NCBI RefSeq assembly: GCF_001429185.1
Contig: NZ_LMIW01000009.1
Coordinates: 1 to 64,000 of the forward strand
DNA from: Terrabacter sp. Root85
GTDB taxonomy: Bacteria > Actinomycetota > Actinomycetes > Actinomycetales > Dermatophilaceae
DNA length: 64,000 bases
Direction: 5' to 3'
Shown here: one piece after another, positions 1 to 64,000 of the stretch
How positions within the stretch are numbered: position 1 is the stretch's first letter
Layout of the letters: each line of letters opens with the position of its first letter
Notes under the pieces: generated by a model
What the model saw: the letters and a program-made list of their open reading frames with translations, nothing else
Database searches by the model: none
Told to the model about the DNA's origin: nothing
Made by a program: the position numbers and the translations under genes

Positions 1-26
1 TGAACCGCCCCGGTGAGTCGGGAGAC

Positions 27-1457
<1,431 letters not shown>

Positions 1458-1494
1458 GATCGGCAAGTTCTCGTAGGACTGGAGGTGGACTTCG

Positions 1495-1824
1495 ATGACC
1501 ACCACGAACCGAAGCCAAAGCGTCTGTGGCACAGAGTCCTTCACCGCAGGCGCCACGCCCGCGGCAGTGAGGCAGCGTGGTCCGGCGCGCATTCGACGCC
1601 GCGCCTCGATCGCCCTCTTCGTCGCCATGGCGGCTCTGGCAGTGCCACACCCGGCGGCCGCGCTCGTGCCCATCCCGCCCGCGCCGGTGAGGTTCCCGAT
1701 CGCGGACGTCGGGCACGCCATCCTGACGCTCGCCGAGCAGTACACGCAGGCGCCGCTCACCGACAAGGGCCCACTCCACAACGAGATGGTGCTGCTCATC
1801 AACATGGGGCACGCGGCGATCTGA
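1495..1824 (+). CDS. small secreted hypothetical protein
   Basis: The 109-residue product has a signal-peptide-like segment: a basic stretch (ARIRRRAS, residues 31-38), a hydrophobic core (IALFVAMAALAV) and a possible AxA cleavage near residue 55. The predicted mature part is only about 55 residues (PIADVGHAILTLAEQYTQAP...) with no cysteine and no family I recognise. A strong ribosome-binding site (GGAGGTG, 1481-1487) is correctly spaced from the ATG, which is the main reason to believe the gene. The long n-region could mean a later true start. The IS insertion at 1457 lies directly upstream, so expression now probably depends on the element or is lost. Confidence 0.55.
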   Translation: MTTTNRSQSVCGTESFTAGATPAAVRQRGPARIRRRASIALFVAMAALAVPHPAAALVPIPPAPVRFPIADVGHAILTLAEQYTQAPLTDKGPLHNEMVLLINMGHAAI

Positions 1825-1873
1825 GCAACCCCGCCTCAGCAAACAAGTGCATCCCGCCGGGTAGGTTCCGGAT

Positions 1874-2620
1874 GTGAGCGAGAGCGACACCGCACCCCAC
1901 CCGGCTGCCGTGCATGGACGGGCGGCCCACGGCCGCGGGCTCGTCCTTGCTGCCGGTGCCGGCAGGCGCATGGGCGGCCCCAAGGCTCTGGTTCGCCGCC
2001 ACCCCGATGAACCGACGCTCGTCGAGCGCGCCGTCTCCCTGCTCCACGCCGGCGGCTGCTCCGGAATCACCGTCGTCGTCGGTGCCGCCGCCGAAGAAGT
2101 GACGGCGATCGTCACCGCCCTTGGCCGAGATGTCGACGTCGTGACTTGCCCCGACTGGGACGAGGGCATGGGCGCCTCCCTCCGCGCCGGACTGACCGCC
2201 CTCACTCGCTCCACCCATGAGGGCGAGGGCTGCGTCGACGCCGTGCTCGTCACCCTCGTCGACCTCCCGGACCTGACACCCGAGGTCGTCGCAAGAGTCC
2301 TCGACGCCCCCGGCCATGTCGACAACGCCCACTCACCGCACCCCGACCCCGACGAGCACGCCGTCGAGCTCCACAAGACAACCACCGCCCCCACCAACCA
2401 GGAGCTCCGAGCGACCCTGCGCCGCGCGGCATACGACGGAGTCCCCGGACACCCGGCGCTCATCGGGCGCGACCACTGGGAGCAGGTCATCGCCTCGGCG
2501 ACCGGCGACCACGGAGCCCGCCACTACTTCCGCACCACCCCTCACGAGCTCGTCGAGTGCGGCGACCTCGCGACGGGCCGCGACGTCGACACCCGCGAGG
2601 AGCTCGACACGTCTCGCTGA
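1874..2620 (+). CDS. mocA: molybdenum cofactor cytidylyltransferase-like NTP transferase (MocA)
   Basis: The 248-residue protein has the MobA/MocA nucleotidyltransferase signature GLVLAAGAGRRMGGPKAL near residue 22, a central DLPDLTPEVV segment, and PGHPALIGRDHW near the C-terminus, as in MocA enzymes that add CMP to molybdopterin for the xanthine-dehydrogenase family. It is the first gene of a run with coxD, coxE and xdhC, which fits a role in making and inserting the MCD cofactor of the coxSLM enzyme 10 kb away. An insertion of about 15 residues (NAHSPHPDPDEHAVELHKT) interrupts the region after DLPDLT. A -10-like TAGGTT at 1862-1867 lies six bases before the GTG, so the mRNA is probably leaderless. 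Confidence 0.85.
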   Translation: MSESDTAPHPAAVHGRAAHGRGLVLAAGAGRRMGGPKALVRRHPDEPTLVERAVSLLHAGGCSGITVVVGAAAEEVTAIVTALGRDVDVVTCPDWDEGMGASLRAGLTALTRSTHEGEGCVDAVLVTLVDLPDLTPEVVARVLDAPGHVDNAHSPHPDPDEHAVELHKTTTAPTNQELRATLRRAAYDGVPGHPALIGRDHWEQVIASATGDHGARHYFRTTPHELVECGDLATGRDVDTREELDTSR

Positions 2621-2650
2621 AGAGGCCCTCCGCTTCCGCAACCCCCGTTC

Positions 2651-3556
2651 ATGAGTGATGCTCAGGGGATGGATCACCTGTTCAACAGTGCCGACGACGT
2701 CACGACCGCCCTGGGCGGCACGGGCTATCTCGCCGACGAGGCGCTCGCGACGATCACCTTCCTCGCGACCCGGCTGAACCGCCCGATCCTGCTCGAGGGC
2801 GAGCCCGGCACCGGCAAGACCGCTCTCGCGGAGGGCCTCGCCCAGGCGCTGGACCTCAAGCTGATCCGCCTCCAGTGCTACGAGGGCATCGATGCGACGC
2901 AGGCCCTCTACGACTGGGACTTCCCGCGCCAGATCCTCCACCTGCGCACCGTCGAGGCCCTCAGCCGCGAGGAGCACCACGACGCCAAGGCGCTCGAGGC
3001 CGAGCTCTTCGACGAGCGCTTCCTCCTCGCCCGCCCCGTGCTCCAGGCCCTGCGCGAAGCCCCCTGCGTGCTGCTCATCGACGAGATCGATCGCGCTGAC
3101 GACGAGTTCGAGGCCTTCCTCCTCGAGGTCCTGAGCACGTGGCAGGTGACGATCCCCGAGCTCGGCACCATCGCAGCCAAAACCCCGCCGATCGTCGTCC
3201 TCACCTCCAACCGCACCCGCGAGCTGCACGACGCGCTCAAGCGCCGCTGCCTCTACCACTGGATCGACCACCCCGGCCTGGCCCGCGAGCTCGAGATCGT
3301 GCGCACGCGCCTGCCCGAGGTGAGCGCCGCGCTCGCCGAGCAGGTCGTCACCCTCGTCCAGCGCCTCCGCACGGGCGGCGAGCTCATCAAGCCCCCGGGC
3401 GTCGCCGAGACGCTTGACTGGGCGCGCGCCCTCGAGACCGTCGGCGCCACCCGCCTCGACGCCGAGGTCGCCGCCGCCACCCTCGGCGCCGCCCTGAAGT
3501 ATCGCGAGGACTCCGAGCGGATCCGCGCCTCGCTCGACAAGCTGCTCACCGCATGA
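2651..3556 (+). CDS. coxD: MoxR-family AAA+ ATPase, CoxD-like chaperone
   Basis: This 301-residue AAA+ protein has Walker A GEPGTGKT (about residue 52), Walker B LLIDEID (about 142), sensor-1 LTSN and an arginine-rich finger region KRRC. CoxD of Oligotropha is a MoxR-type ATPase needed to build the Cu/Mo centre of CO dehydrogenase, and it works with the VWA protein CoxE. The same pairing is seen here, with a four-base ATGA overlap between the two genes. It is most likely a maturation ATPase for the form II CoxL at 13.3 kb. Without that context the family alone would only say MoxR ATPase. Confidence 0.87.
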   Translation: MSDAQGMDHLFNSADDVTTALGGTGYLADEALATITFLATRLNRPILLEGEPGTGKTALAEGLAQALDLKLIRLQCYEGIDATQALYDWDFPRQILHLRTVEALSREEHHDAKALEAELFDERFLLARPVLQALREAPCVLLIDEIDRADDEFEAFLLEVLSTWQVTIPELGTIAAKTPPIVVLTSNRTRELHDALKRRCLYHWIDHPGLARELEIVRTRLPEVSAALAEQVVTLVQRLRTGGELIKPPGVAETLDWARALETVGATRLDAEVAAATLGAALKYREDSERIRASLDKLLTA

Positions 3557-4704
3557 CCCGAGACCTCACGCCCGCCGCGCGCCCCGCCGCAACCACCCGG
3601 CCCCAGACCGAGCCCGACGTCGACGAGCTGCTCCTCGGCTTTGCCCGCGCCCTGCGCGCCGCCGGCATCAACGTCACCGCCGACCGCGAGCGCACCTTCC
3701 TCGTCGCTGCGGCCACCGTCGGCATGGGCGAGCGCACCGGGGTCTACTGGGCCGGCCGCTCGACCCTCACGTCCACGCCCGCGGACTTCCCGGCATACGA
3801 CGAGCTCTTCGAGCGCTGGTTCGGCGGCGAGTCCATCCCGCAGGGACGCCGCGTCGACATCCAGCGCCCGCCCGTGCGCCAGGCGCCCCTCGGCGACACC
3901 GAGGGGGAGGCCGGCGACGGCGACGCCGACACGATCCAGGCCAAGGCGAGCGCGCAGGAGGTGCTGCGCCACCGCGACGTCGCGAGCCTCAGCGCCGCCG
4001 ACCGCGCCGCCGCCGCGCGCCTCTTCGCGAGCCTCGACCCGCGCTCGCCGCTGCGCCGCGCCCGCCGCCACGTCCGCGCGAGCAGCGGCACCGTCGACGG
4101 CCCCGCCACGCTCCGCGAGCAGCTGCGCCGGATGGGCGAGCCCGGCCGCATCCACCACCGCCGCCGCGGCACCCGCCCGCGCCGCATCGTCCTGCTCATC
4201 GACGTCTCCGGCTCCATGAGCCCGTATGCCGACAGCCTCCTCCGCCTCGCCCACGTCTTCGTGCGCACGGTGCCCCACGTCGAGGTCTTCACCATGGGCA
4301 CCCGCCTGACCCACGTGACTCGGGCGCTCACCGAGCGCGACCCGGACCGCGCGCTCGCCGCCGCCGGACGCGTCGTCCCCGACTGGTCGGGCGGCACCCG
4401 CCTCGGCGAGGCCATCGGCGCCTTCCTCGACCGATGGGGCCGGCGGGGTATGGCCCGGGGCTCCGTCGTCGTTGTCTTCTCCGACGGCTGGGAACGCGAG
4501 GGTCCGGAGGTGCTCGGTGAGCAGATGCGAAGGCTGGGCGCCCTCTCGCACCGGGTCGTGTGGGCCAACCCGCACCGCGGGAAGGTCGGCTACGAGCCGG
4601 TGCAGCAGGGGATCGTCGCGGCCCTGCCGCACATCGACGACTTCGTCGCTGGGCACTCGCTCGCGGCGTTCGAGGAGCTGATCGAGGTGGTGGCCCGTGC
4701 GTGA
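3553..4704 (+). CDS. coxE: VWA domain protein, CoxE-like
   Basis: The 383-residue protein has an Asp/Glu-rich middle segment, then an Arg-rich region, then a VWA domain with the metal-ion-dependent adhesion motif DVSGSMS near residue 217, SGGTRLGEA near 280 and FSDGWEREG near 312. CoxE proteins partner the MoxR ATPase CoxD in maturing CO-dehydrogenase-type enzymes. The gene overlaps coxD by four bases and the next gene by eight, so the three are almost certainly cotranscribed and translationally coupled. The long runs of Arg/Ala codons make several antisense frames look open here, but only this frame carries conserved motifs. Confidence 0.87.
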   Translation: MTRDLTPAARPAATTRPQTEPDVDELLLGFARALRAAGINVTADRERTFLVAAATVGMGERTGVYWAGRSTLTSTPADFPAYDELFERWFGGESIPQGRRVDIQRPPVRQAPLGDTEGEAGDGDADTIQAKASAQEVLRHRDVASLSAADRAAAARLFASLDPRSPLRRARRHVRASSGTVDGPATLREQLRRMGEPGRIHHRRRGTRPRRIVLLIDVSGSMSPYADSLLRLAHVFVRTVPHVEVFTMGTRLTHVTRALTERDPDRALAAAGRVVPDWSGGTRLGEAIGAFLDRWGRRGMARGSVVVVFSDGWEREGPEVLGEQMRRLGALSHRVVWANPHRGKVGYEPVQQGIVAALPHIDDFVAGHSLAAFEELIEVVARA

Positions 4705-5866
4705 GGTGATGGACGAGCTGATGCAGTGGTGGTCGGCCGGCGAGACCGTCGGCGTCGGCACCGTCGTCGGCACGTGGCGCTCGGCGCCACGCCAGGCCGG
4801 CGCCTCGATGCTCGTCGGCCCGGGCGGCGAGGCCGTCGGCTCGGTCTCCGGCGGCTGCGTCGAGGGCGCCGTCTACGAGCTGAGCCAAGAGGTCGTCGAG
4901 ACCGGCCGGCCGGTGCTCCAGCGCTACGGCGTCAGCGACGACGACGCGTATGCCGTCGGGCTGACCTGCGGGGGCATCCTCGACGTCTTTGTCGAGAAGG
5001 TCTCCCGCGAGACGTTTCCCGAGCTCGGCGACGTCGCCGACGACATCGCGACCGGACGGCCCGTCGCCGTCGTCACCGTCATCGAGCACCCCGAGCCGAC
5101 GTGGGTCGGCCGCCGCGTCGTCGTGCACGCAGAAGACGAAGGCGACGACGACACCTCCGTGCTCGGCTCGCTCGGCAGCGGGCGCGCGGACGATGCCGTA
5201 CGCGATGACGCCCGTGGCCTTCTGGCACAGGGCCGCTCGGCCATCCTCACCTACGGCCCCGACGGGGAGCGTCGCGGCGAGGGGATGCGGGTCTTCGTCG
5301 CCGCGCACGCCCCGAAGCCGCGGATGCTCGTCTTCGGCGCCATCGACTTCGCCGCGGCCGTCGCGCGGGTCGGCGGCTTCCTCGGCTACTACGTCACCGT
5401 GTGCGACGCCCGGCCCGTCTTCGCGACGAAGACGCGCTTCCCCGGCGCCGACGAGGTCGTCGTCATGTGGCCGCACGACTACCTCCAGAACGAGGTCGAC
5501 GAGGGCCGCATCGACAGCCGCACCGTCATCGCCGTGCTCACCCACGACCCGAAGTTCGACGTGCCGCTGCTCGAGGTCGCGCTCCGGCTGCCCGAGGTCG
5601 CCTACATCGGCGCGATGGGCTCGCGGCGCACCCACGAGGACCGGCTCGAGCGGCTGCGCGAGGCCGGCCTCACCGACGACGAGCTGGCCCGGATGAGCTC
5701 ACCGATCGGCCTCGACCTCGGTGCCCGCACCCCCGAGGAGACCGCGGTCTCGATCGCGGCCGAGATCATCGCGCTGCGGTGGGGCGGCGCCGGCGAGCGG
5801 CTCGCCGCGACCGAGGGCCCGATCCACCACCATCATCCCGCGCACGACAACCCGCTCGGCCACTGA
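4697..5866 (+). CDS. XdhC/CoxF-family molybdenum cofactor insertion protein
   Basis: The 389-residue product has the two XdhC parts: an N-terminal XdhC_CoxI domain (SVSGGCVEGAVYE, then GLTCGGILDVFVE) and a C-terminal Rossmann domain (RMLVFGAIDFAAAVARVGGF ... VTVCDARPVF, later GAMGSRRTHEDRLERL). XdhC proteins bind molybdopterin, help sulfurate it and deliver it to apo-hydroxylases of the xanthine/CO dehydrogenase family. The GTG start overlaps the end of coxE. The protein ends in a histidine-rich tail (HHHHPAHDNPLGH) that may bind metal. It could be named coxF or xdhC. I leave the symbol open because members of both subfamilies share these features. Confidence 0.87.
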   Translation: MREVMDELMQWWSAGETVGVGTVVGTWRSAPRQAGASMLVGPGGEAVGSVSGGCVEGAVYELSQEVVETGRPVLQRYGVSDDDAYAVGLTCGGILDVFVEKVSRETFPELGDVADDIATGRPVAVVTVIEHPEPTWVGRRVVVHAEDEGDDDTSVLGSLGSGRADDAVRDDARGLLAQGRSAILTYGPDGERRGEGMRVFVAAHAPKPRMLVFGAIDFAAAVARVGGFLGYYVTVCDARPVFATKTRFPGADEVVVMWPHDYLQNEVDEGRIDSRTVIAVLTHDPKFDVPLLEVALRLPEVAYIGAMGSRRTHEDRLERLREAGLTDDELARMSSPIGLDLGARTPEETAVSIAAEIIALRWGGAGERLAATEGPIHHHHPAHDNPLGH

Positions 5867-5900
5867 GCACTCCGCTGTCGGCGGCGCCGCCGTCGGTCGG

Positions 5901-6335
5901 CTACTGCGAAGCGACCCGGTCACGCGCGCAGGAGACGACGGCCGTGAGGTCGAGCCCGTAGGTGGGACCCCCGCTCGCGGCATACTGCTGGAGCCGGTCG
6001 ACGCCACGGTCGAGCAGCCGGTGAGCCCCGACCTCGTTGCCCCGAGCGGCGTGCGTCAGGGCGACGCAGAGCTGGGCGAGGCCCTGCCAGAGGTCACGCT
6101 CGCCATCGGGCCCGGCCTTCCAGCGGGCCTCGAGGACCTCGTGCGCCGAGAAGGGTCGCCCCTCCTCGACGAGGGCCTTGGCCGCAGTCAGGCTCTCGTG
6201 CGGCGGGAGTGGCTCCTCGGAGACCGGCTCGACACCTTCGGCGCCATACGGCAGCGGCCGACCGAGAGCATCGCGCGGTCGCTCCTGGCGGGGTCGCCCG
6301 GCCCCGTCGCGGTCGCGGTCGCTCGCGCCGGTCAC
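5901..6335 (-). CDS. DUF309 domain protein
   Basis: The product matches the DUF309 family: FSAHEVLEARWKAGPDGERDLWQGLAQLCVALTHAARGN contains the conserved HEVLE..W core, on an all-helical protein of about 144 residues. Its function is unknown; the fold is related to a short helical bundle with conserved His/Glu/Trp. The start is uncertain: GTG at 6335 is the only in-frame start before the conserved part and has no clear ribosome-binding site. It converges with xdhC; a 14-base palindrome (CGGCGGCGCCGCCG, 5879-5892) lies between the stops and could act as a weak terminator for both. Confidence 0.75.
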   Translation of the reverse strand: MTGASDRDRDGAGRPRQERPRDALGRPLPYGAEGVEPVSEEPLPPHESLTAAKALVEEGRPFSAHEVLEARWKAGPDGERDLWQGLAQLCVALTHAARGNEVGAHRLLDRGVDRLQQYAASGGPTYGLDLTAVVSCARDRVASQ

Positions 6336-6411
6336 CGCAGGTTCCGCTGGACGTGACGTCGGATGGGCAGCCTCATACGCCCACCGTAGGCCGTGCCCTC
6401 GCGGTCCGGTC

Positions 6412-6912
6412 CTACCCGTCGACCCGCGACGAGAACGGCGGCGGGCCGAGCAGCTCGATGCCGCCGTGCTCGCGGGCCGAGGCCGCGATGCGGTCGAAGT
6501 CGACCACCCCCGTGCTCGTCGCGGCGTCGATGGGCTCGCTGGCCCCGAGGTAGAACGCCTCGCACGTCCCTGGTGTGTGCAGGCACAGCATCCGCGCGCC
6601 CTCCGAGCCGACGAGGAACGCGTGCGGCACTCCGGCCGGTGCGAGCGCGACCCCGCCTGCCGTGACGCGGTGGTCCGTGCCGTCGAGGTGGACGAGCAGC
6701 TCTCCCTCGAGGACGACGAGGGTTTCGTCGGCGGGATGGGTGTGGAGCGGCGTGGCCTTGCCGGACTCCATCGACATCTCACACAGCAGGAAGGTGCCGC
6801 CCGTGTCCGCAGCGCGCGCCAGCCAGGTGTGGACCCCGCCGCCGTAGAACCACCGCCGCTCGGCGTCGTCCGCGTTGCGGACCAAGGACGGGACCATCTC
6901 GGTAGCGCTCAT
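6412..6912 (-). CDS. cupin-domain protein
   Basis: A single cupin domain fills most of the 166-residue protein: motif 1 is PLHTHPADETLVVLEGELLV (His-x-His ... Glu) and motif 2 is APAGVPHAFLVGSE. Small cupins of this kind bind a metal and act as isomerases, dioxygenases or sensors; the substrate cannot be told. The ATG at 6912 is preceded by GAGAAGG at a good distance. It is transcribed away from a TetR regulator across a 64-base gap holding a perfect-arm palindrome, so it is probably the regulated target. Confidence 0.82.
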   Translation of the reverse strand: MSATEMVPSLVRNADDAERRWFYGGGVHTWLARAADTGGTFLLCEMSMESGKATPLHTHPADETLVVLEGELLVHLDGTDHRVTAGGVALAPAGVPHAFLVGSEGARMLCLHTPGTCEAFYLGASEPIDAATSTGVVDFDRIAASAREHGGIELLGPPPFSSRVDG

Positions 6913-6940
6913 GTCGCGCCTTCTCTCGTCGGCGGCAGCA

Positions 6941-6960
6941 TTTGGTACTGCCGTACCAAA
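6941..6960. promoter_or_regulatory. palindromic operator between cupin and TetR genes
   Basis: TTTGGTAC and GTACCAAA are perfect inverted arms around the four bases TGCC. An extra half-site-like GTACCA follows at 6973-6978, at the TetR start. The site is AT-rich for this genome and sits where a TetR dimer would block both divergent promoters. Confidence 0.75.
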
Positions 6961-6976
6961 TTGAGACTGACGTACC

Positions 6977-7597
6977 ATGTTCAGCATGTCAACCCCCTAC
7001 GAGCAGGGCGGCTACGTCAACCCCAAGCGCCGCACGAGGCAGGCCCTCGTCACTGCCGCGCAGGACATCGTCGCCAACGGCCGCGCGCCCAAGGTCGAGG
7101 AGGCCGCCGCCGTTGCAGGGGTCTCGCGCACGACGGCCTACCGCTACTTCCCCAACCAGGCAGCCCTGCTCGCAGCAGCACACCCGGAGGTCGCAGCGCC
7201 CACGCTGCTCGACGCCGACGCCCCCGAGGACGTGGCCGTCCGGCTCGACGCGGTGGTCGTCCGTTTCGTCGAGCTCATCTTGTCGACCGAGGCGCAGCAG
7301 CGCACGATGCTGCGCCTGTCCCTCGACCCCGATCCCCAGCGTCGAGCCGACCTCCCGCTCCGGCAGGGGCGGGCCATCGGCTGGATCGAGACGGCCCTAG
7401 AGCCGCTCCGGGCCGAGCTCGGCGAGGACGCCATCCACCGCCTCACGCTGGCCGTCCGCAGCGCCATCGGCATCGAGTCCCTCGTCTGGCTCACGGACGT
7501 CGCGGGTCTCTCCCGCGAAGCCGCAGCCCGGACGATGCGCTGGTCCGCGGCGGCCATGCTCTCGGCAGCGCTCGCGGACGGCGGCCCGCTGGGCTGA
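6977..7597 (+). CDS. TetR-family transcriptional regulator
   Basis: The N-terminal 60 residues form a TetR helix-turn-helix (RRTRQALVTAAQDIVAN ... VEEAAAVAGVSRTTAYRYFPNQAALLAA). The helical C-terminal ligand domain of about 140 residues is not recognisable. The gene is divergent from the cupin gene and shares the 6941-6960 palindrome, so autoregulation plus control of the cupin is the simple reading. GAGACT at 6963-6968 lies eight bases before the first ATG and may be the -10 box of a leaderless message; a second in-frame ATG is at 6986. Confidence 0.87.
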   Translation: MFSMSTPYEQGGYVNPKRRTRQALVTAAQDIVANGRAPKVEEAAAVAGVSRTTAYRYFPNQAALLAAAHPEVAAPTLLDADAPEDVAVRLDAVVVRFVELILSTEAQQRTMLRLSLDPDPQRRADLPLRQGRAIGWIETALEPLRAELGEDAIHRLTLAVRSAIGIESLVWLTDVAGLSREAAARTMRWSAAAMLSAALADGGPLG

Positions 7598-7602
7598 GAG
7601 GC

Positions 7603-8115
7603 TCAGGTGCGAGGGCGCCAGCGCTTCCAGACGGCGGTCGCTTGCGCGCGCACCTTGCCGTCGAAGTGCAGCTCGACCGAGACCGTCATCTGCGGCTCGT
7701 CCGACTCGGTGACGGTCGCGAAGAGCTCGACCTCGTCGTGCAGGGGAGCAGGTCGCAGGTAGCGCACGTCGAGCCCGGCCGTGACGTAGGAGAGGTCGGC
7801 GCCCGGCAGCGGCGGCCAGCCCCGGCGCTCGGCCTCGAGCATGACGGCGGCCGCGCTGTGGCAGTCGAGGACCGTGCCGATGATGCCGCCGTTGAGGTGG
7901 CCGAGGCCGTTGTCGTGCTCGGGCCACGGCGTGAACGCCGCCGTCACCCCTGCGCATTCACCACCGCCACTGCTGTCACCGACGGGATAGCTCTTGAGCT
8001 GGAGCCCCTTCGGGTTGCCCTGCCCGCAGCCGAAGCACGGGAGGTTTGGGTAGAGCCGCTCCTGGATGCTGAGCGCGGTCGCAGCCACGGCGGTGTCGAC
8101 GTCGGTGTCCGGCAT
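7603..8115 (-). CDS. PaaI-type hotdog-fold thioesterase
   Basis: The 170-residue protein starts with a cysteine motif CFGCGQGNPKGLQL and carries the hotdog active-site region HLNGGIIGTVLDCHSAAAVML, in which the Gly-rich helix and acidic residue match the PaaI/4HBT family. These enzymes hydrolyse acyl-CoA thioesters; the acyl group is unknown. It converges on the TetR gene with only five bases between stop codons. On its own strand TAGGTT (8122-8127) sits six bases before the ATG, the leaderless pattern seen elsewhere in the window. Confidence 0.85.
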   Translation of the reverse strand: MPDTDVDTAVAATALSIQERLYPNLPCFGCGQGNPKGLQLKSYPVGDSSGGGECAGVTAAFTPWPEHDNGLGHLNGGIIGTVLDCHSAAAVMLEAERRGWPPLPGADLSYVTAGLDVRYLRPAPLHDEVELFATVTESDEPQMTVSVELHFDGKVRAQATAVWKRWRPRT

Positions 8116-8199
8116 CCGCCCAACCTACAAGCGTGCGTCCGGTCACGAATTGGTCCAACCTCTTGATGAGTTGACGCGCCCGGTGTCATCCTCGACGAC

Positions 8200-8937
8200 A
8201 TGAGTCAGAGTGGATTCAGCCCCGTCCCGCGACGGTCGGTCTCCGACGAGGTCTTCGCCGAGCTGCGCGACGCCGTGCTCACCGGCCGCTTCGCCCCCGG
8301 CGACTCGCTGCCGCCCGAGCGCGAGCTCGCCGCCTCCTTCGCCGTCAACCGGCACGCCGTCCGCGAGGCCCTCCAGCGCCTCCAGCTCGCCGGCTTCGTC
8401 CGCGTCGTCCACGGCGGCGGCACGACGGTCCTCGACGTGCGCAGCACCGCCGGCCTCGACCTGCTCGCCCACCTCGCCCGGTCGGGCGACGGGCTCGACC
8501 CGATGATCCTGCGCGACGGTCTCGAGATGCGCCGCTGCATCGGCATCGAGGCCTCCCGGCTCGCCGCGACCCGGGCCGCCGAGCCGGCACGCGCGAGCGT
8601 CGTGGCGGCAGCGGCGGCATACGGCTGCCCCGACATCGACGACGCCGACCGCGACTTCTGGCTCGCCGTCGTCGAGGCGAGCGGCAACCTCACCTTCCGG
8701 CTCGCGCTCAACTCGCTCGTCCACGCCATCGACGGCAGCCCCGACGTCATGGACGCGCTGCTCGCCGGCGACCGCGCCGACCTGCTGCCGCACGCGCCGC
8801 TCGCCGAGGCCATCGCCACCGGTGACGCCGCCGAGGCCGCGCGCCTCGCCGACGCGATCCTCACCCAGGCCGTCGACGTGTGGGCCTCGCTCACCGACGA
8901 CGGTCGCACGCTCGACCCGATGACCAAGGGGGCGTGA
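8200..8937 (+). CDS. GntR/FadR-family transcriptional regulator
   Basis: This 245-residue protein has a GntR winged helix (VSDEVFAELRDAVLTGRFAPGDSLPPERELA ... VNRHAVREALQRLQLAGFV) followed by an all-helical FCD-type domain. FadR-subfamily proteins sense organic acids or acyl-CoAs. The stop codon overlaps the ATG of the sterol-desaturase-like gene (TGATG), so the regulator and that membrane enzyme form an operon and are probably linked in function. The 84-base upstream gap holds TTGGTCCAACC, which faintly resembles FadR-type half-sites. Confidence 0.85.
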   Translation: MSQSGFSPVPRRSVSDEVFAELRDAVLTGRFAPGDSLPPERELAASFAVNRHAVREALQRLQLAGFVRVVHGGGTTVLDVRSTAGLDLLAHLARSGDGLDPMILRDGLEMRRCIGIEASRLAATRAAEPARASVVAAAAAYGCPDIDDADRDFWLAVVEASGNLTFRLALNSLVHAIDGSPDVMDALLAGDRADLLPHAPLAEAIATGDAAEAARLADAILTQAVDVWASLTDDGRTLDPMTKGA

Positions 8938-9764
8938 TGGTCGACATCATCGTCACGGCGATCCCCTTCTTCATCGTCTTCATCGTCATCGAGGTGCTGT
9001 CGCTGTGGCTCGCGCCCGACGACGACGAGGTCGGCTACGAGGTCCGCGACACCGTCACGAGCCTCACGATGGGCATCGGGAGCGTCGGCGTCGGGATCCT
9101 CTACAAGGCATCCCAGCTCGTCGTCTACGCCGCGTTGTATGCCGTGACGCCCCTGCGCCTCGACACCTCGCTGTGGTGGGTGTGGGTCGTCATCTTCTTC
9201 GCCGAGGACCTCGCCTACTACTGGTACCACCGCGCCCACCACGAGGTGCGCATCCTCTGGGCCAGCCACGTCGTGCACCACTCGAGCCAGCGCTACAACT
9301 TCTCGACGGCGCTGCGCCAGACGTGGACCCCCTTCGGCGGCATCCCGTTCTGGGCGCCGCTCGCGCTCCTCGGCGTGCCGGTCTGGGCGATCTTCCTCCA
9401 GCAGTCGATCTCGCTGCTCTACCAGTTCTTCCTCCACACCGAACGCGTCGGGAAGCTCTGGCGCCCAGTCGAGTTCGTCATGAACACGCCCTCGCACCAC
9501 CGCGTTCACCACGGCATGAACAACGCCTACCTCGACCGCAACTACGGCGGCATCCTCGTCATCTGGGACCGGCTCTTCCGTTCCTTCGAGCCCGAGGGCG
9601 AGCGCGTCGTCTACGGCCTGACGAAGCAGCTGCGCACCTACAACCCGCTCGTCGTCGCTACCCACGAGTACGCCTCGATCTGGGCCGACGTCCGCGGCGC
9701 CCGCTCGTGGCGCGACCGGTGGGGCTTCGTCGCCCGCGGCCCGGGCTGGCAGCCCCGCACCTGA
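8937..9764 (+). CDS. sterol desaturase / fatty acid hydroxylase superfamily membrane enzyme
   Basis: The 275-residue protein is multi-pass (IPFFIVFIVIEVLSLWLA, later WWVWVVIFFAEDLAYYWY and ALLGVPVWAIFLQQ). It has the di-iron histidine boxes of the superfamily: HRAHH, HVVHHSSQRYN and SHHRVHHGMNNAYLDRNYGG. Family members hydroxylate or desaturate lipids at the membrane using O2. The bacterial substrates are mostly unknown, so sterol should not be assumed. It is translationally coupled to the GntR regulator through TGATG. Confidence 0.88.
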   Translation: MVDIIVTAIPFFIVFIVIEVLSLWLAPDDDEVGYEVRDTVTSLTMGIGSVGVGILYKASQLVVYAALYAVTPLRLDTSLWWVWVVIFFAEDLAYYWYHRAHHEVRILWASHVVHHSSQRYNFSTALRQTWTPFGGIPFWAPLALLGVPVWAIFLQQSISLLYQFFLHTERVGKLWRPVEFVMNTPSHHRVHHGMNNAYLDRNYGGILVIWDRLFRSFEPEGERVVYGLTKQLRTYNPLVVATHEYASIWADVRGARSWRDRWGFVARGPGWQPRT

Positions 9765-9849
9765 ATCCGCACGGCTGGCCGAGGCCCGCCCTCAGGGCCA
9801 CGATGGAGGGATGGGCGCGGCCCCCGCTCCCGGACCAGGAGGACCCATC

Positions 9850-10419
9850 GTGAGCACGTACAAGGTCGGCTACTTCGTCGGCAGCCTGTCATCGGCGTCG
9901 ATCAACCGGACGCTGAGCAAGGCCCTGATCCGCCTCGCACCGAAGGACCTCGAGTTCGCCGAGATCCCCATCGGCAACCTCCCGCTCTACAGCCCCGACT
10001 TCGACGCCGACTACCCGGCCGAGCCGCGCGCGCTCAAGGAGGCCCTCGCCGCGTCGTCGGCCGTCCTCTTCGTCACGCCGGAGTACAACCGGTCGATCCC
10101 CGGCGCGCTGAAGAACGCCATCGACTGGGCGTCGCGCCCGTGGGGCCAGAACTCCTTCAACCACGTGCCCGCCGCCGTCATCGGCGCCTCGCCCGGACAG
10201 ATCGGCACCGCGCTCGCCCAGCAGAGCCTGCGCGGCGTCCTCAGCTTCTGCAACGCCCGCCAGATGACCTCGCCCGAGGCCTACGTCCGACTCGCGCCCG
10301 GGACGATCACCGACGACGGCGACGTCACCGACGAGTCGATGAAGACCTTCCTCACCGACTTCATGCAGGAGTTCCGCGACCACATCGAACGCGTCCTCAC
10401 GGTGCTGCCCCGCCACTGA
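9850..10419 (+). CDS. NADPH-dependent FMN reductase
   Basis: The 189-residue protein is a flavodoxin-like NADPH:FMN reductase: VGYFVGSLSSASINRTLSKAL binds the FMN phosphate, and PEYNRSIPGALKNAIDWASRP is the family hallmark. Such enzymes reduce quinones, chromate or free flavin. GTG at 9850 was chosen over the upstream GTG-type start at 9811 because AGGAGG (9838-9843) is ideally placed and the family begins at STYKVGYFVG. Confidence 0.9.
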   Translation: MSTYKVGYFVGSLSSASINRTLSKALIRLAPKDLEFAEIPIGNLPLYSPDFDADYPAEPRALKEALAASSAVLFVTPEYNRSIPGALKNAIDWASRPWGQNSFNHVPAAVIGASPGQIGTALAQQSLRGVLSFCNARQMTSPEAYVRLAPGTITDDGDVTDESMKTFLTDFMQEFRDHIERVLTVLPRH

Positions 10420-10555
10420 GTGCCACACCGGGCCCGATGCCTCGGATCGGTTGGACGAAGAGGCACCTGCGGGCCGTGTGCCGGGTTACCGTGGCGGGAC
10501 CTCGGGGGAACGAGCCACGCGCTTCGGCGCGCCCGCCCTCGAAAGGTCAACTCAC

Positions 10556-11350
10556 ATGAAGAAGATCTGGTTCGCGCTCGTCGCGACCCTCGCCCTGCTG
10601 CTCGGGGCGTCCGCGCCCGCGGGTGCCGTCACCAACGGCACGCTCGACGGCAACGGCCACCCCTACGTCGGGCTCATGGTCGCCCAGGACGCCGCCGGCA
10701 ACCCCCTGTGGCGCTGCTCCGGCACGCTCCTCAGCCCCACCGTCTACCTCACCGCCGGTCACTGCACCGAGGCTCCCGCTGCCCACGTCGAGATCTGGTT
10801 CGCCGCTGACGTCGAGCACGGCATCCCCGGCAACGGCTACCCGCGCAACGGCGACGTCGGCGGCACGCCGCACACGATCCCCTCGTTCGACACGGACGCG
10901 TTCTTCCTCCACGACGTCGGCGTGGTCGTGCTCGACACGCCGATGCCCATGTCGACCTACGGCGCCCTGCCCTCGACCAACCAGCTCGACGCCCTCAAGC
11001 CGAGCCGCGCGACGACGTTCACCTCGGTCGGCTACGGCCTCCAGAAGGCCTTCCCCGACGCCGCCGCGTGGAAGGAGTCGGCGCTGCGCATCCGCATGGT
11101 CGCGCACCCGCACCTGCTGCAGATCAACACCGGCTTCACCGGCCCCCAGTCGCTGCTGCTGTCCAACAACGCCAACACCGGCGGGACGTGCTTCGGTGAC
11201 TCCGGAGGCCCGAACTTCCTCGGCACGAGCAACGTCGTCGCGGGCGTCACGTCCTTCGGGATCAACCCGACGTGCGCCGGCACCGGCGGGGTGTTCCGGG
11301 TCGACCGGCCCGACGTCCTCGCGTTCGTCAACGGCTTCCTCGCGGACTGA
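10556..11350 (+). CDS. secreted trypsin-like serine protease
   Basis: A 264-residue precursor with a clear signal peptide (MKKIWFALVATLALLLGASAPAGA). The chymotrypsin-fold catalytic triad is visible: His in LTAGHCT, Asp in FLHDVGVVVLD and Ser in GTCFGDSGGP. Several paired cysteines (Cys before SGTLL with GHC; TCFGDSGG with NPTC) fit disulfides. GAAAGG precedes the ATG. The activation region is short (AVTNGTLDGNGHPYVG), so the mature N-terminus may be made directly by signal peptidase. It acts outside the cell; its substrate is unknown. Confidence 0.9.
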   Translation: MKKIWFALVATLALLLGASAPAGAVTNGTLDGNGHPYVGLMVAQDAAGNPLWRCSGTLLSPTVYLTAGHCTEAPAAHVEIWFAADVEHGIPGNGYPRNGDVGGTPHTIPSFDTDAFFLHDVGVVVLDTPMPMSTYGALPSTNQLDALKPSRATTFTSVGYGLQKAFPDAAAWKESALRIRMVAHPHLLQINTGFTGPQSLLLSNNANTGGTCFGDSGGPNFLGTSNVVAGVTSFGINPTCAGTGGVFRVDRPDVLAFVNGFLAD

Positions 11351-11389
11351 CGACCGCACGCGGGCCCGCAGCCAACAGGCACCACCTGG

Positions 11390-11554
11390 GTATGCCGTGT
11401 CGCCGGCCCCGCTCGGAAGCTGCTCCGTTTTAGGGAGCAGCTTCCGAGCAGCACGGCGGGGTCAGGACAACCGGCCCACACCTCGACCCACGTCCGTGAC
11501 TCCGGGCCGGCGGCTGGGACCGCGCGCAGGCGCGGTCCCAGCGACACGGCATAC
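11390..11554. terminator. nested inverted repeats / bidirectional terminator region
   Basis: Two hairpins lie between the convergent protease and aldo/keto reductase genes. One has a 16-bp perfect stem (11411-11426 with 11434-11449) around GTTTTAG. The other is a 12-bp stem (11514-11525 with 11530-11541). Both are enclosed by a 14-bp perfect inverted repeat, GTATGCCGTGTCGC at 11390-11403 and its complement at 11541-11554. T-tracts are short, as is common in actinobacteria. Confidence 0.75.
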
Positions 11555-11558
11555 GCCA

Positions 11559-12602
11559 TCAGTGGGCGCTGGAGGTCTTCCAGAGGTTGATGCCGCCCTC
11601 GACCGCGTGCTGGTCGATCGTGTCGAGCTCCTCCTGCGAGAAGTCGAGGTTGTCGAGCGAGCCGAGGCTGTCCTCGAGCTGGGCGACCGAGGAGGCGCCG
11701 ATGAGCACCGACGTGACGCGCTGGTCGCGCAGGATCCACGCGAGCGCCATCTGCGCGAGCGACTGGCCGCGCGACTGCGCCATCCCGTTGAGGGCACGGA
11801 TGTGCGTGAGGTTCTGCTCGGTCAGCAGGTCGGTCGAGAGCGACTTGTCCTGCGACGCGCGCGAGCCCTCCGGCACCCCGTTGAGGTACTTGCTCGTGAG
11901 CATGCCCTGCGCGAGCGGGCTGAAGGCGATGCAGCCGACACCCTCGTCGCCGAGCACGTCGAGCAGGTCCTCCTCGACCCAGCGGTTGAGCATCGAGTAG
12001 CTCGGCTGGTGGATGAGCAGCGGCGTGCCCATCGACCGCAGGATCTCTACGGCCTCGCGAGTGCGCGGACCCGAGTAGGAGGAGATGCCGGCATACAGCG
12101 CCTTGCCCTGGCGGACGGCCGTGTCCAGGGCGCCCATCGTCTCCTCGAGCGGCGTCGTCTCGTCGAAACGGTGGGAGTAGAAGATGTCGACGTAGTCGAC
12201 GCCCATCCGGGCGAGGGACTGGTCAAGGGAGGACAGGACGTACTTGCGGCTGCCACCGCCCTGACCGTACGGGCCCGGCCACATGTCGTAGCCGGCCTTC
12301 GTCGACAGGATCAGCTCGTCGCGGTAGCGCTTGAAGTCCTGCGCGTAGATCGCGCCGAAGTTGCGCTCGGCGCTGCCGTAGGGCGGTCCGTAGTTGTTGG
12401 CGAGGTCGAAGTGCGTGACGCCGAGGTCGAACGCGCGGCGCAGCGTCGCGCGCTGGCGGTCCAGCGGGACGTCGTCGCCGAAGTTGTGCCACATCCCGAG
12501 CGAGACGGCCGGCAGGTCGAGCCCCGAACGGCCCGTGCGGCGGTAGGTCATCGAGTCGTAGCGGCTGCGCGAGGCCTGGTAGTCGTCGGCGTGAAGAGTC
12601 AT
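11559..12602 (-). CDS. aldo/keto reductase, L-glyceraldehyde 3-phosphate reductase type (YghZ/Gpr-like)
   Basis: The 347-residue TIM-barrel reductase has the AKR tetrad: Asp/Tyr in [15 protein letters not shown], Lys in [16 protein letters not shown] and His in [13 protein letters not shown]. The sequence follows the YghZ/KCNAB-beta subgroup ([41 protein letters not shown]). NADPH is bound by [12 protein letters not shown] near the C-terminus. ATG at 12602 fits the family start (MxYRRxGRSGLxLPAVSLG follows). The gene is divergent from the cox structural operon, across 206 bases. Confidence 0.92.
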
Positions 12603-12808
12603 GCGACCCAGTCTCGTCCCCCTGGCGTATGCCGCCAAAAGCCGGGTCACGCTGTGGCCGCGACATCGCCCGGCTGGGGATCCGCTGCGGATGCTCTGCG
12701 GATGTGGAGGGTTCTCCCCGTTGCCCTTGTGCAGTAGTTGAACGCGAGTCAGACTGCGCGTGGGGAAGTCAACGATGTCAACTGCAGCGTGGCAGGAGGA
12801 CCGACAGC
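12603..12808 (+). promoter_or_regulatory. divergent promoter region upstream of the cox structural operon
   Basis: The gap separates aldo/keto reductase from coxS. A TTGCCC-like -35 is possible near 12720. GTCAAC occurs twice (12769-12780 region, separated by GAT) shortly before coxS, and GTTGAAC lies upstream, hinting at a repeated protein-binding motif. I cannot assign a regulator. No riboswitch fold was recognised. Confidence 0.35.
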
Positions 12809-13336
12809 ATGACCCGAATCAACATGACCGTCGACGGGGTGAGCTACTCCGATGAGGTCGAGCCCAGGACCCTTCTGGTCCAGTACCTTCGCGAGAGCCT
12901 GGGGAAGACCGGAACCGTCATCGGATGCGACACGAGCAACTGCGGTGCCTGCACCGTGCACCTCGACGGCACCAGCGTGAAGTCGTGCAACGTCCTCGCC
13001 GTCCAGGCCGACGGCCACGAGGTGACGACGATCGAGGGGCTCGCCCAGAACGGTGAGCTCCACCCGGTCCAGCAGGCCTTCCACGAGTGCCACGCCCTCC
13101 AGTGCGGCTACTGCACCCCCGGCATGATCATGCAGGCGTGTGACGTCCTCAAGAACAACCCCGACCCCAGCGAGCAGGAGATCCGCGAGGGTCTCGAGGG
13201 CAACCTCTGTCGCTGCACCGGCTACCACAACATCGTCAAGGCCGTGCAGCAGGCGGCCGGCACGATGAGCTCAGCCAGCTCAGCCAGCTCGGCCAGCGCA
13301 GCAAGCCCGGCGAGCTCGCAGGCGGTGTCGTCATGA
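12809..13336 (+). CDS. coxS: aerobic CO-dehydrogenase-like small subunit, 2x[2Fe-2S] protein
   Basis: The 175-residue iron-sulfur subunit has an N-terminal plant-type cluster ([16 protein letters not shown] with a further Cys in VKSCN) and a C-terminal cluster ([10 protein letters not shown] ... [14 protein letters not shown]), as in all xanthine/CO dehydrogenase small subunits. It carries electrons from the Mo site to FAD. A strong AGGAGGA precedes ATG 12809, so longer upstream starts are not needed. After the conserved domain it adds a 24-residue Ser/Ala tail from repeats of the codons for S-A-S, absent from typical CoxS. It overlaps coxL by four bases. Confidence 0.92.
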
Positions 13337-15819
13337 CGATCACCGAGGACCGCCCGGCCGACGCGCCGACACCCGAGATCGGCAAGTCGCGCACCCGCAA
13401 GGAGGACCAGCGCCTCATCACCGGACGCACCCGGTGGACCGACAACATCCAGCTCCCCGGCATGCTGCACCTCGCCATGGTGCGCAGCCCCTTCGCCCAC
13501 GCCACGATCAGCGCGATCGACACCTCCGAGGCCAAGGGATCGTCCGGCGTCGTCGCCGTCTTCACCGGCGAGGACCTCAAGGACATCCAGGGCGTCAACA
13601 TCACCGCCTGGCCCGTCTCCGCCGAGCAGAAGAGCCCCGACCACCTGCCCGTCGCCGTCTCGCACGTCGCGCACGCCGGTGAGATCGTCGCCGTCGTCGC
13701 CGCCCGCACGGCGGCCGAGGCCCGCGACGCCGCCGAGCTCGTCGACGTCGACTACGACGAGCTGCCCGCGGTCCTCGACCTCAAGGAGGCCGCGAAGGAC
13801 GAGGTGCTCGCCCACCCCAGCCTCGGCACCAACACGAGCGCCACGTGGCAGCTCGACTCGGCCGGACAGGGCTCCGGCGGCGACATCGAGGAGGCCATCG
13901 CCACGGCCCGCGAGGGCGGCATCCTCATCGAGCGCGAGTACCGCCAGCAGCGGCTCATCCCCGCCTTCATGGAGCCGCGCTCGACCGTCGTCGACCCGAC
14001 CGGCGAGCAGGTGACGATGTGGTCGTCCACGCAGGTGCCGCACGTGCTGCGTTTCTGCATCGCCGCCACGACGGGCCTGCCCGAGTCGAAGATCCGCGTC
14101 ATCGCCCCCGACGTCGGCGGCGGTTTCGGCGGCAAGCTGCAGACGACCCCGGAGGAGTTCGCGACGCTCGCCGTCGCGCGGAAGCTCAGCAAGGCCGTCA
14201 AGTACACCGAGACCCGCTCCGAGACGATGGTCTCGGGCCACCACGGCCGTGACCAGTGGCAGAAGCTGACGCTTGCCGCCGAGAAGGACGGCCGCGTCAC
14301 CGGCCTCAAGGTCGAGCTCATGGCCGACCTCGGGGCGTATGCCGCGCTCGTCGGTGGCGGCGTGCCGGTCCTCGGCGCGTGGATGTTCAACTCGATCTAC
14401 AAGTTCGCGTCGTACCAGTTCAACCTGACGAACTACTACACGAACAAGACGTGGGTCGACGCCTACCGCGGCGCCGGCCGGCCCGAGGCGACGTATGCCA
14501 TCGAGCGGCTCATGGACGAGCTCGCGGCCGAGGTCGGGGTCGACCCGCTCGAGATCCGCGAGAAGAACTGGATCACCCACGACGAGTTCCCGTTCACCAC
14601 GGTGGCGGGCATGACGTACGACTCGGGCAACTACGAGGCGGCCACGGCCAAGGCCAAGGAGCTCTTCGGCTACGACGAGCTGCGCGCGGAGCAGAAGCAG
14701 CGCCGCGAGAGCAACGACCCGGTCCAGCTCGGCATCGGCATCTCGACGTTCACCGAGATGTGCGGCCTCGCGCCGTCCCGCATCCTCGGCGCGCTCAACT
14801 ACGGCGCCGGCGGCTGGGAGAGCGCCAGCATCCGGATGCTCGCCACCGGCACGGTCGAGGTCATCACCGGCGTCTCGCCGCACGGCCAGGGCCACGAGAC
14901 GGCGTGGAGCCAGATCGTCGCCGACAAGCTCGGCGTGCCGTTCGAGAACGTCGAGGTGCTCCACGGCGACACGCAGATCGCACCCAAGGGCATGGACACC
15001 TATGGCTCGCGCTCGCTCGTCGTCGGAGCCGAGGCCGTCGTCCGGGCCGCCGACAAGGTCATCGAGAAGGCCAAGGTCGTCGCGGCCCACCTCCTCGAGG
15101 CGAGCGTCGACGACATCGAGTTCTCGGCCGGGACGTTCGGCGTCAAGGGCACCGACAAGGGCATCTCGATGCCCGAGGTGGCGCTCGCGACGTGGACCGG
15201 CCACAACCTGCCCGACGGGATGGAGCCGTCGATCGACGCCGACGCCACCTTCGACCCCGACAACTTCTCCTTCCCGCACGGCACCCACCTGTGCGCGATG
15301 GAGGTCGACACCGAGACCGGGGCCTCGACGATGCGCAAGTACGTCTGCGTCGACGACATCGGCAACATCATCAACCCGCTCATCGTCGAGGGGCAGGTCC
15401 ACGGTGGCCTCGTCCAGGGCATCGCCCAGGCCCTCTGGGAGGGGGCGGAGTACGACGACCAGGGCACCCTCGTCACCGGCTCGTTCGTCGACTACACCCT
15501 GCCGACGTCGGCCGACACGATCAGCTTCATCACCGACCACACCTACTCGCCGTCGACGTACAACTCGCTCGGCACCAAGGGTGTCGGCGAGGCGGGCTGC
15601 ATCGCCTCGACCCCGGCCGTCGTCAACGCCATCGTCGACGCCGTGCGCTCGTTCGGTGTCAACGACATCCTCATGCCGTGCACGCCCGAGCGGGTGTGGA
15701 AGGCGATCCAGAAGGGCCGTTCGGTGCCCGGCGAGGGCGAGCGCGACGCGCAGCCGCACTTCGACGAGGGCGTGCCCAACCAGGATCCCGGCGCCGCGGC
15801 CGAAGGGAGCCAGGCATGA
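13333..15819 (+). CDS. coxL: form II CO-dehydrogenase-like molybdenum hydroxylase large subunit
   Basis: The 828-residue subunit binds the molybdopterin-cytosine-dinucleotide cofactor. The active-site loop reads AYRGAGR at about residues 377-383. Form I enzymes proven to oxidise CO have AYxCSFR there, with the Cys that binds copper; this protein lacks it and so belongs to form II (BMS group). The catalytic Glu is present in GTKGVGEAG near residue 752, and the Mo-binding GGGFGGK occurs near 259. The gene order S-L-M is also that of form II clusters. Seen: a complete Mo hydroxylase. Inference: substrate may not be CO. Confidence 0.92.
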
Positions 15820-16673
15820 TCCCCGCACAGTTCGACTACCTCGCACCGACGTCGGTGGCGGACGCCGTTGCAGCGCTCGCCGAGCACGGTGACGACGCCA
15901 AGGTGCTGGCCGGCGGCCAGTCCCTGCTGCCGATCCTGCGCATGCGGCTGAACGCACCCGGGGTCGTCATCGACCTCGGCCGCATCCCCGAGCTCCAGGG
16001 CGTCTCCGAGGACGGTGACCACCTCGTCATCGGAGCCATGACGACGTATGCCGCCGTGCTCGCCTCCGAGGCCGTCACGACCCACGCGGCCCTGCTGTCC
16101 AAGGCGATCGCGACCGTCGCCGACCCGCAGATCCGCCACCGCGGCACCATCGGCGGCGCGCTCGTGCACGCCGACCCGGCCGGTGACGTCGGTGCGCCGG
16201 CGCTCGCGCTGGGCGCCGAGCTCGTCATCGCGGGCGCGGACGGCTCGACCCGCACCGTCGCGGCGGAGGACTTCTTCGAGGACCTCTTCGCGACAGCGGT
16301 CGGTGAGGGCGAGCTGCTGACGCAGATCCGCATCCCGAAGCACACGGGCTGGGGCGCGCACTACGAGAAGTTCGTCCGCGTCAGCCACCAGTGGTCGATC
16401 GTCGGCGTCGCGGCCACGGTGCGGAGCGAGGGCGGCTCGATCGCCGAGGCCCGCGTCGGCCTGACCAACATGGGCTCGACCCCGCTGCGGGCGCGCTCCG
16501 TCGAGGAGGCCCTCGTCGGGCAGCCGGCGACCGACGAGGCCGTCCGCGCGGCCGTCGCCTCCGTCACCGACGGCACCAACCCGCCGTCGGACCTCAACGG
16601 CGACGCCGACTACCGCAAGCACCTCGCCACGGTGCTGACGCGGCGTGCGGTCCTCGCCGCGGCAGGAGCGTGA
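15816..16673 (+). CDS. coxM: FAD-binding medium subunit of the Mo hydroxylase
   Basis: The 285-residue protein has both flavin motifs of the CoxM/XdhB family: AGGQSLLP (about residue 32) and TIGGALVHADPAGD (about 110), followed by a CO_deh_flav_C-like domain. It passes electrons from the CoxS clusters to a quinone or other acceptor. The ATG overlaps the coxL stop (ATGA), as expected for a tightly coupled S-L-M operon. Confidence 0.92.
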   Translation: MIPAQFDYLAPTSVADAVAALAEHGDDAKVLAGGQSLLPILRMRLNAPGVVIDLGRIPELQGVSEDGDHLVIGAMTTYAAVLASEAVTTHAALLSKAIATVADPQIRHRGTIGGALVHADPAGDVGAPALALGAELVIAGADGSTRTVAAEDFFEDLFATAVGEGELLTQIRIPKHTGWGAHYEKFVRVSHQWSIVGVAATVRSEGGSIAEARVGLTNMGSTPLRARSVEEALVGQPATDEAVRAAVASVTDGTNPPSDLNGDADYRKHLATVLTRRAVLAAAGA

Positions 16674-16680
16674 TGCCCGG

Positions 16681-17469
16681 ATGGACCTGACGCACTCCTT
16701 CACCGTGCCGACCTCGGTCGACGACGCCTGGGCCCTCTTCATGGACCTCGAGCGCGTCGGCAGCTGTTTCCCCGGGGCGACCGTGACGGAGGTGACCGAC
16801 GACGGCTTCTCCGGCACGGTCAAGGTCAAGCTCGGGCCGATCGCGCTCGTCTACTCCGGGTCGGGCTCGTTCGTCGAGCGCGACGACGCGGCGCACCACG
16901 CCGTCATCGAGGCCAAGGGCAAGGACAAGCGGGGCAACGGCACGGCCGGCGCCACCGTGACGATCACCCTGAGCCCCGACGGCGACGGCACCCGCGCCGA
17001 CGTCGTCACCGACCTCGCGGTCACGGGCAAGCCGGCGCAGTTCGGCCGCGGCGTCATGCAGGACGTGTCCGACAAGCTGCTCAATGCGTTCGTCGCGTGC
17101 ATCGAGAAGCAGCTGACCGGTCCCGAGGCGGCACCGGAGGCGGCGCCTGCTGCTGCTGCCGGCGCACCCTCCTCCGGCGGCTTCGTCGAGACGGCGTCGG
17201 ACGCACTCGCGGCCGACACGGGGGCCCGGGTCGGTGCCGGAGTCGGTGCCGGCGTCGGCTCCACGACGGCCGCGCCGGTCACGACGGCGCCTGCAGCGGC
17301 GCACCGTCCGCCGGCCCCGCGCCGGGTCCCGGCCTCCGTCGAGGAGGACGCACCCCTCGACCTCGGTTCGGCAGTGATGCCCGTGCTGGTCCAGCGGTAT
17401 GCCGGTTACGCAGCGGCTGCCGCCATCGGGGTCGTCATCGGTTGGCTCATCGGCCACCGGGGCGACTGA
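16681..17469 (+). CDS. coxG: CoxG-like SRPBCC protein with C-terminal membrane anchor
   Basis: The first 145 residues are an SRPBCC/CoxG domain (MDLTHSFTVPTSVDDAWALFMDLERVGSCFPGATV ... GRGVMQDVSDKLLNAFVACIEKQL). A Pro/Ala-rich linker of about 90 residues follows, and then a single hydrophobic segment (YAAAAAIGVVIGWLIG) that should tether it to the membrane. CoxG proteins have been linked to membrane attachment of CO dehydrogenase and to bringing quinone to it. Only seven bases separate it from coxM, and a strong hairpin terminator follows, so it ends the operon. Confidence 0.88.
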   Translation: MDLTHSFTVPTSVDDAWALFMDLERVGSCFPGATVTEVTDDGFSGTVKVKLGPIALVYSGSGSFVERDDAAHHAVIEAKGKDKRGNGTAGATVTITLSPDGDGTRADVVTDLAVTGKPAQFGRGVMQDVSDKLLNAFVACIEKQLTGPEAAPEAAPAAAAGAPSSGGFVETASDALAADTGARVGAGVGAGVGSTTAAPVTTAPAAAHRPPAPRRVPASVEEDAPLDLGSAVMPVLVQRYAGYAAAAAIGVVIGWLIGHRGD

Positions 17470-17483
17470 CCCCAGCACGTGCA

Positions 17484-17515
17484 GCAGGCCCGGTCGCGCT
17501 CCCGACCGGGCCTGC
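17484..17515 (+). terminator. terminator of the coxSLMG operon
   Basis: A 13-bp perfect stem (GCAGGCCCGGTCG, 17484-17496, with 17503-17515) around CGCTCC, 14 bases after the coxG stop. The GC-rich stem has no long T-tract. Confidence 0.8.
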
Positions 17516-17582
17516 GGCATACCTAAGGGGTCCGGTGGCGTTGGACCTGACGAGACCCCCGTCCCCGACCCCCAGGAGAGTC

Positions 17583-18236
17583 ATGTCCCGCGTCATCCTC
17601 ATCGGCGGCCACGGCAAGGTCGCGCTGCTCGCCGCCCCGCTGCTCGTCTCCGACGGCCACGACGTCACCTCCGTCGTGCGCAACCCCGACCACGTGGCCG
17701 ACGTCGAGGCGACCGGCGCCTCGGCAGCCCTGCTCGACGTCGAGCACGCCACGACCGAGCAGATCGCCGACCTCGTGCGCGGCAGCGACGTCGTCGTGTG
17801 GTCGGCGGGCGCCGGTGGCGGCAGCCCCGAGCGGACGTATGCCGTCGACCGCGACGCCGCGATCCGCTCGATGGACGCCGCGGCGCAGGCCGGCGTCGGG
17901 CGCTACGTCATGGTGTCCTACTTCGGTGCCGGGCCCGACCATGGCGTCCCCGAGGACAACAGCTTCTACGCGTACGCCGAGGCCAAGGCCGCGGCCGACG
18001 AGCACCTCCAGGGCACCGACCTCGCGTGGACGATCCTGCGCCCGAGCGGCCTGACCACCGACGCGGCCACGGGTCACATCGAGACCGGTGCGGGCGTCGA
18101 GGCCGGCAAGGTCTCGCGCGACAACGTCGCCCACGTCATCCGCGCCGTCGTCGAGCACCCCGACACGACGGCCCGCCGCATCCTGCCCTTCAACGACGGC
18201 TTCCAGCCGATCGACGACGTCGTAGCAAGCCCCTGA
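17583..18236 (+). CDS. NAD(P)-binding SDR-type protein (NmrA/YwnB-like)
   Basis: The 217-residue protein has the Rossmann start VILIGGHGKVALLAAPLL, with GGHGKV in place of the classic GxxGxxG, and the atypical-SDR region YAEAKAAADEHLQGTDLAWTILRPSGLT. Such proteins are NAD(P)-dependent epimerase/reductases or redox sensors. An AGGAGAG site precedes ATG 17583. It stands alone between the cox terminator and a repeat array. Confidence 0.85.
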   Translation: MSRVILIGGHGKVALLAAPLLVSDGHDVTSVVRNPDHVADVEATGASAALLDVEHATTEQIADLVRGSDVVVWSAGAGGGSPERTYAVDRDAAIRSMDAAAQAGVGRYVMVSYFGAGPDHGVPEDNSFYAYAEAKAAADEHLQGTDLAWTILRPSGLTTDAATGHIETGAGVEAGKVSRDNVAHVIRAVVEHPDTTARRILPFNDGFQPIDDVVASP

Positions 18237-18247
18237 CCCACGCCCAT

Positions 18248-18376
18248 CCCACTCGAGTGAGCACCCCGTCCCACTCGAGTGAGCGCCCCGTCCCACTTGT
18301 CCGCGTCGCATGTGACTGCCTACTCACTCGACTGTGACTGGGGGCTCACTCGACTGTGACTGCCGGCTCACTGGTG
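18248..18376. repeat. two 22-bp tandem arrays in opposite orientation at a convergent gene end
   Basis: From 18248 a 22-bp unit starting CCCACTCGAGTGAGC is repeated twice with a third partial copy. From 18311 a 22-bp unit starting TGTGACTG and containing CTCACTCGAC is repeated three times. The second unit is close to the reverse complement of the first, so the two arrays can pair as a long stem. They fill nearly the whole gap between the NmrA-like gene and the ornithine cyclodeaminase gene. Confidence 0.85.
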
Positions 18377-19330
18377 TCAGGCGCGGGCGAGGTGCTCGGC
18401 GATGACGAGGTCCTGCCACGCCATGCCGACGCTCTTGAAGACGTTGGGCCGGTCGGTCGTCCGCTCGACCCGGCCGTGCACGAGGTCGGCGAGCGTGTGC
18501 ACGTCGGCCCAGTCGAGGGCGCCCTGCGCGGCGGCGAGGATGACGTCGCCCGCCTCGCGGTGCGCCGTGCCTATGTCCTCGACGACGACGAGCGAGCGCC
18601 CGAGCAGCGCCGACCCGAGCTCGCGCCGGTGCGGCTCGTGCGACCCGATGGCCACGACGCACGCGCCGTCCGCGACCCAGTCGTCGCCGAGCACCGGGGT
18701 CGCCGCCGACGTCGCCGTCACGACGACCTGCGCCTCGCGCACGGCTGCCTCGACCTGCGGGTCGTCGACGGTGAGCCCACGCGTCGTGAGCGGGTGCGTC
18801 GAGGCCAGCCCCGAGATCCGTTGCGCGGTCGCACGGGCCGCGTCCTCCCGGCGACCGACGACGGTCACCGAGGTCGTGTGCCGGATGGCGAGCAGCGCCT
18901 CCGCGTGACCGAGTGCCTGAGGCCCGCTGCCGAAGATGACGGCCGACTCGACCTCCTCCGGGGCGAGCGCGTCGATCGCGACGGCGGACACCGCCGGGGT
19001 GCGCAGCGACGTGACGGCCGTGCCGTCGACGAGCACCGACGGGGCCAGGGTGTCGGCGTCCATGAGGACGTAGACCGCCTGGATGCGGTCGAGCCCGCGC
19101 GCCGGGTTGCCCGGTGCGACGGTGAGCACCTTGACCCCGGCCACGCGGCCGTTCGTCGACGGCATGACGAGCAGCTGCCCGCGGCCGTCACCGACGTCGG
19201 CGACGAGCCTTGCCGGGTCCGACGCCGGGTCGAGGCCGTCAGCGAGCTCGCGACGGATGAGCCTGCGGGCGCGGTCGGGGGAGAGGCTCCGGCGCACGGC
19301 GGCGGCGTCGACCCAGCGCGGCTGCTGCAC
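18377..19330 (-). CDS. ornithine cyclodeaminase / mu-crystallin family protein
   Basis: The 317-residue protein matches the family throughout: GRGQLLVMPS near residue 55, VKVLTVAPGNPARGLDRIQAVYVLMD, then the NAD-binding AVIFGSGPQALGHAEALL and VVTATSAATPVLGDDWV. Members include ornithine cyclodeaminase, alanine dehydrogenase and ketimine reductase; the substrate cannot be fixed from sequence. GTG 19330 overlaps the tail of the next upstream gene within a few bases, which makes a two-gene operon, and it gives the usual family length. Confidence 0.88.
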   Translation of the reverse strand: MQQPRWVDAAAVRRSLSPDRARRLIRRELADGLDPASDPARLVADVGDGRGQLLVMPSTNGRVAGVKVLTVAPGNPARGLDRIQAVYVLMDADTLAPSVLVDGTAVTSLRTPAVSAVAIDALAPEEVESAVIFGSGPQALGHAEALLAIRHTTSVTVVGRREDAARATAQRISGLASTHPLTTRGLTVDDPQVEAAVREAQVVVTATSAATPVLGDDWVADGACVVAIGSHEPHRRELGSALLGRSLVVVEDIGTAHREAGDVILAAAQGALDWADVHTLADLVHGRVERTTDRPNVFKSVGMAWQDLVIAEHLARA

Positions 19331-19331
19331 C

Positions 19332-19661
19332 TCAGTCCTCGCCCGCGCTCGAGCGGGCGCGCTCGACCCGCACCGGGTCGCCACCGGCATCCGTGAGGGT
19401 CGCGAGGTGGGTGCGCAGCTGCCTGGCGAGCGACCACTGGGTGACCTCGTGGGTGATCGAGCGCACCCAACCCGGGTCGACGGCATACGCCAGCGTCAGC
19501 ACGACGAGCGTGCCGTCTCTCTCGGCGTCGAAGCGCCAGGTGAGGGGCTCGGGGGTCACGTGCGGGGGCAGTCGGAGGGCCGGCTCACCCACGGACGCGG
19601 CCAGCGCCCGGGCGACGGACGGCGGGAGCGGGACGTGGACATCGGCACTGACCTGGGGCAC
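19332..19661 (-). CDS. small hypothetical protein, possibly SRPBCC-like
   Basis: The product is about 109 residues with a beta-rich pattern (VSADVHVPLPPSVARAL ... PLTWRFDAERDGTLVVLTLAYAV ... LRTHLATL) that resembles a short START/SRPBCC domain, but I cannot place it firmly. GTG 19661 is favoured because TACAGT (19668-19673 on this strand) sits six bases upstream, giving a leaderless message. It directly precedes the cyclodeaminase-family gene and is probably cotranscribed with it. Confidence 0.65.
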   Translation of the reverse strand: MPQVSADVHVPLPPSVARALAASVGEPALRLPPHVTPEPLTWRFDAERDGTLVVLTLAYAVDPGWVRSITHEVTQWSLARQLRTHLATLTDAGGDPVRVERARSSAGED

Positions 19662-19821
19662 TCCTCGACTGTAGGTGTCAGCGCTGGGAGCCGCCCGTCC
19701 GCCCTGCGCCGGGGGAGCGGATCCACGCATGTGCGTGGGGGTGCCCCCGGGACGTAGGCTCGAGCGGATCGCCCACCACCCCGGGCGGCAGCCGTCAACG
19801 ACGACACGAAGTCAGGACTCC

Positions 19822-21195
19822 ATGGCGCTCAGCGTTTTCGATCTCTTCTCGGTCGGCATCGGGCCGTCGAGCTCGCACACCGTCGGTCCGATGCGGGCCG
19901 CCGCCCTCTTCGCGGAGCGGCTGCGCGACGAAGGAGTCATCGACCGGGTCGCCCGGGTGCGCTCGCAGCTCTTCGGCTCGCTCGGGGCCACCGGGCACGG
20001 GCACGGCAGCGACAAGGCCGTCCTCCTCGGCCTGACGGGCGAGCGGCCCGAGCTGTGCGACCCGCGGGCCGTCGAGGGCCGCCTCGCCGAGATCCGCGCG
20101 ACCAAGCGCCTCCGCCTGCTCGGCGAGCACGAGATCGACTTCATCGAGCTCGAGGACCTCACGCTGCACCGCCGCAAGACCCTCCCGCTGCACCCCAACG
20201 GCATGACGTTCACGGCGCTCGACGCCGACGGCGCGACCGTCGCCGAGCACACGTACTACTCGGTCGGCGGCGGCTTCGTCGTCGGCGAGGACGCCGACGG
20301 GTCGACGAAGATCGTCGAGGACTCGACGCCGGTCGCGCACCCCTTCCGCACCGGTGACGAGCTGCTCGCCCACTGCAAGGAGACGGGCAAGTCGATCGCC
20401 CGCATCATGCTCGAGAACGAGCTGTCGTGGCGCACGGAGCAGGAGGTCCGCGACGGCCTCCTCGAGATCTGGCGCGTCATGAAGGAGTGCGTGCGCAACG
20501 GCATCGCCACCGAGGGCGTGCTGCCCGGCGGTCTGCGCGTGCGTCGCCGCGCTCCGGAGCTGGCCCGCCGCCTCTCGCTCGAGGCCAACAGCGACGACCC
20601 GCTGCGCGGCATGGACTGGATCACCCTCTACGCGCTCGCCGTCAACGAGGAGAACGCGTCGGGTGGCCGCGTCGTCACCGCCCCGACCAACGGCGCGGCC
20701 GGCATCATCCCCGCGGTGCTCCACTACTACGCGAACTTCGTCAACGGCGCCGACCGCGACGGCATCGTCCGCTTCCTGCTCACCGCCGGCGCGATCGGCG
20801 TCATCTACAAGGAGACCGCCTCGATCTCCGGTGCCGAGGTCGGCTGCCAGGGCGAGGTCGGCTCGGCCTGCTCGATGGCGGCCGCCGCGATGGCCGCCGT
20901 CATGGGCGGCACGCCCGAGCAGGTCGAGAACGCCGCCGAGATCGGTATGGAGCACAACCTCGGCCTGACCTGCGACCCCGTCGGCGGCCTCGTGCAGATC
21001 CCGTGCATCGAGCGCAATGCCATCGCCTCGGTCAAGGCCATCACCGCGGCCCGCACCGCGTTGCGCGGCGACGGCTCGCACGTCGTCTCGCTCGACAAGG
21101 TCGTCAAGACGATGCGTGAGACCGGTCGCGACATGAAGGTGAAGTACAAGGAGACCGCGCGCGGCGGTCTCGCCGTCAACGTCATCGAGTGCTGA
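19822..21195 (+). CDS. sdaA: L-serine ammonia-lyase, iron-sulfur, single chain
   Basis: The 457-residue enzyme joins the beta-type domain ([24 protein letters not shown]) to the alpha-type catalytic domain with the [4Fe-4S] cysteines in [16 protein letters not shown] and [18 protein letters not shown]. It converts L-serine to pyruvate and ammonia without PLP. ATG 19822 is the family start. TAGGCT near 19757 may be the -10 box. It is complete and typical. Confidence 0.94.
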
Positions 21196-21244
21196 CACCC
21201 GGGACGGGCGCTCACGACCGCCGTACGCGGCCCGGCCACGCAGC

Positions 21245-21261
21245 ACCGGGAATGTCCCGGT
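21245..21261 (+). terminator. possible short terminator after sdaA
   Basis: A 7-bp perfect stem (ACCGGGA/TCCCGGT) closes on ATG, flanked by GC/GC-type bases, 50 bases after the sdaA stop. No T-tract. Confidence 0.4.
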
Positions 21262-21433
21262 ATGCGTGCAGGACGGTCTCAGGCTGGGACGTGATCCTCC
21301 GAGTTTCCTGACAGTTGCGGCCTTTTCGTCTCTGGAGACGTGCTTCGGAGCACCGTGGAGAGTGGCGCCGAAACGGCGTCGCCCGGCGACCTCGGGGGCC
21401 CTGCGCCGGCTTCAACAGGGAAAAGGGGAAGTC

Positions 21434-21922
21434 ATGCGTTCACTGCGCAGCCGTGCCGTCGTGGCCGGCATCACCGCACTGGGCACGATCGGACTGGCAT
21501 CAGGAGCCGCCTTCGCGGCACCGGCGAGCGGGGGGACCGAGCACTCGTCGTTCCCCGCGGTGGGTGCCGTCTTCGAGTGCAGCGCCCCGACGGGCGACAT
21601 CACCGCGACGAGCGGCACCGTCGACATGGTCGACCACTGGAACGTCGACGCTCGTGGGGTCTTCCACGAGACCGGGACCGTCCACACGAGCGGCGTCACG
21701 CTGCAGGGGTCGAACGGTGACCGCTACACGGTCTCGGGGGCCTCGTGGTTCGGCGGAAAGGTGTCTGCCGGGGGCGCGCCGCTCGTCTTCACCGACACCG
21801 AGCACTGGGTCCTGCACGACGTCACCTCCGGCGGGAACGTCAAGGTGCAGATCGTCAGCCACTGGTCACCCGGTTCGAGCTTCACGTGGGACAAGGGCAC
21901 CTGCTCCGCTCCGGAGGGGTGA
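21434..21922 (+). CDS. secreted hypothetical protein
   Basis: A 162-residue precursor with a textbook signal peptide (RSLRSRAVVAGITALGTIGLASGAAFAAPA). The mature 130 residues are beta-rich with two cysteines (VFECSAPTG ... DKGTCSAPEG) near the ends that probably form a disulfide. The pattern of alternating Thr/Val strands suggests a small beta-sandwich. I do not recognise a family. An AAAAGGGGA site precedes the ATG; the 238-base gap upstream holds its promoter but no clear box. Confidence 0.8.
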   Translation: MRSLRSRAVVAGITALGTIGLASGAAFAAPASGGTEHSSFPAVGAVFECSAPTGDITATSGTVDMVDHWNVDARGVFHETGTVHTSGVTLQGSNGDRYTVSGASWFGGKVSAGGAPLVFTDTEHWVLHDVTSGGNVKVQIVSHWSPGSSFTWDKGTCSAPEG

Positions 21923-21992
21923 GCGGAAAGGCCTGCCCGGGCGCCGCCGCGTCCCGCCGAGGGGCGTGGCGGCGTTCCCGTGTTCGGGCTGC

Positions 21993-22418
21993 TCAGGGCT
22001 CCGTCGCGTCGCGCAGCGGCAGCTCGACCTGGCACTCGTAGTAGCGCATCTGGAGCCGGGAGTGCTCGACGTCGATGGTGCCCTCGCCCACGGCGATGAC
22101 GTCGTCGAGCCACCGGTGCGACGGTGCCTCGGCCTGGAAGGTGAGGACGTGGACGCCGCGACCGTCCGTCAGCGACGACAGGCCGGTCAGGGTGAAGAGC
22201 ACGACCCCGTCGTCGACGTGGATGACGCCCCTGGCCTCCGGTGAGGCCCAGCCCTCCCGGATGCGCGGGAAGTTCGACCACGACGCCGTGCCCGACAGCC
22301 GGCCCGTCAGGGTGCCGGTGCCCTGGCCGTAGACGCGTCCGTCACGCCCGGCCGAGGGCTCGACCTCGTGGATGAGGTCATAGACCCAGCTCGCGTCACA
22401 GAGAGGGATGAGACGCAT
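21993..22418 (-). CDS. DUF3237-like protein
   Basis: The 141-residue beta-barrel-like protein (GRVYGQGTGTLTGRLSGTASWSNFPRI ... DDGVVLFTLTGLSSLTDGRGVHVLTF ... VGEGTIDVEHSRLQMRYYECQVEL) resembles DUF3237/AoxB-type proteins, whose function is unknown. A strong GAGGAGG precedes the ATG. It converges on the secreted gene upstream and runs codirectionally with, but separate from, the GH1 gene. Confidence 0.65.
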   Translation of the reverse strand: MRLIPLCDASWVYDLIHEVEPSAGRDGRVYGQGTGTLTGRLSGTASWSNFPRIREGWASPEARGVIHVDDGVVLFTLTGLSSLTDGRGVHVLTFQAEAPSHRWLDDVIAVGEGTIDVEHSRLQMRYYECQVELPLRDATEP

Positions 22419-22498
22419 GGCAGCCTCCTCGGGAAGGTCCGACCCCTTCGACGGTACTCTCGTCGTCGCGCCCGCGCCGCCGTCTGTGCGAGATCACC

Positions 22499-23818
22499 TC
22501 AACGGTGATGGGCCCCGGCGCTGCTGACCGGATAAGTCTGTCCCGCAACGTATCTCGCGTGCATGTCGGCCGTCGCTCCGCCCTCACGGGCGACCTCGGC
22601 GAAGAGTCGCCCCGAGTCGCGCACCGTGCGCTCCTGCGTGTCGTAGTCGAGGGCCACGAGGCCGAACCGCGGGCCCTCGCCCTCGTTCCACTCCCAGTTG
22701 TCGACGAAGCACCAGTGGTAGTAGCGGTCGACCGGAACCCCTTGGGCCCGAACGTCGCTCAGGACCGACAGGTGCTCCCAGAGGTAGCGCGACCGGAAGG
22801 CGTCGGCGGCGTCACACGTGCCGTTCTCGGTGACCCAGACGGGAAGGCGGTAGGTCTCCCACGCCCACCGGGCCGTCTCGCCGAGCCCGGCGGCATGCAC
22901 CTCCCAGCCGAGGTCGTTGACCGGGACGCCCGGCGGCGTGCCGTCGTCGAAGCGCGTCACCGTGGTCCGGGAGTAGTAGTTGAGCCCGAAGAAGTCGGCG
23001 TAGCGCCCGGGCGTGATCCCGTCCGGTCGGCGCAGCGGCGGCGCGAACTCCCCGGTCGTCATCGCCCGCACGATCGCGTCCTGGAAGAGGTGGCGCATGA
23101 CGGGTGTCAGCGCGCGGTGCCAGGGGTTGCGGGGGTTGCCCGGCCGGAAGGGCCGCAGGTGGTGGGCGACCCCGACCATCGTGTCGGAGCCGGGCCGCAG
23201 CGCGTGGATGAGGGCGTACGCCCGGATGTGCGCGGCCGCGAGCACGCCGTAGACCCGCATCCCCTCGCGCAGGCTCCGGTGGCCCGGCGGGAAGTCGCCG
23301 AAGACGTGCGCGCCGCTGACGTAGACGTTCGGCTCGTTGATCGTCACCCACTCCGCGACGAGGTCGCCCAGCCGCGTCACGACCTCGGCGACGAAGCGCT
23401 CCCACACCCACAGGGCGCCGGGCGCGAGCCATCCGCCGTCGCGCTCGAACCACAGCGGGTGGCTGAAGTGGTGCAGCGTCACGAGGGGGCGGATCCCCTT
23501 GTCGCGCAAAAGCTCCAGCTCCTCTCGGTAGCGGGCGAACGCCGCGTCGTCCCACACGCCCGGGAGCGGCTCGAGGCGCGCCCACTCGACGCTCATTCGG
23601 TAGACCTGCACCCCGAGCGAGGCCATCAGCCCGGTGTCCTCGCGCCAGCGCCGCCAGTGGTCGGTGGCGCGCCGTGGCGTCGAGCCGTCGGCGATGGTGC
23701 CCGGGCGGTCGGCCCAGTCGGTCCAGCTGCTCTCGACGTCCCCGCCCTCGATCTGCGTGGCCGCGGTCGCGACGCCGAGCAGCAGCCCGTCGAGCCTGAA
23801 GCCGTCAGCGGTCGCCAT
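22499..23818 (-). CDS. family 1 glycosyl hydrolase (beta-glucosidase type)
   Basis: The 439-residue TIM-barrel enzyme has both catalytic glutamates of GH1: the acid/base in VTINEPNVYVSG (about residue 159) and the nucleophile in WVTENGTCDAADA (about 329). Other family marks are ATAATQIEGG, YRMSVEWARLEP, LVTLHHFSHPLW and GLNYYSRT. No signal peptide is seen, so it should act on imported glycosides in the cytoplasm. It is divergent from moeA across 42 bases. Confidence 0.92.
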   Translation of the reverse strand: MATADGFRLDGLLLGVATAATQIEGGDVESSWTDWADRPGTIADGSTPRRATDHWRRWREDTGLMASLGVQVYRMSVEWARLEPLPGVWDDAAFARYREELELLRDKGIRPLVTLHHFSHPLWFERDGGWLAPGALWVWERFVAEVVTRLGDLVAEWVTINEPNVYVSGAHVFGDFPPGHRSLREGMRVYGVLAAAHIRAYALIHALRPGSDTMVGVAHHLRPFRPGNPRNPWHRALTPVMRHLFQDAIVRAMTTGEFAPPLRRPDGITPGRYADFFGLNYYSRTTVTRFDDGTPPGVPVNDLGWEVHAAGLGETARWAWETYRLPVWVTENGTCDAADAFRSRYLWEHLSVLSDVRAQGVPVDRYYHWCFVDNWEWNEGEGPRFGLVALDYDTQERTVRDSGRLFAEVAREGGATADMHARYVAGQTYPVSSAGAHHR

Positions 23819-23860
23819 GCGGCTCAACGTACCGGCGCCCGATGCGTCAGACTGGCGCGC

Positions 23861-25054
23861 GTGGGTCACGTCTCCGTCGCAGATCACCGGTCCGCCGTCG
23901 AGCGGCTGCTCGGCGACGGGTCCCTCGAGCAGGTGACGCTCGACCGCCACGCCGCCGGACGCCGCCTCGCCGCCGACCTCGTCGCGGCCGACGACCTGCC
24001 GCGCTTCGACGCCTCGGCCATGGACGGGTATGCCGTGTGCCCGGGTTCGCCGGACCAGCGCGCCTATCCCGTCGTCGGGGACGTGCCCGCCGGGTCGGCA
24101 CCCGACTTCGTGCTGGCCCCCGGTGAGGCGGCCCGGGTCATGACGGGCGCGCGGGTGCCGCAGGGCACGGTCGCCGTCGTCCCCGTCGAGCGCACCGACG
24201 CTAGCCCCACCGGCCCCGCGCCCGAGCACGTCACCGTCGACCTCGATCCCGCACCGGGCCGGCACATCCGTCCCCGCGGCGAGGACGTGGCGGCTGGGTC
24301 GGTCATCGCGACCGCCGGCACGGCCGTGACGGCGGCGCTCATCGCGCTGGGTCGTTCGGCCGGGTGCACGAAGGTCGAGGTCCACGTGCCGACGAGGGTG
24401 GCGGTCATCGCGACCGGCGCCGAGCTCGCGCCGCCCGAGGCCGACCCCGGCGCCGGCGGCATCCACGAGTCGAACTCCGACATGGTCGCCGCGCTCGCCG
24501 AGGCCGCGGGCTGCGACGTGCGCCGTGTCGAGGTGTGCTCCGACGAGCCCGACGACCTGCGGGCCAGGCTCGACGCGCTCGACGCCGACCCCGACGTCGA
24601 TCTCGTCGTCACGACCGGGGGCGTCAGCGCCGGCGCCTACGAGGTCGTGCGACAGGTCTGCGAGCCGCTCCCGACGTTCGACTTCGTCCACCTCGCGATG
24701 CAGCCCGGCGGCCCGCAGGGGCTCGGCCGCTACGGGTCCACGCCGGTCGTCTGCCTGCCGGGGACGCCGATCGGCGCGTTCGTGGCCTTCCACGTGCTCG
24801 TCCGTCCGGCGCTCGACCGACGCCACGGGGTGCCGCCCACGCGACCCGGCCGGGCGGCATACGTCGGCAGGACCCGACGCACCCGCACGGGGCGCGTCCA
24901 GTTCGTCACGAGCGTGCTCCACGACGACGGCACCGTCAGCGCGCCCGACGCCCGGCACCTCACGGCGCTCGCCGCGGCCACCTGCCTCATCGAGGTGCCC
25001 GAAGGTGTCGACCAGCTCATCGAGGGCGACCTCGTCGCCGTCCACCCGGTGTGA
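23861..25054 (+). CDS. moeA: molybdopterin molybdotransferase MoeA
   Basis: The 397-residue protein has the MoeA domains in order: the N-terminal FDASAMDGYAV segment with GDVPAGSAPDFVLAPGEAARVMTGARVPQGTVAVV, the central MoCF_biosynth core (VAVIATGAEL ... IHESNSDMVAAL ... LVVTTGGVSAGAYEVV ... VVCLPGTPIGAFVAF) and a C-terminal barrel. It inserts molybdate into adenylated molybdopterin. GTG 23861 lies seven bases after CAGACT, a -10-like box shared with mobA and fpg. Its product feeds the Mo enzymes encoded on both sides. Confidence 0.93.
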   Translation: MGHVSVADHRSAVERLLGDGSLEQVTLDRHAAGRRLAADLVAADDLPRFDASAMDGYAVCPGSPDQRAYPVVGDVPAGSAPDFVLAPGEAARVMTGARVPQGTVAVVPVERTDASPTGPAPEHVTVDLDPAPGRHIRPRGEDVAAGSVIATAGTAVTAALIALGRSAGCTKVEVHVPTRVAVIATGAELAPPEADPGAGGIHESNSDMVAALAEAAGCDVRRVEVCSDEPDDLRARLDALDADPDVDLVVTTGGVSAGAYEVVRQVCEPLPTFDFVHLAMQPGGPQGLGRYGSTPVVCLPGTPIGAFVAFHVLVRPALDRRHGVPPTRPGRAAYVGRTRRTRTGRVQFVTSVLHDDGTVSAPDARHLTALAAATCLIEVPEGVDQLIEGDLVAVHPV

Positions 25055-25090
25055 ACGGGGCACCGGCCGAGCGCCCCTAGGCTGGTGGGC

Positions 25091-26728
25091 GTGAGCGCGA
25101 CCCTCGTGGCCAAGGACCTCGCCGGGGGCCACGCCCACCGGACCCTCTTCGAGCACCTCGACCTCACGGTCGCGCCCGGCGACGTCGTCGGGGTCGTCGG
25201 CGCCAACGGGGCCGGCAAGTCGACCCTGCTGCGCCTGCTCGCCGGCGAGGACGAGCCGCTCGGCGGCACCGTGACGACCGCGCCCTCCGACGCGTTCGTC
25301 GGGTGGTTGCCGCAGGAGCACGAGCGCGTGCCCGGCGAGACCGTCGCCGACCACATCGGTCGCCGCACGGGCGCCACCGCCGCGACCCTCGCCATGGAGG
25401 AGGCGGCTGCCACCCTCGGCGGTGACGACCCCACCGCCGACGAGAGGTATGCCGTCGCGCTCGACCACTGGCTCGTCAGCGGTGCGCCGGACCTCGACGA
25501 CCGGATCCCGCCGATGCTCGCCGAGCTGGGCCTCGACGTCGGACCTGACGCGCTCATGACGTCCCTCTCCGGAGGCCAGGCGGCCCGGGCGGCGCTCGCC
25601 GCGCTGCTGCTGAGCCGCTTCGACCTCGTGCTCCTCGACGAACCGACCAACGACCTCGACCTCGCCGGGCTCGACCGGCTCGAGGCCTTCGTCGACGGCC
25701 AGCGCGGGGGAGTCGTGCTCGTCTCGCACGACCGCGAGTTCCTCGCCCGCTGCGTCACCCGCATCGTCGAGCTCGACCTCGCGCAGAACTCCGTCGCCGT
25801 CCACGACGGCGGCTACGAGTCCTACCTCGAGGAGCGCGAGGTCGCCCGTCGGCACGCGCGCGAGGCGTACGAGGCGTATGCCGGCACGAAGTCCGACCTC
25901 GAGGCGCGGGCCCGCACGCAGCGCGAGTGGTCGTCCAAGGGCGTGCGCAACGCGATGAAGAAGAGCCCCGACAACGACAAGATCCGGCGCTCGGCGCAGC
26001 ACGACTCGGCCGAGAAGCAGGCCCGCAAGGTGCGCCAGATGGAGTCGCGGATCGCCCGGCTCGACGAGGTCGCCGAGCCGCGCAAGGAGTGGGTGCTCCA
26101 GTTCAGCATCGCCGCGGCGCCCCGGTCGAGCTCCGTGGTCGCGACGCTCAACGAGGCCGTCGTGCGCCGGGGTGACTGGACCATCGGACCGGTGTCGCTG
26201 CAGGTCGAGGCGCGACGGCGCATCGGCATCACCGGGCCCAACGGCGCCGGCAAGACGACCCTGCTGTCGCTCCTGCTCGGGCGGGTCGACCCCGACGAGG
26301 GGAGCGCCTCGCTCGGGGCCAGCGTCGCCGTCGGCGAGATCGACCAGTCGCGCACGGGTCTGCGCGACGACCTCCCGCTCGGGGACGCGTTCGGCGAGGC
26401 CGTGCCCGACCTCAACCCGGCCGACCGCCGCACCCTGCTCGCGAAGTTCGGGCTCAAGGCCGACCAGGTCGGCAGCGCCGTCGGTCGGCTCTCACCCGGC
26501 GAGCGCACCCGGGCCGCGATGGCGCTCCTCCAGGCGCGGGGCGTCAACCTTCTCGTCCTCGACGAGCCGACGAACCACCTCGACCTGCCCGCCATCGAGC
26601 AGCTCGAGGAGGCGCTCGACTCCTACGACGGGGCCCTGCTGCTGGTGTCGCACGACCGCCGGCTGCTCGAGAACGTCCGTCTCGACGAGCGCTGGCACGT
26701 CGAGGCCGGCAAGGTCACGGCGACCTGA
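25091..26728 (+). CDS. ABC-F family ATPase
   Basis: Two ABC domains without membrane segments: Walker A GANGAGKST (about residue 40) and GPNGAGKTT (about 383); signatures LSGGQAARAAL and LSPGERTRAAM; Walker B LLDEPTNDLD and VLDEPTNHLD. A basic inter-domain linker with SKGVRNAMKKSPDNDKIRR lies between. ABC-F proteins act on the ribosomal E site, and some members protect from ribosome-targeting antibiotics; resistance cannot be read from this sequence. GTG 25091 is preferred over 25085 because TAGGCT (25078-25083) is then seven bases upstream. Confidence 0.92.
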   Translation: MSATLVAKDLAGGHAHRTLFEHLDLTVAPGDVVGVVGANGAGKSTLLRLLAGEDEPLGGTVTTAPSDAFVGWLPQEHERVPGETVADHIGRRTGATAATLAMEEAAATLGGDDPTADERYAVALDHWLVSGAPDLDDRIPPMLAELGLDVGPDALMTSLSGGQAARAALAALLLSRFDLVLLDEPTNDLDLAGLDRLEAFVDGQRGGVVLVSHDREFLARCVTRIVELDLAQNSVAVHDGGYESYLEEREVARRHAREAYEAYAGTKSDLEARARTQREWSSKGVRNAMKKSPDNDKIRRSAQHDSAEKQARKVRQMESRIARLDEVAEPRKEWVLQFSIAAAPRSSSVVATLNEAVVRRGDWTIGPVSLQVEARRRIGITGPNGAGKTTLLSLLLGRVDPDEGSASLGASVAVGEIDQSRTGLRDDLPLGDAFGEAVPDLNPADRRTLLAKFGLKADQVGSAVGRLSPGERTRAAMALLQARGVNLLVLDEPTNHLDLPAIEQLEEALDSYDGALLLVSHDRRLLENVRLDERWHVEAGKVTAT

Positions 26729-26827
26729 CCGGCCGGTCGAGCGGGGCGCGTGTCGATTTCCGGGGCGCTCGTTCGTCATCGAGGTGAGCGGTCACCGGCC
26801 GGTGATCGTGAGCCCACGGAGGTCATC

Positions 26828-27178
26828 ATGAGTCACCCCATCGTCCACGCCGAGATCCGCTCGAGCGACCCCGACGCCACCCGCGCCTTCTTCGGCGACC
26901 TGTTCGGCTGGACCTATCCCACCGAGGGCGCCTTCCCCGGCTACACCTTCGTCGAGACGGGCGTCCCGGGCGCGCTCTACACGGCGATCAGCCCGCTGCA
27001 GGGCGATGCCGACCTCGTCACGTTCTTCGTCGGCGTCGACGACATGACCGCCTCCATCGCCGACGCGACCCGCCTCGGCGGCCGGGTCGTGCAGGATCCG
27101 GTCACGGTCCCGGGCGTCGCGTTCGCCCTCATCGCCGACCCGCAGGGTCACGTCGTCGGCCTGGCCCAACAGCTCTGA
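26828..27178 (+). CDS. VOC-family (glyoxalase/bleomycin-resistance-like) protein
   Basis: The 116-residue protein is a single VOC module pair: PIVHAEIRSSDPDATRAFFGDLFGWTY, then DDMTASIADATRLGGRVVQDP and AFALIADPQGHVVGLAQ. Such small proteins bind a metal and act as isomerases, dioxygenases or binding proteins. GGAGG precedes the ATG. No partner gene points to a substrate. Confidence 0.85.
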   Translation: MSHPIVHAEIRSSDPDATRAFFGDLFGWTYPTEGAFPGYTFVETGVPGALYTAISPLQGDADLVTFFVGVDDMTASIADATRLGGRVVQDPVTVPGVAFALIADPQGHVVGLAQQL

Positions 27179-27195
27179 CCCCCTCCCCCACCCCC

Positions 27196-27265
27196 GCAAC
27201 ACACCGAGCAGGTCACAACACACCCGGGTCCGATCCCGGTGTGTCGCGACCTGCACGGTGTGTTG
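27196..27265. terminator. long imperfect hairpin, bidirectional terminator candidate
   Basis: About 33 bases on each side pair with few mismatches around TCCGATC. Each arm holds the word AACACACC (or GGTGTGTT) twice, so the structure is also an internal repeat. It lies between the convergent VOC and YciI genes. Confidence 0.75.
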
Positions 27266-27287
27266 CCCGGGGGAGTGGTGCGGGGTG

Positions 27288-27626
27288 TCAGCCGGGTGAG
27301 TTGGTCGGGTCGGCGACCCACGGGCCGAGCGGCGGGTCCCACCGGCGCACGACGCGGCGCAGAATGTGGCCGCCGAGCCAGTAGGGGTCCTGGTCGAACG
27401 CCTCGGTGACCGCCTCGAGCGACTCGCCCGAGCACACGATCAGCGCCGCGTTGACGGCCTCCTGATCGGTCGGCTCGCCCTCGCTCACCTCGTCGATGCC
27501 GTCCTGGTACATCCCGGCGACGAGCAGCCCAGAGAGCCCGCTCAGCCACTCGCGGTGCTCGGGGCGGATCGTCAGCATCTCGGTCGCGTCGTCGGGGTAG
27601 GTGTAGTGGATCGCGAAGATCGCCAC
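27288..27626 (-). CDS. YciI-family protein
   Basis: The 112-residue protein follows the YCII family: IFAIHYTYPDD at the start, RPEHREWLSGL, and AFDQDPYWLGG near the C-terminus, where the His-Asp pair typical of the family lies. These ferredoxin-like fold proteins are proposed small enzymes or sensors. GGAGG precedes GTG 27626. It may share a transcript with fdhD upstream (35-base gap). Confidence 0.82.
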   Translation of the reverse strand: MAIFAIHYTYPDDATEMLTIRPEHREWLSGLSGLLVAGMYQDGIDEVSEGEPTDQEAVNAALIVCSGESLEAVTEAFDQDPYWLGGHILRRVVRRWDPPLGPWVADPTNSPG

Positions 27627-27661
27627 GGGTGGGCCTCCAGTCGCTCGGGTGGTCAGGGTGG

Positions 27662-28510
27662 TCAGGTGGTCGTGATCCGGTGCGCGCCCGCATACACGTT
27701 GAGGCGGGTGCCGCGCACGAAGCCGAGCAGGCTCATCCCGGCGTCCTCGGCGCACTCCACCGCCAGTGACGACGGCGCCGAGACCGCTGCGAGGCAAGGG
27801 ATCCCGGCCATGATCGCCTTCTGGGTCAGCTCGAACGACGCGCGCCCCGACACGACGAGCACGCACCCGACGCCGGGCACGCGTCCGCTCTGCAGGGCCC
27901 ATCCGACGACCTTGTCGACGGCGTTGTGCCGGCCCACGTCCTCGCGCACGACGAGCAGCTCGCCGTCGGCGGTGAAGAGGCCGGCGGCGTGCAGCCCGCC
28001 CGTCTTGTCGAACGACCGCTGCTCGACGCGCAGGGCGTCGGGCAGCTCGGCGATGATCTTGGCCGCGAACTCCGTCGTGTCGGCGCGCACGTCGAAGGCC
28101 GACTGCGCCCGCAGCTGCTCGATGCTGGCCTTGCCGCAGACGCCGCACGACGAGTTCGTGAAGAAGGCGCGCGTGGCCGAGGCGGCCGGCGCTGCCACGC
28201 CCGGCGCCAGCGTCACGTCGATGACGTTGTACGTGTTCTCGTCGAAGCCGCTCTCACCCGAGACGACCGCGCCCTCGCAGTAGCGCGCCAGGGCGATGTC
28301 GTCGGCGGACCTGATCAGCCCCTCCGACATGAGGAAGCCGTGGATGAGCTCGATGTCGTGCCCCGGCGTGCGCATCGTCACCGTGAGCGGCGAGCCGTTG
28401 ACCCGCAGCTCGAGCGGCTCCTCGACCGTGAGGGTGTCGGGGCGCGTCGTCGACGATGGGGTCGCGAGGTCGATCGTCGTGACCTTGCGCCGTACCGTGA
28501 CCCGTCCCAT
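27662..28510 (-). CDS. fdhD: formate dehydrogenase sulfurtransferase FdhD
   Basis: The 282-residue protein has the FdhD core: VEEPLELRVNGSPLTVTMRTPGHDIELIHGFLMSEGLI, the catalytic pair in NSSCGVCGKAS (about residue 121), REDVGRHNAVDKVVGWAL and SGRASFELTQKAIMAGIP. FdhD carries sulfur from a desulfurase to the bis-MGD cofactor of formate dehydrogenase. No formate dehydrogenase gene lies in the window, so its target is elsewhere. It is divergent from mobA with just 38 bases between starts. Confidence 0.94.
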   Translation of the reverse strand: MGRVTVRRKVTTIDLATPSSTTRPDTLTVEEPLELRVNGSPLTVTMRTPGHDIELIHGFLMSEGLIRSADDIALARYCEGAVVSGESGFDENTYNVIDVTLAPGVAAPAASATRAFFTNSSCGVCGKASIEQLRAQSAFDVRADTTEFAAKIIAELPDALRVEQRSFDKTGGLHAAGLFTADGELLVVREDVGRHNAVDKVVGWALQSGRVPGVGCVLVVSGRASFELTQKAIMAGIPCLAAVSAPSSLAVECAEDAGMSLLGFVRGTRLNVYAGAHRITTT

Positions 28511-28548
28511 GACCTCAGCCTGCCAGACTCCGTGCCAGACTCCGATGG
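28511..28548. promoter_or_regulatory. short divergent fdhD-mobA promoter with tandem 12-bp repeat
   Basis: TGCCAGACTCCG occurs twice in direct tandem (28521-28532 and 28533-28544). The second CAGACT lies seven bases before the mobA GTG and may be its -10 box, giving a leaderless message. Confidence 0.55.
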
Positions 28549-29196
28549 GTGCCGCCCCGCCCACCTGAAGCGCCCCCGGTCGTCGTCGTCCTGACGGGCG
28601 GGGCCTCCCGGCGGATGGGCTCGCACAAACCCGTCCTCGACGTCGGCGGCCGCCCCCTCGTCGCGCGCGTGCTCGACGCGGCCGGCGACCGCCCGGCGCT
28701 CGTCGTCGGCCCGGGCCAGGGCGTCCCCGACGGCGTACGCGTCGTGTGGGAGCGCGTTCCCGGCGGCGGTCCCGTGTCCGGCGTGTCCACCGCCGTCGAG
28801 GCCCTCGCCGCCGATGCCGCCACGAGTGCCACCCCGCTGCCGTATGCCGTCGTGCTGCTGGCCGCGGACCTGCCCTTCGTCACCTCCGCCCACGTCGACC
28901 GGCTCCTCGAGGCGCTCGGGTCGGCCGACCTCGCCGTGACGGTCGACCGTGACGGACGCACCAACTGGCTCTGCTCGGCCTGGCGCGTCGCCGCCCTGCA
29001 CGGGCGTCTCGACGAGCTCGGGGACCCCTACGGCAGGAGCATGCGCGACCTCGCCGACGGCATACGCACGCAGTCGGTGGACGACCCCTCCGGGGTCGCG
29101 CTGGACGTCGACACACCGGCCGACCTGACGCGTGCGCGCGACCGTGCGCGCGGCCGCGCGCGCGGCCGCGCGGAGCACCGTCCGAGCGTCGACTGA
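28549..29196 (+). CDS. mobA: molybdenum cofactor guanylyltransferase MobA
   Basis: The 215-residue protein has the nucleotidyltransferase signature VVVLTGGASRRMGSHKPVLDVGGRPL, AADLPFVTSAHVDRLLE and a C-terminal ALDVDTPADL. MobA adds GMP to Mo-molybdopterin to make the MGD cofactor needed by formate dehydrogenase and nitrate reductase, which fits its neighbour fdhD. The last 20 residues are a low-complexity Arg/Gly/Ala tail (ARDRARGRARGRAEHR) from a GCGCGC-rich repeat and are probably not functional. mocA at 1.9 kb is the CMP-specific counterpart. Confidence 0.88.
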   Translation: MPPRPPEAPPVVVVLTGGASRRMGSHKPVLDVGGRPLVARVLDAAGDRPALVVGPGQGVPDGVRVVWERVPGGGPVSGVSTAVEALAADAATSATPLPYAVVLLAADLPFVTSAHVDRLLEALGSADLAVTVDRDGRTNWLCSAWRVAALHGRLDELGDPYGRSMRDLADGIRTQSVDDPSGVALDVDTPADLTRARDRARGRARGRAEHRPSVD

Positions 29197-29360
29197 AGGC
29201 CGGCTGAGGCCCTCGACGGGCGACTCTGGGAGATCGCCCAAGTCGGACCCTGCGGCGAATCCCCCTGCGGCCAAGTGCTACTCCGGACTTCGGAGGCATT
29301 TGGCAAAGACTTGGTAAGCCCCGTTGACCCGTGTTCCGGGCGGCTGCCAACGTCACGCTC

Positions 29361-29397
29361 GTTCCGGCCCGATCTCATGTCGTGAGATGAGCGGAAC
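29361..29397 (+). promoter_or_regulatory. stem-loop in the leader of the M4 protease gene
   Basis: GTTCCG/CGGAAC (29361-29366, 29392-29397) encloses ATCTCA/TGAGAT (29372-29377, 29383-29388), 46 bases before the GTG start. It could regulate mRNA stability or be an operator. The rest of the 246-base gap upstream shows no firm promoter. Confidence 0.45.
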
Positions 29398-29442
29398 TCC
29401 CTCCAGGCGGCCCTCGAGCCGCATCTCGACAAGGAGCAACCA

Positions 29443-31500
29443 GTGAATCGACTGAAGTCTGGGCTGGCGACCGGAGGGCTGCTCGCCCTCGCCCTCGCCA
29501 TCTCGCCGGCGATCCCGGCGGGCGCAGCGGCCGGTGCAGGACGCGACAAGGCGCCCGCCCCCGAGTCGCAGAGCCTCAAGGCGACCGAGCAGTCCCGAGC
29601 AGCATCGTCCGCGAGCGCCCTCGGCCTCGCCTCGGGCGAGAAGCTCACCGTCAAGTCCGTCATCCAGGACGCCAACGGCGCGACGCACGTCCGCTACGAG
29701 CGGACCCTCGACGGCCTCCGCGTCATCGGCGGCGACTTCGTCAGCCACAAGGACTCCTCGGGTGCCGTCAAGAGCGTCACGTGGAACTACCGCAAGAACG
29801 TCACCCCCGCGACGATGACCCCGAGCGTCTCCAAGAGCGAGGCGCACCAGGCTGGTCTCGCCGCGTCGAAGGCCAACAAGGAGACCGCCACCCCCGGTGA
29901 GCTCGTCGTCTTCCAGTCGGCCACCGGCCCCAAGCTCGCCTACGAGGTCATCACCGAGGGCATCAAGGCCGACCAGACCCCGACCCGACTGCACACGATC
30001 GTCGACGCCACGACGGGCAAGACCCTGACGAGCTGGGACGACGTCAAGCAGGGCACCGGCAACGGCATCTTCGTCGGCTCCGTCACGCTGGCCACGACCG
30101 CCGGCACGACGTACACGATGAAGGACACGCACGGGAACTACACGACCGACCTCAACCAGGCCACGAGCGGCAACGGCACGACGTTCACCGACGCCGACGA
30201 CGTCTGGGGCAACGGCGCCCAGAGCAACCGCCAGTCGGCGGCCGTCGACGCGCACTACGGCGCCGGCAAGACGTACGACTACTACAACACCCAGCTCGGC
30301 CGCGCCGGCATCTGGAACAACGGCACGGGCGCCCGCAGCCGCGTCCACTACGGCCAGAACTACGTCAACGCCTTCTGGGACGGCACGCAGATGACCTACG
30401 GCGACGGCGCGGGCAACGCGGCCCCGCTCGTCGAGCTCGACGTCGCCGGCCACGAGATGAGCCACGGCGTCACCGAGAACACCGCGGGCCTCGCCTACAC
30501 CGGCGACGCGGGCGGCCTCAACGAGGCGACGTCGGACATCTTCGGCACGGGTGTCGAGTGGTACACCAACAACCCGAGCGACACCCCCGACTACCTCATC
30601 GGCGAAGAGATCAACATCAACGGCAACGGCACGCCGCTGCGCTACATGGACAAGCCGAGCAAGGACGGCGGCTCGAAGGACTGCTGGAGCAGCTCCCTCG
30701 GCGGCCTCGACCCGCACTACTCGTCCGGCCCGCTGAACCACTGGTACTACCTGGCCTCCGAGGGTTCGGGTGCCAAGACGATCAACGGTGTGAGCTACAA
30801 CAGCACCACCTGCAACGCCTCGACGGTGACCGGCATCGGCCACCTCAAGGTCGAGAAGATCTGGTACCGCACGCTGTCGACGTACCTCACCTCGAGCAGC
30901 AACTACGCGGCGGCCCGCACCGGCGTCATCAAGGCGGCCAAGGACCTCTACGGCGTCGGCTCGGCCGAGTGCACCGCGGTCGACAAGGCCATGGGCGCCA
31001 TCTCGGCTCCGGCCAGCACCGAGACCTGCGGCACCGGTGGTGGCGGTGGCGGCGGCGCTGCCCTGACGAACGGCGGCTTCGAGTCCGGCCAGACCGGATG
31101 GACCGGCACGACGGGCCCGATCACGAACAACACGGGCCGTCCGGCCCACGGTGGCTCGTACAAGCTGTGGCTCGGCGGCAACGGCACGGCCGGCTCGGAG
31201 AACGAGTCGCAGACCTTCGCCGTCCCGGCCACGGCCACCGCTCCGGCGCTGACCTACTGGATCCGCATCGACACGGCCGAGACCACGACGACGAGCGCCT
31301 ACGACACGGCCACCGTCCAGATCAACGGCGTGACGAAGCAGAGCTACTCCAACCTGTCCACGCCGAAGGCGTCCTACGTCCAGAAGACGATCGACCTCAC
31401 GGCCTACAAGGGCACGAACGTCACGCTGAAGTTCGCTGACACCGAGGACTCCTCGCTCCAGACGAGCTTCGTCGTCGACGACGTCGCGACGAACTTCTGA
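29443..31500 (+). CDS. secreted M4 (thermolysin-type) metalloprotease with C-terminal beta domain
   Basis: The 685-residue precursor has a signal peptide (MNRLKSGLATGGLLALALAISPAIPAG), an FTP/PepSY propeptide (about 40-200), and an M4 catalytic domain with the zinc motif HEMSH (residues 337-341) and third ligand in GGLNEATSD (about 361). A Gly-rich hinge near residue 531 leads to a beta-sandwich of about 145 residues (NGGFESGQTGW ... SFVVDDVATNF) of the kind that binds carbohydrate or aids secretion. Two Cys (KDCW, TTCN) may form a disulfide. AAGGAG precedes GTG 29443. Confidence 0.93.
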   Translation: MNRLKSGLATGGLLALALAISPAIPAGAAAGAGRDKAPAPESQSLKATEQSRAASSASALGLASGEKLTVKSVIQDANGATHVRYERTLDGLRVIGGDFVSHKDSSGAVKSVTWNYRKNVTPATMTPSVSKSEAHQAGLAASKANKETATPGELVVFQSATGPKLAYEVITEGIKADQTPTRLHTIVDATTGKTLTSWDDVKQGTGNGIFVGSVTLATTAGTTYTMKDTHGNYTTDLNQATSGNGTTFTDADDVWGNGAQSNRQSAAVDAHYGAGKTYDYYNTQLGRAGIWNNGTGARSRVHYGQNYVNAFWDGTQMTYGDGAGNAAPLVELDVAGHEMSHGVTENTAGLAYTGDAGGLNEATSDIFGTGVEWYTNNPSDTPDYLIGEEININGNGTPLRYMDKPSKDGGSKDCWSSSLGGLDPHYSSGPLNHWYYLASEGSGAKTINGVSYNSTTCNASTVTGIGHLKVEKIWYRTLSTYLTSSSNYAAARTGVIKAAKDLYGVGSAECTAVDKAMGAISAPASTETCGTGGGGGGGAALTNGGFESGQTGWTGTTGPITNNTGRPAHGGSYKLWLGGNGTAGSENESQTFAVPATATAPALTYWIRIDTAETTTTSAYDTATVQINGVTKQSYSNLSTPKASYVQKTIDLTAYKGTNVTLKFADTEDSSLQTSFVVDDVATNF

Positions 31501-31551
31501 CGGACCGAGCACTCCGGGCCGCGTGAGCTGCCCAGATGGACACGCACCACA

Positions 31552-31595
31552 GAGGTCGGTATGCCGCCGGGTCAGCCCCGCGGCATACCGACCTC
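31552..31595. terminator. hairpin terminator after the M4 protease
   Basis: A 16-bp perfect stem, GAGGTCGGTATGCCGC and its complement, closes on 12 bases. The stem itself contains the over-represented word GTATGCC and its complement. It can also serve the convergent lipoprotein gene. Confidence 0.85.
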
Positions 31596-31630
31596 CTGCG
31601 TGCGGCGGGGGCTCCTGCCCGCGCGGACGC

Positions 31631-32266
31631 TCAGGAGGCGGGCGCGGTGGTCGGCGTCCCCGGCGCAGCGGTGGTCGGCGTCGTGCAGCGGGTCGTCGAG
31701 GGCGCCGAGAGGGTGACGTCGCTGACGAGGATGCCGACGAGGCCGGAGATCTCACCGAGCGACGGGTCGCTGAGGTCGACGGCGCGGGCCTGGTGGTCGG
31801 TGACCGAGATCGTGATCGGGTCGCTCTCGGGGACGGCGTCGGGGTCGAGCACGGTGGACCCGTCGGTCGGCGGCGGGGCCGTCGAGGGGCCGAGGCGGAG
31901 CGTCGCGAGGAGGGTGACGAGCTGGCGCTGCTGCGGGGCGCTGAGCGTGCACACGCGACCGTGGACCGAGCGGGTCTCGACGCGGACCCGACCGTTGGCC
32001 TCGAGCACGATCTGGTCGTCGAAGCCGGCGATGCCACCGGTGCGCCGCAACGTCAGCGGGAACGTGGGGCCGTACGACGACCCGAGCGCGTCCTCACCGG
32101 CGGCGCCGAAGCGCAGCGCCGAGGTCGTCGACGACGTGGGCGCCGAGGCCGACGAGGTCACCTCACCCGTCGACCCGTCCTCAGGCGTGGCTGACCCGCA
32201 GCCCCCGACGAAGAGTGCTGCGACGGCCATCCCCACGCACAGGCCTGCGCGCCCCATGACGTCCAT
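31631..32266 (-). CDS. lipoprotein of unknown function
   Basis: The 211-residue precursor begins with a lipoprotein signal (GRAGLCVGMAVAALFVGGC, lipobox VGGC) and then a Ser/Thr-rich spacer. The C-terminal half has a strand pattern (FDDQIVLEANGRVRVETR ... CTLSAPQQRQLVTLLATLRL ... DPITISVTDHQARAVDL) reminiscent of protealysin-inhibitor-type (emfourin) proteins, which are often encoded next to M4 proteases. That similarity is weak and by eye only. GAGGGG precedes ATG 32266. It converges on the M4 gene. Confidence 0.75.
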   Translation of the reverse strand: MDVMGRAGLCVGMAVAALFVGGCGSATPEDGSTGEVTSSASAPTSSTTSALRFGAAGEDALGSSYGPTFPLTLRRTGGIAGFDDQIVLEANGRVRVETRSVHGRVCTLSAPQQRQLVTLLATLRLGPSTAPPPTDGSTVLDPDAVPESDPITISVTDHQARAVDLSDPSLGEISGLVGILVSDVTLSAPSTTRCTTPTTAAPGTPTTAPAS

Positions 32267-32491
32267 GGTGGCCCCTCGCGGCGGACGATGCACGCCCGAC
32301 GCGGTGGAATCGGGACAACGCTTGGGTGACGGTTTCAAGTGGCGGGCCTCGGGGTGCGCGGGAATGCTCGGTGTCAGAGGTGTGTGTCGGGCTCGGGGCC
32401 GGACGCACCCATTCGCACGGAGGCGGGCACCGACGGACCCACGTCGGCGGTCGGCGTCCTGCGGTCACCAGGGACATGAAAGGGACATCGA

Positions 32492-34456
32492 GTGATACCC
32501 ATCTCCACACCACACCGAACTCCGGGAAGCCGCAGGACGCGGCGGTCGGTCGCAGCGCTCGGCGCCGTCGCGGCCGTCGCCGCCGGCCTGGCTCTGACGA
32601 GCCCGGCCGCGCAGGCTGCGGACCCGTCGGCCTCGGCCTCGGGCAGCGACCCCGCCAGCCGGGAGCGGGCCTTCGCCGCGGCCTCGGCGGAGTACGGCGT
32701 GCCGCGCACGGTCCTCGAGGCGGTGTCGTACGCCCAGACCCGCTGGGACTTCAACCCCGGGCACAGCACGTCCGGCGGCTACGGCCCGATGCACCTCGTC
32801 GACGCCGACCTCGGCACCCGCGCCGACGCGAAGGGCCTCGGGGAGCCGTCCGCTCCGGAGGCCGCACCCGTGGCCGACACGCTCGGCCGCGCCGCGGAGC
32901 TGACCGGCCTCGCCGAGGACGCACTGCGCACCGACGAGGTCGCCAACATCCGCGGCGGTGCGGCCCTGCTCGCCGCCACGCAGAAGCGCCTCGGGCTGCC
33001 CATGGGACAGTCCACCGACGCGGGCCAGTGGTACGCCGCCGTCGCCGACGCCTCGGGCTCGGCCCAGGAGGACGTCGCGGCGGCCTTCGCCGACGACACC
33101 TACTCCGTCATCGCGTCCGGCGCCTCGCGCCGCACCGTCGACGGCAAGGAGGTCTCGCTGCTGCCGTCGGCCGTCAGGGCGGACACGGCGCAGGTCGACC
33201 GCCTCGGGCTGCTCAAGAAGCCCAACGGCGGCCCCGTCGACTGCCCGCCCGGGCTCGACTGCGAGTGGGTCCCCGCACCGTACGAGCAGTACGGCCCGGG
33301 CGCCGGTGACTACGGCAACCACGACCTCGCCCAGCGTCCGCGCTCGCCGAAGATCACCAACATCGTCATCCACGACACCGAGGCGACCTACGACACGACC
33401 CTCAAGCTGGTGAGCGACCCTACCTACGTGTCGTGGCAGTACAGCCTGCGCAGCTCCGACGGCCACATCGCCCAGCACCTCACGCCGCAGGACGTCGGCT
33501 GGCACGCGGGCAACTGGTACGTCAACAGCCACTCGATCGGCCTCGAGCACGAGGGCTTCGCGCCCCAGGGCGCCGAGTGGTTCAGCGAGCCGATGTACCG
33601 CTCGTCCGCGCGGCTCGTGCGCTACCTCGCCACGACGTACGACATCCCGCTCGACATGCAGCACGTCTTCGGCCACGACCAGATCCCGGGTGTGACCCCG
33701 GGCAACGTCGCCGGCATGCACTGGGACCCGGGCCCCTACTGGAACTGGGAGCACTACTTCCAGCTCCTCGGGGCGCCGCTCTCGGCCCACCAGTCCGGTG
33801 CGGCCCAGGACCTCGTGCGGATCCTCCCCGGCTTCGAGGACAACATCCAGCCGGTGACCGGCTGCACGACGGCGGGCGTCGCCTGCCGCGCGCAGGGCAC
33901 CAACTTCGTCTACCTGCACACCCAGCCGTCCGAGACGGCGCCGCTCGTCAACGACATCGGCCGCAAGTCCAACGGCGCGGCGTCGACGACGAACGTGTCC
34001 GACATCGGGGCCCGGGCCCAGACCGGTCTGACCTTCGCCGTGGCCGAGCGCAGCGGTGACTGGACGGCCATCTGGTTCAACGGCGTCAAGGGCTGGTTCC
34101 TCAACCCGGCGTCCGACCCGACGGCCGTCCCGGTCAAGGGCTCCTACGTCGTGCCCAAGGCCGGTCTGGCCAAGGCCCCCGTCTACGGGCGGGCCTACCC
34201 CGAGGCGTCGGCCTACCCGGCGGGGATCCCGGTCCAGGCGCTCGCGCCGCTGCAGTACTCCTTCGCGGCGGGCCAGCGGTATGCCGTCGGTGACCTCACG
34301 GTGCCGACGAACTACTACCGTGCCTCGACGTTCTCGCTGGGGACCCCGAACGACCACGTCGACGTCGTCGGTCAGGACCGCTACTACCAGATCTCCCTCG
34401 GCCACCGCTTCGCCTACGTGCGCGCGGCCGACGTGGACGTCGTCACGGCCCAGTAG
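32492..34456 (+). CDS. secreted N-acetylmuramoyl-L-alanine amidase
   Basis: The 654-residue protein has a signal peptide (RRTRRSVAALGAVAAVAAGLALTSPAAQA), an N-terminal helical domain (residues 55-200, with YGVPRTVLEAVSYAQTRWDF resembling lytic-type domains), and an Amidase_2 domain (about 285-420). The zinc site fits IVIHDTEAT, the SIGLEHEGF glutamate and HWDPGPYW. The C-terminal 220 residues are two SH3-like segments (NFVYLHTQPSE ... GWFLNP; VVPKAGLAKAPVYGRAYPE). It cleaves the stem peptide from peptidoglycan. GTG 32492 follows AAAGGGAC. Confidence 0.9.
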   Translation: MIPISTPHRTPGSRRTRRSVAALGAVAAVAAGLALTSPAAQAADPSASASGSDPASRERAFAAASAEYGVPRTVLEAVSYAQTRWDFNPGHSTSGGYGPMHLVDADLGTRADAKGLGEPSAPEAAPVADTLGRAAELTGLAEDALRTDEVANIRGGAALLAATQKRLGLPMGQSTDAGQWYAAVADASGSAQEDVAAAFADDTYSVIASGASRRTVDGKEVSLLPSAVRADTAQVDRLGLLKKPNGGPVDCPPGLDCEWVPAPYEQYGPGAGDYGNHDLAQRPRSPKITNIVIHDTEATYDTTLKLVSDPTYVSWQYSLRSSDGHIAQHLTPQDVGWHAGNWYVNSHSIGLEHEGFAPQGAEWFSEPMYRSSARLVRYLATTYDIPLDMQHVFGHDQIPGVTPGNVAGMHWDPGPYWNWEHYFQLLGAPLSAHQSGAAQDLVRILPGFEDNIQPVTGCTTAGVACRAQGTNFVYLHTQPSETAPLVNDIGRKSNGAASTTNVSDIGARAQTGLTFAVAERSGDWTAIWFNGVKGWFLNPASDPTAVPVKGSYVVPKAGLAKAPVYGRAYPEASAYPAGIPVQALAPLQYSFAAGQRYAVGDLTVPTNYYRASTFSLGTPNDHVDVVGQDRYYQISLGHRFAYVRAADVDVVTAQ

Positions 34457-34507
34457 CCAGCGGCACCACCCAACCGTCGAGGGGCCAGAATCTGTCGCCT
34501 CATCGAC

Positions 34508-34580
34508 GTCGAAAGGCCACTTCTCGTCACGAGAAGTGGCCTTTCGACTGCCCGTGACCGGCACGAAGTGGCCTCTCGAC
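34508..34580. terminator. perfect 19-bp hairpin plus an extra half-copy
   Basis: GTCGAAAGGCCACTTCTCG (34508-34526) and its exact complement (34530-34548) close on TCA. A third, slightly different arm, GAAGTGGCCTCTCGAC, follows at 34565-34580 and could pair instead with the left arm. It lies between the convergent amidase and transpeptidase genes. Confidence 0.85.
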
Positions 34581-34597
34581 GGTCAGGGGGCGGGGGC

Positions 34598-36523
34598 TCA
34601 GCGGAGGTCGTACGCCTTGAGGAAGCTGACGATGAAGGGCGCGGCGCCCGTCACGCCGTTGTCCCCGACCTCGTTGTAGGCCGCGATCGCGATGTCCCCG
34701 CGGCCGGCGACCATCCACACGTGGGTGTCGGGCGGGCTCTTCGTGCCGAACTCGGCGGTGCCGGTCTTGGCGTACTCGACGCCGAGCGGACCCAGGACCT
34801 TGCCTGACCCCTCGGTGACGACGTCACGCATCTCCTGACGCAGCACACCCGCCTCGGTGGGGTCGAGGGGCGTCGCGGGCTTGGGCAGGGCGGGGGCGCC
34901 GGCCACGAGCTGCGGGCGCACCGTCTGGCCCTTCATGACCGACGCGACGACGATCGCCATCGTCAGCGGTGACGCCTCGACGCGCCCCTGCCCGATGAAC
35001 GACGCCGCGTGCTCGACGACGTCGTCGGTCGTCGGCACCGAGCCGAGGAAGCCGGTGAAGGGCAGGTCGAGCTTCTCGCCCATGCCGAGCGACTGCGCGG
35101 CGGACACGAGGTCGTCCTGGCTCACCTTCTCGTGCTGGCTGATGAAGGCCGTGTTGCACGAGTAGGCGAGGGCGGTCCGCATCGGGATGTCGCCGAGCTT
35201 GTCCTTGGGGTAAGTCGTGTAGTTGCTGAACCGGCGGCCGTTGACGGTGAGCGTCTCGGTGCACGGCAGCAACGCGTCGGCCGTGGCGCCCTTGCGCACG
35301 TTGGCGAGCGAGCTGACGATCTTGAACGTCGAGCCCGGCGCCTCCTTGCCGGCCAGGGCGAGGGTCGTGCCGGCAGCGGCAGGCCCGACGGCCGCGGCGA
35401 GCACCTCACCGGTCGACACGCGGACGGCGACGAGCGCGGTCGGGTGCTTCGTCTGCTTGGCGAGCGCCGACTCGGCCGCGGACTGGGCCTTGGGGTCGAG
35501 GGTGATCGTCAACGGCTCGCCCTCGGTCGACTGCTCGGCGAAGAGCTCGCGCTTGTCGAGGGCGCTGCCGTCGGCGCCGCGCTTGACGGCGTGGACCGCC
35601 AGGCCGGGCGTGCCTCGTAGCCGGGCGTCGTAGCGGTACTCGAGGCCGTTCTTGCCGACGGTGTCGCCGGCCTCGAGGGCGTCCTTCGAGGCCTTGATCT
35701 GCTCGGCCGTGGCCTCGCCGACCGTGCCGAGGATCGGGGCGGCCCACGTGCGGCTCGGGCCGAGCACCTGCAGGGCCGGGACGGTGAGCGCACCCGTGAC
35801 CTTCTCGATCGCGGTGCCCCGCTCCTCGATGATCGGGTCGGTGGCTCGCAGGGTGACGCCCTCGACGAAGGCCTTGGAGCCGGCTGCCTCGACCTTCGCC
35901 GCGAAGCGGGCGGGATCGATCTCGATGAGGGCGGCGAGCTTCTTCGCCGCGGCAGTCGCCTCGGCGCCCGACACCTTCGTCTTGTCGATGCCGACGGCGG
36001 CGACCTCGCGCTCGGTCATGATCTTGCCGCCCGAGGAGTCGACGATGTCGGCCCGCCGAGGCCACTTGCGGGCGAGGTCGAGGGTCTCGTCGGAGGTGAG
36101 CTGGGGCGCGACGACGCCGGGCGTCCAGGACACCCGCCACTGGTCGTCGACGAGACTCAGGTCGACCTGCGTCTCGTAGGTCCAGTCGGTCGGGGACGTC
36201 GAGACGTCCCAGCGGCTGAAGAGCGTGGCCGTGGCGTGGTCGGAGCCCTCGGTGTGGCTCATCTCGCTGAGGGCCACCTGCGGACGCAGCGTGCCTAGGT
36301 CCTTGTAGGCGGCCTTGACGAAGGCGGTCGCCTTAGCGGGCGTCGTGTTCTTGAAGGTGACCGCGCCGAGGTCACCGCTCGCCAGCCCCGAGGCGAGGGC
36401 ACGAGCGGTGTCGTCGGGCTTCGGCGGCGAGTCGAAGAGGGAGCAGCCGGCGCCGAGCGTGCCGACGAGCACCCCCGAGAGCGACACGGCGACGAGAGTC
36501 CTGGCACGAGATCCCCTGAGCAT
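34598..36523 (-). CDS. penicillin-binding protein with MecA-type N-terminus, lipid-anchored
   Basis: The 641-residue transpeptidase begins with a lipobox (GVLVGTLGAGCSLF). An NTF2-like MecA_N domain (about 35-150), a PBP dimer domain and a transpeptidase domain follow, with catalytic SxxK in PGSTFKI (about residue 399), SxN in YSCNTAF (about 454) and KTG in YAKTGTAEFG (about 586). It crosslinks peptidoglycan on the outer face of the membrane. MecA_N-type PBPs are common in Gram-positives and do not by themselves mean beta-lactam resistance. A GGAG precedes the ATG. Confidence 0.92.
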   Translation of the reverse strand: MLRGSRARTLVAVSLSGVLVGTLGAGCSLFDSPPKPDDTARALASGLASGDLGAVTFKNTTPAKATAFVKAAYKDLGTLRPQVALSEMSHTEGSDHATATLFSRWDVSTSPTDWTYETQVDLSLVDDQWRVSWTPGVVAPQLTSDETLDLARKWPRRADIVDSSGGKIMTEREVAAVGIDKTKVSGAEATAAAKKLAALIEIDPARFAAKVEAAGSKAFVEGVTLRATDPIIEERGTAIEKVTGALTVPALQVLGPSRTWAAPILGTVGEATAEQIKASKDALEAGDTVGKNGLEYRYDARLRGTPGLAVHAVKRGADGSALDKRELFAEQSTEGEPLTITLDPKAQSAAESALAKQTKHPTALVAVRVSTGEVLAAAVGPAAAGTTLALAGKEAPGSTFKIVSSLANVRKGATADALLPCTETLTVNGRRFSNYTTYPKDKLGDIPMRTALAYSCNTAFISQHEKVSQDDLVSAAQSLGMGEKLDLPFTGFLGSVPTTDDVVEHAASFIGQGRVEASPLTMAIVVASVMKGQTVRPQLVAGAPALPKPATPLDPTEAGVLRQEMRDVVTEGSGKVLGPLGVEYAKTGTAEFGTKSPPDTHVWMVAGRGDIAIAAYNEVGDNGVTGAAPFIVSFLKAYDLR

Positions 36524-36558
36524 GGCTCCACGGTACGTGCCGGGCCGCGGCCGCCGTG

Positions 36559-37593
36559 TCATGAGGTCGTGGCGCCGGCGTGACGATCGTCTGCAGGAGC
36601 GGGCGTGTGCCGGGCGGCCTGGCCGGGTGCCTGGCGTGCGCCGCCGCGGGGCGGCGTGCGCGGCCGGCGCCACAGCACGAGCGACCCGAGCAGGCCGACG
36701 ACGAGCGCGACGAGGTGAACGCCCCAGGCCTGGTTGGCGGGCGACAGAGCGGCGAGGAAGACGTCGCGGCTCGCCTCGACGTGGTCGCGCAGCCCGTTGG
36801 GCAGTCCCGAGCGCGGCCGCAGGTAGGACGCGAGGTAGGAGAAGGCGGTCTGGCCGGCGGCGCAGACGGAGAGCAGGACGAGCACCGCGAGCCACGCGAC
36901 GAGGCGTCGGGCCGGGCGCAGACCCAGGCCGGCCAGGGCGAGACCCGCGGCCACGCCCACGACGACGGAGCTCCACTGCAGCAGGCCCAGCGACCGCTGG
37001 AGGCCGAGCAGGGCGACGACGACGGCGCTGACCCAGCTGCCGAGAGCCACGGCGAGCGGGGCGGCGGCCAGGGCTCGCAGCACCGGGCCGCCGAGGGCGA
37101 CGAGGAGCCCGAGCACGAGACCGAGGACGGTGCCGAGGACCGCGACGGCGAGGACGCCGACGATGACGCGGTCGTCGCGGTCGAAGTCGCTGCCGAGCTG
37201 GCGGGTGGCCCCCGCCGACTGGGCGATCGTGTAGGCGCCGGACGTGAGGGCCCCCAGGGTGGCGAGCACGGCCACCCGGAGCCGTCGCCCGGCGCGGGGA
37301 CGCACCCAGAGCGTCGCGAGGGCCGCGAGGCCGCCGCCGACGAGCGTGATCGTCAGGAGCAGCCCGAGGCGCGCCGTGATGAACGGCAGGAGGCTGATGT
37401 AGCCGTCGGTCGCCGACCCCGTGGCGACGTCGTAGGGCCAGTTTCGTGGTGAGCGCGCGCCGAGCCCGTCGAGGATCCAGGGCAGCGCGCCGCCGACCCA
37501 CCAGGCCGCCGCCGCGAGAGGGAGGACCGGCCACAGGTGGGCACGCGCAGGCCGACGGTGTGCCTCACTGCCCACGCCAACGCCGGTGTCCAC
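36559..37593 (-). CDS. multi-pass membrane protein of unknown function
   Basis: The 344-residue protein has about eight hydrophobic helices (LPLAAAAWWVGGALPWIL; ITARLGLLLTITLVGGGLAALATLWV; VIVGVLAVAVLGTVLGLVLGLLVALGG; LVAWLAVLVLLSVCAAG; VHLVALVVGLLGSLVLW) and a basic Pro-rich C-terminus. I recognise no family. It begins with GTG and runs in the same direction as the transpeptidase gene, 35 bases upstream of it, so the two may be cotranscribed. Confidence 0.75.
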   Translation of the reverse strand: MDTGVGVGSEAHRRPARAHLWPVLPLAAAAWWVGGALPWILDGLGARSPRNWPYDVATGSATDGYISLLPFITARLGLLLTITLVGGGLAALATLWVRPRAGRRLRVAVLATLGALTSGAYTIAQSAGATRQLGSDFDRDDRVIVGVLAVAVLGTVLGLVLGLLVALGGPVLRALAAAPLAVALGSWVSAVVVALLGLQRSLGLLQWSSVVVGVAAGLALAGLGLRPARRLVAWLAVLVLLSVCAAGQTAFSYLASYLRPRSGLPNGLRDHVEASRDVFLAALSPANQAWGVHLVALVVGLLGSLVLWRRPRTPPRGGARQAPGQAARHTPAPADDRHAGATTS

Positions 37594-37670
37594 GCGCAGA
37601 TCCGATCATGACTGACCGACATCCGCCAATCGTCGGCGTGCTCGAGCGCCACAAAGGTCAGCGGTCGGGG

Positions 37671-38312
37671 TCAGCGCTCGGGGCGCCAGAGCTGCACGGA
37701 CGCCACCGGCTCGAAGCCGGCCGCGAGGAACGCGCGCAGGGCGCGGGCGTTGCCGGGCGCGCAGGCCGCGACGACGACGTCGCCCTCGTCGATGAGGGTC
37801 AGGGCGTCGCGGACGACGTCGGTCCCGACGTGGTCCTTGGACGGATCGGTCTCGAGGCCCACCTCGGGCAGTCCGCCCAGCCCCGTCGAGAGGGTCACGA
37901 GCGTGTGGTCGTCGGGGGCGGCATACCCGAAGGTCGTGACGTCGCTGCGCACGGAGGTCGCGTGCTGGGCGCGGGGGTGGTTGCGCAGGTCGCTGCGCGG
38001 CACGAGCGCGGGCTCGCCGCCGGCTCCGCGGGCCACGAGGATGAGGTCGAGGGCGTCGATCCAGCCGGTGCCGGCCAGGCGCGAGACGAGGCGCGGGTTG
38101 CTCGCGCCGCCGAAGCCGTCCGGGCTCAAGGAGTCCAGGGTGCCGTCCGAGACGTCGTCGTCGACGGCGAGGTAGGCGTGCCCGGTGAAGGCGACGACGC
38201 CCTCGACGCCGGGCCGCCACGGCTCGACGCGCTGCCACGCGCCGTCGACGGTCGGGAAGTCGCCGCCTGCGGCCTTGCTGAGGACTTCGGCAATGGGGTG
38301 CACGGCGTCCAT
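37671..38312 (-). CDS. GNAT-like N-acetyltransferase-fold protein
   Basis: The C-terminal half follows the GNAT pattern: VGLETDPSKDHVGTDVVRDALTLIDEGDVVVAACAPGNARALRAFLAAGFEPVASVQLWRPE, with the acyl-CoA pocket and the NARALRAFLAAGF helix-strand. The N-terminal half (AYLAVDDDVSDGTLDSLSPDGFGGASNPRLVSRLAGTGW) is also of a type seen in double-domain GNAT proteins. The acceptor is unknown. ATG 38312 has only a weak ribosome-binding site (GGCGGG). Confidence 0.78.
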   Translation of the reverse strand: MDAVHPIAEVLSKAAGGDFPTVDGAWQRVEPWRPGVEGVVAFTGHAYLAVDDDVSDGTLDSLSPDGFGGASNPRLVSRLAGTGWIDALDLILVARGAGGEPALVPRSDLRNHPRAQHATSVRSDVTTFGYAAPDDHTLVTLSTGLGGLPEVGLETDPSKDHVGTDVVRDALTLIDEGDVVVAACAPGNARALRAFLAAGFEPVASVQLWRPER

Positions 38313-38438
38313 CAAACCCGCCGCGTCGACCCGGCGCCCGCCGGGGTCCACCTGTTGGCACCCGGCCGCCGCGCGCCCGCCGCGCGCCCGCCGCGCTCCC
38401 TCTGCTCGCCCGACACCCCCGCCGGGTAGGTTGTGGCC

Positions 38439-39551
38439 ATGTCCCGACCGCACGCGGCCGCCATCGTGGAGGACGCCGTCCACGAGCAGGTCGAGCGCGT
38501 GCTCCGCAGCCGCGGCTGGGGCAACCGGGTCATCACCCACGTGGGCTACGGCTCGTCCTCCTTCGTCCGTGTCTATGCGCGGATCCTCCTCGGGCGCAAG
38601 GGCCGTGAGGACGTCGAGGGTCCGGAGGCCAGGCAGGACGCGACCGGTGCCCTCAGCCCGGCCCACTACGACCGGGGTTGGCGCGCCTTCATCACCTCGC
38701 CCGCGACGGGCGTCCCGGTCAAGGTCACCGCCGGTGACCGTGAGGTCTACGGCCGGTCCGACCGCGGCGGACACGTCGACATCGTCGCCCGCGACCACGG
38801 CCTCGCCCCGGGCTGGCAGCAGGTGGTCGTCGAGGTGCAGGGCACCGACCCCGTCGCGGCAGACGTCTTCATCGTCGCCGACGGCGTGACGCACGGCATC
38901 GTCAGCGACATCGACGACACCGTCATCACGACGATGCTGCCCCGCCCGATGATCGCGGCGTTCAACACCTTCGTCCGCAGGGGCAAGGCGCGTCACGCGG
39001 TGTCGGGCATGGCGCCGATGTACCGCCGCATCCTCTCGGCGCACCCGGGCGCGCCCATCGTCTACGTGTCGACCGGCGCCTGGAACGCCGCCGCCACCCT
39101 CAACCGCTTCCTCGTCGAGAACGGCTTCCCGCTCGGTCCGCTCATGCTCACCGACTGGGGGCCCACCAACACCGGGTGGTTCCGCAGCGGACAGGCGCAC
39201 AAGCGCACCTGCCTCGACCGCCTCGCCCGCGACTTCCCCGAGATCACGTGGCTGCTCGTCGGCGACGACGGCCAGCACGACCCCCAGATCTACGCCGACT
39301 TCGCCGAGGCGCGCCCCGACCGCGTCGACGCCATCTGCATCCGGCACCTGTCGCCGACCGAGCAGGTGCTCTCCAACCCGATGAAGATCGACTCGCCCAT
39401 CCGTCCCTGGGCGTCGCGGTCCGTGCCGACGTTCTCGGCTGCGGACGGGCACGGGATGCTCCGCGTCCTCGAGGGCGCCGGCAAGGTCGGCGAGGTCGTC
39501 GCGGCCGACGAGCAGCCCTCGCGTCCGGGCCGTTCCGTCGGCTCCGGGTGA
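38439..39551 (+). CDS. App1-type phosphatase (DUF2183)
   Basis: The 370-residue protein has the App1 catalytic region with HAD-like motifs SDIDDTVITTML (about residue 155), YVSTGAWNAAATLNRFL and WLLVGDDGQHDPQIYADFA. Yeast App1 is a phosphatidate phosphatase; bacterial homologues are largely uncharacterised. ATG 38439 is preferred over GTG 38433 because TAGGTT (38427-38432) then lies six bases upstream as a -10 box. It is followed after 12 bases by the DNA glycosylase gene. Confidence 0.87.
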   Translation: MSRPHAAAIVEDAVHEQVERVLRSRGWGNRVITHVGYGSSSFVRVYARILLGRKGREDVEGPEARQDATGALSPAHYDRGWRAFITSPATGVPVKVTAGDREVYGRSDRGGHVDIVARDHGLAPGWQQVVVEVQGTDPVAADVFIVADGVTHGIVSDIDDTVITTMLPRPMIAAFNTFVRRGKARHAVSGMAPMYRRILSAHPGAPIVYVSTGAWNAAATLNRFLVENGFPLGPLMLTDWGPTNTGWFRSGQAHKRTCLDRLARDFPEITWLLVGDDGQHDPQIYADFAEARPDRVDAICIRHLSPTEQVLSNPMKIDSPIRPWASRSVPTFSAADGHGMLRVLEGAGKVGEVVAADEQPSRPGRSVGSG

Positions 39552-39563
39552 CAGACTGGGGCC

Positions 39564-40424
39564 ATGCCTGAGCTGCCGGAGGTGCAGGCGCTCGTCGACT
39601 TCCTCGCCGAGCGGACGGACGGCCTTGCCGTCACGAAGGTCGAGCTCGCCTCGTTCAGCGTGCTCAAGACGTTCAACCCGCCACCGCAGGCGCTCGAGGG
39701 CGCACCCATCGACGGCGTCCACCGCCACGGCAAGTTCCTCGACATCGACGCCGACGGCACCCACCTCGTCTTCCACCTCGCGCGGGCCGGCTGGCTGCGC
39801 TGGTCCGACCAGCTGCCGATGACCGTCCTGCGACCGGGCAAGTCACCGATCGCGCTCCGGGTGCGGTTGTCCGACGGCTCCGGTTTCGACCTGACCGAGG
39901 CCGGCACGAAGAAGTCGCTCGCGGCCTACATCGTCACCGACCCGGCCCAGGTGCCCGGCATCGCGCGCCTCGGTCCCGACCCGATGGCCGACGACTTCAC
40001 GCTCGAGCAGTTCCGCTCGATGCTCGAGGGCCGGCGCACGCAGATCAAGGGACTGCTGCGCGACCAGGAGTTCATCGCCGGCGTCGGCAACGCCTACTCC
40101 GACGAGATCCTCCACGTCGCCAAGATCAGCCCGTTCGCCATCGCGGGCACGCTCGCCCCCGAGGTGGTCGACCGGTTGTATGCCGCCCTGCGCGACACGC
40201 TGAAGAGCGCGGTCACGACGGCGTCGGGCAAGCCGGCCAAGGAGCTCAAGGACGCCAAGCGCGCGGGCATGCGGGTCCACGCGCGCACCGGCCAGCTGTG
40301 CCCGGAGTGCGGCGACGTCGTCCGCGAGGTGTCGTTCGCCGACACGTCGCTGCAGTACTGCGCCACCTGCCAGACCGGCGGCAAGCCGCTCGCCGACCGA
40401 CGGATGTCCAAGCTGCTCAAGTGA
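39564..40424 (+). CDS. Fpg/Nei-family DNA glycosylase
   Basis: The 286-residue enzyme keeps the catalytic start PELPEVQAL (Pro2 nucleophile, Glu3), the H2TH region (IKGLLRDQEFIAGVGNAYSDEILHVAKISPF) and a C-terminal zinc finger with CPECG and CATCQ (about residues 245-268). It removes oxidised bases and nicks at abasic sites. The Lys57-equivalent appears in HRHGKFLDID. Which lesion it prefers (Fpg or Nei type) is not certain. CAGACT six bases before the ATG may be a -10 box. Confidence 0.9.
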   Translation: MPELPEVQALVDFLAERTDGLAVTKVELASFSVLKTFNPPPQALEGAPIDGVHRHGKFLDIDADGTHLVFHLARAGWLRWSDQLPMTVLRPGKSPIALRVRLSDGSGFDLTEAGTKKSLAAYIVTDPAQVPGIARLGPDPMADDFTLEQFRSMLEGRRTQIKGLLRDQEFIAGVGNAYSDEILHVAKISPFAIAGTLAPEVVDRLYAALRDTLKSAVTTASGKPAKELKDAKRAGMRVHARTGQLCPECGDVVREVSFADTSLQYCATCQTGGKPLADRRMSKLLK

Positions 40425-40505
40425 GCACGTCCCGTCAGGCATGACGGCCCGGCGCGGATTCGTCCGGAATGCAACGCTTCCGGTCTCGTGGTTGTCTTCA
40501 TCGTC

Positions 40506-41288
40506 ATGAAGCCGTTGACCCACCACGTCCTGCGCGGTCCCCTCCACCCGGTTCGTCCCGGTCGAGCATTCGTCGCGCTCGCCCTCGGATCCGTGCTCGT
40601 CACGAGTGCCTGCGGGCAGGCGACGCCGTCACCCGGGGCCGCCACGCCCGCCGGTGGCGACGGTCCGTCGGCCACGGCCGGCTCGACGGTCGACGCCGGC
40701 GCGGGCGCCGAGACGGCGACGTCGGGCGACGTGCGCCTCGAGGCGACGATGGCGCCGGGAGGGCCCGAGGTGGGCGCGACGGGTGCCGGCATCGCGGCGA
40801 GTCCCGGCCTCGTCGTCGACTACACGCTGACCAACACGGGCACGAAGCCCGTCCTCGCCTACGACGTCGTGCCCGCCGACCTCGGCAGCGCGACGCTGCC
40901 CATGGACGTCGATGCCAAGCACGCGTGGGTCTACGAGGAGTCCGGCGTCCTCCGCCTCAGCAAGCAGGGTTTCGCTCCCGGCCCGAACGTCCGCTTCGCG
41001 GCGGCGCCCGTCATGGGCGGCCACACGATCGCGCCCGGTGCCAGCATCACCGGGAAGGCGTATGCCGTGTCGCCGCCGACGCTCGACGTGCCGGGTGACT
41101 CCTTCGAGGCCCCGCGGACCCCGGTCGACCCGGCCGTCAAGCAGTGGCAGTTCTGCGTCCAGGTCTCCGATCGTGCCGGGCAGGCCCGACCGTCCGCGGT
41201 CGGCGGCGGCGTCCTCGAGGCGGCCTCCGCGGCGCCGCAGGGCGACGAGCTCGTCTGCACCCCACCGTCGACGATCCCGGTCGCCTGA
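40506..41288 (+). CDS. lipoprotein of unknown function
   Basis: The 260-residue precursor has a lipoprotein signal (GRAFVALALGSVLVTSACGQ, lipobox TSAC) followed by a Pro/Ala/Gly-rich spacer. The mature part is a beta-sandwich-like domain (LVVDYTLTNTGTKPVLAYDVVPADLG ... RFAAAPVMGGHTIAPGASITGKAYAV), similar in pattern to DUF4352-type extracellular domains. No ribosome-binding site precedes ATG 40506; GTG 40488 is an alternative. An inverted repeat CCGGAA/TTCCGG (40464-40483) lies upstream and may be an operator. Confidence 0.8.
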   Translation: MKPLTHHVLRGPLHPVRPGRAFVALALGSVLVTSACGQATPSPGAATPAGGDGPSATAGSTVDAGAGAETATSGDVRLEATMAPGGPEVGATGAGIAASPGLVVDYTLTNTGTKPVLAYDVVPADLGSATLPMDVDAKHAWVYEESGVLRLSKQGFAPGPNVRFAAAPVMGGHTIAPGASITGKAYAVSPPTLDVPGDSFEAPRTPVDPAVKQWQFCVQVSDRAGQARPSAVGGGVLEAASAAPQGDELVCTPPSTIPVA

Positions 41289-41292
41289 CGGG

Positions 41293-41784
41293 TCAGAGGT
41301 GGATCGAGACGTGGCCGCCGTTCGCGATGCCCAGGCAGCTGAAGAGCATGAAGGATCCGGGCCAGGCCGCGGCGGCGGCCAGGCACCACGTCTTGACCGA
41401 CCGTGAGGCGGCCCGCGCCCCGTCCCAGTCGCCGAGGGCCCACTTCGCGTTGACCTGGGTGGACTTGATGATCGCGACGATCCCGAAGGGCGTGAAGCAG
41501 CAGATCGTGCACAGGATCGCCCAGCCGAGGCGGGTCGGCGGTGGCGGGGCCTGGCCGCTGCGGGGGCCCACCCACTCGGCGATGGGGGTGGAGGCATACG
41601 GCAGCGGGTCGACCCGGCCTGCGGGCGGCGGCAGCGGGACGGGCGGCGGCATCACCGGTGAGATCGGCGCGCTCGGCGCGCTCGGCGCGCTCGGGGCGCT
41701 CGAGGCCGTGGCGTCCGGCGACTCGAGGTCGGGCAGCCACTGCGACCAGGTGTCCTGCGTGGGATCGGGTCGACGGTCGTCCAT
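41293..41784 (-). CDS. CD225/dispanin-family membrane protein
   Basis: The 163-residue protein has a Pro/Ser-rich cytoplasmic N-terminus with APSAPSAPSAP repeats and PLPPPAG, then the CD225 core: LGWAILCTICCFTPFGIVAIIKSTQVNAKWALGDWDGARAASRSVKTWCLAAAA, and a second membrane helix. CD225 proteins are two-helix membrane proteins; the family includes the interferon-induced transmembrane proteins and many bacterial members of unknown role. AGGAG precedes the ATG. Confidence 0.85.
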   Translation of the reverse strand: MDDRRPDPTQDTWSQWLPDLESPDATASSAPSAPSAPSAPISPVMPPPVPLPPPAGRVDPLPYASTPIAEWVGPRSGQAPPPPTRLGWAILCTICCFTPFGIVAIIKSTQVNAKWALGDWDGARAASRSVKTWCLAAAAAWPGSFMLFSCLGIANGGHVSIHL

Positions 41785-41894
41785 GGTCCGGGTGCTCCTG
41801 GCTCGGCGGGTCGGTCACTGGTGAGACCCGTCAGGAGCGACAGCGTTACACGGAGAAGACGCGTGCGGGTGTGAACCGGACGAATCGCCCCGAG

Positions 41895-42215
41895 TCAGAT
41901 GATGGTGGGGTCGCCGTCCGCGCTGAGCTGCTTGCCGGCCCGCTCCCACTCGAGCATCCCGCCCTCGACGTTGGCGACGTCGTAGCCCTGGTGCACGAGC
42001 CACTGGACAGCGCGGGCCGACCGGCCGCCCATCCGGCAGACGATGGCGACGGTGTCGTCGGTCTCGGGCAGCTCGTCGATACGTGCCGGCAGCTCCGCGA
42101 GGGGGATGTGGATGGCGTTGGGGGCGTGGCCGGCGGCCCACTCGTCGGCCTCGCGGACGTCGACGAGGACGGCGTCGTCGGGCAGCTCGGACACGGTCGT
42201 CGTGGGGATGCTCAT
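41895..42215 (-). CDS. rhodanese-like domain protein
   Basis: A single rhodanese domain of 106 residues: DAVLVDVREADEWAAGHAPNAIHIPLAELPARIDELP, then the active-site loop IVCRMGGRSARAVQWL with the catalytic Cys. It can carry sulfane sulfur, perhaps relevant to the many Mo-cofactor genes in the window, though nothing links it directly. AGGATGG supports ATG 42215 over 42224. Confidence 0.88.
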   Translation of the reverse strand: MSIPTTTVSELPDDAVLVDVREADEWAAGHAPNAIHIPLAELPARIDELPETDDTVAIVCRMGGRSARAVQWLVHQGYDVANVEGGMLEWERAGKQLSADGDPTII

Positions 42216-42241
42216 GCCGTCCATCCTGACACGGGACCTCG

Positions 42242-43201
42242 TCATCCCACGCGTGCGGCGAGGGTGTTGAGCACGGCGGCGGCCTCGTCGGCGTCGTCGA
42301 CCGTGACGACGACGTCGGGCTCGCCGACGCGGTGCACGACGAGGGCCTCGCCGGCGCGGGTGACGTAGCCACGCCGGCCGTCGACGCCGATCCGCCAGCC
42401 CCAGCCGCCGAACTCGCGCAACGGGGAGACGGTCGTCGTCCCGGCCGACGCCACCCGCTCGAGCGGCACGCGGGACCACGAGAGCCCGGCGCTCGAGACC
42501 CGCAGGCCGGAGGCGTCGACCGTGACGCGCGCCGAGAGAGTGAGAGCGAGGAGAGCCCCGAGGGCGAGCGCCAGCAGCCAGACCCAGGCGAACCCGGCGA
42601 GCGCCACCCAGACGAGCGGTAGCGCGACGACGACCGCGAGCGCCGCCGTCGGGCCCACGCGCAGGCTCGCCCGCCCCGTCCACGCGAGCCGGGTCGTCGG
42701 TGTGACGTCGAGCCGAGGCTCGTCGGCGGGCAGGGGCGCGCGGGCACCGGTGACCTCGGGTGGCGTCGTGCGTCCCCAGCGCCAGAGCCCGACGGCGACG
42801 AGGGCGGTCAGCACGAGTGTCGGGACGGCCCACTGCGGCGGGAACGCCTGCGGGACCTGTCCCGGCCGCTGCGCGAGGAGGCCACCGAAGAGCACGCCGC
42901 CGAGGAACACGGCGAGGCCACCGGCGACGGCGGCGAGCGGACCCCGGGCGGAGCGGTGCATGAGCGCGCCGAGGCCGACGAGGGCCAGTGGCATCACCGT
43001 CGTGATGACGGCCGCGGTGACGACGGCCGCCCCGAAGGGCTGCCAGCGGTCCGGCTCGCCGTCCAGGCCCCAGTGGACGGCCACGGGGTCCGGCACCAGG
43101 TCGCGGACGGCATACGCCAGCCCGGTGCCGACCGCGGCCACGACGGGAGCCAGCACGGCGCTCGCGACCAGGGCGTGGGTCGGGCGGCGGTCGGTGGTCA
43201 T
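42242..43201 (-). CDS. DUF1648-domain membrane protein
   Basis: The 319-residue protein starts with a DUF1648-type region (VPDPVAVHWGLDGEPDRW after the first helix) and has about six hydrophobic helices (VTAAVITTVMPLALVGLGAL; LAAVAGGLAVFLGGVLFGGLLA; ALAVVVALPLVWVALAGFAWVWLLALALGALL). A C-terminal soluble strand-rich part follows (VTVDASGLRVSSAGLSWSRVPLERV ... REFGGWGWRIGVDGRRGYVTRAGEALVV). It overlaps the GntR gene by four bases, the frequent pairing of small GntR repressors with DUF1648 proteins. Confidence 0.85.
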   Translation of the reverse strand: MTTDRRPTHALVASAVLAPVVAAVGTGLAYAVRDLVPDPVAVHWGLDGEPDRWQPFGAAVVTAAVITTVMPLALVGLGALMHRSARGPLAAVAGGLAVFLGGVLFGGLLAQRPGQVPQAFPPQWAVPTLVLTALVAVGLWRWGRTTPPEVTGARAPLPADEPRLDVTPTTRLAWTGRASLRVGPTAALAVVVALPLVWVALAGFAWVWLLALALGALLALTLSARVTVDASGLRVSSAGLSWSRVPLERVASAGTTTVSPLREFGGWGWRIGVDGRRGYVTRAGEALVVHRVGEPDVVVTVDDADEAAAVLNTLAARVG

Positions 43202-43554
43202 CGCTGGAACTCGCTCTCGATGAGTCGGGTGAGGTCGGCCGGGGTGGCGCCGACGAGCCGAGCCTCGGCGACGAGCTCGGCGACGAGGGTGCGCAGCCGC
43301 GCGTCACCTCCGGGGTCGGAGGTGCTGACGACGGCCCCGCGGCCGCGGCGCAGGTCGATGAGCCCCTCGTCCCGGAGGGACTGGTAGGCGCGGAGCACCG
43401 TGTGGAGGTTGACGTCGAGCACGCCGGCGACCTCCTTGGCCGAGGGCAGGCGGTCGCCCTTCGCGAGGCGTCCGGAGGCCATCTCGCGTCGGACGCAGGC
43501 GGCCACCTGCACGTGCAACGCCGTGCTCGACGTGGGGTCCACCTGCCACAACAT
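43198..43554 (-). CDS. small GntR regulator, YhcF/YtrA type
   Basis: The 118-residue protein is a GntR winged helix (STALHVQVAACVRREMASGRLAKGDRLPSAKEVAGVLDVNLHTVLRAYQSLRDEGLIDLRRGRGAVV) with a short C-terminal dimer helix, as in the YtrA subfamily that represses neighbouring membrane-protein genes. It is first in an operon with the DUF1648 gene. A perfect inverted repeat sits just before its ATG. Confidence 0.9.
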   Translation of the reverse strand: MLWQVDPTSSTALHVQVAACVRREMASGRLAKGDRLPSAKEVAGVLDVNLHTVLRAYQSLRDEGLIDLRRGRGAVVSTSDPGGDARLRTLVAELVAEARLVGATPADLTRLIESEFQR

Positions 43555-43556
43555 AG

Positions 43557-43573
43557 TTCTAGTATCACTAGAA
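43557..43573. promoter_or_regulatory. GntR-type operator
   Basis: TTCTAGT and ACTAGAA are perfect arms around ATC, three bases before the GntR start codon and inside an AT-rich island. GATACT on the minus strand could be the -10 box inside the operator, so the repressor would block its own promoter. It also lies 35 bases before pdxY. Confidence 0.8.
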
Positions 43574-43608
43574 ATAGATCGTCAAGACAAGCGGCTAGGG
43601 TGGAGGCC

Positions 43609-44457
43609 GTGAAGATCCTGTCGATCCAGTCCCACGTCGCCTACGGTCACGCCGGCAACTCGGCCGCGGTCTTCCCGCTCCAGCGGCTCGGGCACGAGGT
43701 CTATCCCGTGCTCACGGTCACCTTCTCCAACCACACCGGCTACGGCTCGACGCGAGGCCCGCTCATCGCGCCCGCCGACGTCGCGGCCGTCATCGACGGC
43801 GTCGAGGAGCGGGGGGCCTTCCCGGCCATCGACGCGGTGCTCTCCGGCTACCAGGGCGCCGAGGCGGTCGGCGAGGTCGTCCTCGACGCCGTCGCGCGGG
43901 TCAAGGCGGCCAACCCCGCCGCGGTCTACTGCTGCGACCCGGTCATGGGCGACGTCGGCCGCGGCTTCTTCGTGCGCGAGGGCATCCCCGAGTACATGCG
44001 CGACCACGTCGTGCCGAAGGCCGACATCGTCACGCCCAACCTGTTCGAGCTCGAGTTCCTCGTCGGTCGCCCGGTGTCGACGCAGGCCGACCTCGTCGCC
44101 GCGGCGCGCGAGCTCGTCGCGCAGGGGCCGAGCGTCGTCCTCGTGACGAGCGCGCTGACCTCCGACACGCCTGAGGGCTCGATCCAGATGGCGTGCGTCA
44201 CCGCCGACGACGCCTGGGTCGTGACGACCCCGATGCTGCCGATGACGGTGCGCGGCGGTGGTGACGTGACCGCTGCGGTGTTCCTCGCGCACTACCTGAC
44301 GGACGGCCCGGAAGTGGCCCTGCGCCGCACCGCGGCGACGATGTATGCCGTGCTCGAGCGCACCCACGCGAGCGGCTCGGACGAGATGCTCCTCGTCGCC
44401 GAGCAGGACGCGATCGCGCACCCCGACGAAGTTTTTGAAATCTCTTCGATCAGTTGA
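43609..44457 (+). CDS. pdxY: pyridoxal kinase
   Basis: The 282-residue ribokinase-fold enzyme has ILSIQSHVAYGHAGNSAAVFPLQRLG at the start, CDPVMGD near residue 105, TPNLFELEFL near 144 and the catalytic GGGDVTAAVFLAHYL (Asp near 224). It phosphorylates pyridoxal to PLP. TAGGGT (43596-43601) is seven bases before GTG, so it is probably leaderless. The last ten codons (…VFEISSIS) use AT-rich codons unlike the rest of the gene. Confidence 0.92.
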   Translation: MKILSIQSHVAYGHAGNSAAVFPLQRLGHEVYPVLTVTFSNHTGYGSTRGPLIAPADVAAVIDGVEERGAFPAIDAVLSGYQGAEAVGEVVLDAVARVKAANPAAVYCCDPVMGDVGRGFFVREGIPEYMRDHVVPKADIVTPNLFELEFLVGRPVSTQADLVAAARELVAQGPSVVLVTSALTSDTPEGSIQMACVTADDAWVVTTPMLPMTVRGGGDVTAAVFLAHYLTDGPEVALRRTAATMYAVLERTHASGSDEMLLVAEQDAIAHPDEVFEISSIS

Positions 44458-44484
44458 CCGTTTCGCCCCAGAGCGCGTTATAGT
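44454..44484 (+). promoter_or_regulatory. strong sigma-70-like promoter overlapping the pdxY stop
   Basis: TTGACC (44454-44459) and TATAGT (44479-44484) are separated by 19 bases. This is one of the best consensus promoters in the window. The expected start of transcription is close to 44491. Confidence 0.6.
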
Positions 44485-44490
44485 CGCAAC

Positions 44491-44537
44491 GCGCCGTTCC
44501 GCATGACCACCCCTGACCGTGCGGAACGGCGCTTTTT
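44491..44537 (+). ncRNA. possible 47-nt hairpin transcript / intrinsic terminator
   Basis: GCGCCGTTCCGCA (44491-44503) pairs perfectly with 44520-44532 and is followed by TTTTT. This is a classic intrinsic terminator, rare in this GC-rich window. It begins where the 44454 promoter should start transcription. It may be simply the pdxY terminator, or a tiny RNA or attenuator. Confidence 0.5.
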
Positions 44538-44571
44538 CATGCCTGAATTCAGTGGAATCCGAATCAAATGA
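44503..44571 (+). CDS. possible 22-codon leader peptide overlapping the terminator
   Basis: ATG 44503 opens a frame MTTPDRAERRFFMPEFSGIR plus IK, ending in TGA at 44569-44571, about 12 bases after the expected transcription start. It crosses the terminator stem and T-tract, so ribosome position could decide whether the hairpin forms. No ribosome-binding site is possible in so short a leader. It may be chance. Confidence 0.25.
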   Translation: MTTPDRAERRFFMPEFSGIRIK

Positions 44572-44691
44572 CTTCGGTATCCATGGAGTCGGTGTCGGCC
44601 TCGCGCTCCGCCCCGGCGTTCGGACGACGCGCCGATCAGGGTCGATCGGGATGTCTCAGGTTTTCGGTAGAGATGCGTATAGCCTCCGATC

Positions 44692-45960
44692 GTGGACCCG
44701 ATCACGAACCCGTACGCCCCGGGGGCGGGCCAGCGCCCGCCCGAGCTCGCCGGCCGTGACGAGCAGCTGCGCACCTTCGACGTCGTGCTCGAGCGCATCG
44801 CCCGCGGACGCTCCGAGCGCTCGATCGTCCTCACCGGCCTGCGCGGCGTCGGCAAGACCGTCCTGCTCAACGCCCTGCGCAGCTCGGCCGTGCGGGCCGA
44901 CTGGGGCACGGGCAAGTTCGAGGCCCGCCCCGACCAGCGGCTGCGGCGACCGCTTGCCGCGGCCGCGCACCAGGCCGTGCGCGAGCTCGGTCACCCGCGC
45001 GGCGAGGACGTCGACCACGTGCTCGGCATCATCAAGGCCTTCGCGCTGCGTGACGCCCCGACGGGCGCGAAGCTGCGTGACAAGTGGCAGCCGGGCATCG
45101 ATGTCCCGGCCGTCACCGGCCGCGCCGACTCGGGCGACATCGAGATCGACCTCGTCGAGCTCTTCACCGACATCGGTGGCCTCGCCGCCGACGTCGGCAA
45201 GGGCGTCGCCGTCTTCATCGACGAGATGCAGGACCTCGACCCGGACGACGTGTCGGCGCTCTGCGCGGCGTGCCACGAGATCTCGCAGTCGGGTCTGCCC
45301 GTCATCGTCGTCGGTGCCGGCCTGCCCCACCTGCCCGCGGTGCTCTCGGCCTCGAAGTCCTACTCCGAGAGGCTCTTCCGCTACTCGCGCATCGACCGGC
45401 TGCCTCGCGACTCCGCCGACCGCGCCCTCGTCGGCCCGGCCACCGAGGAAGGGTGCGAGTTCACGCCCGAGGCGCTCGACGAGATGTATGCCGTGACGGC
45501 CGGCTACCCGTACTTCATCCAGGCCTACGGCAAGGTCGTGTGGGATGTCGCGCCCTCCTCACCCGTGACCGCCCAGGACATCCGGGTCGCGGTGCCCGAG
45601 GCCGAGTCCGAGCTCGCCGTCGGCTTCTTCGGCTCACGCTTCGAGCGGGCGACGCCGGCCGAGCGCGAGTACCTCCGGGCCATGGCCGACGCGGCCCTCG
45701 TCAACCCGCCCGCAGGGGAGGGGGACGCGGAGGGGAGCGACGCAACGATCGCGGTCGAGACGGCATACGTCCGCGACGGGGTGACCGAGCGCGAGGCCGT
45801 GCCGACGTCCGCCGTGGCGGAGGTGCTGGGGCGCAAGCCGCAGTCGCTGTCGCCGGCGCGCGACGCCCTCATCAAGAAGGGCCTCATCTACTCCGGCGAG
45901 CGCGGCCTCATCGCCTTCACGGTGCCCCACTTCGGGCGGTACCTGCGCACCCAGTCCTGA
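44692..45960 (+). CDS. AAA-type ATP-binding protein (AAA_16/ORC-like)
   Basis: The 422-residue P-loop ATPase has Walker A VLTGLRGVGKTVLLN (about residue 50) and Walker B VAVFIDEMQDLD (about 180), then GLPVIVVGAGLPHLP and a winged-helix-like C-terminus (AVAEVLGRKPQSLSPARDALIKKGLIYSGERGLIAFTVPHF). This layout fits the ATPase/Cdc6-like group of unknown role that is widespread in actinobacteria. TATAGC (44678-44683) lies eight bases before GTG, giving a leaderless start. Confidence 0.87.
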   Translation: MDPITNPYAPGAGQRPPELAGRDEQLRTFDVVLERIARGRSERSIVLTGLRGVGKTVLLNALRSSAVRADWGTGKFEARPDQRLRRPLAAAAHQAVRELGHPRGEDVDHVLGIIKAFALRDAPTGAKLRDKWQPGIDVPAVTGRADSGDIEIDLVELFTDIGGLAADVGKGVAVFIDEMQDLDPDDVSALCAACHEISQSGLPVIVVGAGLPHLPAVLSASKSYSERLFRYSRIDRLPRDSADRALVGPATEEGCEFTPEALDEMYAVTAGYPYFIQAYGKVVWDVAPSSPVTAQDIRVAVPEAESELAVGFFGSRFERATPAEREYLRAMADAALVNPPAGEGDAEGSDATIAVETAYVRDGVTEREAVPTSAVAEVLGRKPQSLSPARDALIKKGLIYSGERGLIAFTVPHFGRYLRTQS

Positions 45961-45963
45961 GGG

Positions 45964-46548
45964 CTACGCGGGCGCCTCGCCCGCAGCGACGTCGAGGTGC
46001 GCGCGGCGTCCGTCCCGGTCGAGCACGAGGATGACCTCGACCGGCTCGTCGTCGGCGGTGATGGCGTGCGGGACCATCGTCGAGAACTGCGCCGACTGGC
46101 CCTCCTCGACGAGCACGACGCGCTCGCCGAGGTGCAGCCGAGCCGTCCCCGACAGCACGGTGAACCACTCGTGACCCGGGTGCACGCCGAGCCGGCCGCT
46201 GTGGCGCGTGGCCGTGATCCGCATCTTGGCCACGACCAGACCGTGCGGCTCGTCCTCACGCGTCAGCAACCACGTCGTGCGCCCCTGGGTCGTGTCCCGG
46301 CGCGGGTGGATGACGACGTCGTCGTCGCTCGCGAGGTCGACGAGCTCGTCGATGGTCGTGCCGAGCGCGCGGGCGATCGGACCGAGCTGGTCGATGGCGA
46401 TCCGGCGGTGGCCCGTCTCGATCCGGCTCAGCGTCGACGGGCTGAGGCCGCACCGGCCGGCGAGGGCGTCGAGGGACCACCCGCGGGCGACGCGGAGGCC
46501 GCGGATGCGGGCGCGGATCACTGCGTCGAGGTCGAGTTCTTGCGTCAT
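45964..46548 (-). CDS. XRE-family regulator with C-terminal cupin
   Basis: The 194-residue protein joins an HTH_3 domain (IRGLRVARGWSLDALAGRCGLSPSTLSRIETGHRRIAIDQL) to a cupin sensor (HPGHEWFTVLSGTARLHLGERVVLVEEGQSAQFSTMVPHAI). Such regulators sense small metabolites. It is divergent from the methyltransferase gene across 48 bases holding ACGGT(5)ACCGT. TACGAT (46556-46561 on this strand) is seven bases before its ATG. It converges on the ATPase gene three bases away. Confidence 0.9.
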   Translation of the reverse strand: MTQELDLDAVIRARIRGLRVARGWSLDALAGRCGLSPSTLSRIETGHRRIAIDQLGPIARALGTTIDELVDLASDDDVVIHPRRDTTQGRTTWLLTREDEPHGLVVAKMRITATRHSGRLGVHPGHEWFTVLSGTARLHLGERVVLVEEGQSAQFSTMVPHAITADDEPVEVILVLDRDGRRAHLDVAAGEAPA

Positions 46549-46574
46549 CGGCAAGATCGTATGCCGTGTGCGCA

Positions 46575-46589
46575 ACGGTGTCCTACCGT
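46575..46589. promoter_or_regulatory. inverted repeat in the XRE-methyltransferase gap
   Basis: ACGGT and ACCGT flank GTCCT. The right arm overlaps TACCGT (46584-46589), the likely -10 box of the methyltransferase gene, so a bound regulator would repress it. Confidence 0.5.
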
Positions 46590-46596
46590 GACACGT

Positions 46597-47508
46597 ATGT
46601 CGCACGCACAGCACGGAGACGCCCCCGCCCACCACGGACACGGTGACCACGACGGCCACAGGCACGACGACCTGGCGTCCGAGGCCGAGGGCGCCGACCT
46701 GCTCGACCTCGACGGCGACGTGCTCCGGACCTACTGGGACGCGGCGCTCGACTGCATCACCGCGGCCCTGGTGTCGTCGCCGGCCGACGAGCAGGGCGCG
46801 CCCGCCCGGGTCGTCGACCTCGGTGCCGGCACCGGCACCGGCACGCTCGGACTGGCCCGACGGCTGCCCGACGCCGAGGTCGTCGCCGTGGACGTCTCAG
46901 AGCTCGCCCTCGTGCGTGTCGACGCCAAGGCGCGGGCCGCCGGCGTGGGCGACCGCGTCCGCACCGTGGTGGCCGACCTCGACGCCGGATGGCCCGACCT
47001 GGACCCGATCGATCTCACCTGGGCCTCGATGTCGCTGCACCACCTCGCGGACCCGAACCGCGCTCTCTCCGACCTTCGTCGGATCACCCGCGACGGGGGT
47101 CTGGTCGCCGTGGCCGAGTTCGACGAGCCGCTGCGCTTCCTGCCCGACGACCTCGGTCTCGGCCGTCCCGGTTTCGAGGGCCGGGCGCTCGGCGTGCTCT
47201 CCGCCGTGCACGCCGAGGTGCTGCCCTCCATCGGCGCGTCCTGGGACGAGGTGCTCCGCGAGGCCGGCTGGACGGTGGTCGACGAGCACGACGTCGTCAT
47301 CGACGAGCGCTCGCCGGACCATCCGCTCGCCGGCCGCTACGCCCGGGCCTGGTTCGACCGGCTCGCGCACGGCCTCACCGACCGGCTGGACGCCGAGGAC
47401 CTCCGCACGCTCGAGGCCCTGCTCGACGACGACGGCCCCCACGGTCTGCTCCACCGCACCGACCTGCACCTGCACGGCGTCCGCACGGTGACGATCGCGC
47501 GCCGCTGA
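46597..47508 (+). CDS. class I SAM-dependent methyltransferase with His-rich N-terminus
   Basis: The 303-residue protein starts with a His/Asp/Gly-rich stretch (HHGHGDHDGHRHDD, residues 12-25) that looks metal-binding. A Rossmann methyltransferase core follows: RVVDLGAGTGTGTLGLARRL (motif I), VVAVDVSELAL, and the post-I WASMSLHHLADPNRALSDLRRI. The substrate is unknown. TACCGT is seven bases before ATG, giving a leaderless start. The divergent XRE-cupin protein is its likely regulator. Confidence 0.87.
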   Translation: MSHAQHGDAPAHHGHGDHDGHRHDDLASEAEGADLLDLDGDVLRTYWDAALDCITAALVSSPADEQGAPARVVDLGAGTGTGTLGLARRLPDAEVVAVDVSELALVRVDAKARAAGVGDRVRTVVADLDAGWPDLDPIDLTWASMSLHHLADPNRALSDLRRITRDGGLVAVAEFDEPLRFLPDDLGLGRPGFEGRALGVLSAVHAEVLPSIGASWDEVLREAGWTVVDEHDVVIDERSPDHPLAGRYARAWFDRLAHGLTDRLDAEDLRTLEALLDDDGPHGLLHRTDLHLHGVRTVTIARR

Positions 47509-47664
47509 CCGGTCCCGGTCTGCCGACTGCACGCCGATGGGGAGTGCTCCCCGCTTTCCGGCGCGCCGGCCGGGAGCGGCTGTCCTAGCGTCGGATCCGG
47601 GACGAAAGCCGGGCGACCGCCCGACGGCCCGGGGGCCCATGGCCCCACGACGACAGGGGACACC

Positions 47665-48534
47665 ATGAAGAAGACGATCGCGCCGGCCGCCGTCGCGGCC
47701 GCGCTCGCCGGGGCCGTTGTGGCTTCGGCACCCGCCGCGCAGGCCGCCACGGCGCGCAACGGCGTCTGCGAGACGGGCGAGTTCTGCCTCTACTACAACT
47801 CCGGCAACGGCGGGTCGCTCGTCGACCTCGCGAACAGCCAGTCCGACTACGGCACCGGGTCCGGGTGCGTCACCTTCGTCTCGGCGGGCAACGGCCAGGG
47901 GCAGTGCGTCAAGAACAACGCCGCGTCGGTCTGGAACCGGGAGGCCGCCGTGGCGACGGTCTTCTACCGGAGCGGCTACTCCGGGGCCATCGACTCGGTC
48001 GACCCGGGCGTCATGGCAGACCTGCGTCCGGAGCTGAAGAACGAGAATGCCGGCCACATCGTCGGCGTCGCCACCAACGACGCCTTCGAGTACGGCGTCT
48101 ACCACTCGGCGGGTGCTCGCGTGACGGCGTGGTTCGACGGCTACCTCAACACCCCGGGGCGACACGAGGGCATCGACGTCGCCTACCAGTCCGGCGCCGA
48201 CGTCTTCGCCGTCCTCGGCGGCACCGTGACCCGGGTGACCGAGGGCAGCGACGCGACGGATGCGCTGTCCACGCTCGCGGTCTACAACGCCACCTACGAC
48301 AAGACCGTCGTCTACCTCCACCTCAACCCGTTGGGCTTCGCGGTGGGACAGTCGATCTCGAAGGGCCAGAAGATCGGCGACGAGGCGGCTCGCGGCGCCC
48401 CTGCCACGCACACCCACGTCGAGATGCGCCCCGGGCGCCAGACCGCGGCGACCTTCAGCAGCGACACGACGCTCGTGAATCCGGTGCCCACCCAGTTCTG
48501 GATGGACCGCCGCTACAACGCCTGCTGCCAGTGA
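47665..48534 (+). CDS. secreted I36 inhibitor-like / M23 peptidase fusion
   Basis: The 289-residue precursor has a signal peptide (MKKTIAPAAVAAALAGAVVASAPAAQA). Residues 30-105 follow the peptidase inhibitor I36 / crystallin-like pattern (NGVCETGEFCLYYNSGNGGSLVDL ... CVKNNAASVWNREAAVATVFY) with paired Cys. Residues 130-270 are an M23 peptidase with metal ligands H167 and D171 in RHEGIDVA and the HTHVEM pair (about 250). M23 enzymes cut peptidoglycan crossbridges. The joined domains are unusual. The upstream 156 bases hold a GC-rich leader with small hairpins and no firm promoter. Confidence 0.87.
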   Translation: MKKTIAPAAVAAALAGAVVASAPAAQAATARNGVCETGEFCLYYNSGNGGSLVDLANSQSDYGTGSGCVTFVSAGNGQGQCVKNNAASVWNREAAVATVFYRSGYSGAIDSVDPGVMADLRPELKNENAGHIVGVATNDAFEYGVYHSAGARVTAWFDGYLNTPGRHEGIDVAYQSGADVFAVLGGTVTRVTEGSDATDALSTLAVYNATYDKTVVYLHLNPLGFAVGQSISKGQKIGDEAARGAPATHTHVEMRPGRQTAATFSSDTTLVNPVPTQFWMDRRYNACCQ

Positions 48535-48539
48535 CGCGT

Positions 48540-48570
48540 CGGGTGTGGCCGACGCGCTCGGCCACACCCG
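48540..48570. terminator. bidirectional hairpin terminator
   Basis: A 13-bp perfect stem (CGGGTGTGGCCGA with 48558-48570) around CGCGC, five bases after the I36-M23 stop and before the convergent YdjM-like gene. Confidence 0.85.
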
Positions 48571-48594
48571 AGGCCGGCGCGTCAGCTGGGCGCC

Positions 48595-49332
48595 TCAGCC
48601 GGGGACGGCGAGCTGGACGGTGCGCCAGGTCGTCCGGAGTGCAGGACCGATGACGTCCACGCCGCCGGCCATCGTCACGACGAGCCAGGCCGCCGCCACG
48701 GTGAGAGCCGGCCCGACGACGTAGCGCTCGACGGCGTGGTCGGTGCTCAGGGCCAGGTAGTTGTAGCGGTGTCCGTGCACCGGCCAGAAGAGCGGGCAGC
48801 CCTGCACCGTGGCCATGTCGCCGAGGAGGTGGACCACCACCCCGACCGCGACCGCCCACGGCACGACGTCGACGGGGAAGGAGTCGAGCACGGCGCCACG
48901 AGTCAGCATCGCGCCCATCAGCAGGCAGAGCAGGGTGTGGCCCACCGTCGCCCGGACCATCGTGACGCGCAGGGCCGCCGCCGCGAGGGCGAAGAGGAAC
49001 GACAGGAACAGACCGAGGGGCAGGCCGCCGACGTTCGTCAGGTAGGCCGCGAGTGCGGTGAAGGCCGCCAAGCCGAGGAGCGAGTGGGTGCCGTTGCGGT
49101 GCCCGCCACTGACCAGTCCCACGCACCAGGCGATTCCGGCCGTCAGCGGCCCGAGGGAGCGTGCCGGTGTCGCGTGCGCGTGGTCGATGTCCGGGAGCAC
49201 TGCGGCGCCCGCCGCGGTCACGGCTGCGACCGGGACCGCCCAGGCCTCGACGGGGACGCCGTGGTCACGCAGCAACGGCGTCAGGGCGAGCACGGCCACC
49301 GCCCCGGACAGGGCATGAGTCCTACCGAGCAC
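48595..49332 (-). CDS. YdjM-like membrane-bound metal-dependent hydrolase family protein
   Basis: The 245-residue multi-pass protein has the family landmarks: MLGRTHALSGAVAVLAL, LPDIDHAHATPARSLGPLT, GGHRNGTHSLLGL, and near the C-terminus VHLLGDMATVQGCPLFWPVHGHRYNYL. The conserved His/Asp residues in these motifs are thought to bind metal. E. coli YdjM is LexA-regulated; no SOS box was seen here. Its role is unknown. Confidence 0.87.
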   Translation of the reverse strand: MLGRTHALSGAVAVLALTPLLRDHGVPVEAWAVPVAAVTAAGAAVLPDIDHAHATPARSLGPLTAGIAWCVGLVSGGHRNGTHSLLGLAAFTALAAYLTNVGGLPLGLFLSFLFALAAAALRVTMVRATVGHTLLCLLMGAMLTRGAVLDSFPVDVVPWAVAVGVVVHLLGDMATVQGCPLFWPVHGHRYNYLALSTDHAVERYVVGPALTVAAAWLVVTMAGGVDVIGPALRTTWRTVQLAVPG

Positions 49333-49456
49333 CGCGGGTCACCGATCGCACGACGGCAGACTCTAGCCAGCCGGCGCGGTGACGCCGACACCGGGGGCCA
49401 GCCGTCTCGGCGAGCCGTATGCCTCCCAATTCCATTGTGTGGCAGGGTTGCCGATC

Positions 49457-50236
49457 GTGCCTGCTCGCTCCTTGCCCCCGCTCCTGGCTGTTCTCGTCGC
49501 GGCGGGCGTGGCGCTGGCCGGCTGCGGCCTGCCGCTGTCGTCGCCCGGCGCCGGCCTTCCGCACGCCCCGACCCGCGTCGTGCCCGGCAGTGCGGCAGGC
49601 GGAGCCACCGCGAGCTCCGGGCCGTCCCCCGTCCCGCCCCTGACACCCGCGCTAGCGCGCGCGGCGCTCACGACGCTCGACGGCCTCCCGGTCAAGGGCC
49701 GGGCCCCCAAGACCGGCTACGACCGGGACGCGTTCGGCCCCGCCTGGAGCGACGACGTCGACGTGAGCCTCGGACACAACGGCTGCGACACCCGCAACGA
49801 CGTGCTGCGCCGCGACCTCGTCGCCGAACGGTTGAAGCCCGGCACACACGGATGTGTCGTCGTCTCAGGCACGCTCGCGGATCCCTACACCGGGCGCAGC
49901 ATCACCTTCGTCCGGGGACGCGCCACGTCGGCGAAGGTGCAGATCGACCACGTCGTTGCCCTCGGCGATGCCTGGGTCACGGGTGCGCAGCAGCTGACGG
50001 CGACCGAGCGCAGGACGCTCGCAAACGACCCGCTCAACCTGCTCGCCGTCGACGGCCCGACGAACAGCGCCAAGCGTGACGCGGACGCCGCGTCGTGGCT
50101 GCCTCCGAACAAGGCCTACCGCTGCACCTACGTCGCGCGTCAGGTCGCCGTGAAGTCGCGCTACCGCCTCTGGGTCACCGCGGCGGAGAAGGCGCAGATC
50201 GCTCGGGTCCTCACCGGGTGCTCGCGAGCACGCTGA
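49457..50236 (+). CDS. lipoprotein with DUF1524-type HNH nuclease domain
   Basis: GTG 49457 gives a 259-residue precursor with lipobox LAGC (LLAVLVAAGVALAGCGLPL). The C-terminal 150 residues match secreted DUF1524/HNH proteins of actinobacteria: YDRDAFGPAWSDD, NGCDTRNDVLRRDL, then QIDHVVALGDAWVTGAQQ, NDPLNLLAVDGPTNSAKRD and ASWLPPNKAYRC. The DH and N...K residues fit a beta-beta-alpha-metal nuclease. It should act on extracellular DNA. AGGG lies ten bases before the start; other starts upstream exist but add no signal. Confidence 0.85.
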   Translation: MPARSLPPLLAVLVAAGVALAGCGLPLSSPGAGLPHAPTRVVPGSAAGGATASSGPSPVPPLTPALARAALTTLDGLPVKGRAPKTGYDRDAFGPAWSDDVDVSLGHNGCDTRNDVLRRDLVAERLKPGTHGCVVVSGTLADPYTGRSITFVRGRATSAKVQIDHVVALGDAWVTGAQQLTATERRTLANDPLNLLAVDGPTNSAKRDADAASWLPPNKAYRCTYVARQVAVKSRYRLWVTAAEKAQIARVLTGCSRAR

Positions 50237-50258
50237 CTCCGGCTGACGCCTGGGAGGT

Positions 50259-50330
50259 GGAAGGGCCGGACCCCACCTGACTGCCAAGCCGTGAGGGAGG
50301 GGTGGAGTGGCAGTCAATCCCGGCCCTTCC
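50259..50330 (+). other. nested inverted repeats with pseudoknot potential
   Basis: GGAAGGGCCGG (50259-50269) pairs with 50320-50330, and TGACTGCCA (50278-50286) with TGGCAGTCA (50308-50316). CCCCACC (50271-50277) can pair with GGGGTGG (50299-50305), which crosses the second stem. It may be the terminator of the HNH gene or a structured leader of the acyltransferase gene. Confidence 0.6.
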
Positions 50331-50568
50331 AGTAGGACACGCTACGGGACGCGGGGTGCCCTGTGGGGGCGAAGATCCCCGTGAATCCTGTCGATTCGAC
50401 GGGAAATGCGCCTTTCGTCGGGCTCGTGGGCGTCACATCCTCGGTGCACCGTTCTCCCGGAATCGCCCGAACCGCGTTCGCCGCGCACGTCGACCACCCG
50501 CGAGGCGGTGCGACCTAGCCTGCTGGCATCCGGGGTCCTCGGCATCCCGGCGACCTCTGGCGGACCCG
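50331..50568 (+). promoter_or_regulatory. leader/promoter region of the acyltransferase gene
   Basis: Nothing protein-coding is convincing here: the long in-frame extension upstream of the acyltransferase start is Arg/Pro-rich and lacks conserved features. TAGCCT near 50516 is a candidate -10 box, which would give a leader of about 45 bases. GTCGATTCGAC near 50389 is a short palindrome. Confidence 0.4.
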
Positions 50569-52581
50569 ATGCCCAGACCGACAGAACGCCCGACCGCCTA
50601 CGTGCCGGGGCTCGACGGAGTGCGTGCCCTCGCGGTGGCGGCTGTCGTCGGCTACCACCTCGGTGTGCCGGCCCTTGGCGGAGGGCTGCTCGGGGTCGGG
50701 GTCTTCTTCACGCTCAGCGGCTTCCTCATCACGGGCGTCCTCGTCGCCGGGTGGGAACGTACGCGGACCGTCGGACTCAGCCGCTTCTACGTGCACCGGG
50801 CCCGTCGGCTGCTTCCGGCCGTCGTCGTGCTGCTCGTCGTCGTGTCGTTCGTGTCCGTCGTCACCCACCCCGACGCCGCGGGTGAGCGCCTGGCCGAGTC
50901 CGTGGCCGCCCTGCTCTACGTGAGCAACTGGAAGACGATCTCGGACGGCGAGTCCTACTTCCAGCGGTTCAGCGGGCCGGGACCCTTCGACCACCTCTGG
51001 TCCCTCGCCGTCGAGGAGCAGTTCTACGTCGTCTGGCCCGTGCTCATGCTCGGACTCCTCGTCGTCGTGCGGGGTCGGCTGCGTGGCGTGGCGACGCTGA
51101 CGACCGTGCTCGCCCTCGCGTCGTTCGTGCTCCTCTGGCTCCTCGCCGTGCCGGGCTTCGACAACACGCGGGCCTACGAGGGCACCGACGCGCGGGCCGG
51201 AGGACTCCTCGTCGGCGCTGCCGTGGCCCTCGTCTGGCGCCGCGGCTCACTGCCACCACTGTCCGACCGAAAGGACCGTCGGGCTCTCGACGGCGTCGGC
51301 GTCGGCTGTCTCGTCGTCGTCCTCGCCCTCATGACGCTCACGGACGAGTACTCGCTGTCGCTCTACCGCGGCGGACTGCTGCTGCTGTCCCTCGCCACGG
51401 CCGGCCTCGTCGCGGTCGTGTCGCACCCGCGGTCACGACTCGGCCGCCTGCTCGGGGTCCGGCCCCTGCGCTGGGTCGGCGAGCGGTCGTACGGGATCTA
51501 CCTCTGGCACCTGCCCGTCGTCGCCCTGACCGGCCCGGACGTGCTGCGCGGGCATCACGGGCTCAGGGGCGCGCTCCAGCTCGGGCTGACGCTGCTGCTC
51601 GCGACGCTGTCGTGGAACCTCGTCGAGGACCCGATCCGACGGCGCGGCTTCCGGCGCGCCCTCCGCCCGCGACGGCCGCGACCCGGCGACCTGCCGCGCG
51701 CCGTGCCGTCGATGCCGGCCGTCGCCGCCGGCACGATCGCCCTGGCCCTCGTCTCCGTCACCTCGCTCAGCGCCGCCGCGCTCGTCGGCGGGGGACGGGC
51801 GGACGACCGGGCGCTCGACCCGGGCGACCCGCCCGCGCCGCCGACGACCGCCGCGACCTCGACGTCCCCACCCGCGTCACCGCCGTCCCCGACCTCAACG
51901 CCGTCCCCGACGTCACCGACGTCACCGACCGCGCCGCCCTCGCACCCTCCGGCGCGGACGTCGTGCACGTCCCTCGTCCACATCGGGGACTCGACGTCCG
52001 TCGGTCTCGTCGACCCGGCATACCAACCCCGTGCGTCGACGCGGCTGCCCGCCCAGTACGCCCGCGTCGGGGTCACGAGCTTCGTGCCGGACATCCTCGG
52101 CGCGCGCTCGATCGTCGAGACGTTCCGGGGGCAGCCGAACGCCGAGAGCGCCGTGACGTCACGGACCACGCAGGGGTACGCCGGGTGCTGGGTCCTCGCG
52201 ATGGGCACCAACGAGGTCGCGAACCAGTACGTCGGGGGTGTCGTGCCGCTCGCCCACCGGATCGACCTGCTGATGCGGCCGATCGGCAACCACCCGGTGC
52301 TGTGGCTGACGGTGCGCACCACCGACACCTCGGGGCCCTACGCCGACCGTGAGATGGAGAAGTGGAACGCGGCCCTGCTCGACGCGTGCAGCCGCTACCC
52401 GACCATGCGCGTCTACGACTGGCGCACCGAGGTGCACCGGTCGTGGTTCGTCGACGACGGGATCCACTTCACGACGCGGGGCTACACCGAGCGCGGCAAG
52501 CGCATCGCCGACGCGCTGGCCCGGGCCTTCCCGGCCGCAGGGGCGCCGGCCCCCGGCTGTCTCGTGCAGTCGGGAGACTGA
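50569..52581 (+). CDS. acyltransferase-3 membrane protein with C-terminal SGNH domain (OafA-type)
   Basis: The 670-residue protein starts YVPGLDGVRALAVAAVVGYHLG, the family start with the catalytic-type His, and has about ten helices including FFTLSGFLITGVL and DHLWSLAVEEQFYVVWPV. After a basic stretch, one more helix and a Pro/Ser/Thr spacer comes an extracytoplasmic SGNH domain: HIGDSTSVGL (about 471), GTNE (about 545) and DGIHFTTRGY (about 630). Such proteins O-acetylate cell-wall or surface glycans. The spacer repeats TSPTSP-like units. Confidence 0.9.
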   Translation: MPRPTERPTAYVPGLDGVRALAVAAVVGYHLGVPALGGGLLGVGVFFTLSGFLITGVLVAGWERTRTVGLSRFYVHRARRLLPAVVVLLVVVSFVSVVTHPDAAGERLAESVAALLYVSNWKTISDGESYFQRFSGPGPFDHLWSLAVEEQFYVVWPVLMLGLLVVVRGRLRGVATLTTVLALASFVLLWLLAVPGFDNTRAYEGTDARAGGLLVGAAVALVWRRGSLPPLSDRKDRRALDGVGVGCLVVVLALMTLTDEYSLSLYRGGLLLLSLATAGLVAVVSHPRSRLGRLLGVRPLRWVGERSYGIYLWHLPVVALTGPDVLRGHHGLRGALQLGLTLLLATLSWNLVEDPIRRRGFRRALRPRRPRPGDLPRAVPSMPAVAAGTIALALVSVTSLSAAALVGGGRADDRALDPGDPPAPPTTAATSTSPPASPPSPTSTPSPTSPTSPTAPPSHPPARTSCTSLVHIGDSTSVGLVDPAYQPRASTRLPAQYARVGVTSFVPDILGARSIVETFRGQPNAESAVTSRTTQGYAGCWVLAMGTNEVANQYVGGVVPLAHRIDLLMRPIGNHPVLWLTVRTTDTSGPYADREMEKWNAALLDACSRYPTMRVYDWRTEVHRSWFVDDGIHFTTRGYTERGKRIADALARAFPAAGAPAPGCLVQSGD

Positions 52582-52647
52582 CCGGCCGGGACGCCCCGGC
52601 CACCAGCCGGTTTCGCGACGAGGCCTCCGGGAGGGCATGCTCGTCGC

Positions 52648-53652
52648 ATGCGCCCGGCCCTCGACCTCCTCCTCGTCGTGGCGCTCCTGGGCCTCGCGGT
52701 CCACCTCGCGCGTGCCGACCCGCGCCGATGGCGGATCGGGGTCCTGCTCCTCGGCACCCTCTGGGCCGTGCTGTCGGCGGTCGGGGTGGACGTGCTCGTG
52801 CTCCCGCAGGTCCTCTCGGTCGTGCTGGGACTCCTCTTCGTCGGCAACGGCCTGCGCCTGCTGCGCCCGCAGGGCCGGGGTCCGACCAACGTCCTCGCGC
52901 TGCTCCTCGGCATCGCGATCCTGACGGCGACGGCCGTCGGGACGGGTGTCGTCGGCTCCGGTGCCGCCGGCGCGATCGCCGCCGTCCCGACGGGGCCGGA
53001 GGTCCTCGGGATCGTCGTCCTGCTCCTGCCCGGCTACCCGGCGCTCGCCTTCGGCAGCTTCGCGCTCTACTGCCTGACCTACCGGCGCCACCGCGCCCGC
53101 GCCGAGCCGGCGGCGGTCGTCGTCCTCGGCTCGGGACTCGTGGGCGGCACGGTGCCGCAGCTGCTCGCCCACCGGCTCGACGCGGCCGCCGACGCGTGGC
53201 GCGCAGAGCGCGACCGCGGCCACGAGTGCCTCCTCGTGCCGAGCGGCGGGCAGGGCGACGACGAGCCGATGTCCGAGGGGATGGCCATGACCGCGTACCT
53301 CATGGCCCACGGCATACCCCAGGCGTCGGTCGCGACCGAGGACCGCGCGACGACGACCGAGGAGAACCTGCTGCTCTCACGCGAGATCCTGCGGTCGCGC
53401 GGGATCGGCGACGCCGGGCCCCTGCGCGTCGTGACGAGCAACTACCACGTCGGCCGCGCGGCGCTGCTGGCCCGGCGCCTCGGCATCGACGCCGACGTCA
53501 CCGGCGGGCCGACGGCGTGGTACTTCGTGCCGAGCGCCTTCGTGCGCGAGTTCCTCGCCGCGCTGACGCTCCACCCGCGCACCAACCTCGCGGGCCTCGG
53601 CGTGTGGGCGGCCTGGACGGCCTGGCTCGCGTATGCCGTCCTGCCCGTCTGA
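52648..53652 (+). CDS. YdcF/SanA-family membrane protein (DUF218)
   Basis: The 334-residue protein has four or five N-terminal helices, then a DUF218 domain: AAVVVLGSGLVGGTVPQLLAHRLDAAADAW, LLVPSGGQGDDEPMSEGMAMTAYL, ATTTEENLLLSREIL and VVTSNYHVGRAALLARRLG. The family's conserved Gly, Ser and Asn residues are present. YdcF-type proteins are linked to cell-envelope upkeep, with unknown chemistry. It follows the acyltransferase gene in the same direction. Confidence 0.88.
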   Translation: MRPALDLLLVVALLGLAVHLARADPRRWRIGVLLLGTLWAVLSAVGVDVLVLPQVLSVVLGLLFVGNGLRLLRPQGRGPTNVLALLLGIAILTATAVGTGVVGSGAAGAIAAVPTGPEVLGIVVLLLPGYPALAFGSFALYCLTYRRHRARAEPAAVVVLGSGLVGGTVPQLLAHRLDAAADAWRAERDRGHECLLVPSGGQGDDEPMSEGMAMTAYLMAHGIPQASVATEDRATTTEENLLLSREILRSRGIGDAGPLRVVTSNYHVGRAALLARRLGIDADVTGGPTAWYFVPSAFVREFLAALTLHPRTNLAGLGVWAAWTAWLAYAVLPV

Positions 53653-53667
53653 GGGCGCCGCGCGCGG

Positions 53668-55218
53668 TCACGACGTGGCTGGCCCCTGAGCCAGGTCGTC
53701 ACGCAGCACTCGCTTGAGCAGCTTGCCGCTCTGGTTGCGGGGCAGCTCGTCGACGAAGTGGATCGCCTTGGGCAGCTTGAAGGGCGCGAGGCTGGCGCGG
53801 GCATGGTCGACGAGCTCGGTCTCGGTCACCGTCTGTCCGTCGCGCAGGACGACGACGGCGGTGACGGCCTCGACCCAGCGTTCGTGCGGCGTTGCGATGA
53901 CGGCGACCTCGGCCACGGCAGGGTGGGTGTAGAGCGCGTCCTCGACCTCGCGGGAGGCGACCATGACGCCGCCGGTGTTGATGACGTCCTTGATGCGATC
54001 GACGACGGTGAGGTAGCCGGCGTCGTCGCGGGTGACGAGGTCGCCGGAGTGGAACCACCCGTCACGGTAGGCCTCGGCCGTCGCGTCCTGCTTGTTCCAG
54101 TAGCCGGTGCACAGCTGCGGCGATCGGTAGAGCAGCTCGCCCGACTCCCCGGCGGGGACGTCGGTGCCTTCGGGGTCGACGACGCGTGCCTCGACGAAGA
54201 GCACGGTGCGGCCGCACGCCTCGGGTCGCTCGGCGTGCTCCTCGGGCCGCAGCACCGTGGCGAGCGGGCCGATCTCGGACTGCCCGAAGCAGTTCCAGAA
54301 GCCGAGCCCGGGCAGGCGCTGCTGGAGCCGGTCACGCACCGGGACCGGCATGATCGACGCGCCGTAGTACGCCTTGCGGAGCGAGCCGAGGTCGGCGGTC
54401 TCGAGCGCCGGGTGGTTGGAGAGCGGTACCCAGACGGTGGGGGCGAGGAAGAGCGAGCCGATGCCGTGCGTGGCGACCCGCTCGAGGATCGTCGCGACGT
54501 CGGGACGGGGCAGCAGGTGGTTCGTCGCGCCGACCGCGAGGTAGGGCAGGAGGAAGACGTGCATCTGGGCCGAGTGGTAGAGCGGCATCGAGTGGAGTGG
54601 GGCGTCGTCCTCGCACAGGTCGAGGCCGACGATGCACGAGACGTACTCGTGGACGAGGGCCCGGTGCGTCATCATCGCGCCCTTGGGCTGGGACGTCGTG
54701 CCCGAGGTGTAGAGCAGCTGGACGAGGTCGGTGTCGCGCGTCCCGACGTCGAGCGTGGGCACATCGCCCTCGCTCCACCGCGGCAGCACGGCGTCGTCCC
54801 CGCCGTGGAGCAGCAGCACCTGCTCGAGGTCGGTGTCGGCGCGCACGGCCTCGACGCCGTCGCGCAGCGTCACGTCGACGAGCGCGACGCGCGCGCCTGA
54901 GTCGCGCAGCAGGTAGGTCAGCTCGGGGCCGGTCAGCGCGTAGTTGACGGGGACGTGGACGAGGCCCGCGCGGGCACAGCCGAGGTAGGCGAGCAGGTAG
55001 GCGTCGGAGTTGACCCCGACCGTCGCGACGCGGTCGCCGCCGGCGAGTCCGAGACCGAGCAGGTGCGCGGCCGCGCGGGACACGGCGGCGTCGAGGGCGG
55101 CATACGTCCACGTGCGGTCGTCGAAGACGAGCGCGACCCGGTCCGGATGGCGCGCGGCGCTGCGGCGGACGACGTCGTCGACGGTGCTCGAGGTGATCTG
55201 CGCGGTGCTGACGCTCAT
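53668..55218 (-). CDS. acyl-CoA synthetase, AMP-forming
   Basis: The 516-residue enzyme has the adenylate-forming motifs: LLYTSGTTSQPKGAMMTH (P-loop), FGQSEIGPLATVL, WFHSGDLVTRDDAGYLTVVDRIKDVINTGGVMVASREVE and the C-terminal lysine in PRNQSGKLLKRVL. It activates a carboxylic acid to its CoA ester; chain length is unknown. It follows the enoyl-CoA hydratase gene with a four-base overlap, so the pair should serve one acid degradation route. Confidence 0.92.
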   Translation of the reverse strand: MSVSTAQITSSTVDDVVRRSAARHPDRVALVFDDRTWTYAALDAAVSRAAAHLLGLGLAGGDRVATVGVNSDAYLLAYLGCARAGLVHVPVNYALTGPELTYLLRDSGARVALVDVTLRDGVEAVRADTDLEQVLLLHGGDDAVLPRWSEGDVPTLDVGTRDTDLVQLLYTSGTTSQPKGAMMTHRALVHEYVSCIVGLDLCEDDAPLHSMPLYHSAQMHVFLLPYLAVGATNHLLPRPDVATILERVATHGIGSLFLAPTVWVPLSNHPALETADLGSLRKAYYGASIMPVPVRDRLQQRLPGLGFWNCFGQSEIGPLATVLRPEEHAERPEACGRTVLFVEARVVDPEGTDVPAGESGELLYRSPQLCTGYWNKQDATAEAYRDGWFHSGDLVTRDDAGYLTVVDRIKDVINTGGVMVASREVEDALYTHPAVAEVAVIATPHERWVEAVTAVVVLRDGQTVTETELVDHARASLAPFKLPKAIHFVDELPRNQSGKLLKRVLRDDLAQGPATS

Positions 55219-56030
55219 GGGGTGTCTCCGGGGTCGGGGCGTTCGCGAGGTCGGTCGGGTCGGTGGGCGGGCGCGGCGAAGGACTCGAGGAGGGCTCCCG
55301 CCTCGGCGCCCCCGGCGAGCCGCGCGATGGTCGCGGCCTCGTCGGCGAGCTGGTCGGCATACGGGCGCTCACCCGCGAGGCGCAGCAGGCGGGCTGCCTC
55401 GCCGACGGCCTCGCGGGGGAGGGCGGCGATCGCGGCGACGACCTCGCCGGCGCGGGCGTCGAGGTCCGGGGCGGGGCACACCTCGGTGACGAGCCCCCAG
55501 TCGAGCGCGGTCGCCGCGTCGATGGGGGTGCCGGTCAGCAGGAAGAGGGCCGCCCGGCGCGCGCCGACCGCGCCGGGCAGCAGGGCGCTGACGCCGCAGT
55601 CGGGCGACAGGCCGACGCCGGGGTAGGCCGCGACGAACGTCGCGTGGTCGGCCGCGAGGACCACGTCGGAGGCGAGGACGAGGCCGACACCGGCGCCCGC
55701 GGCGGCGCCCTGGACCACCGCGACGACCGGGACCGGCAGCGCGCGCAGGGCCGTGAGCGTCTCGTGCAGGATCCCCGCCAGCTCGGCGACGAAGGCCCGG
55801 CGCTCGGGTGCCGCGGCCATGGCGCGCACGTCGCCGCCGGCGCAGAAGAGCCGGCCGTCGGCCCGGAGGACGACGACGTGCACCGGCCCGGAGGCGCTCG
55901 CGACCGCGCCGACCGCGTCGCGCAGCGCGATGGCGGTCGGCAGGTCCACGGCGTTGCCGGCGTCGGGTCGCGCGAGCCGGATCGTGGCCACGCCGTCCGA
56001 CACCGACAGCATCGGCACCGTCGTCGTCAC
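55215..56030 (-). CDS. enoyl-CoA hydratase/isomerase family protein
   Basis: The 271-residue crotonase-fold protein has RLARPDAGNAVDLPTAIALRDAV, the first oxyanion-hole segment FCAGGDVRAMAA and the second region AAGAGVGLVLASDVVLAADHATFVAAYPGVGLSPDCGVSALLPG. The catalytic-Glu position after GLSPD holds a Cys-Gly-Val sequence instead of the hydratase Glu, so an isomerase or other crotonase activity is possible. GTG 56030 is the family-length start. It leads the operon with the acyl-CoA synthetase. Confidence 0.88.
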   Translation of the reverse strand: MTTTVPMLSVSDGVATIRLARPDAGNAVDLPTAIALRDAVGAVASASGPVHVVVLRADGRLFCAGGDVRAMAAAPERRAFVAELAGILHETLTALRALPVPVVAVVQGAAAGAGVGLVLASDVVLAADHATFVAAYPGVGLSPDCGVSALLPGAVGARRAALFLLTGTPIDAATALDWGLVTEVCPAPDLDARAGEVVAAIAALPREAVGEAARLLRLAGERPYADQLADEAATIARLAGGAEAGALLESFAAPAHRPDRPRERPDPGDTP

Positions 56031-56136
56031 GGGCTCATCCTGCCCCGCCGGAGCCGTCCTGGGGAGGGGTGGCGCACGGAACGACCGGTCGCGTATGCCG
56101 TCCGGCGTGGTCGGCGGCCCCGTACAGTGACTGGGC

Positions 56137-56736
56137 ATGGACTTCGTGACACGAGGGTTCCAGGGTCGGCCACGCGGCCGCGACGACCGGCTGCCCCCGG
56201 GCCAGTACCTCACCGGTGACTTCCCGGTGCTCTCGGCGGGCCCCACCTCGAACGTCGACCACGACGAGTTCGAGCTGTGGGTCGCGACGGAGGACGGCAC
56301 CCGCCACACGTGGTCGTGGGCCGAGCTCATGGCCCTCCCGGCCGAGACGGTGACCGTCGACATCCACTGCGTCACGAGCTGGTCCAAGCTCGACACCGAG
56401 TGGCGCGGCGTCTCGCTCGACACCCTCCTCGCCGACGTCGAGACGGCCGCCGACTTCGCGATGGTGCACAGCTACGGCGGCTACACGACGAACCTGCCGC
56501 TCGAGGACCTCCTCGACGGACAGGCCTGGGTCGCGTACGGCTACGACGGCGACGACCTCCGACCCGAGCACGGCGGTCCCGCAAGGCTGCTCGTCCCGCA
56601 CCTCTACTTCTGGAAGTCGGCCAAGTGGGTGCGCGGCATCGAGCTGATGCTCGAGGACTCACCCGGCTTCTGGGAGCAGCTCGGCTACCACGACTACGGC
56701 GACCCATGGCGCGAGCAGCGGTACCAGGGGGACTGA
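56137..56736 (+). CDS. molybdopterin-dependent oxidoreductase, sulfite-oxidase/YedY fold
   Basis: The 199-residue protein is a stand-alone Oxidored_molyb domain: GQYLTGDFPVLSAGPT, then the Mo-binding Cys in DIHCVTSWSKLDTEWRGVSLDTLL (about residue 77), GGYTTNLPLEDLL, and GGPARLLVPHLYFWKSAKWVRGIEL. There is no Tat signal, so it should work in the cytoplasm. TACAGT eight bases before the ATG may be a -10 box. It overlaps the reductase gene that follows, and the two probably form an electron-transfer pair. Confidence 0.92.
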   Translation: MDFVTRGFQGRPRGRDDRLPPGQYLTGDFPVLSAGPTSNVDHDEFELWVATEDGTRHTWSWAELMALPAETVTVDIHCVTSWSKLDTEWRGVSLDTLLADVETAADFAMVHSYGGYTTNLPLEDLLDGQAWVAYGYDGDDLRPEHGGPARLLVPHLYFWKSAKWVRGIELMLEDSPGFWEQLGYHDYGDPWREQRYQGD

Positions 56737-57461
56737 GTGCCCGGCGCGCGTGGCGGGAGGCCACGCTCGTCGAGCGACGTCCCGAGACCGACAGCGCCGT
56801 GACGCTCGTCCTCGACGTCGACGGGTGGCCCGGTCACCTGCCGGGTCAGCACGTCGACGTGCGGCTCACCGCGCCCGACGGCTACACGGCGACCCGGAGC
56901 TACTCCGTCTCGGCGCCCGAGCGCGGTGACCGGGTCGAGCTGACCGTCCAGCGGGTGCCGGACGGGGAGGTCTCGACCTTCCTCGCCGACGGTCTCGCGG
57001 TCGGCGACGCCGTGCGCGTGCGTGGGCCCGTCGGTGGCTGGTTCGTCTGGCGCACCGGGCAGCCCGGGCCCGTGCTGCTCGTGGCCGGCGGCTCCGGCGT
57101 CGTCCCCCTCATGGCGATCCTGCGGGCCCGCGGGCCCGGCGCAGCGCCGTTCCGCCTCGTCTACTCGGTCCGCGGGCCCGACGACGTCATCTACCGCGAC
57201 GAGCTCGCGGTGCTGGCCGCCACGGACGGCGTCGACGTCCGGCTCGTCCACACGCGCCGGGCCCCCGACGTTGACAAGCGCCCGGTCGGCCGGCTGCGCG
57301 AGTCGGACCTCGCCGCGCCCGGCTGGACGGGGGAGGACGCACCCACGTGCTACGTGTGCGGGCCGACCGGCTTCGTCGAGGGCGCTGCCGACCTGCTCGT
57401 CGCGCTCGGCCACGCGGCCGACCGCATCCGGACAGAGCGATTCGGGCCGAGCGGCCCGTGA
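56706..57461 (+). CDS. FAD-dependent ferredoxin-NADP reductase-type oxidoreductase
   Basis: The 251-residue protein has the FNR plan: FAD-binding RSYSVSAPERGD, SGVVPLMAILRARG for the NAD(P) phosphate, and the C-terminal CYVCGPTGFVEGAADLLVALGH. No plant-type [2Fe-2S] domain follows. It likely supplies or removes electrons for the Mo oxidoreductase before it. ATG 56706 lies 31 bases inside that gene; a non-ATG start near the stop is the alternative, since GTG is absent in frame there. Confidence 0.85.
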   Translation: MARAAVPGGLSARRAWREATLVERRPETDSAVTLVLDVDGWPGHLPGQHVDVRLTAPDGYTATRSYSVSAPERGDRVELTVQRVPDGEVSTFLADGLAVGDAVRVRGPVGGWFVWRTGQPGPVLLVAGGSGVVPLMAILRARGPGAAPFRLVYSVRGPDDVIYRDELAVLAATDGVDVRLVHTRRAPDVDKRPVGRLRESDLAAPGWTGEDAPTCYVCGPTGFVEGAADLLVALGHAADRIRTERFGPSGP

Positions 57462-57474
57462 AGGAGGACTTCCC

Positions 57475-57765
57475 ATGACGATCCCCGACGGTCCAGGGCC
57501 CACGGCGGCATACGACGGCAACCTCATGGCCGGCCCGCTCTCGGAGCTCTTCGCGCTCGACGTCACGGTGGCCGTCGTCCGCTGTCGCGGCTGTGGCGCG
57601 GACGCGGAGGTGGCGACGCTGCGTGTCTACGGGCCCGAGCCGGGCCTCGTCGGTCGGTGCCCGGGCTGCGACGACGTGCTCGTCCGGGTCGTCCGCACTC
57701 CCGACGCGGTGTGGCTCGACCTCGGCGGCGTCACGTCACTGCAGGTGCCGGCCCCGAAGCGCTAG
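57475..57765 (+). CDS. DUF6510-like zinc-ribbon protein
   Basis: The 96-residue protein has a DGNLMAGPLSELFALDVT start and two Cys pairs, VRCRGCGADAEV and GRCPGCDDVLVRVV, that fit a zinc ribbon. Small proteins of this kind are found after a Mo-oxidoreductase and an FNR gene in actinobacteria, as here; the role is unknown. AAGGAGGA precedes the ATG, 13 bases after the reductase stop, so the three genes form one operon. Confidence 0.8.
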   Translation: MTIPDGPGPTAAYDGNLMAGPLSELFALDVTVAVVRCRGCGADAEVATLRVYGPEPGLVGRCPGCDDVLVRVVRTPDAVWLDLGGVTSLQVPAPKR

Positions 57766-57800
57766 CCGGGTCAGCTCAACGGTGCGTCCTCGTGCCACAG

Positions 57801-57820
57801 GTGCGCGTTGCAACGCGCAC
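57801..57820. repeat. perfect 20-bp palindrome at a convergent gene end
   Basis: GTGCGCGTTG followed directly by its complement, with no spacer. It lies 36 bases after the DUF6510 stop and 57 before the stop of the convergent gene. A spacer-free palindrome is a better protein site than terminator, though it may extrude as a hairpin. Confidence 0.85.
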
Positions 57821-57876
57821 TCCTGCCGTCGGGGACCATCTCCCGCGCCACCGCGCACCGCTGCCGGTGATCCTGG

Positions 57877-58404
57877 TCAGCTGAGCAGGGCGTGGATGCC
57901 GATGGCGGCGAAGGCGCCCACGGTGAGGACGATCGTGGCGATGCCGACGACGAGAGCACCACGCTGCTCGGTGTTCATCCGCTCCGTCCAGCCGAGCTCC
58001 TTCGCCACACCCCGGATGAGGTCGCGTCCCTCGCCGGCCTGGAACGAGTAGTCGACGACCTTGCCGACCCGACCCGTCCCGGCGTCGACGCCGAACTCGA
58101 CGCGCCGCGAGTAGCTCATCACCCGGCCACGCTTGAACGACCTCTCGGCCGAGAGCGACGCGGTCCCGCCGCTGTAGCTGACGGTGTTGTCGACGTCGGT
58201 GATGCCGTAGCGGCCATCGTCCCTCAGGTGCACCTCGTGGGTGAAGACGCGCTTGAGCCCGTGCGCCCGCGTGATGGTGAGCCACCGGGCGTCGGCGAGG
58301 TCGATGGTCAGGTCGAAGCCGTACGGGCGCTCCGCGACGGCATACGGCGTGCCCTCGGCTGCCGCGCGGGCACGGTCGACGAACTCCTGCGTGCTGCTGC
58401 TCAT
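57877..58404 (-). CDS. hypothetical protein with C-terminal membrane anchor
   Basis: The 175-residue protein has a soluble beta-rich part (FDLTIDLADARWLTITRAHGLKRVFTHEVHLRDDGRYGITDVDNTVSY ... SAERSFKRGRVMSYSRRVEFGVDAGTG) and one C-terminal helix (ALVVGIATIVLTVGAFAAIGIHALL). I recognise no family. It follows the carboxylase gene on the same strand with a 51-base gap that holds a hairpin. Confidence 0.75.
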   Translation of the reverse strand: MSSSTQEFVDRARAAAEGTPYAVAERPYGFDLTIDLADARWLTITRAHGLKRVFTHEVHLRDDGRYGITDVDNTVSYSGGTASLSAERSFKRGRVMSYSRRVEFGVDAGTGRVGKVVDYSFQAGEGRDLIRGVAKELGWTERMNTEQRGALVVGIATIVLTVGAFAAIGIHALLS

Positions 58405-58425
58405 GTGCTCCCCTGTGTGTCGGTG

Positions 58426-58451
58426 GTGGGCGCCCGGATCCGCGCGCCCAC
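58426..58451 (-). terminator. short hairpin between carboxylase and membrane-anchored protein genes
   Basis: GTGGGCGC (58426-58433) pairs with 58444-58451. An 8-bp GC stem without T-tract, placed right after the carboxylase stop on the minus strand. Confidence 0.5.
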
Positions 58452-58455
58452 CCGG

Positions 58456-61400
58456 TCAGCCCTGCAGGCCGGCCTCGATCGCGGCGATGATGCGCGGACG
58501 AATGTCGTGGGCGTCGATGACGGCGTCGACGGACCCGACCGAGACGGCGCGGTGGATGCTGTGCACCGTGTCGAACTCGGACGCGACCTGGCCGAGCTTC
58601 TCGGCGCGCACCGAGCTGCGCAGCTCGGCGAGCTCGGTGGCCAGCCGGGCGCGCTCGACGCCGGTGGCCGACGCGACCCGACCCTCCAGCTCGGTGACGC
58701 GCGGGTCCGACGCCGTGCGGGCGTCGACGTCGCGCGAGAAGACGACGGCCGCCGCCGGCGCACCGCCGAGCACCGACGCGAACGACCCTTCGATGGCCAG
58801 CACCGTCATGCGCGGGTTGAGCGTCTTGGAGAAGACGACGAACGCGCCGCCGTGGTAGCGGGAGACGACGGTGAAGACGATCGGGCCGTCGAAGTTGACG
58901 ATGGCCCGGCCGATCTCGGCGCCGTACTCGAGCTGGAGGCTGCGCATCGACTCGGGTGAGCCGTCGAAGCCCGACAGGTTCGCCAGGACGACGACGGGGC
59001 GGTTGCCGCTCGCCGCGTTGATGGCGCGCGCCACCTTCTTGCTCGACCGCGGGAAGAGCGTGCCGGCCGTGTACGTGTCGGGGCCGTCGGTGGGCGGGAA
59101 GCCGCGGCGCGGCACCGACTTGGACTCGATGCCGATGAGGCACACGGGGATGCCACCGAGGTGGGCGTCCTGCACGACCGCGGTCTCGGCGTCGGCCATG
59201 CCGGCCCAGCGCTCGAGCGGCTCGCGGTCCTGGTCGCTGACGGCCCGCATGAGAGTGCGGATGTCGAACGGCTTCTTGCGGTCCGGGTTGGTGAGCGAGC
59301 TGAAGATGTCGCCGACCGTCTTGAAGCCGGAGTCGGCCAGCTCGTGCGGGTAGAGCGTCACGTCACGGTGCGACGGGTCGCTCGTCGTGACGCGGCGCGG
59401 CCCGGACTCGCCCGGGCTGACGTAGGCGTGCTCGTAGTGCGCCATGAGGATGGCCCGGGCACCCGCGAGATCCTTGGCCCAGTACTGCGCCTGCCCGTTC
59501 GGGCCCATGACGCGGTCGTAGCCACCGATGCCGAAGTTGTCCTCGGCCGAGACGCCGCCGGAGAAGTCGAGCGACTGCTTGCCGGTGAGGACCATGGCGC
59601 TGTCCGGCGTCATGACGAGGATGCCCTTGGTGTGCATGAGCATCGTCGCCTCGGCGTTCCAGTAGGGCTGGGCGCCGACGTTGATGCCGGCGACGACGAT
59701 GTTGATCTCGCCACCCGCCTGGGTGAACTCGATGATCCGCTTGAGGGCACGGGCGACCCAGTCCATGTTCTCGGTGCCGGAGTCCATCGAGATGCGCGCA
59801 CCGGCGGACAGGGAGTACCACTCGAGCGGCACCTGCATCCGCTCGGCGAGGTCGAGGGCCGCGATGACCCGGGCGCACTCGGCCTCGGCCACGGAGCCGA
59901 GCGACCGGAGCGGGTCGCCCGAGAGGACGACGCGCGTCACGCCCTCGGGGTGGCGGACCGTCGGCGAGCTGACGACGGCGACGATGATGCCGGCCTTGTT
60001 GAGACCCTGGGGACGGTCGACGGGCACGAGCGTGCCGGAGTCGTCGAGGTCGTGCTCGACCACCGTGCCGCCGTCGCCGGCGATCATCGACTGGAGCTCG
60101 TAGGGGTAGACGAGACCACGGCGTCGGGCCCGGACGACCTTGGAGGCGTAGTCGTCGAGCGGCTTGAGCGGCTCGGTGGGCGGGGCGCCCAGCGAGCCGG
60201 TGACGCCCGAGCCGGGCTGGTAGAAGAAGCGGCCCGCGATCGGGGCGGGCGCCTCGCCGGGTGCCCCGGCGACCTGCGCCTGCACGAGGACCTCCTCGAT
60301 GCCGGCGCCGGCGGTGACGGGGGCGATCTTGCTCTGGAGCGCCGTCAGCTGGCCGAGGTCGGCCTCGATGGTCGGCCAGATCTGGACCCACACGTGGTTC
60401 ATGTCGAGCCGGGAACCCTTGGCGCCGCGGCTCGCCCGGACCCGACGGATCGCCTCGAGACAGTTGGCGATGGCGCGCTCGACGTGCGGCAGGCCCGACA
60501 CCTGACCGGACTCGTCGCGCACGACGACGACCTGACGCACCTGCGCGAGGGCGACGAGGCGGTGGTCGTCGGGGTTGTCCTTGGCGACGCACTCGTAGAG
60601 CAGGACGTCCTCGGGGGCCTCGAGCCGCGTCACGTCGAAGGACGTGAGGCGCCACAGGTTGAGGCGGCGCCCGACCATGGGGTGCACGCCGCGGACGAGG
60701 CGGTCCTCGACGAGGGTGCCGTCGACGGGGCGGAAGGTGAAGTAGCCGACCGGGCGCCCCTGGCCGGCGCTCACGGCGACGGCGACCCGGCGTACGTCCT
60801 GGGCGAAGGGCAGTTGCTGGAGCAGCGCGGCGAGCTGATCGCTCGCGGCGTCCGGCGACTCGGGCTCCTGCGCCCAGCGCAGGTAGAGGTCGACGACGGA
60901 CTGGAGCCCCGTGGGTCGCGACCACACGTCGTTGGAGACGGCCGCGTCGAGCGGGCTGCCCGGCACGAGCTCGTCGACCCCGCCGATCGTCGACGTCAGG
61001 TGCGTCGGACGCTCGTCGAGCGTGTAGTCGGCGACGGCGAAGGGCCGGTCGCCCTCGGAGAAGGTGCGCAGGCCGTGCAGCTCGTGCTCGCGGTAGTGCC
61101 GCTTGATGAGCACCTCGAGCATCGGCTCGTGCTCGGGTAGCCGCTCCGGCGCCTCCTCGTGGAGGCGCTCGGTGAGGAACCGGACGATCTGCTCGGGGAT
61201 CGCAGCGAGCTCGTCGATGCGCGCCGTGTGGTCGGGTGCGTCGGGCTCGGCCGCGAGCGCCGCGAGCTTGTCGCGGACCCCGGCGAGGACGCTCTGGCGC
61301 TCCTCGTCGACGAGCGGCTGGTCGAACCAGCGGAAGCGGACGCTGCGGGCGAGGTCGCCGATGACGGGGAAGCGCAGCTGGGTCGCGACGACGAGCCGGT

Positions 61401-63993
61401 CGAGCGCGTCACGGGCTGCCGCGTCGAGCGGCGGCGCCGGGATCGGCTCGGCGAGCCACCGCTGGAGGATCGATGTCGCGAGCTGCACCTCGGGCGCCGA
61501 ACGCTGCTGCGCGAGGAAGACGCGGAAGACCGCCTCCTCCAGGTCGGGCGTGCGCTCGAAGTCGGTGACGCCGTAGTGGCGCAGGACGCGGGCGAGCTTG
61601 TCGCGGAAGTCCGCCGAGAGACCGGCGCGGTCGACGTCGAGGCTCTGGAGGTAGGAGTGGAAGTGCTCGCGCGGGCTGTGGACGAGCAGCTCGGTGTGGC
61701 GCTCCTCGGCGGCCGGGCGGTTGCGGCTCAGCTCGGCGAAGTCGGTGAGCAGCTCGAGGACGTCGATCTCCTCGGCCAGTGGGATCGTGCCCTCCGCCGC
61801 GAGCTCGTCGCGCGCCGAGAGGTAGCCGGTGAGCACCCTGCGGTCGCCGATCGGGTCGCCGTCGAAGCCGAGGACGCTCGCGGAGAGGTCCTCGATGCCG
61901 CGGCCGACGCGCTCGCGCACGCTCGCCTGCCCGGCGTTGGAGTCGGGCAGGTCGAGGTCGACGGTCTCGGTGGCCACGGCCTCGGCGACCTCGGCCTCGT
62001 CGCCGGTGGGCTCGAGCCGCACGAGCGGTGCGCCGGTCTCGACCTGGCTGCCGACGGAGACGAGCAGCTCGCGCACGCGGGCGGCGAAGGGCGCCGGGAG
62101 GACCGTCTCCATCTTCATCGACTCGAGGACGAGCACCGGGGCACCGGCGGCGACCTCGTCGCCCACGGCCGCGGGGGTGGCGACGACGAGCGCGGGCGCG
62201 GGCGAGCGCACGACGCCGCCCTCGTCGCGGGACACGCGGTGGGTCACGCCGTCGACCTCGACGAGGTGGACGGGGCCGTGGGTGGCGGTCACGAGGCGGT
62301 GCGCGCGTCCCTCGACGACGATGCGGCCGGCATACTCGTCGATGCGGTCGAGCGTCGCGTCGACGACGTGCTCGTCGCCGCCGTTGGCGATGGAGACGCG
62401 GTAGCGGTGCGACGCGGTGCGCAGCACCATGACCTTGTATGCCGTGCCGCGCAGCTTGAGGTCGATGGCGCGGCCGACCGTGTGCTGCACCTGCGGACGG
62501 CCCCCGCGGGCCGACTCGAGCAGGCGGGCCCGCTCGATGGCCTCCGCGTCCTCGTAGGCCTCGATGCCGGCGGCGACGAGCGCGACGCCGGAGTGGCGGT
62601 GCGACACGAGGCGGCCCTCGGCGCGGACGCGGTCGATCCAACCGGTGTCGGCGGAGCCGTCGATGATCTCGGGCTGGTCGAGCAGGTCGAGGATGAAGCT
62701 CTTGTTCGTCGAGCCGCCGTCGATGACGACGGTCGTCTCGGCCATGGCGCGGCGCAGGCGGGCGAGGGCCTCGTCGCGGTCGCGGCCGTGGGCGATGATC
62801 TTGGCGATCATCGAGTCGAAGTCGGCGGGGATCGAGTCGCCCTCTCCCACACCGGTGTCGACGCGGATGCCGGGACCGGCCGGGAACTGGAGCAGGCTGA
62901 TGCGGCCGGGGCTCGGGGCGAAGTCGCGGTCGGGGTCCTCGGCGTTGAGGCGGGCCTCGACGGCGTGGCCGCGCTGCGTGGGGCGGCCGCCGGGCAGATC
63001 GTCGAGACGCCCGCCGTTCGCGACGTGGATCTGGAGCTTGACGAGGTCGGTGTCGGTGACGACCTCGGTGATCGGGTGCTCGACCTGGAGGCGGGTGTTG
63101 ACCTCGAGGAAGGCGAAGAAGCGCTCGCCCGGGTGGTAGAGGAACTCGACGGTCCCGGCGCCGGCGTAGCCGACCGCGATGGCGAGCCGCTCGGCGCTGG
63201 CGCGGACCTCGTCCTCCTGCTCGGGGCGCAGGACGGGAGAGGCGGACTCCTCGATGACCTTCTGGTTGCGGCGCTGCACCGAGCAGTCGCGCACGCCCAC
63301 GGCCCACGCGGAGCCCTGGCCGTCGGCGATGACCTGGACCTCGATGTGGCGGGCGCCGGTGACGAGCTTCTCGAGGAAGACGACGCCCGAGCCGAACGCG
63401 CGCTGGGCCTCGTCGCGGGTGCGCTCGTAGGCATCGGTGAGGTCGGCGTCGGAGTCGACGCGGCGGATGCCGCGGCCACCACCGCCGGCGGTCGCCTTGA
63501 GCATGAGGGGATAGCCGATGCGTGCGGCTGCTGCCTTCGCGTCCTCGAGGGTGTCGACGCCGCCGCGGCTCCACGGCGCGACGGGGACGCCGACCTCCTC
63601 GGCGATGAGCTTGCTGCCGATCTTGTCACCGAGCTTGCGCATGGCATCGGGGCTCGGGCCGATGAAGGTGACGCCGACGCGCTCGCACAGCTCGGCGAAG
63701 GCGGGGTCCTCGGCGACGAAGCCCCAGCCGACCCACGCCGCGTCGACCTTCGTCTCGCGCAGGGCGCGCTCGAGGACGGCGTGGTCGAGGTAGGGGCGCG
63801 CCGAGGCCGGTCCGAGGTCGTAGGCGTCATCGCTCTCGCGCACGAACATGGCCCGCCGCTCGCCCTCGGTGTGCAGGGCGACCGTCTCGATGCGGTGGCC
63901 GTCGCGACCCGCGGCGGCGTTGAGGTCCCGCACCGCGTGGATGAGCCGCATGGCGGCCTCGCCGCGGTTCACGATGGCGATGCGCGAGATCAT
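58456..63993 (-). CDS. eukaryote-type multidomain acyl-CoA (acetyl/propionyl-CoA) carboxylase
   Basis: The single 1845-residue chain holds a whole carboxylase. Biotin carboxylase is at about residues 1-460 (IAIVNRGEAAMRLI; ATP-grasp AGGGGRGIRRVDSDADL; EVNTRLQVEHPITEVVTDTDL). A biotin carrier domain has the biotinyl Lys in LESMKMETVL (about 626). An ACC-central-like region of about 550 residues follows. The carboxyltransferase lies at about 1200-1845 (INIVVAGINVGAQPYWNAEA, GKQSLDFSGGVSAEDNFGIGGYDRVMGP, VVVLANLSGFDGSPESM, FVVFSKTLNPRMTVLAIEGSFASVLGG). It starts seven bases from the window edge and is complete. The substrate, acetyl- or another acyl-CoA, is not certain. Confidence 0.92.
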   Translation of the reverse strand: MISRIAIVNRGEAAMRLIHAVRDLNAAAGRDGHRIETVALHTEGERRAMFVRESDDAYDLGPASARPYLDHAVLERALRETKVDAAWVGWGFVAEDPAFAELCERVGVTFIGPSPDAMRKLGDKIGSKLIAEEVGVPVAPWSRGGVDTLEDAKAAAARIGYPLMLKATAGGGGRGIRRVDSDADLTDAYERTRDEAQRAFGSGVVFLEKLVTGARHIEVQVIADGQGSAWAVGVRDCSVQRRNQKVIEESASPVLRPEQEDEVRASAERLAIAVGYAGAGTVEFLYHPGERFFAFLEVNTRLQVEHPITEVVTDTDLVKLQIHVANGGRLDDLPGGRPTQRGHAVEARLNAEDPDRDFAPSPGRISLLQFPAGPGIRVDTGVGEGDSIPADFDSMIAKIIAHGRDRDEALARLRRAMAETTVVIDGGSTNKSFILDLLDQPEIIDGSADTGWIDRVRAEGRLVSHRHSGVALVAAGIEAYEDAEAIERARLLESARGGRPQVQHTVGRAIDLKLRGTAYKVMVLRTASHRYRVSIANGGDEHVVDATLDRIDEYAGRIVVEGRAHRLVTATHGPVHLVEVDGVTHRVSRDEGGVVRSPAPALVVATPAAVGDEVAAGAPVLVLESMKMETVLPAPFAARVRELLVSVGSQVETGAPLVRLEPTGDEAEVAEAVATETVDLDLPDSNAGQASVRERVGRGIEDLSASVLGFDGDPIGDRRVLTGYLSARDELAAEGTIPLAEEIDVLELLTDFAELSRNRPAAEERHTELLVHSPREHFHSYLQSLDVDRAGLSADFRDKLARVLRHYGVTDFERTPDLEEAVFRVFLAQQRSAPEVQLATSILQRWLAEPIPAPPLDAAARDALDRLVVATQLRFPVIGDLARSVRFRWFDQPLVDEERQSVLAGVRDKLAALAAEPDAPDHTARIDELAAIPEQIVRFLTERLHEEAPERLPEHEPMLEVLIKRHYREHELHGLRTFSEGDRPFAVADYTLDERPTHLTSTIGGVDELVPGSPLDAAVSNDVWSRPTGLQSVVDLYLRWAQEPESPDAASDQLAALLQQLPFAQDVRRVAVAVSAGQGRPVGYFTFRPVDGTLVEDRLVRGVHPMVGRRLNLWRLTSFDVTRLEAPEDVLLYECVAKDNPDDHRLVALAQVRQVVVVRDESGQVSGLPHVERAIANCLEAIRRVRASRGAKGSRLDMNHVWVQIWPTIEADLGQLTALQSKIAPVTAGAGIEEVLVQAQVAGAPGEAPAPIAGRFFYQPGSGVTGSLGAPPTEPLKPLDDYASKVVRARRRGLVYPYELQSMIAGDGGTVVEHDLDDSGTLVPVDRPQGLNKAGIIVAVVSSPTVRHPEGVTRVVLSGDPLRSLGSVAEAECARVIAALDLAERMQVPLEWYSLSAGARISMDSGTENMDWVARALKRIIEFTQAGGEINIVVAGINVGAQPYWNAEATMLMHTKGILVMTPDSAMVLTGKQSLDFSGGVSAEDNFGIGGYDRVMGPNGQAQYWAKDLAGARAILMAHYEHAYVSPGESGPRRVTTSDPSHRDVTLYPHELADSGFKTVGDIFSSLTNPDRKKPFDIRTLMRAVSDQDREPLERWAGMADAETAVVQDAHLGGIPVCLIGIESKSVPRRGFPPTDGPDTYTAGTLFPRSSKKVARAINAASGNRPVVVLANLSGFDGSPESMRSLQLEYGAEIGRAIVNFDGPIVFTVVSRYHGGAFVVFSKTLNPRMTVLAIEGSFASVLGGAPAAAVVFSRDVDARTASDPRVTELEGRVASATGVERARLATELAELRSSVRAEKLGQVASEFDTVHSIHRAVSVGSVDAVIDAHDIRPRIIAAIEAGLQG

Positions 63994-64000
63994 CGGTGCT

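Follow-up and report, generated by a model that had tools for sequence, protein, structure and literature searches.

A conserved two-stem element beside an HNH-nuclease gene in the Terrabacter group: a candidate minus-strand small RNA with a C-rich loop

The 6C RNA (RF01066) is built of two C-rich stem-loops, and actinobacteria also have GC-rich intrinsic terminators that lack a T-run. One report on 6C RNA in mycobacteria presents its C-rich loops as the parts that bind mRNA (PMC9569102), and another report describes cutoRNAs as overlapping 3' ends of convergent genes, in read-through mRNAs (PMC3765725). The element analysed here, found in the window (the whole stretch of 64,000 nucleotides that was analysed), shares features with each of these systems and differs from each. 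It is like 6C RNA in being short and intergenic, in its stable hairpin and C-rich loop and in strong sequence conservation in the same genomes, and possibly also in its working mode, a C-rich loop directed at G-rich mRNA. However, it has one hairpin with an internal loop and a single C-rich loop, it lies at another locus, and it is found in the window's genus only. The 6C family model gave no hit on the element at E up to 10. The 6C RNA itself is present in each of the nine genomes that represent the genus, where its best matches reach 32-42 bits and so fall short of the cut-off of 47; it lies on contig C10 of the window's genome, with the element on C9; in 14 control genomes a 6C match appears in Corynebacterium glutamicum only, also below the cut-off. 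The element is not 6C, and by analogy it may work like 6C. As a separate observation, the eight aligned 6C loci (L081-L088, around 1501-1576) have in common a core that is well kept and, upstream of it, a block that is also conserved.

The outer stem of the element is similar to terminators without a T-run (cf. the hairpins L126 and L127 below), but the element has in addition a large invariant loop and a conserved tail past the stem. With cutoRNAs it would share convergence, here of the proposed RNA with the HNH gene; it differs in the dedicated promoter that we propose for it, and in four of its six carrier genomes the gene that follows is not in convergent orientation. No Rfam family reaches its gathering cut-off anywhere in the window, and the four hits around the element are at chance level (E 1.3-9). 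A minus-strand hit over the element is to the Streptomyces small RNA Scr3202 (RF02833); its 14.1 bits (E 8.6), where the cut-off is 52, are again chance level. A known RNA family was rejected on these grounds, and no tRNA or tmRNA was found in the window.

The element is probably transcribed, and we put the chances slightly better than even that it is the gene of a non-coding small RNA about 72 nt long, read from the minus strand from a promoter of its own and folded into a two-part hairpin. Its parts are listed in Table 1. A preliminary description of this DNA had given an outer stem of 11 bp and an inner stem of 9 bp, and both are perfect, the outer one reaching 12 bp if T50258-A50331 is counted; the gap of 22 bases between the end of the HNH frame (50236) and the element is likewise as described. 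The distance of about 240 bases to the next gene depends on a start ATG assigned by eye only.

Table 1. Coordinates of the conserved unit, of the parts of the proposed RNA and of the neighbouring gene
Feature	Coordinates	Strand	Remarks
Whole conserved unit, 91 bp	50259..50349	-	85/91 columns invariant, six genomes; flanks less conserved
Proposed small-RNA gene	50330 down to about 50259	-	promoter-side tail 50331-50349
P1 5' arm, outer stem, GGAAGGGCCGG on minus strand	50320..50330	-	invariant 6/6
P1 3' arm, outer stem, CCGGCCCTTCC on minus strand	50259..50269	-	invariant 6/6
P2 5' arm, inner stem, TGACTGCCA on minus strand	50308..50316	-	single substitution, 50314, G007 only
P2 3' arm, inner stem, TGGCAGTCA on minus strand	50278..50286	-	invariant 6/6
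Apical loop, 21 nt, C-rich on minus strand, CTCCACCCCTCCCTCACGGCT	50287..50307	-	20/21 columns invariant; proposed target-binding part
Internal loop, 3' side, 8 nt, GGTGGGGT on minus strand	50270..50277	-	5-bp pairing with apical loop possible
Candidate -10 box TAGCGT (TAnnnT)	50339..50344	-	8 nt before first base of P1
GmrSD_C / HNH-type nuclease gene, neighbour	49379..50236	+	Pfam PF07510, 5e-22; constant in six carriers; convergent with proposed RNA

The same description had joined the two stems by a 7-bp pair that crosses the inner stem, CCCCACC (50271-50277) with GGGGTGG (50299-50305), and had proposed that the RNA could switch between nested and pseudoknotted forms. These segments are complementary only in parallel and not in antiparallel orientation; an antiparallel partner for CCCCACC would have to read GGTGGGG, and the element contains no such sequence. 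The switch was thus founded on a pairing error, and all that is left of it is an alternative pairing of 5 bp. The longest antiparallel crossing matches are two, mutually exclusive: ACCCC (50270-50274) with GGGGT (50299-50303), and CCACC (50273-50277) with GGTGG (50301-50305). A true pseudoknot or switch RNA with one of these as its crossing pair (ACCCC/GGGGU or CCACC/GGUGG) is in our view very unlikely. The matches do exist, in columns that are nearly all invariant, and on the plus strand the alternative pairing competes with the inner stem; however, matches of 4-5 bp arise easily from short C-runs and G-runs, there is no covariation, and connecting loops of 0-3 nt against a 9-bp stem would be expected to strain the geometry. 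No base pair is altered on both sides in the structure of either strand, a count of low power given that in each stem (12 outer and 9 inner pairs) all pairs but one are constant among five distinct sequences. What holds of the description is a real, structured element, on the strength of conservation and fold; the pseudoknot falls with the parallel pair, and the description probably also read the wrong strand. The lesson is that a structure-only reading of a single sequence can confuse parallel with antiparallel complementarity and choose the wrong strand.

When the window is shuffled 100 times with a first-order Markov model, a perfect 11-bp stem around a perfect 9-bp stem arises 0.01 times on average, and at most once. 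The window itself scores 2, in a count that uses 11-mer registers, so that one 12-bp stem may score twice, and that does not list the places behind the score. Apart from this, perfect 11-base inverted repeats with spacers of 3-62 are in excess throughout the window (1-64000), with 44 registers vs a mean of 8.2 in shuffles; this excess presumably represents hairpin terminators.

The element follows the HNH-nuclease gene in six of the nine genomes of the genus (the Terrabacter group), namely the window genome (G000), G003, G005, G006, G007 and G008, and G001, G004 and the 74%-complete G002 gave no strong match to it. In the alignment of 50259-50349 from the six carriers, 85 of the 91 columns are invariant (47 of 50 between the outer arms): G000, G003, G006 and G008 are identical across all 91 bases, 88 are shared by G007 and 87 by G005. 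At these loci the HNH and DUF218 proteins of the window genome show only 69-70% identity to those of G005 and G006, the carriers most distant from it, and the DNA of the HNH gene is 77-89% identical over the five relatives. Because near-invariant columns and a uniform minus-strand fold stand against such diverged neighbouring proteins, we take the element to be real and selected, and strong selection on it is strongly supported by these comparisons.

The limits of the conserved unit are asymmetric. Towards the HNH gene the outermost base of the stem is also the first conserved one, and at the opposite end another 19 bases beyond the stem, TAGCGT included, are conserved before identity drops; identity is 68-90% over the 50 bases to the left of the element and 0-84% over the 50 to the right (0 where BLAST gave no alignment). 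G003 and G008, the closest relatives, still have flanks that are 72-90% identical, while in distant carriers they are lower or unalignable; the conservation contrast is therefore small in G003 and G008, and on these alignments the case is carried by G005-G007. A conservation scan speaks against this reading: other stretches of 91 bases that match the score of the element (87-91 of 91) number 616 in G003, 204 in G008, 1,193 in G007, 0 in G006 and 755 in G005, out of 19,727 per relative in a 20-kb region with coding and non-coding DNA pooled and with BLAST pieces displaced by more than 5 kb dropped. In an unrooted tree of the HNH and DUF218 proteins, G004, which is without the element, is placed between carriers, and loss of the element in G004 would be the simplest reading. 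Since G001 and G004 give no strong match, the element would be dispensable there, a point against the small-RNA reading.

Within its own genome the element has one strong match, itself, and 12 short ones, none of them better than E 0.88. When 147 genomes were searched at the DNA level with an E limit of 0.01, eight gave a match, six of them in the genus (its own included) and two outside; the latter two (L014, L015) are weak and look like chance, L015 being the end of a coding gene by eye. In 396 genomes of the phylum, the same kind of search matched its own genome only, and an exact scan for a 20-base core returned five records, four from Terrabacter and one from Terracoccus; T. tumescens JCM 1365 is a strain with this core. 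This distribution bears on the possibility that the element is a DNA site, either a double palindrome for a protein dimer or a recombination or cruciform site, which we consider unlikely. The two inverted repeats would suit a site of this kind, and so would the varying gene content just downstream (an acyltransferase, an AlaRS-like gene or neither). But each of the six carrier genomes has a single strong match, phages and plasmids gave no match, the exact core is absent from viral contigs, and no integrase is found among the five neighbouring proteins searched. Moreover, the repeats are not concentric, and the invariance between the arms goes beyond what binding to the arms would need. A mobile or phage element was rejected on the first three of these points.

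Searches with the model R2, which used strict filters and few scored candidates per genome and may thus miss weak relatives, gave, with an E limit of 1, 17 matches outside the six carriers among 186 genomes of the family, all of at most 23.9 bits (G004 at 20.7 and G001 at 19.1 bits among them), and three matches of at most 26 bits in 396 order genomes (L126-L128). Two of the 17 family matches and all three order matches were inspected: L126 and L127 are short GC hairpins, and L128, L057 and L058 show no resemblance by eye. Neither L077 nor L078 resembles the element over the conserved block. In the genomes searched there is no convincing match outside the genus.

Which strand would be transcribed? 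Folded as minus-strand RNA, all six sequences form P1 and P2, with a mean inner-stem probability of 0.91-0.99 and a mean unpaired probability of 0.78-0.81 in the apical loop. Folded as plus-strand RNA, they give inner-stem probabilities of 0.00-0.61; in the window's own sequence the nested alternative ACCCC/GGGGU beats the inner stem on this strand, and no such competition exists on the minus strand. Conservation between protein genes and a stable fold are thus found together here, with a fold energy only about 2 sd better than that of shuffles on either strand (z -2.0, -2.1). The substitution at 50314 in G007 turns an A-U pair into G-U on the minus strand and makes an A-C mismatch on the plus strand; the plus-strand alternative fold also accommodates both G007 changes in its pairs, and as one event this is a weak argument for the strand.

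Transcribed from the plus strand, the element would belong to the 3' UTR of the HNH-nuclease mRNA and show a G-rich loop; it would be a terminator or a stabiliser, or an RNA derived from that 3' UTR. We hold this to be rather unlikely, even though it lies 22 nt past the HNH gene in the window, the same gene precedes it in all six carriers, and its outer stem is like short GC-rich hairpins elsewhere in the order (GAAGGGCCGG..CCGGCCCTTC in L126, similar in L127), which, in other families of the order, are possibly terminators without a T-run. Here the loop equals the stems in conservation, and a plain terminator has no need of that. Conservation also extends beyond the 3' end of the stem, where no T-run follows (a search of 50200-50620 for a stem followed by a T-run found none), and the plus-strand fold is not uniform. 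A small 3' hairpin, GTAG/CTAC, is predicted on both strands and has one pair broken in two of the six genomes. Finally, G004 keeps the HNH gene and the element is missing.

The conserved tail of 19 bases lies on one side only, as expected for a minus-strand promoter. For Streptomyces lividans, the -10 motif TAnnnT is reported upstream of 88.7% of the sequences examined, with a weakly conserved -35, in one published account (PMC8079986). Between 50151 and 50500 there is a single TAnnnT on either strand, the candidate box of Table 1. With 19 occurrences per strand in the window, or 0.0003 per base per strand, the chance of finding it at any of five offsets on one strand is about 0.0015. Three columns of the tail are variable, two of them at n positions of TAnnnT, and the box reads TACCGT and TAACCT in two relatives. 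A strict sigma-70 scan at the element recognised no promoter and no -35; the hexamers at 17-nt spacing are, by eye, CCCACA, CCCAAC, CCCACC and similar, none of them recognisable as a -35.

A minus-strand transcript could also be an mRNA, with a frame that starts at TTG (50317), 7 nt after GGAAGG, opens with a short conserved peptide (TATPPLPHGLAVRWGPAL, following the start codon) and extends into sequence antisense to the HNH gene. In all six genomes no stop interrupts this frame between the TTG and the end of the element, so the RNA need not be non-coding; the frame reaches 150 aa in the window and 327 aa in G005, and its three changes are two silent and one replacement (codons compared by eye). 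Nevertheless we judge this the least probable of the readings weighed here: the peptide diverges once the element ends, third positions appear almost as frozen as the others, unlike those of neighbouring genes, and DNA as GC-rich as this is expected to hold many long antisense frames. The remaining five reading frames across the block were rejected, having an in-frame stop in at least five of the six genomes or, for minus frame 1, a changing continuation with stops at different places.

How would a small RNA from this locus act? Transcription would start near G50330, directed by the -10 box at 50344-50339, and the RNA would fold into P1 (11-12 bp), an internal loop of 3 and 8 nt, P2 (9 bp) and an exposed C-rich loop of 21 nt. 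By analogy with 6C RNA, this loop would bind mRNAs at G-rich sites resembling Shine-Dalgarno sequences and reduce their translation. P1, like the terminator-looking hairpins of the GAAGGGCCGG type, may serve as a terminator both for this RNA and for the HNH gene that converges on it. Near-complements of the loop number 123 in the nine genomes vs 83 for a reversed-pattern control, six of the 123 being the element itself and five one tandem repeat in G006, and no ribosome-binding site is obvious in the 11 contexts inspected of 30 loci; the target search is uninformative and thus lends the target step no support. Two repeats were also noticed. At G006:C3:225312-225378 lies a 12-base tandem repeat whose unit contains GAGGGAGGGGTG and matches the loop of the element, and in G008 (L121) a repeat with the partly palindromic unit AAGTTTGGCCTCTCGAC / AACTTTGGCCTCTCGAC stands beside a loop-like match.

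More generally, we suggest tentatively, and with some doubt, that the element represents a new genus-restricted family of small RNAs with one C-rich loop, that is, a second, independent 6C-like anti-Shine-Dalgarno regulator beside the ancestral 6C, which would have been present early in the Terrabacter group, with at least one later loss. Should the minus-strand RNA exist, the genus would possess, in addition to the conserved 6C RNA, a lineage-specific small RNA whose loop is C-rich; this would mean that C-rich loops have been used in parallel for mRNA control in high-GC bacteria, and the locus would offer a test of the origin and loss of such RNAs. No title on small RNAs of Terrabacter is among the literature matches listed, in a coverage that leaves out most subscription journals.

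The HNH gene (Pfam GmrSD_C) stands next to the element in all six carriers, while the gene on the other side differs between genomes: an acyltransferase in G000 and G003, a 37-residue match to the end of the acyltransferase followed by DUF218 in G008, DUF218 directly in G005, and an AlaRS-like gene on the opposite strand in G006 and G007. Since the downstream gene varies while the element persists, the element is not the 5' leader of one downstream gene, and we count this independence in favour of the minus-strand small RNA. Several features of the surrounding genes may be recorded in their own right. The acyltransferase/GDSL-like gene occupies 50569-52581 of the window and occurs in G000 and G003, and the match to its last 37 residues in G008 is at L090:10175-10285. 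A gene of 513 codons that we take to be AlaRS-like (L092:10143-11684, minus strand; also in the L091 and L094 regions) seems to stop where a full-length AlaRS would continue; it lies between HNH and DUF218 in G004, G006 and G007 and is absent in the four other compared loci with both genes. Upstream, at 47665-48534 of the window, a protein combines a peptidase-inhibitor I36 domain with an M23 peptidase domain.
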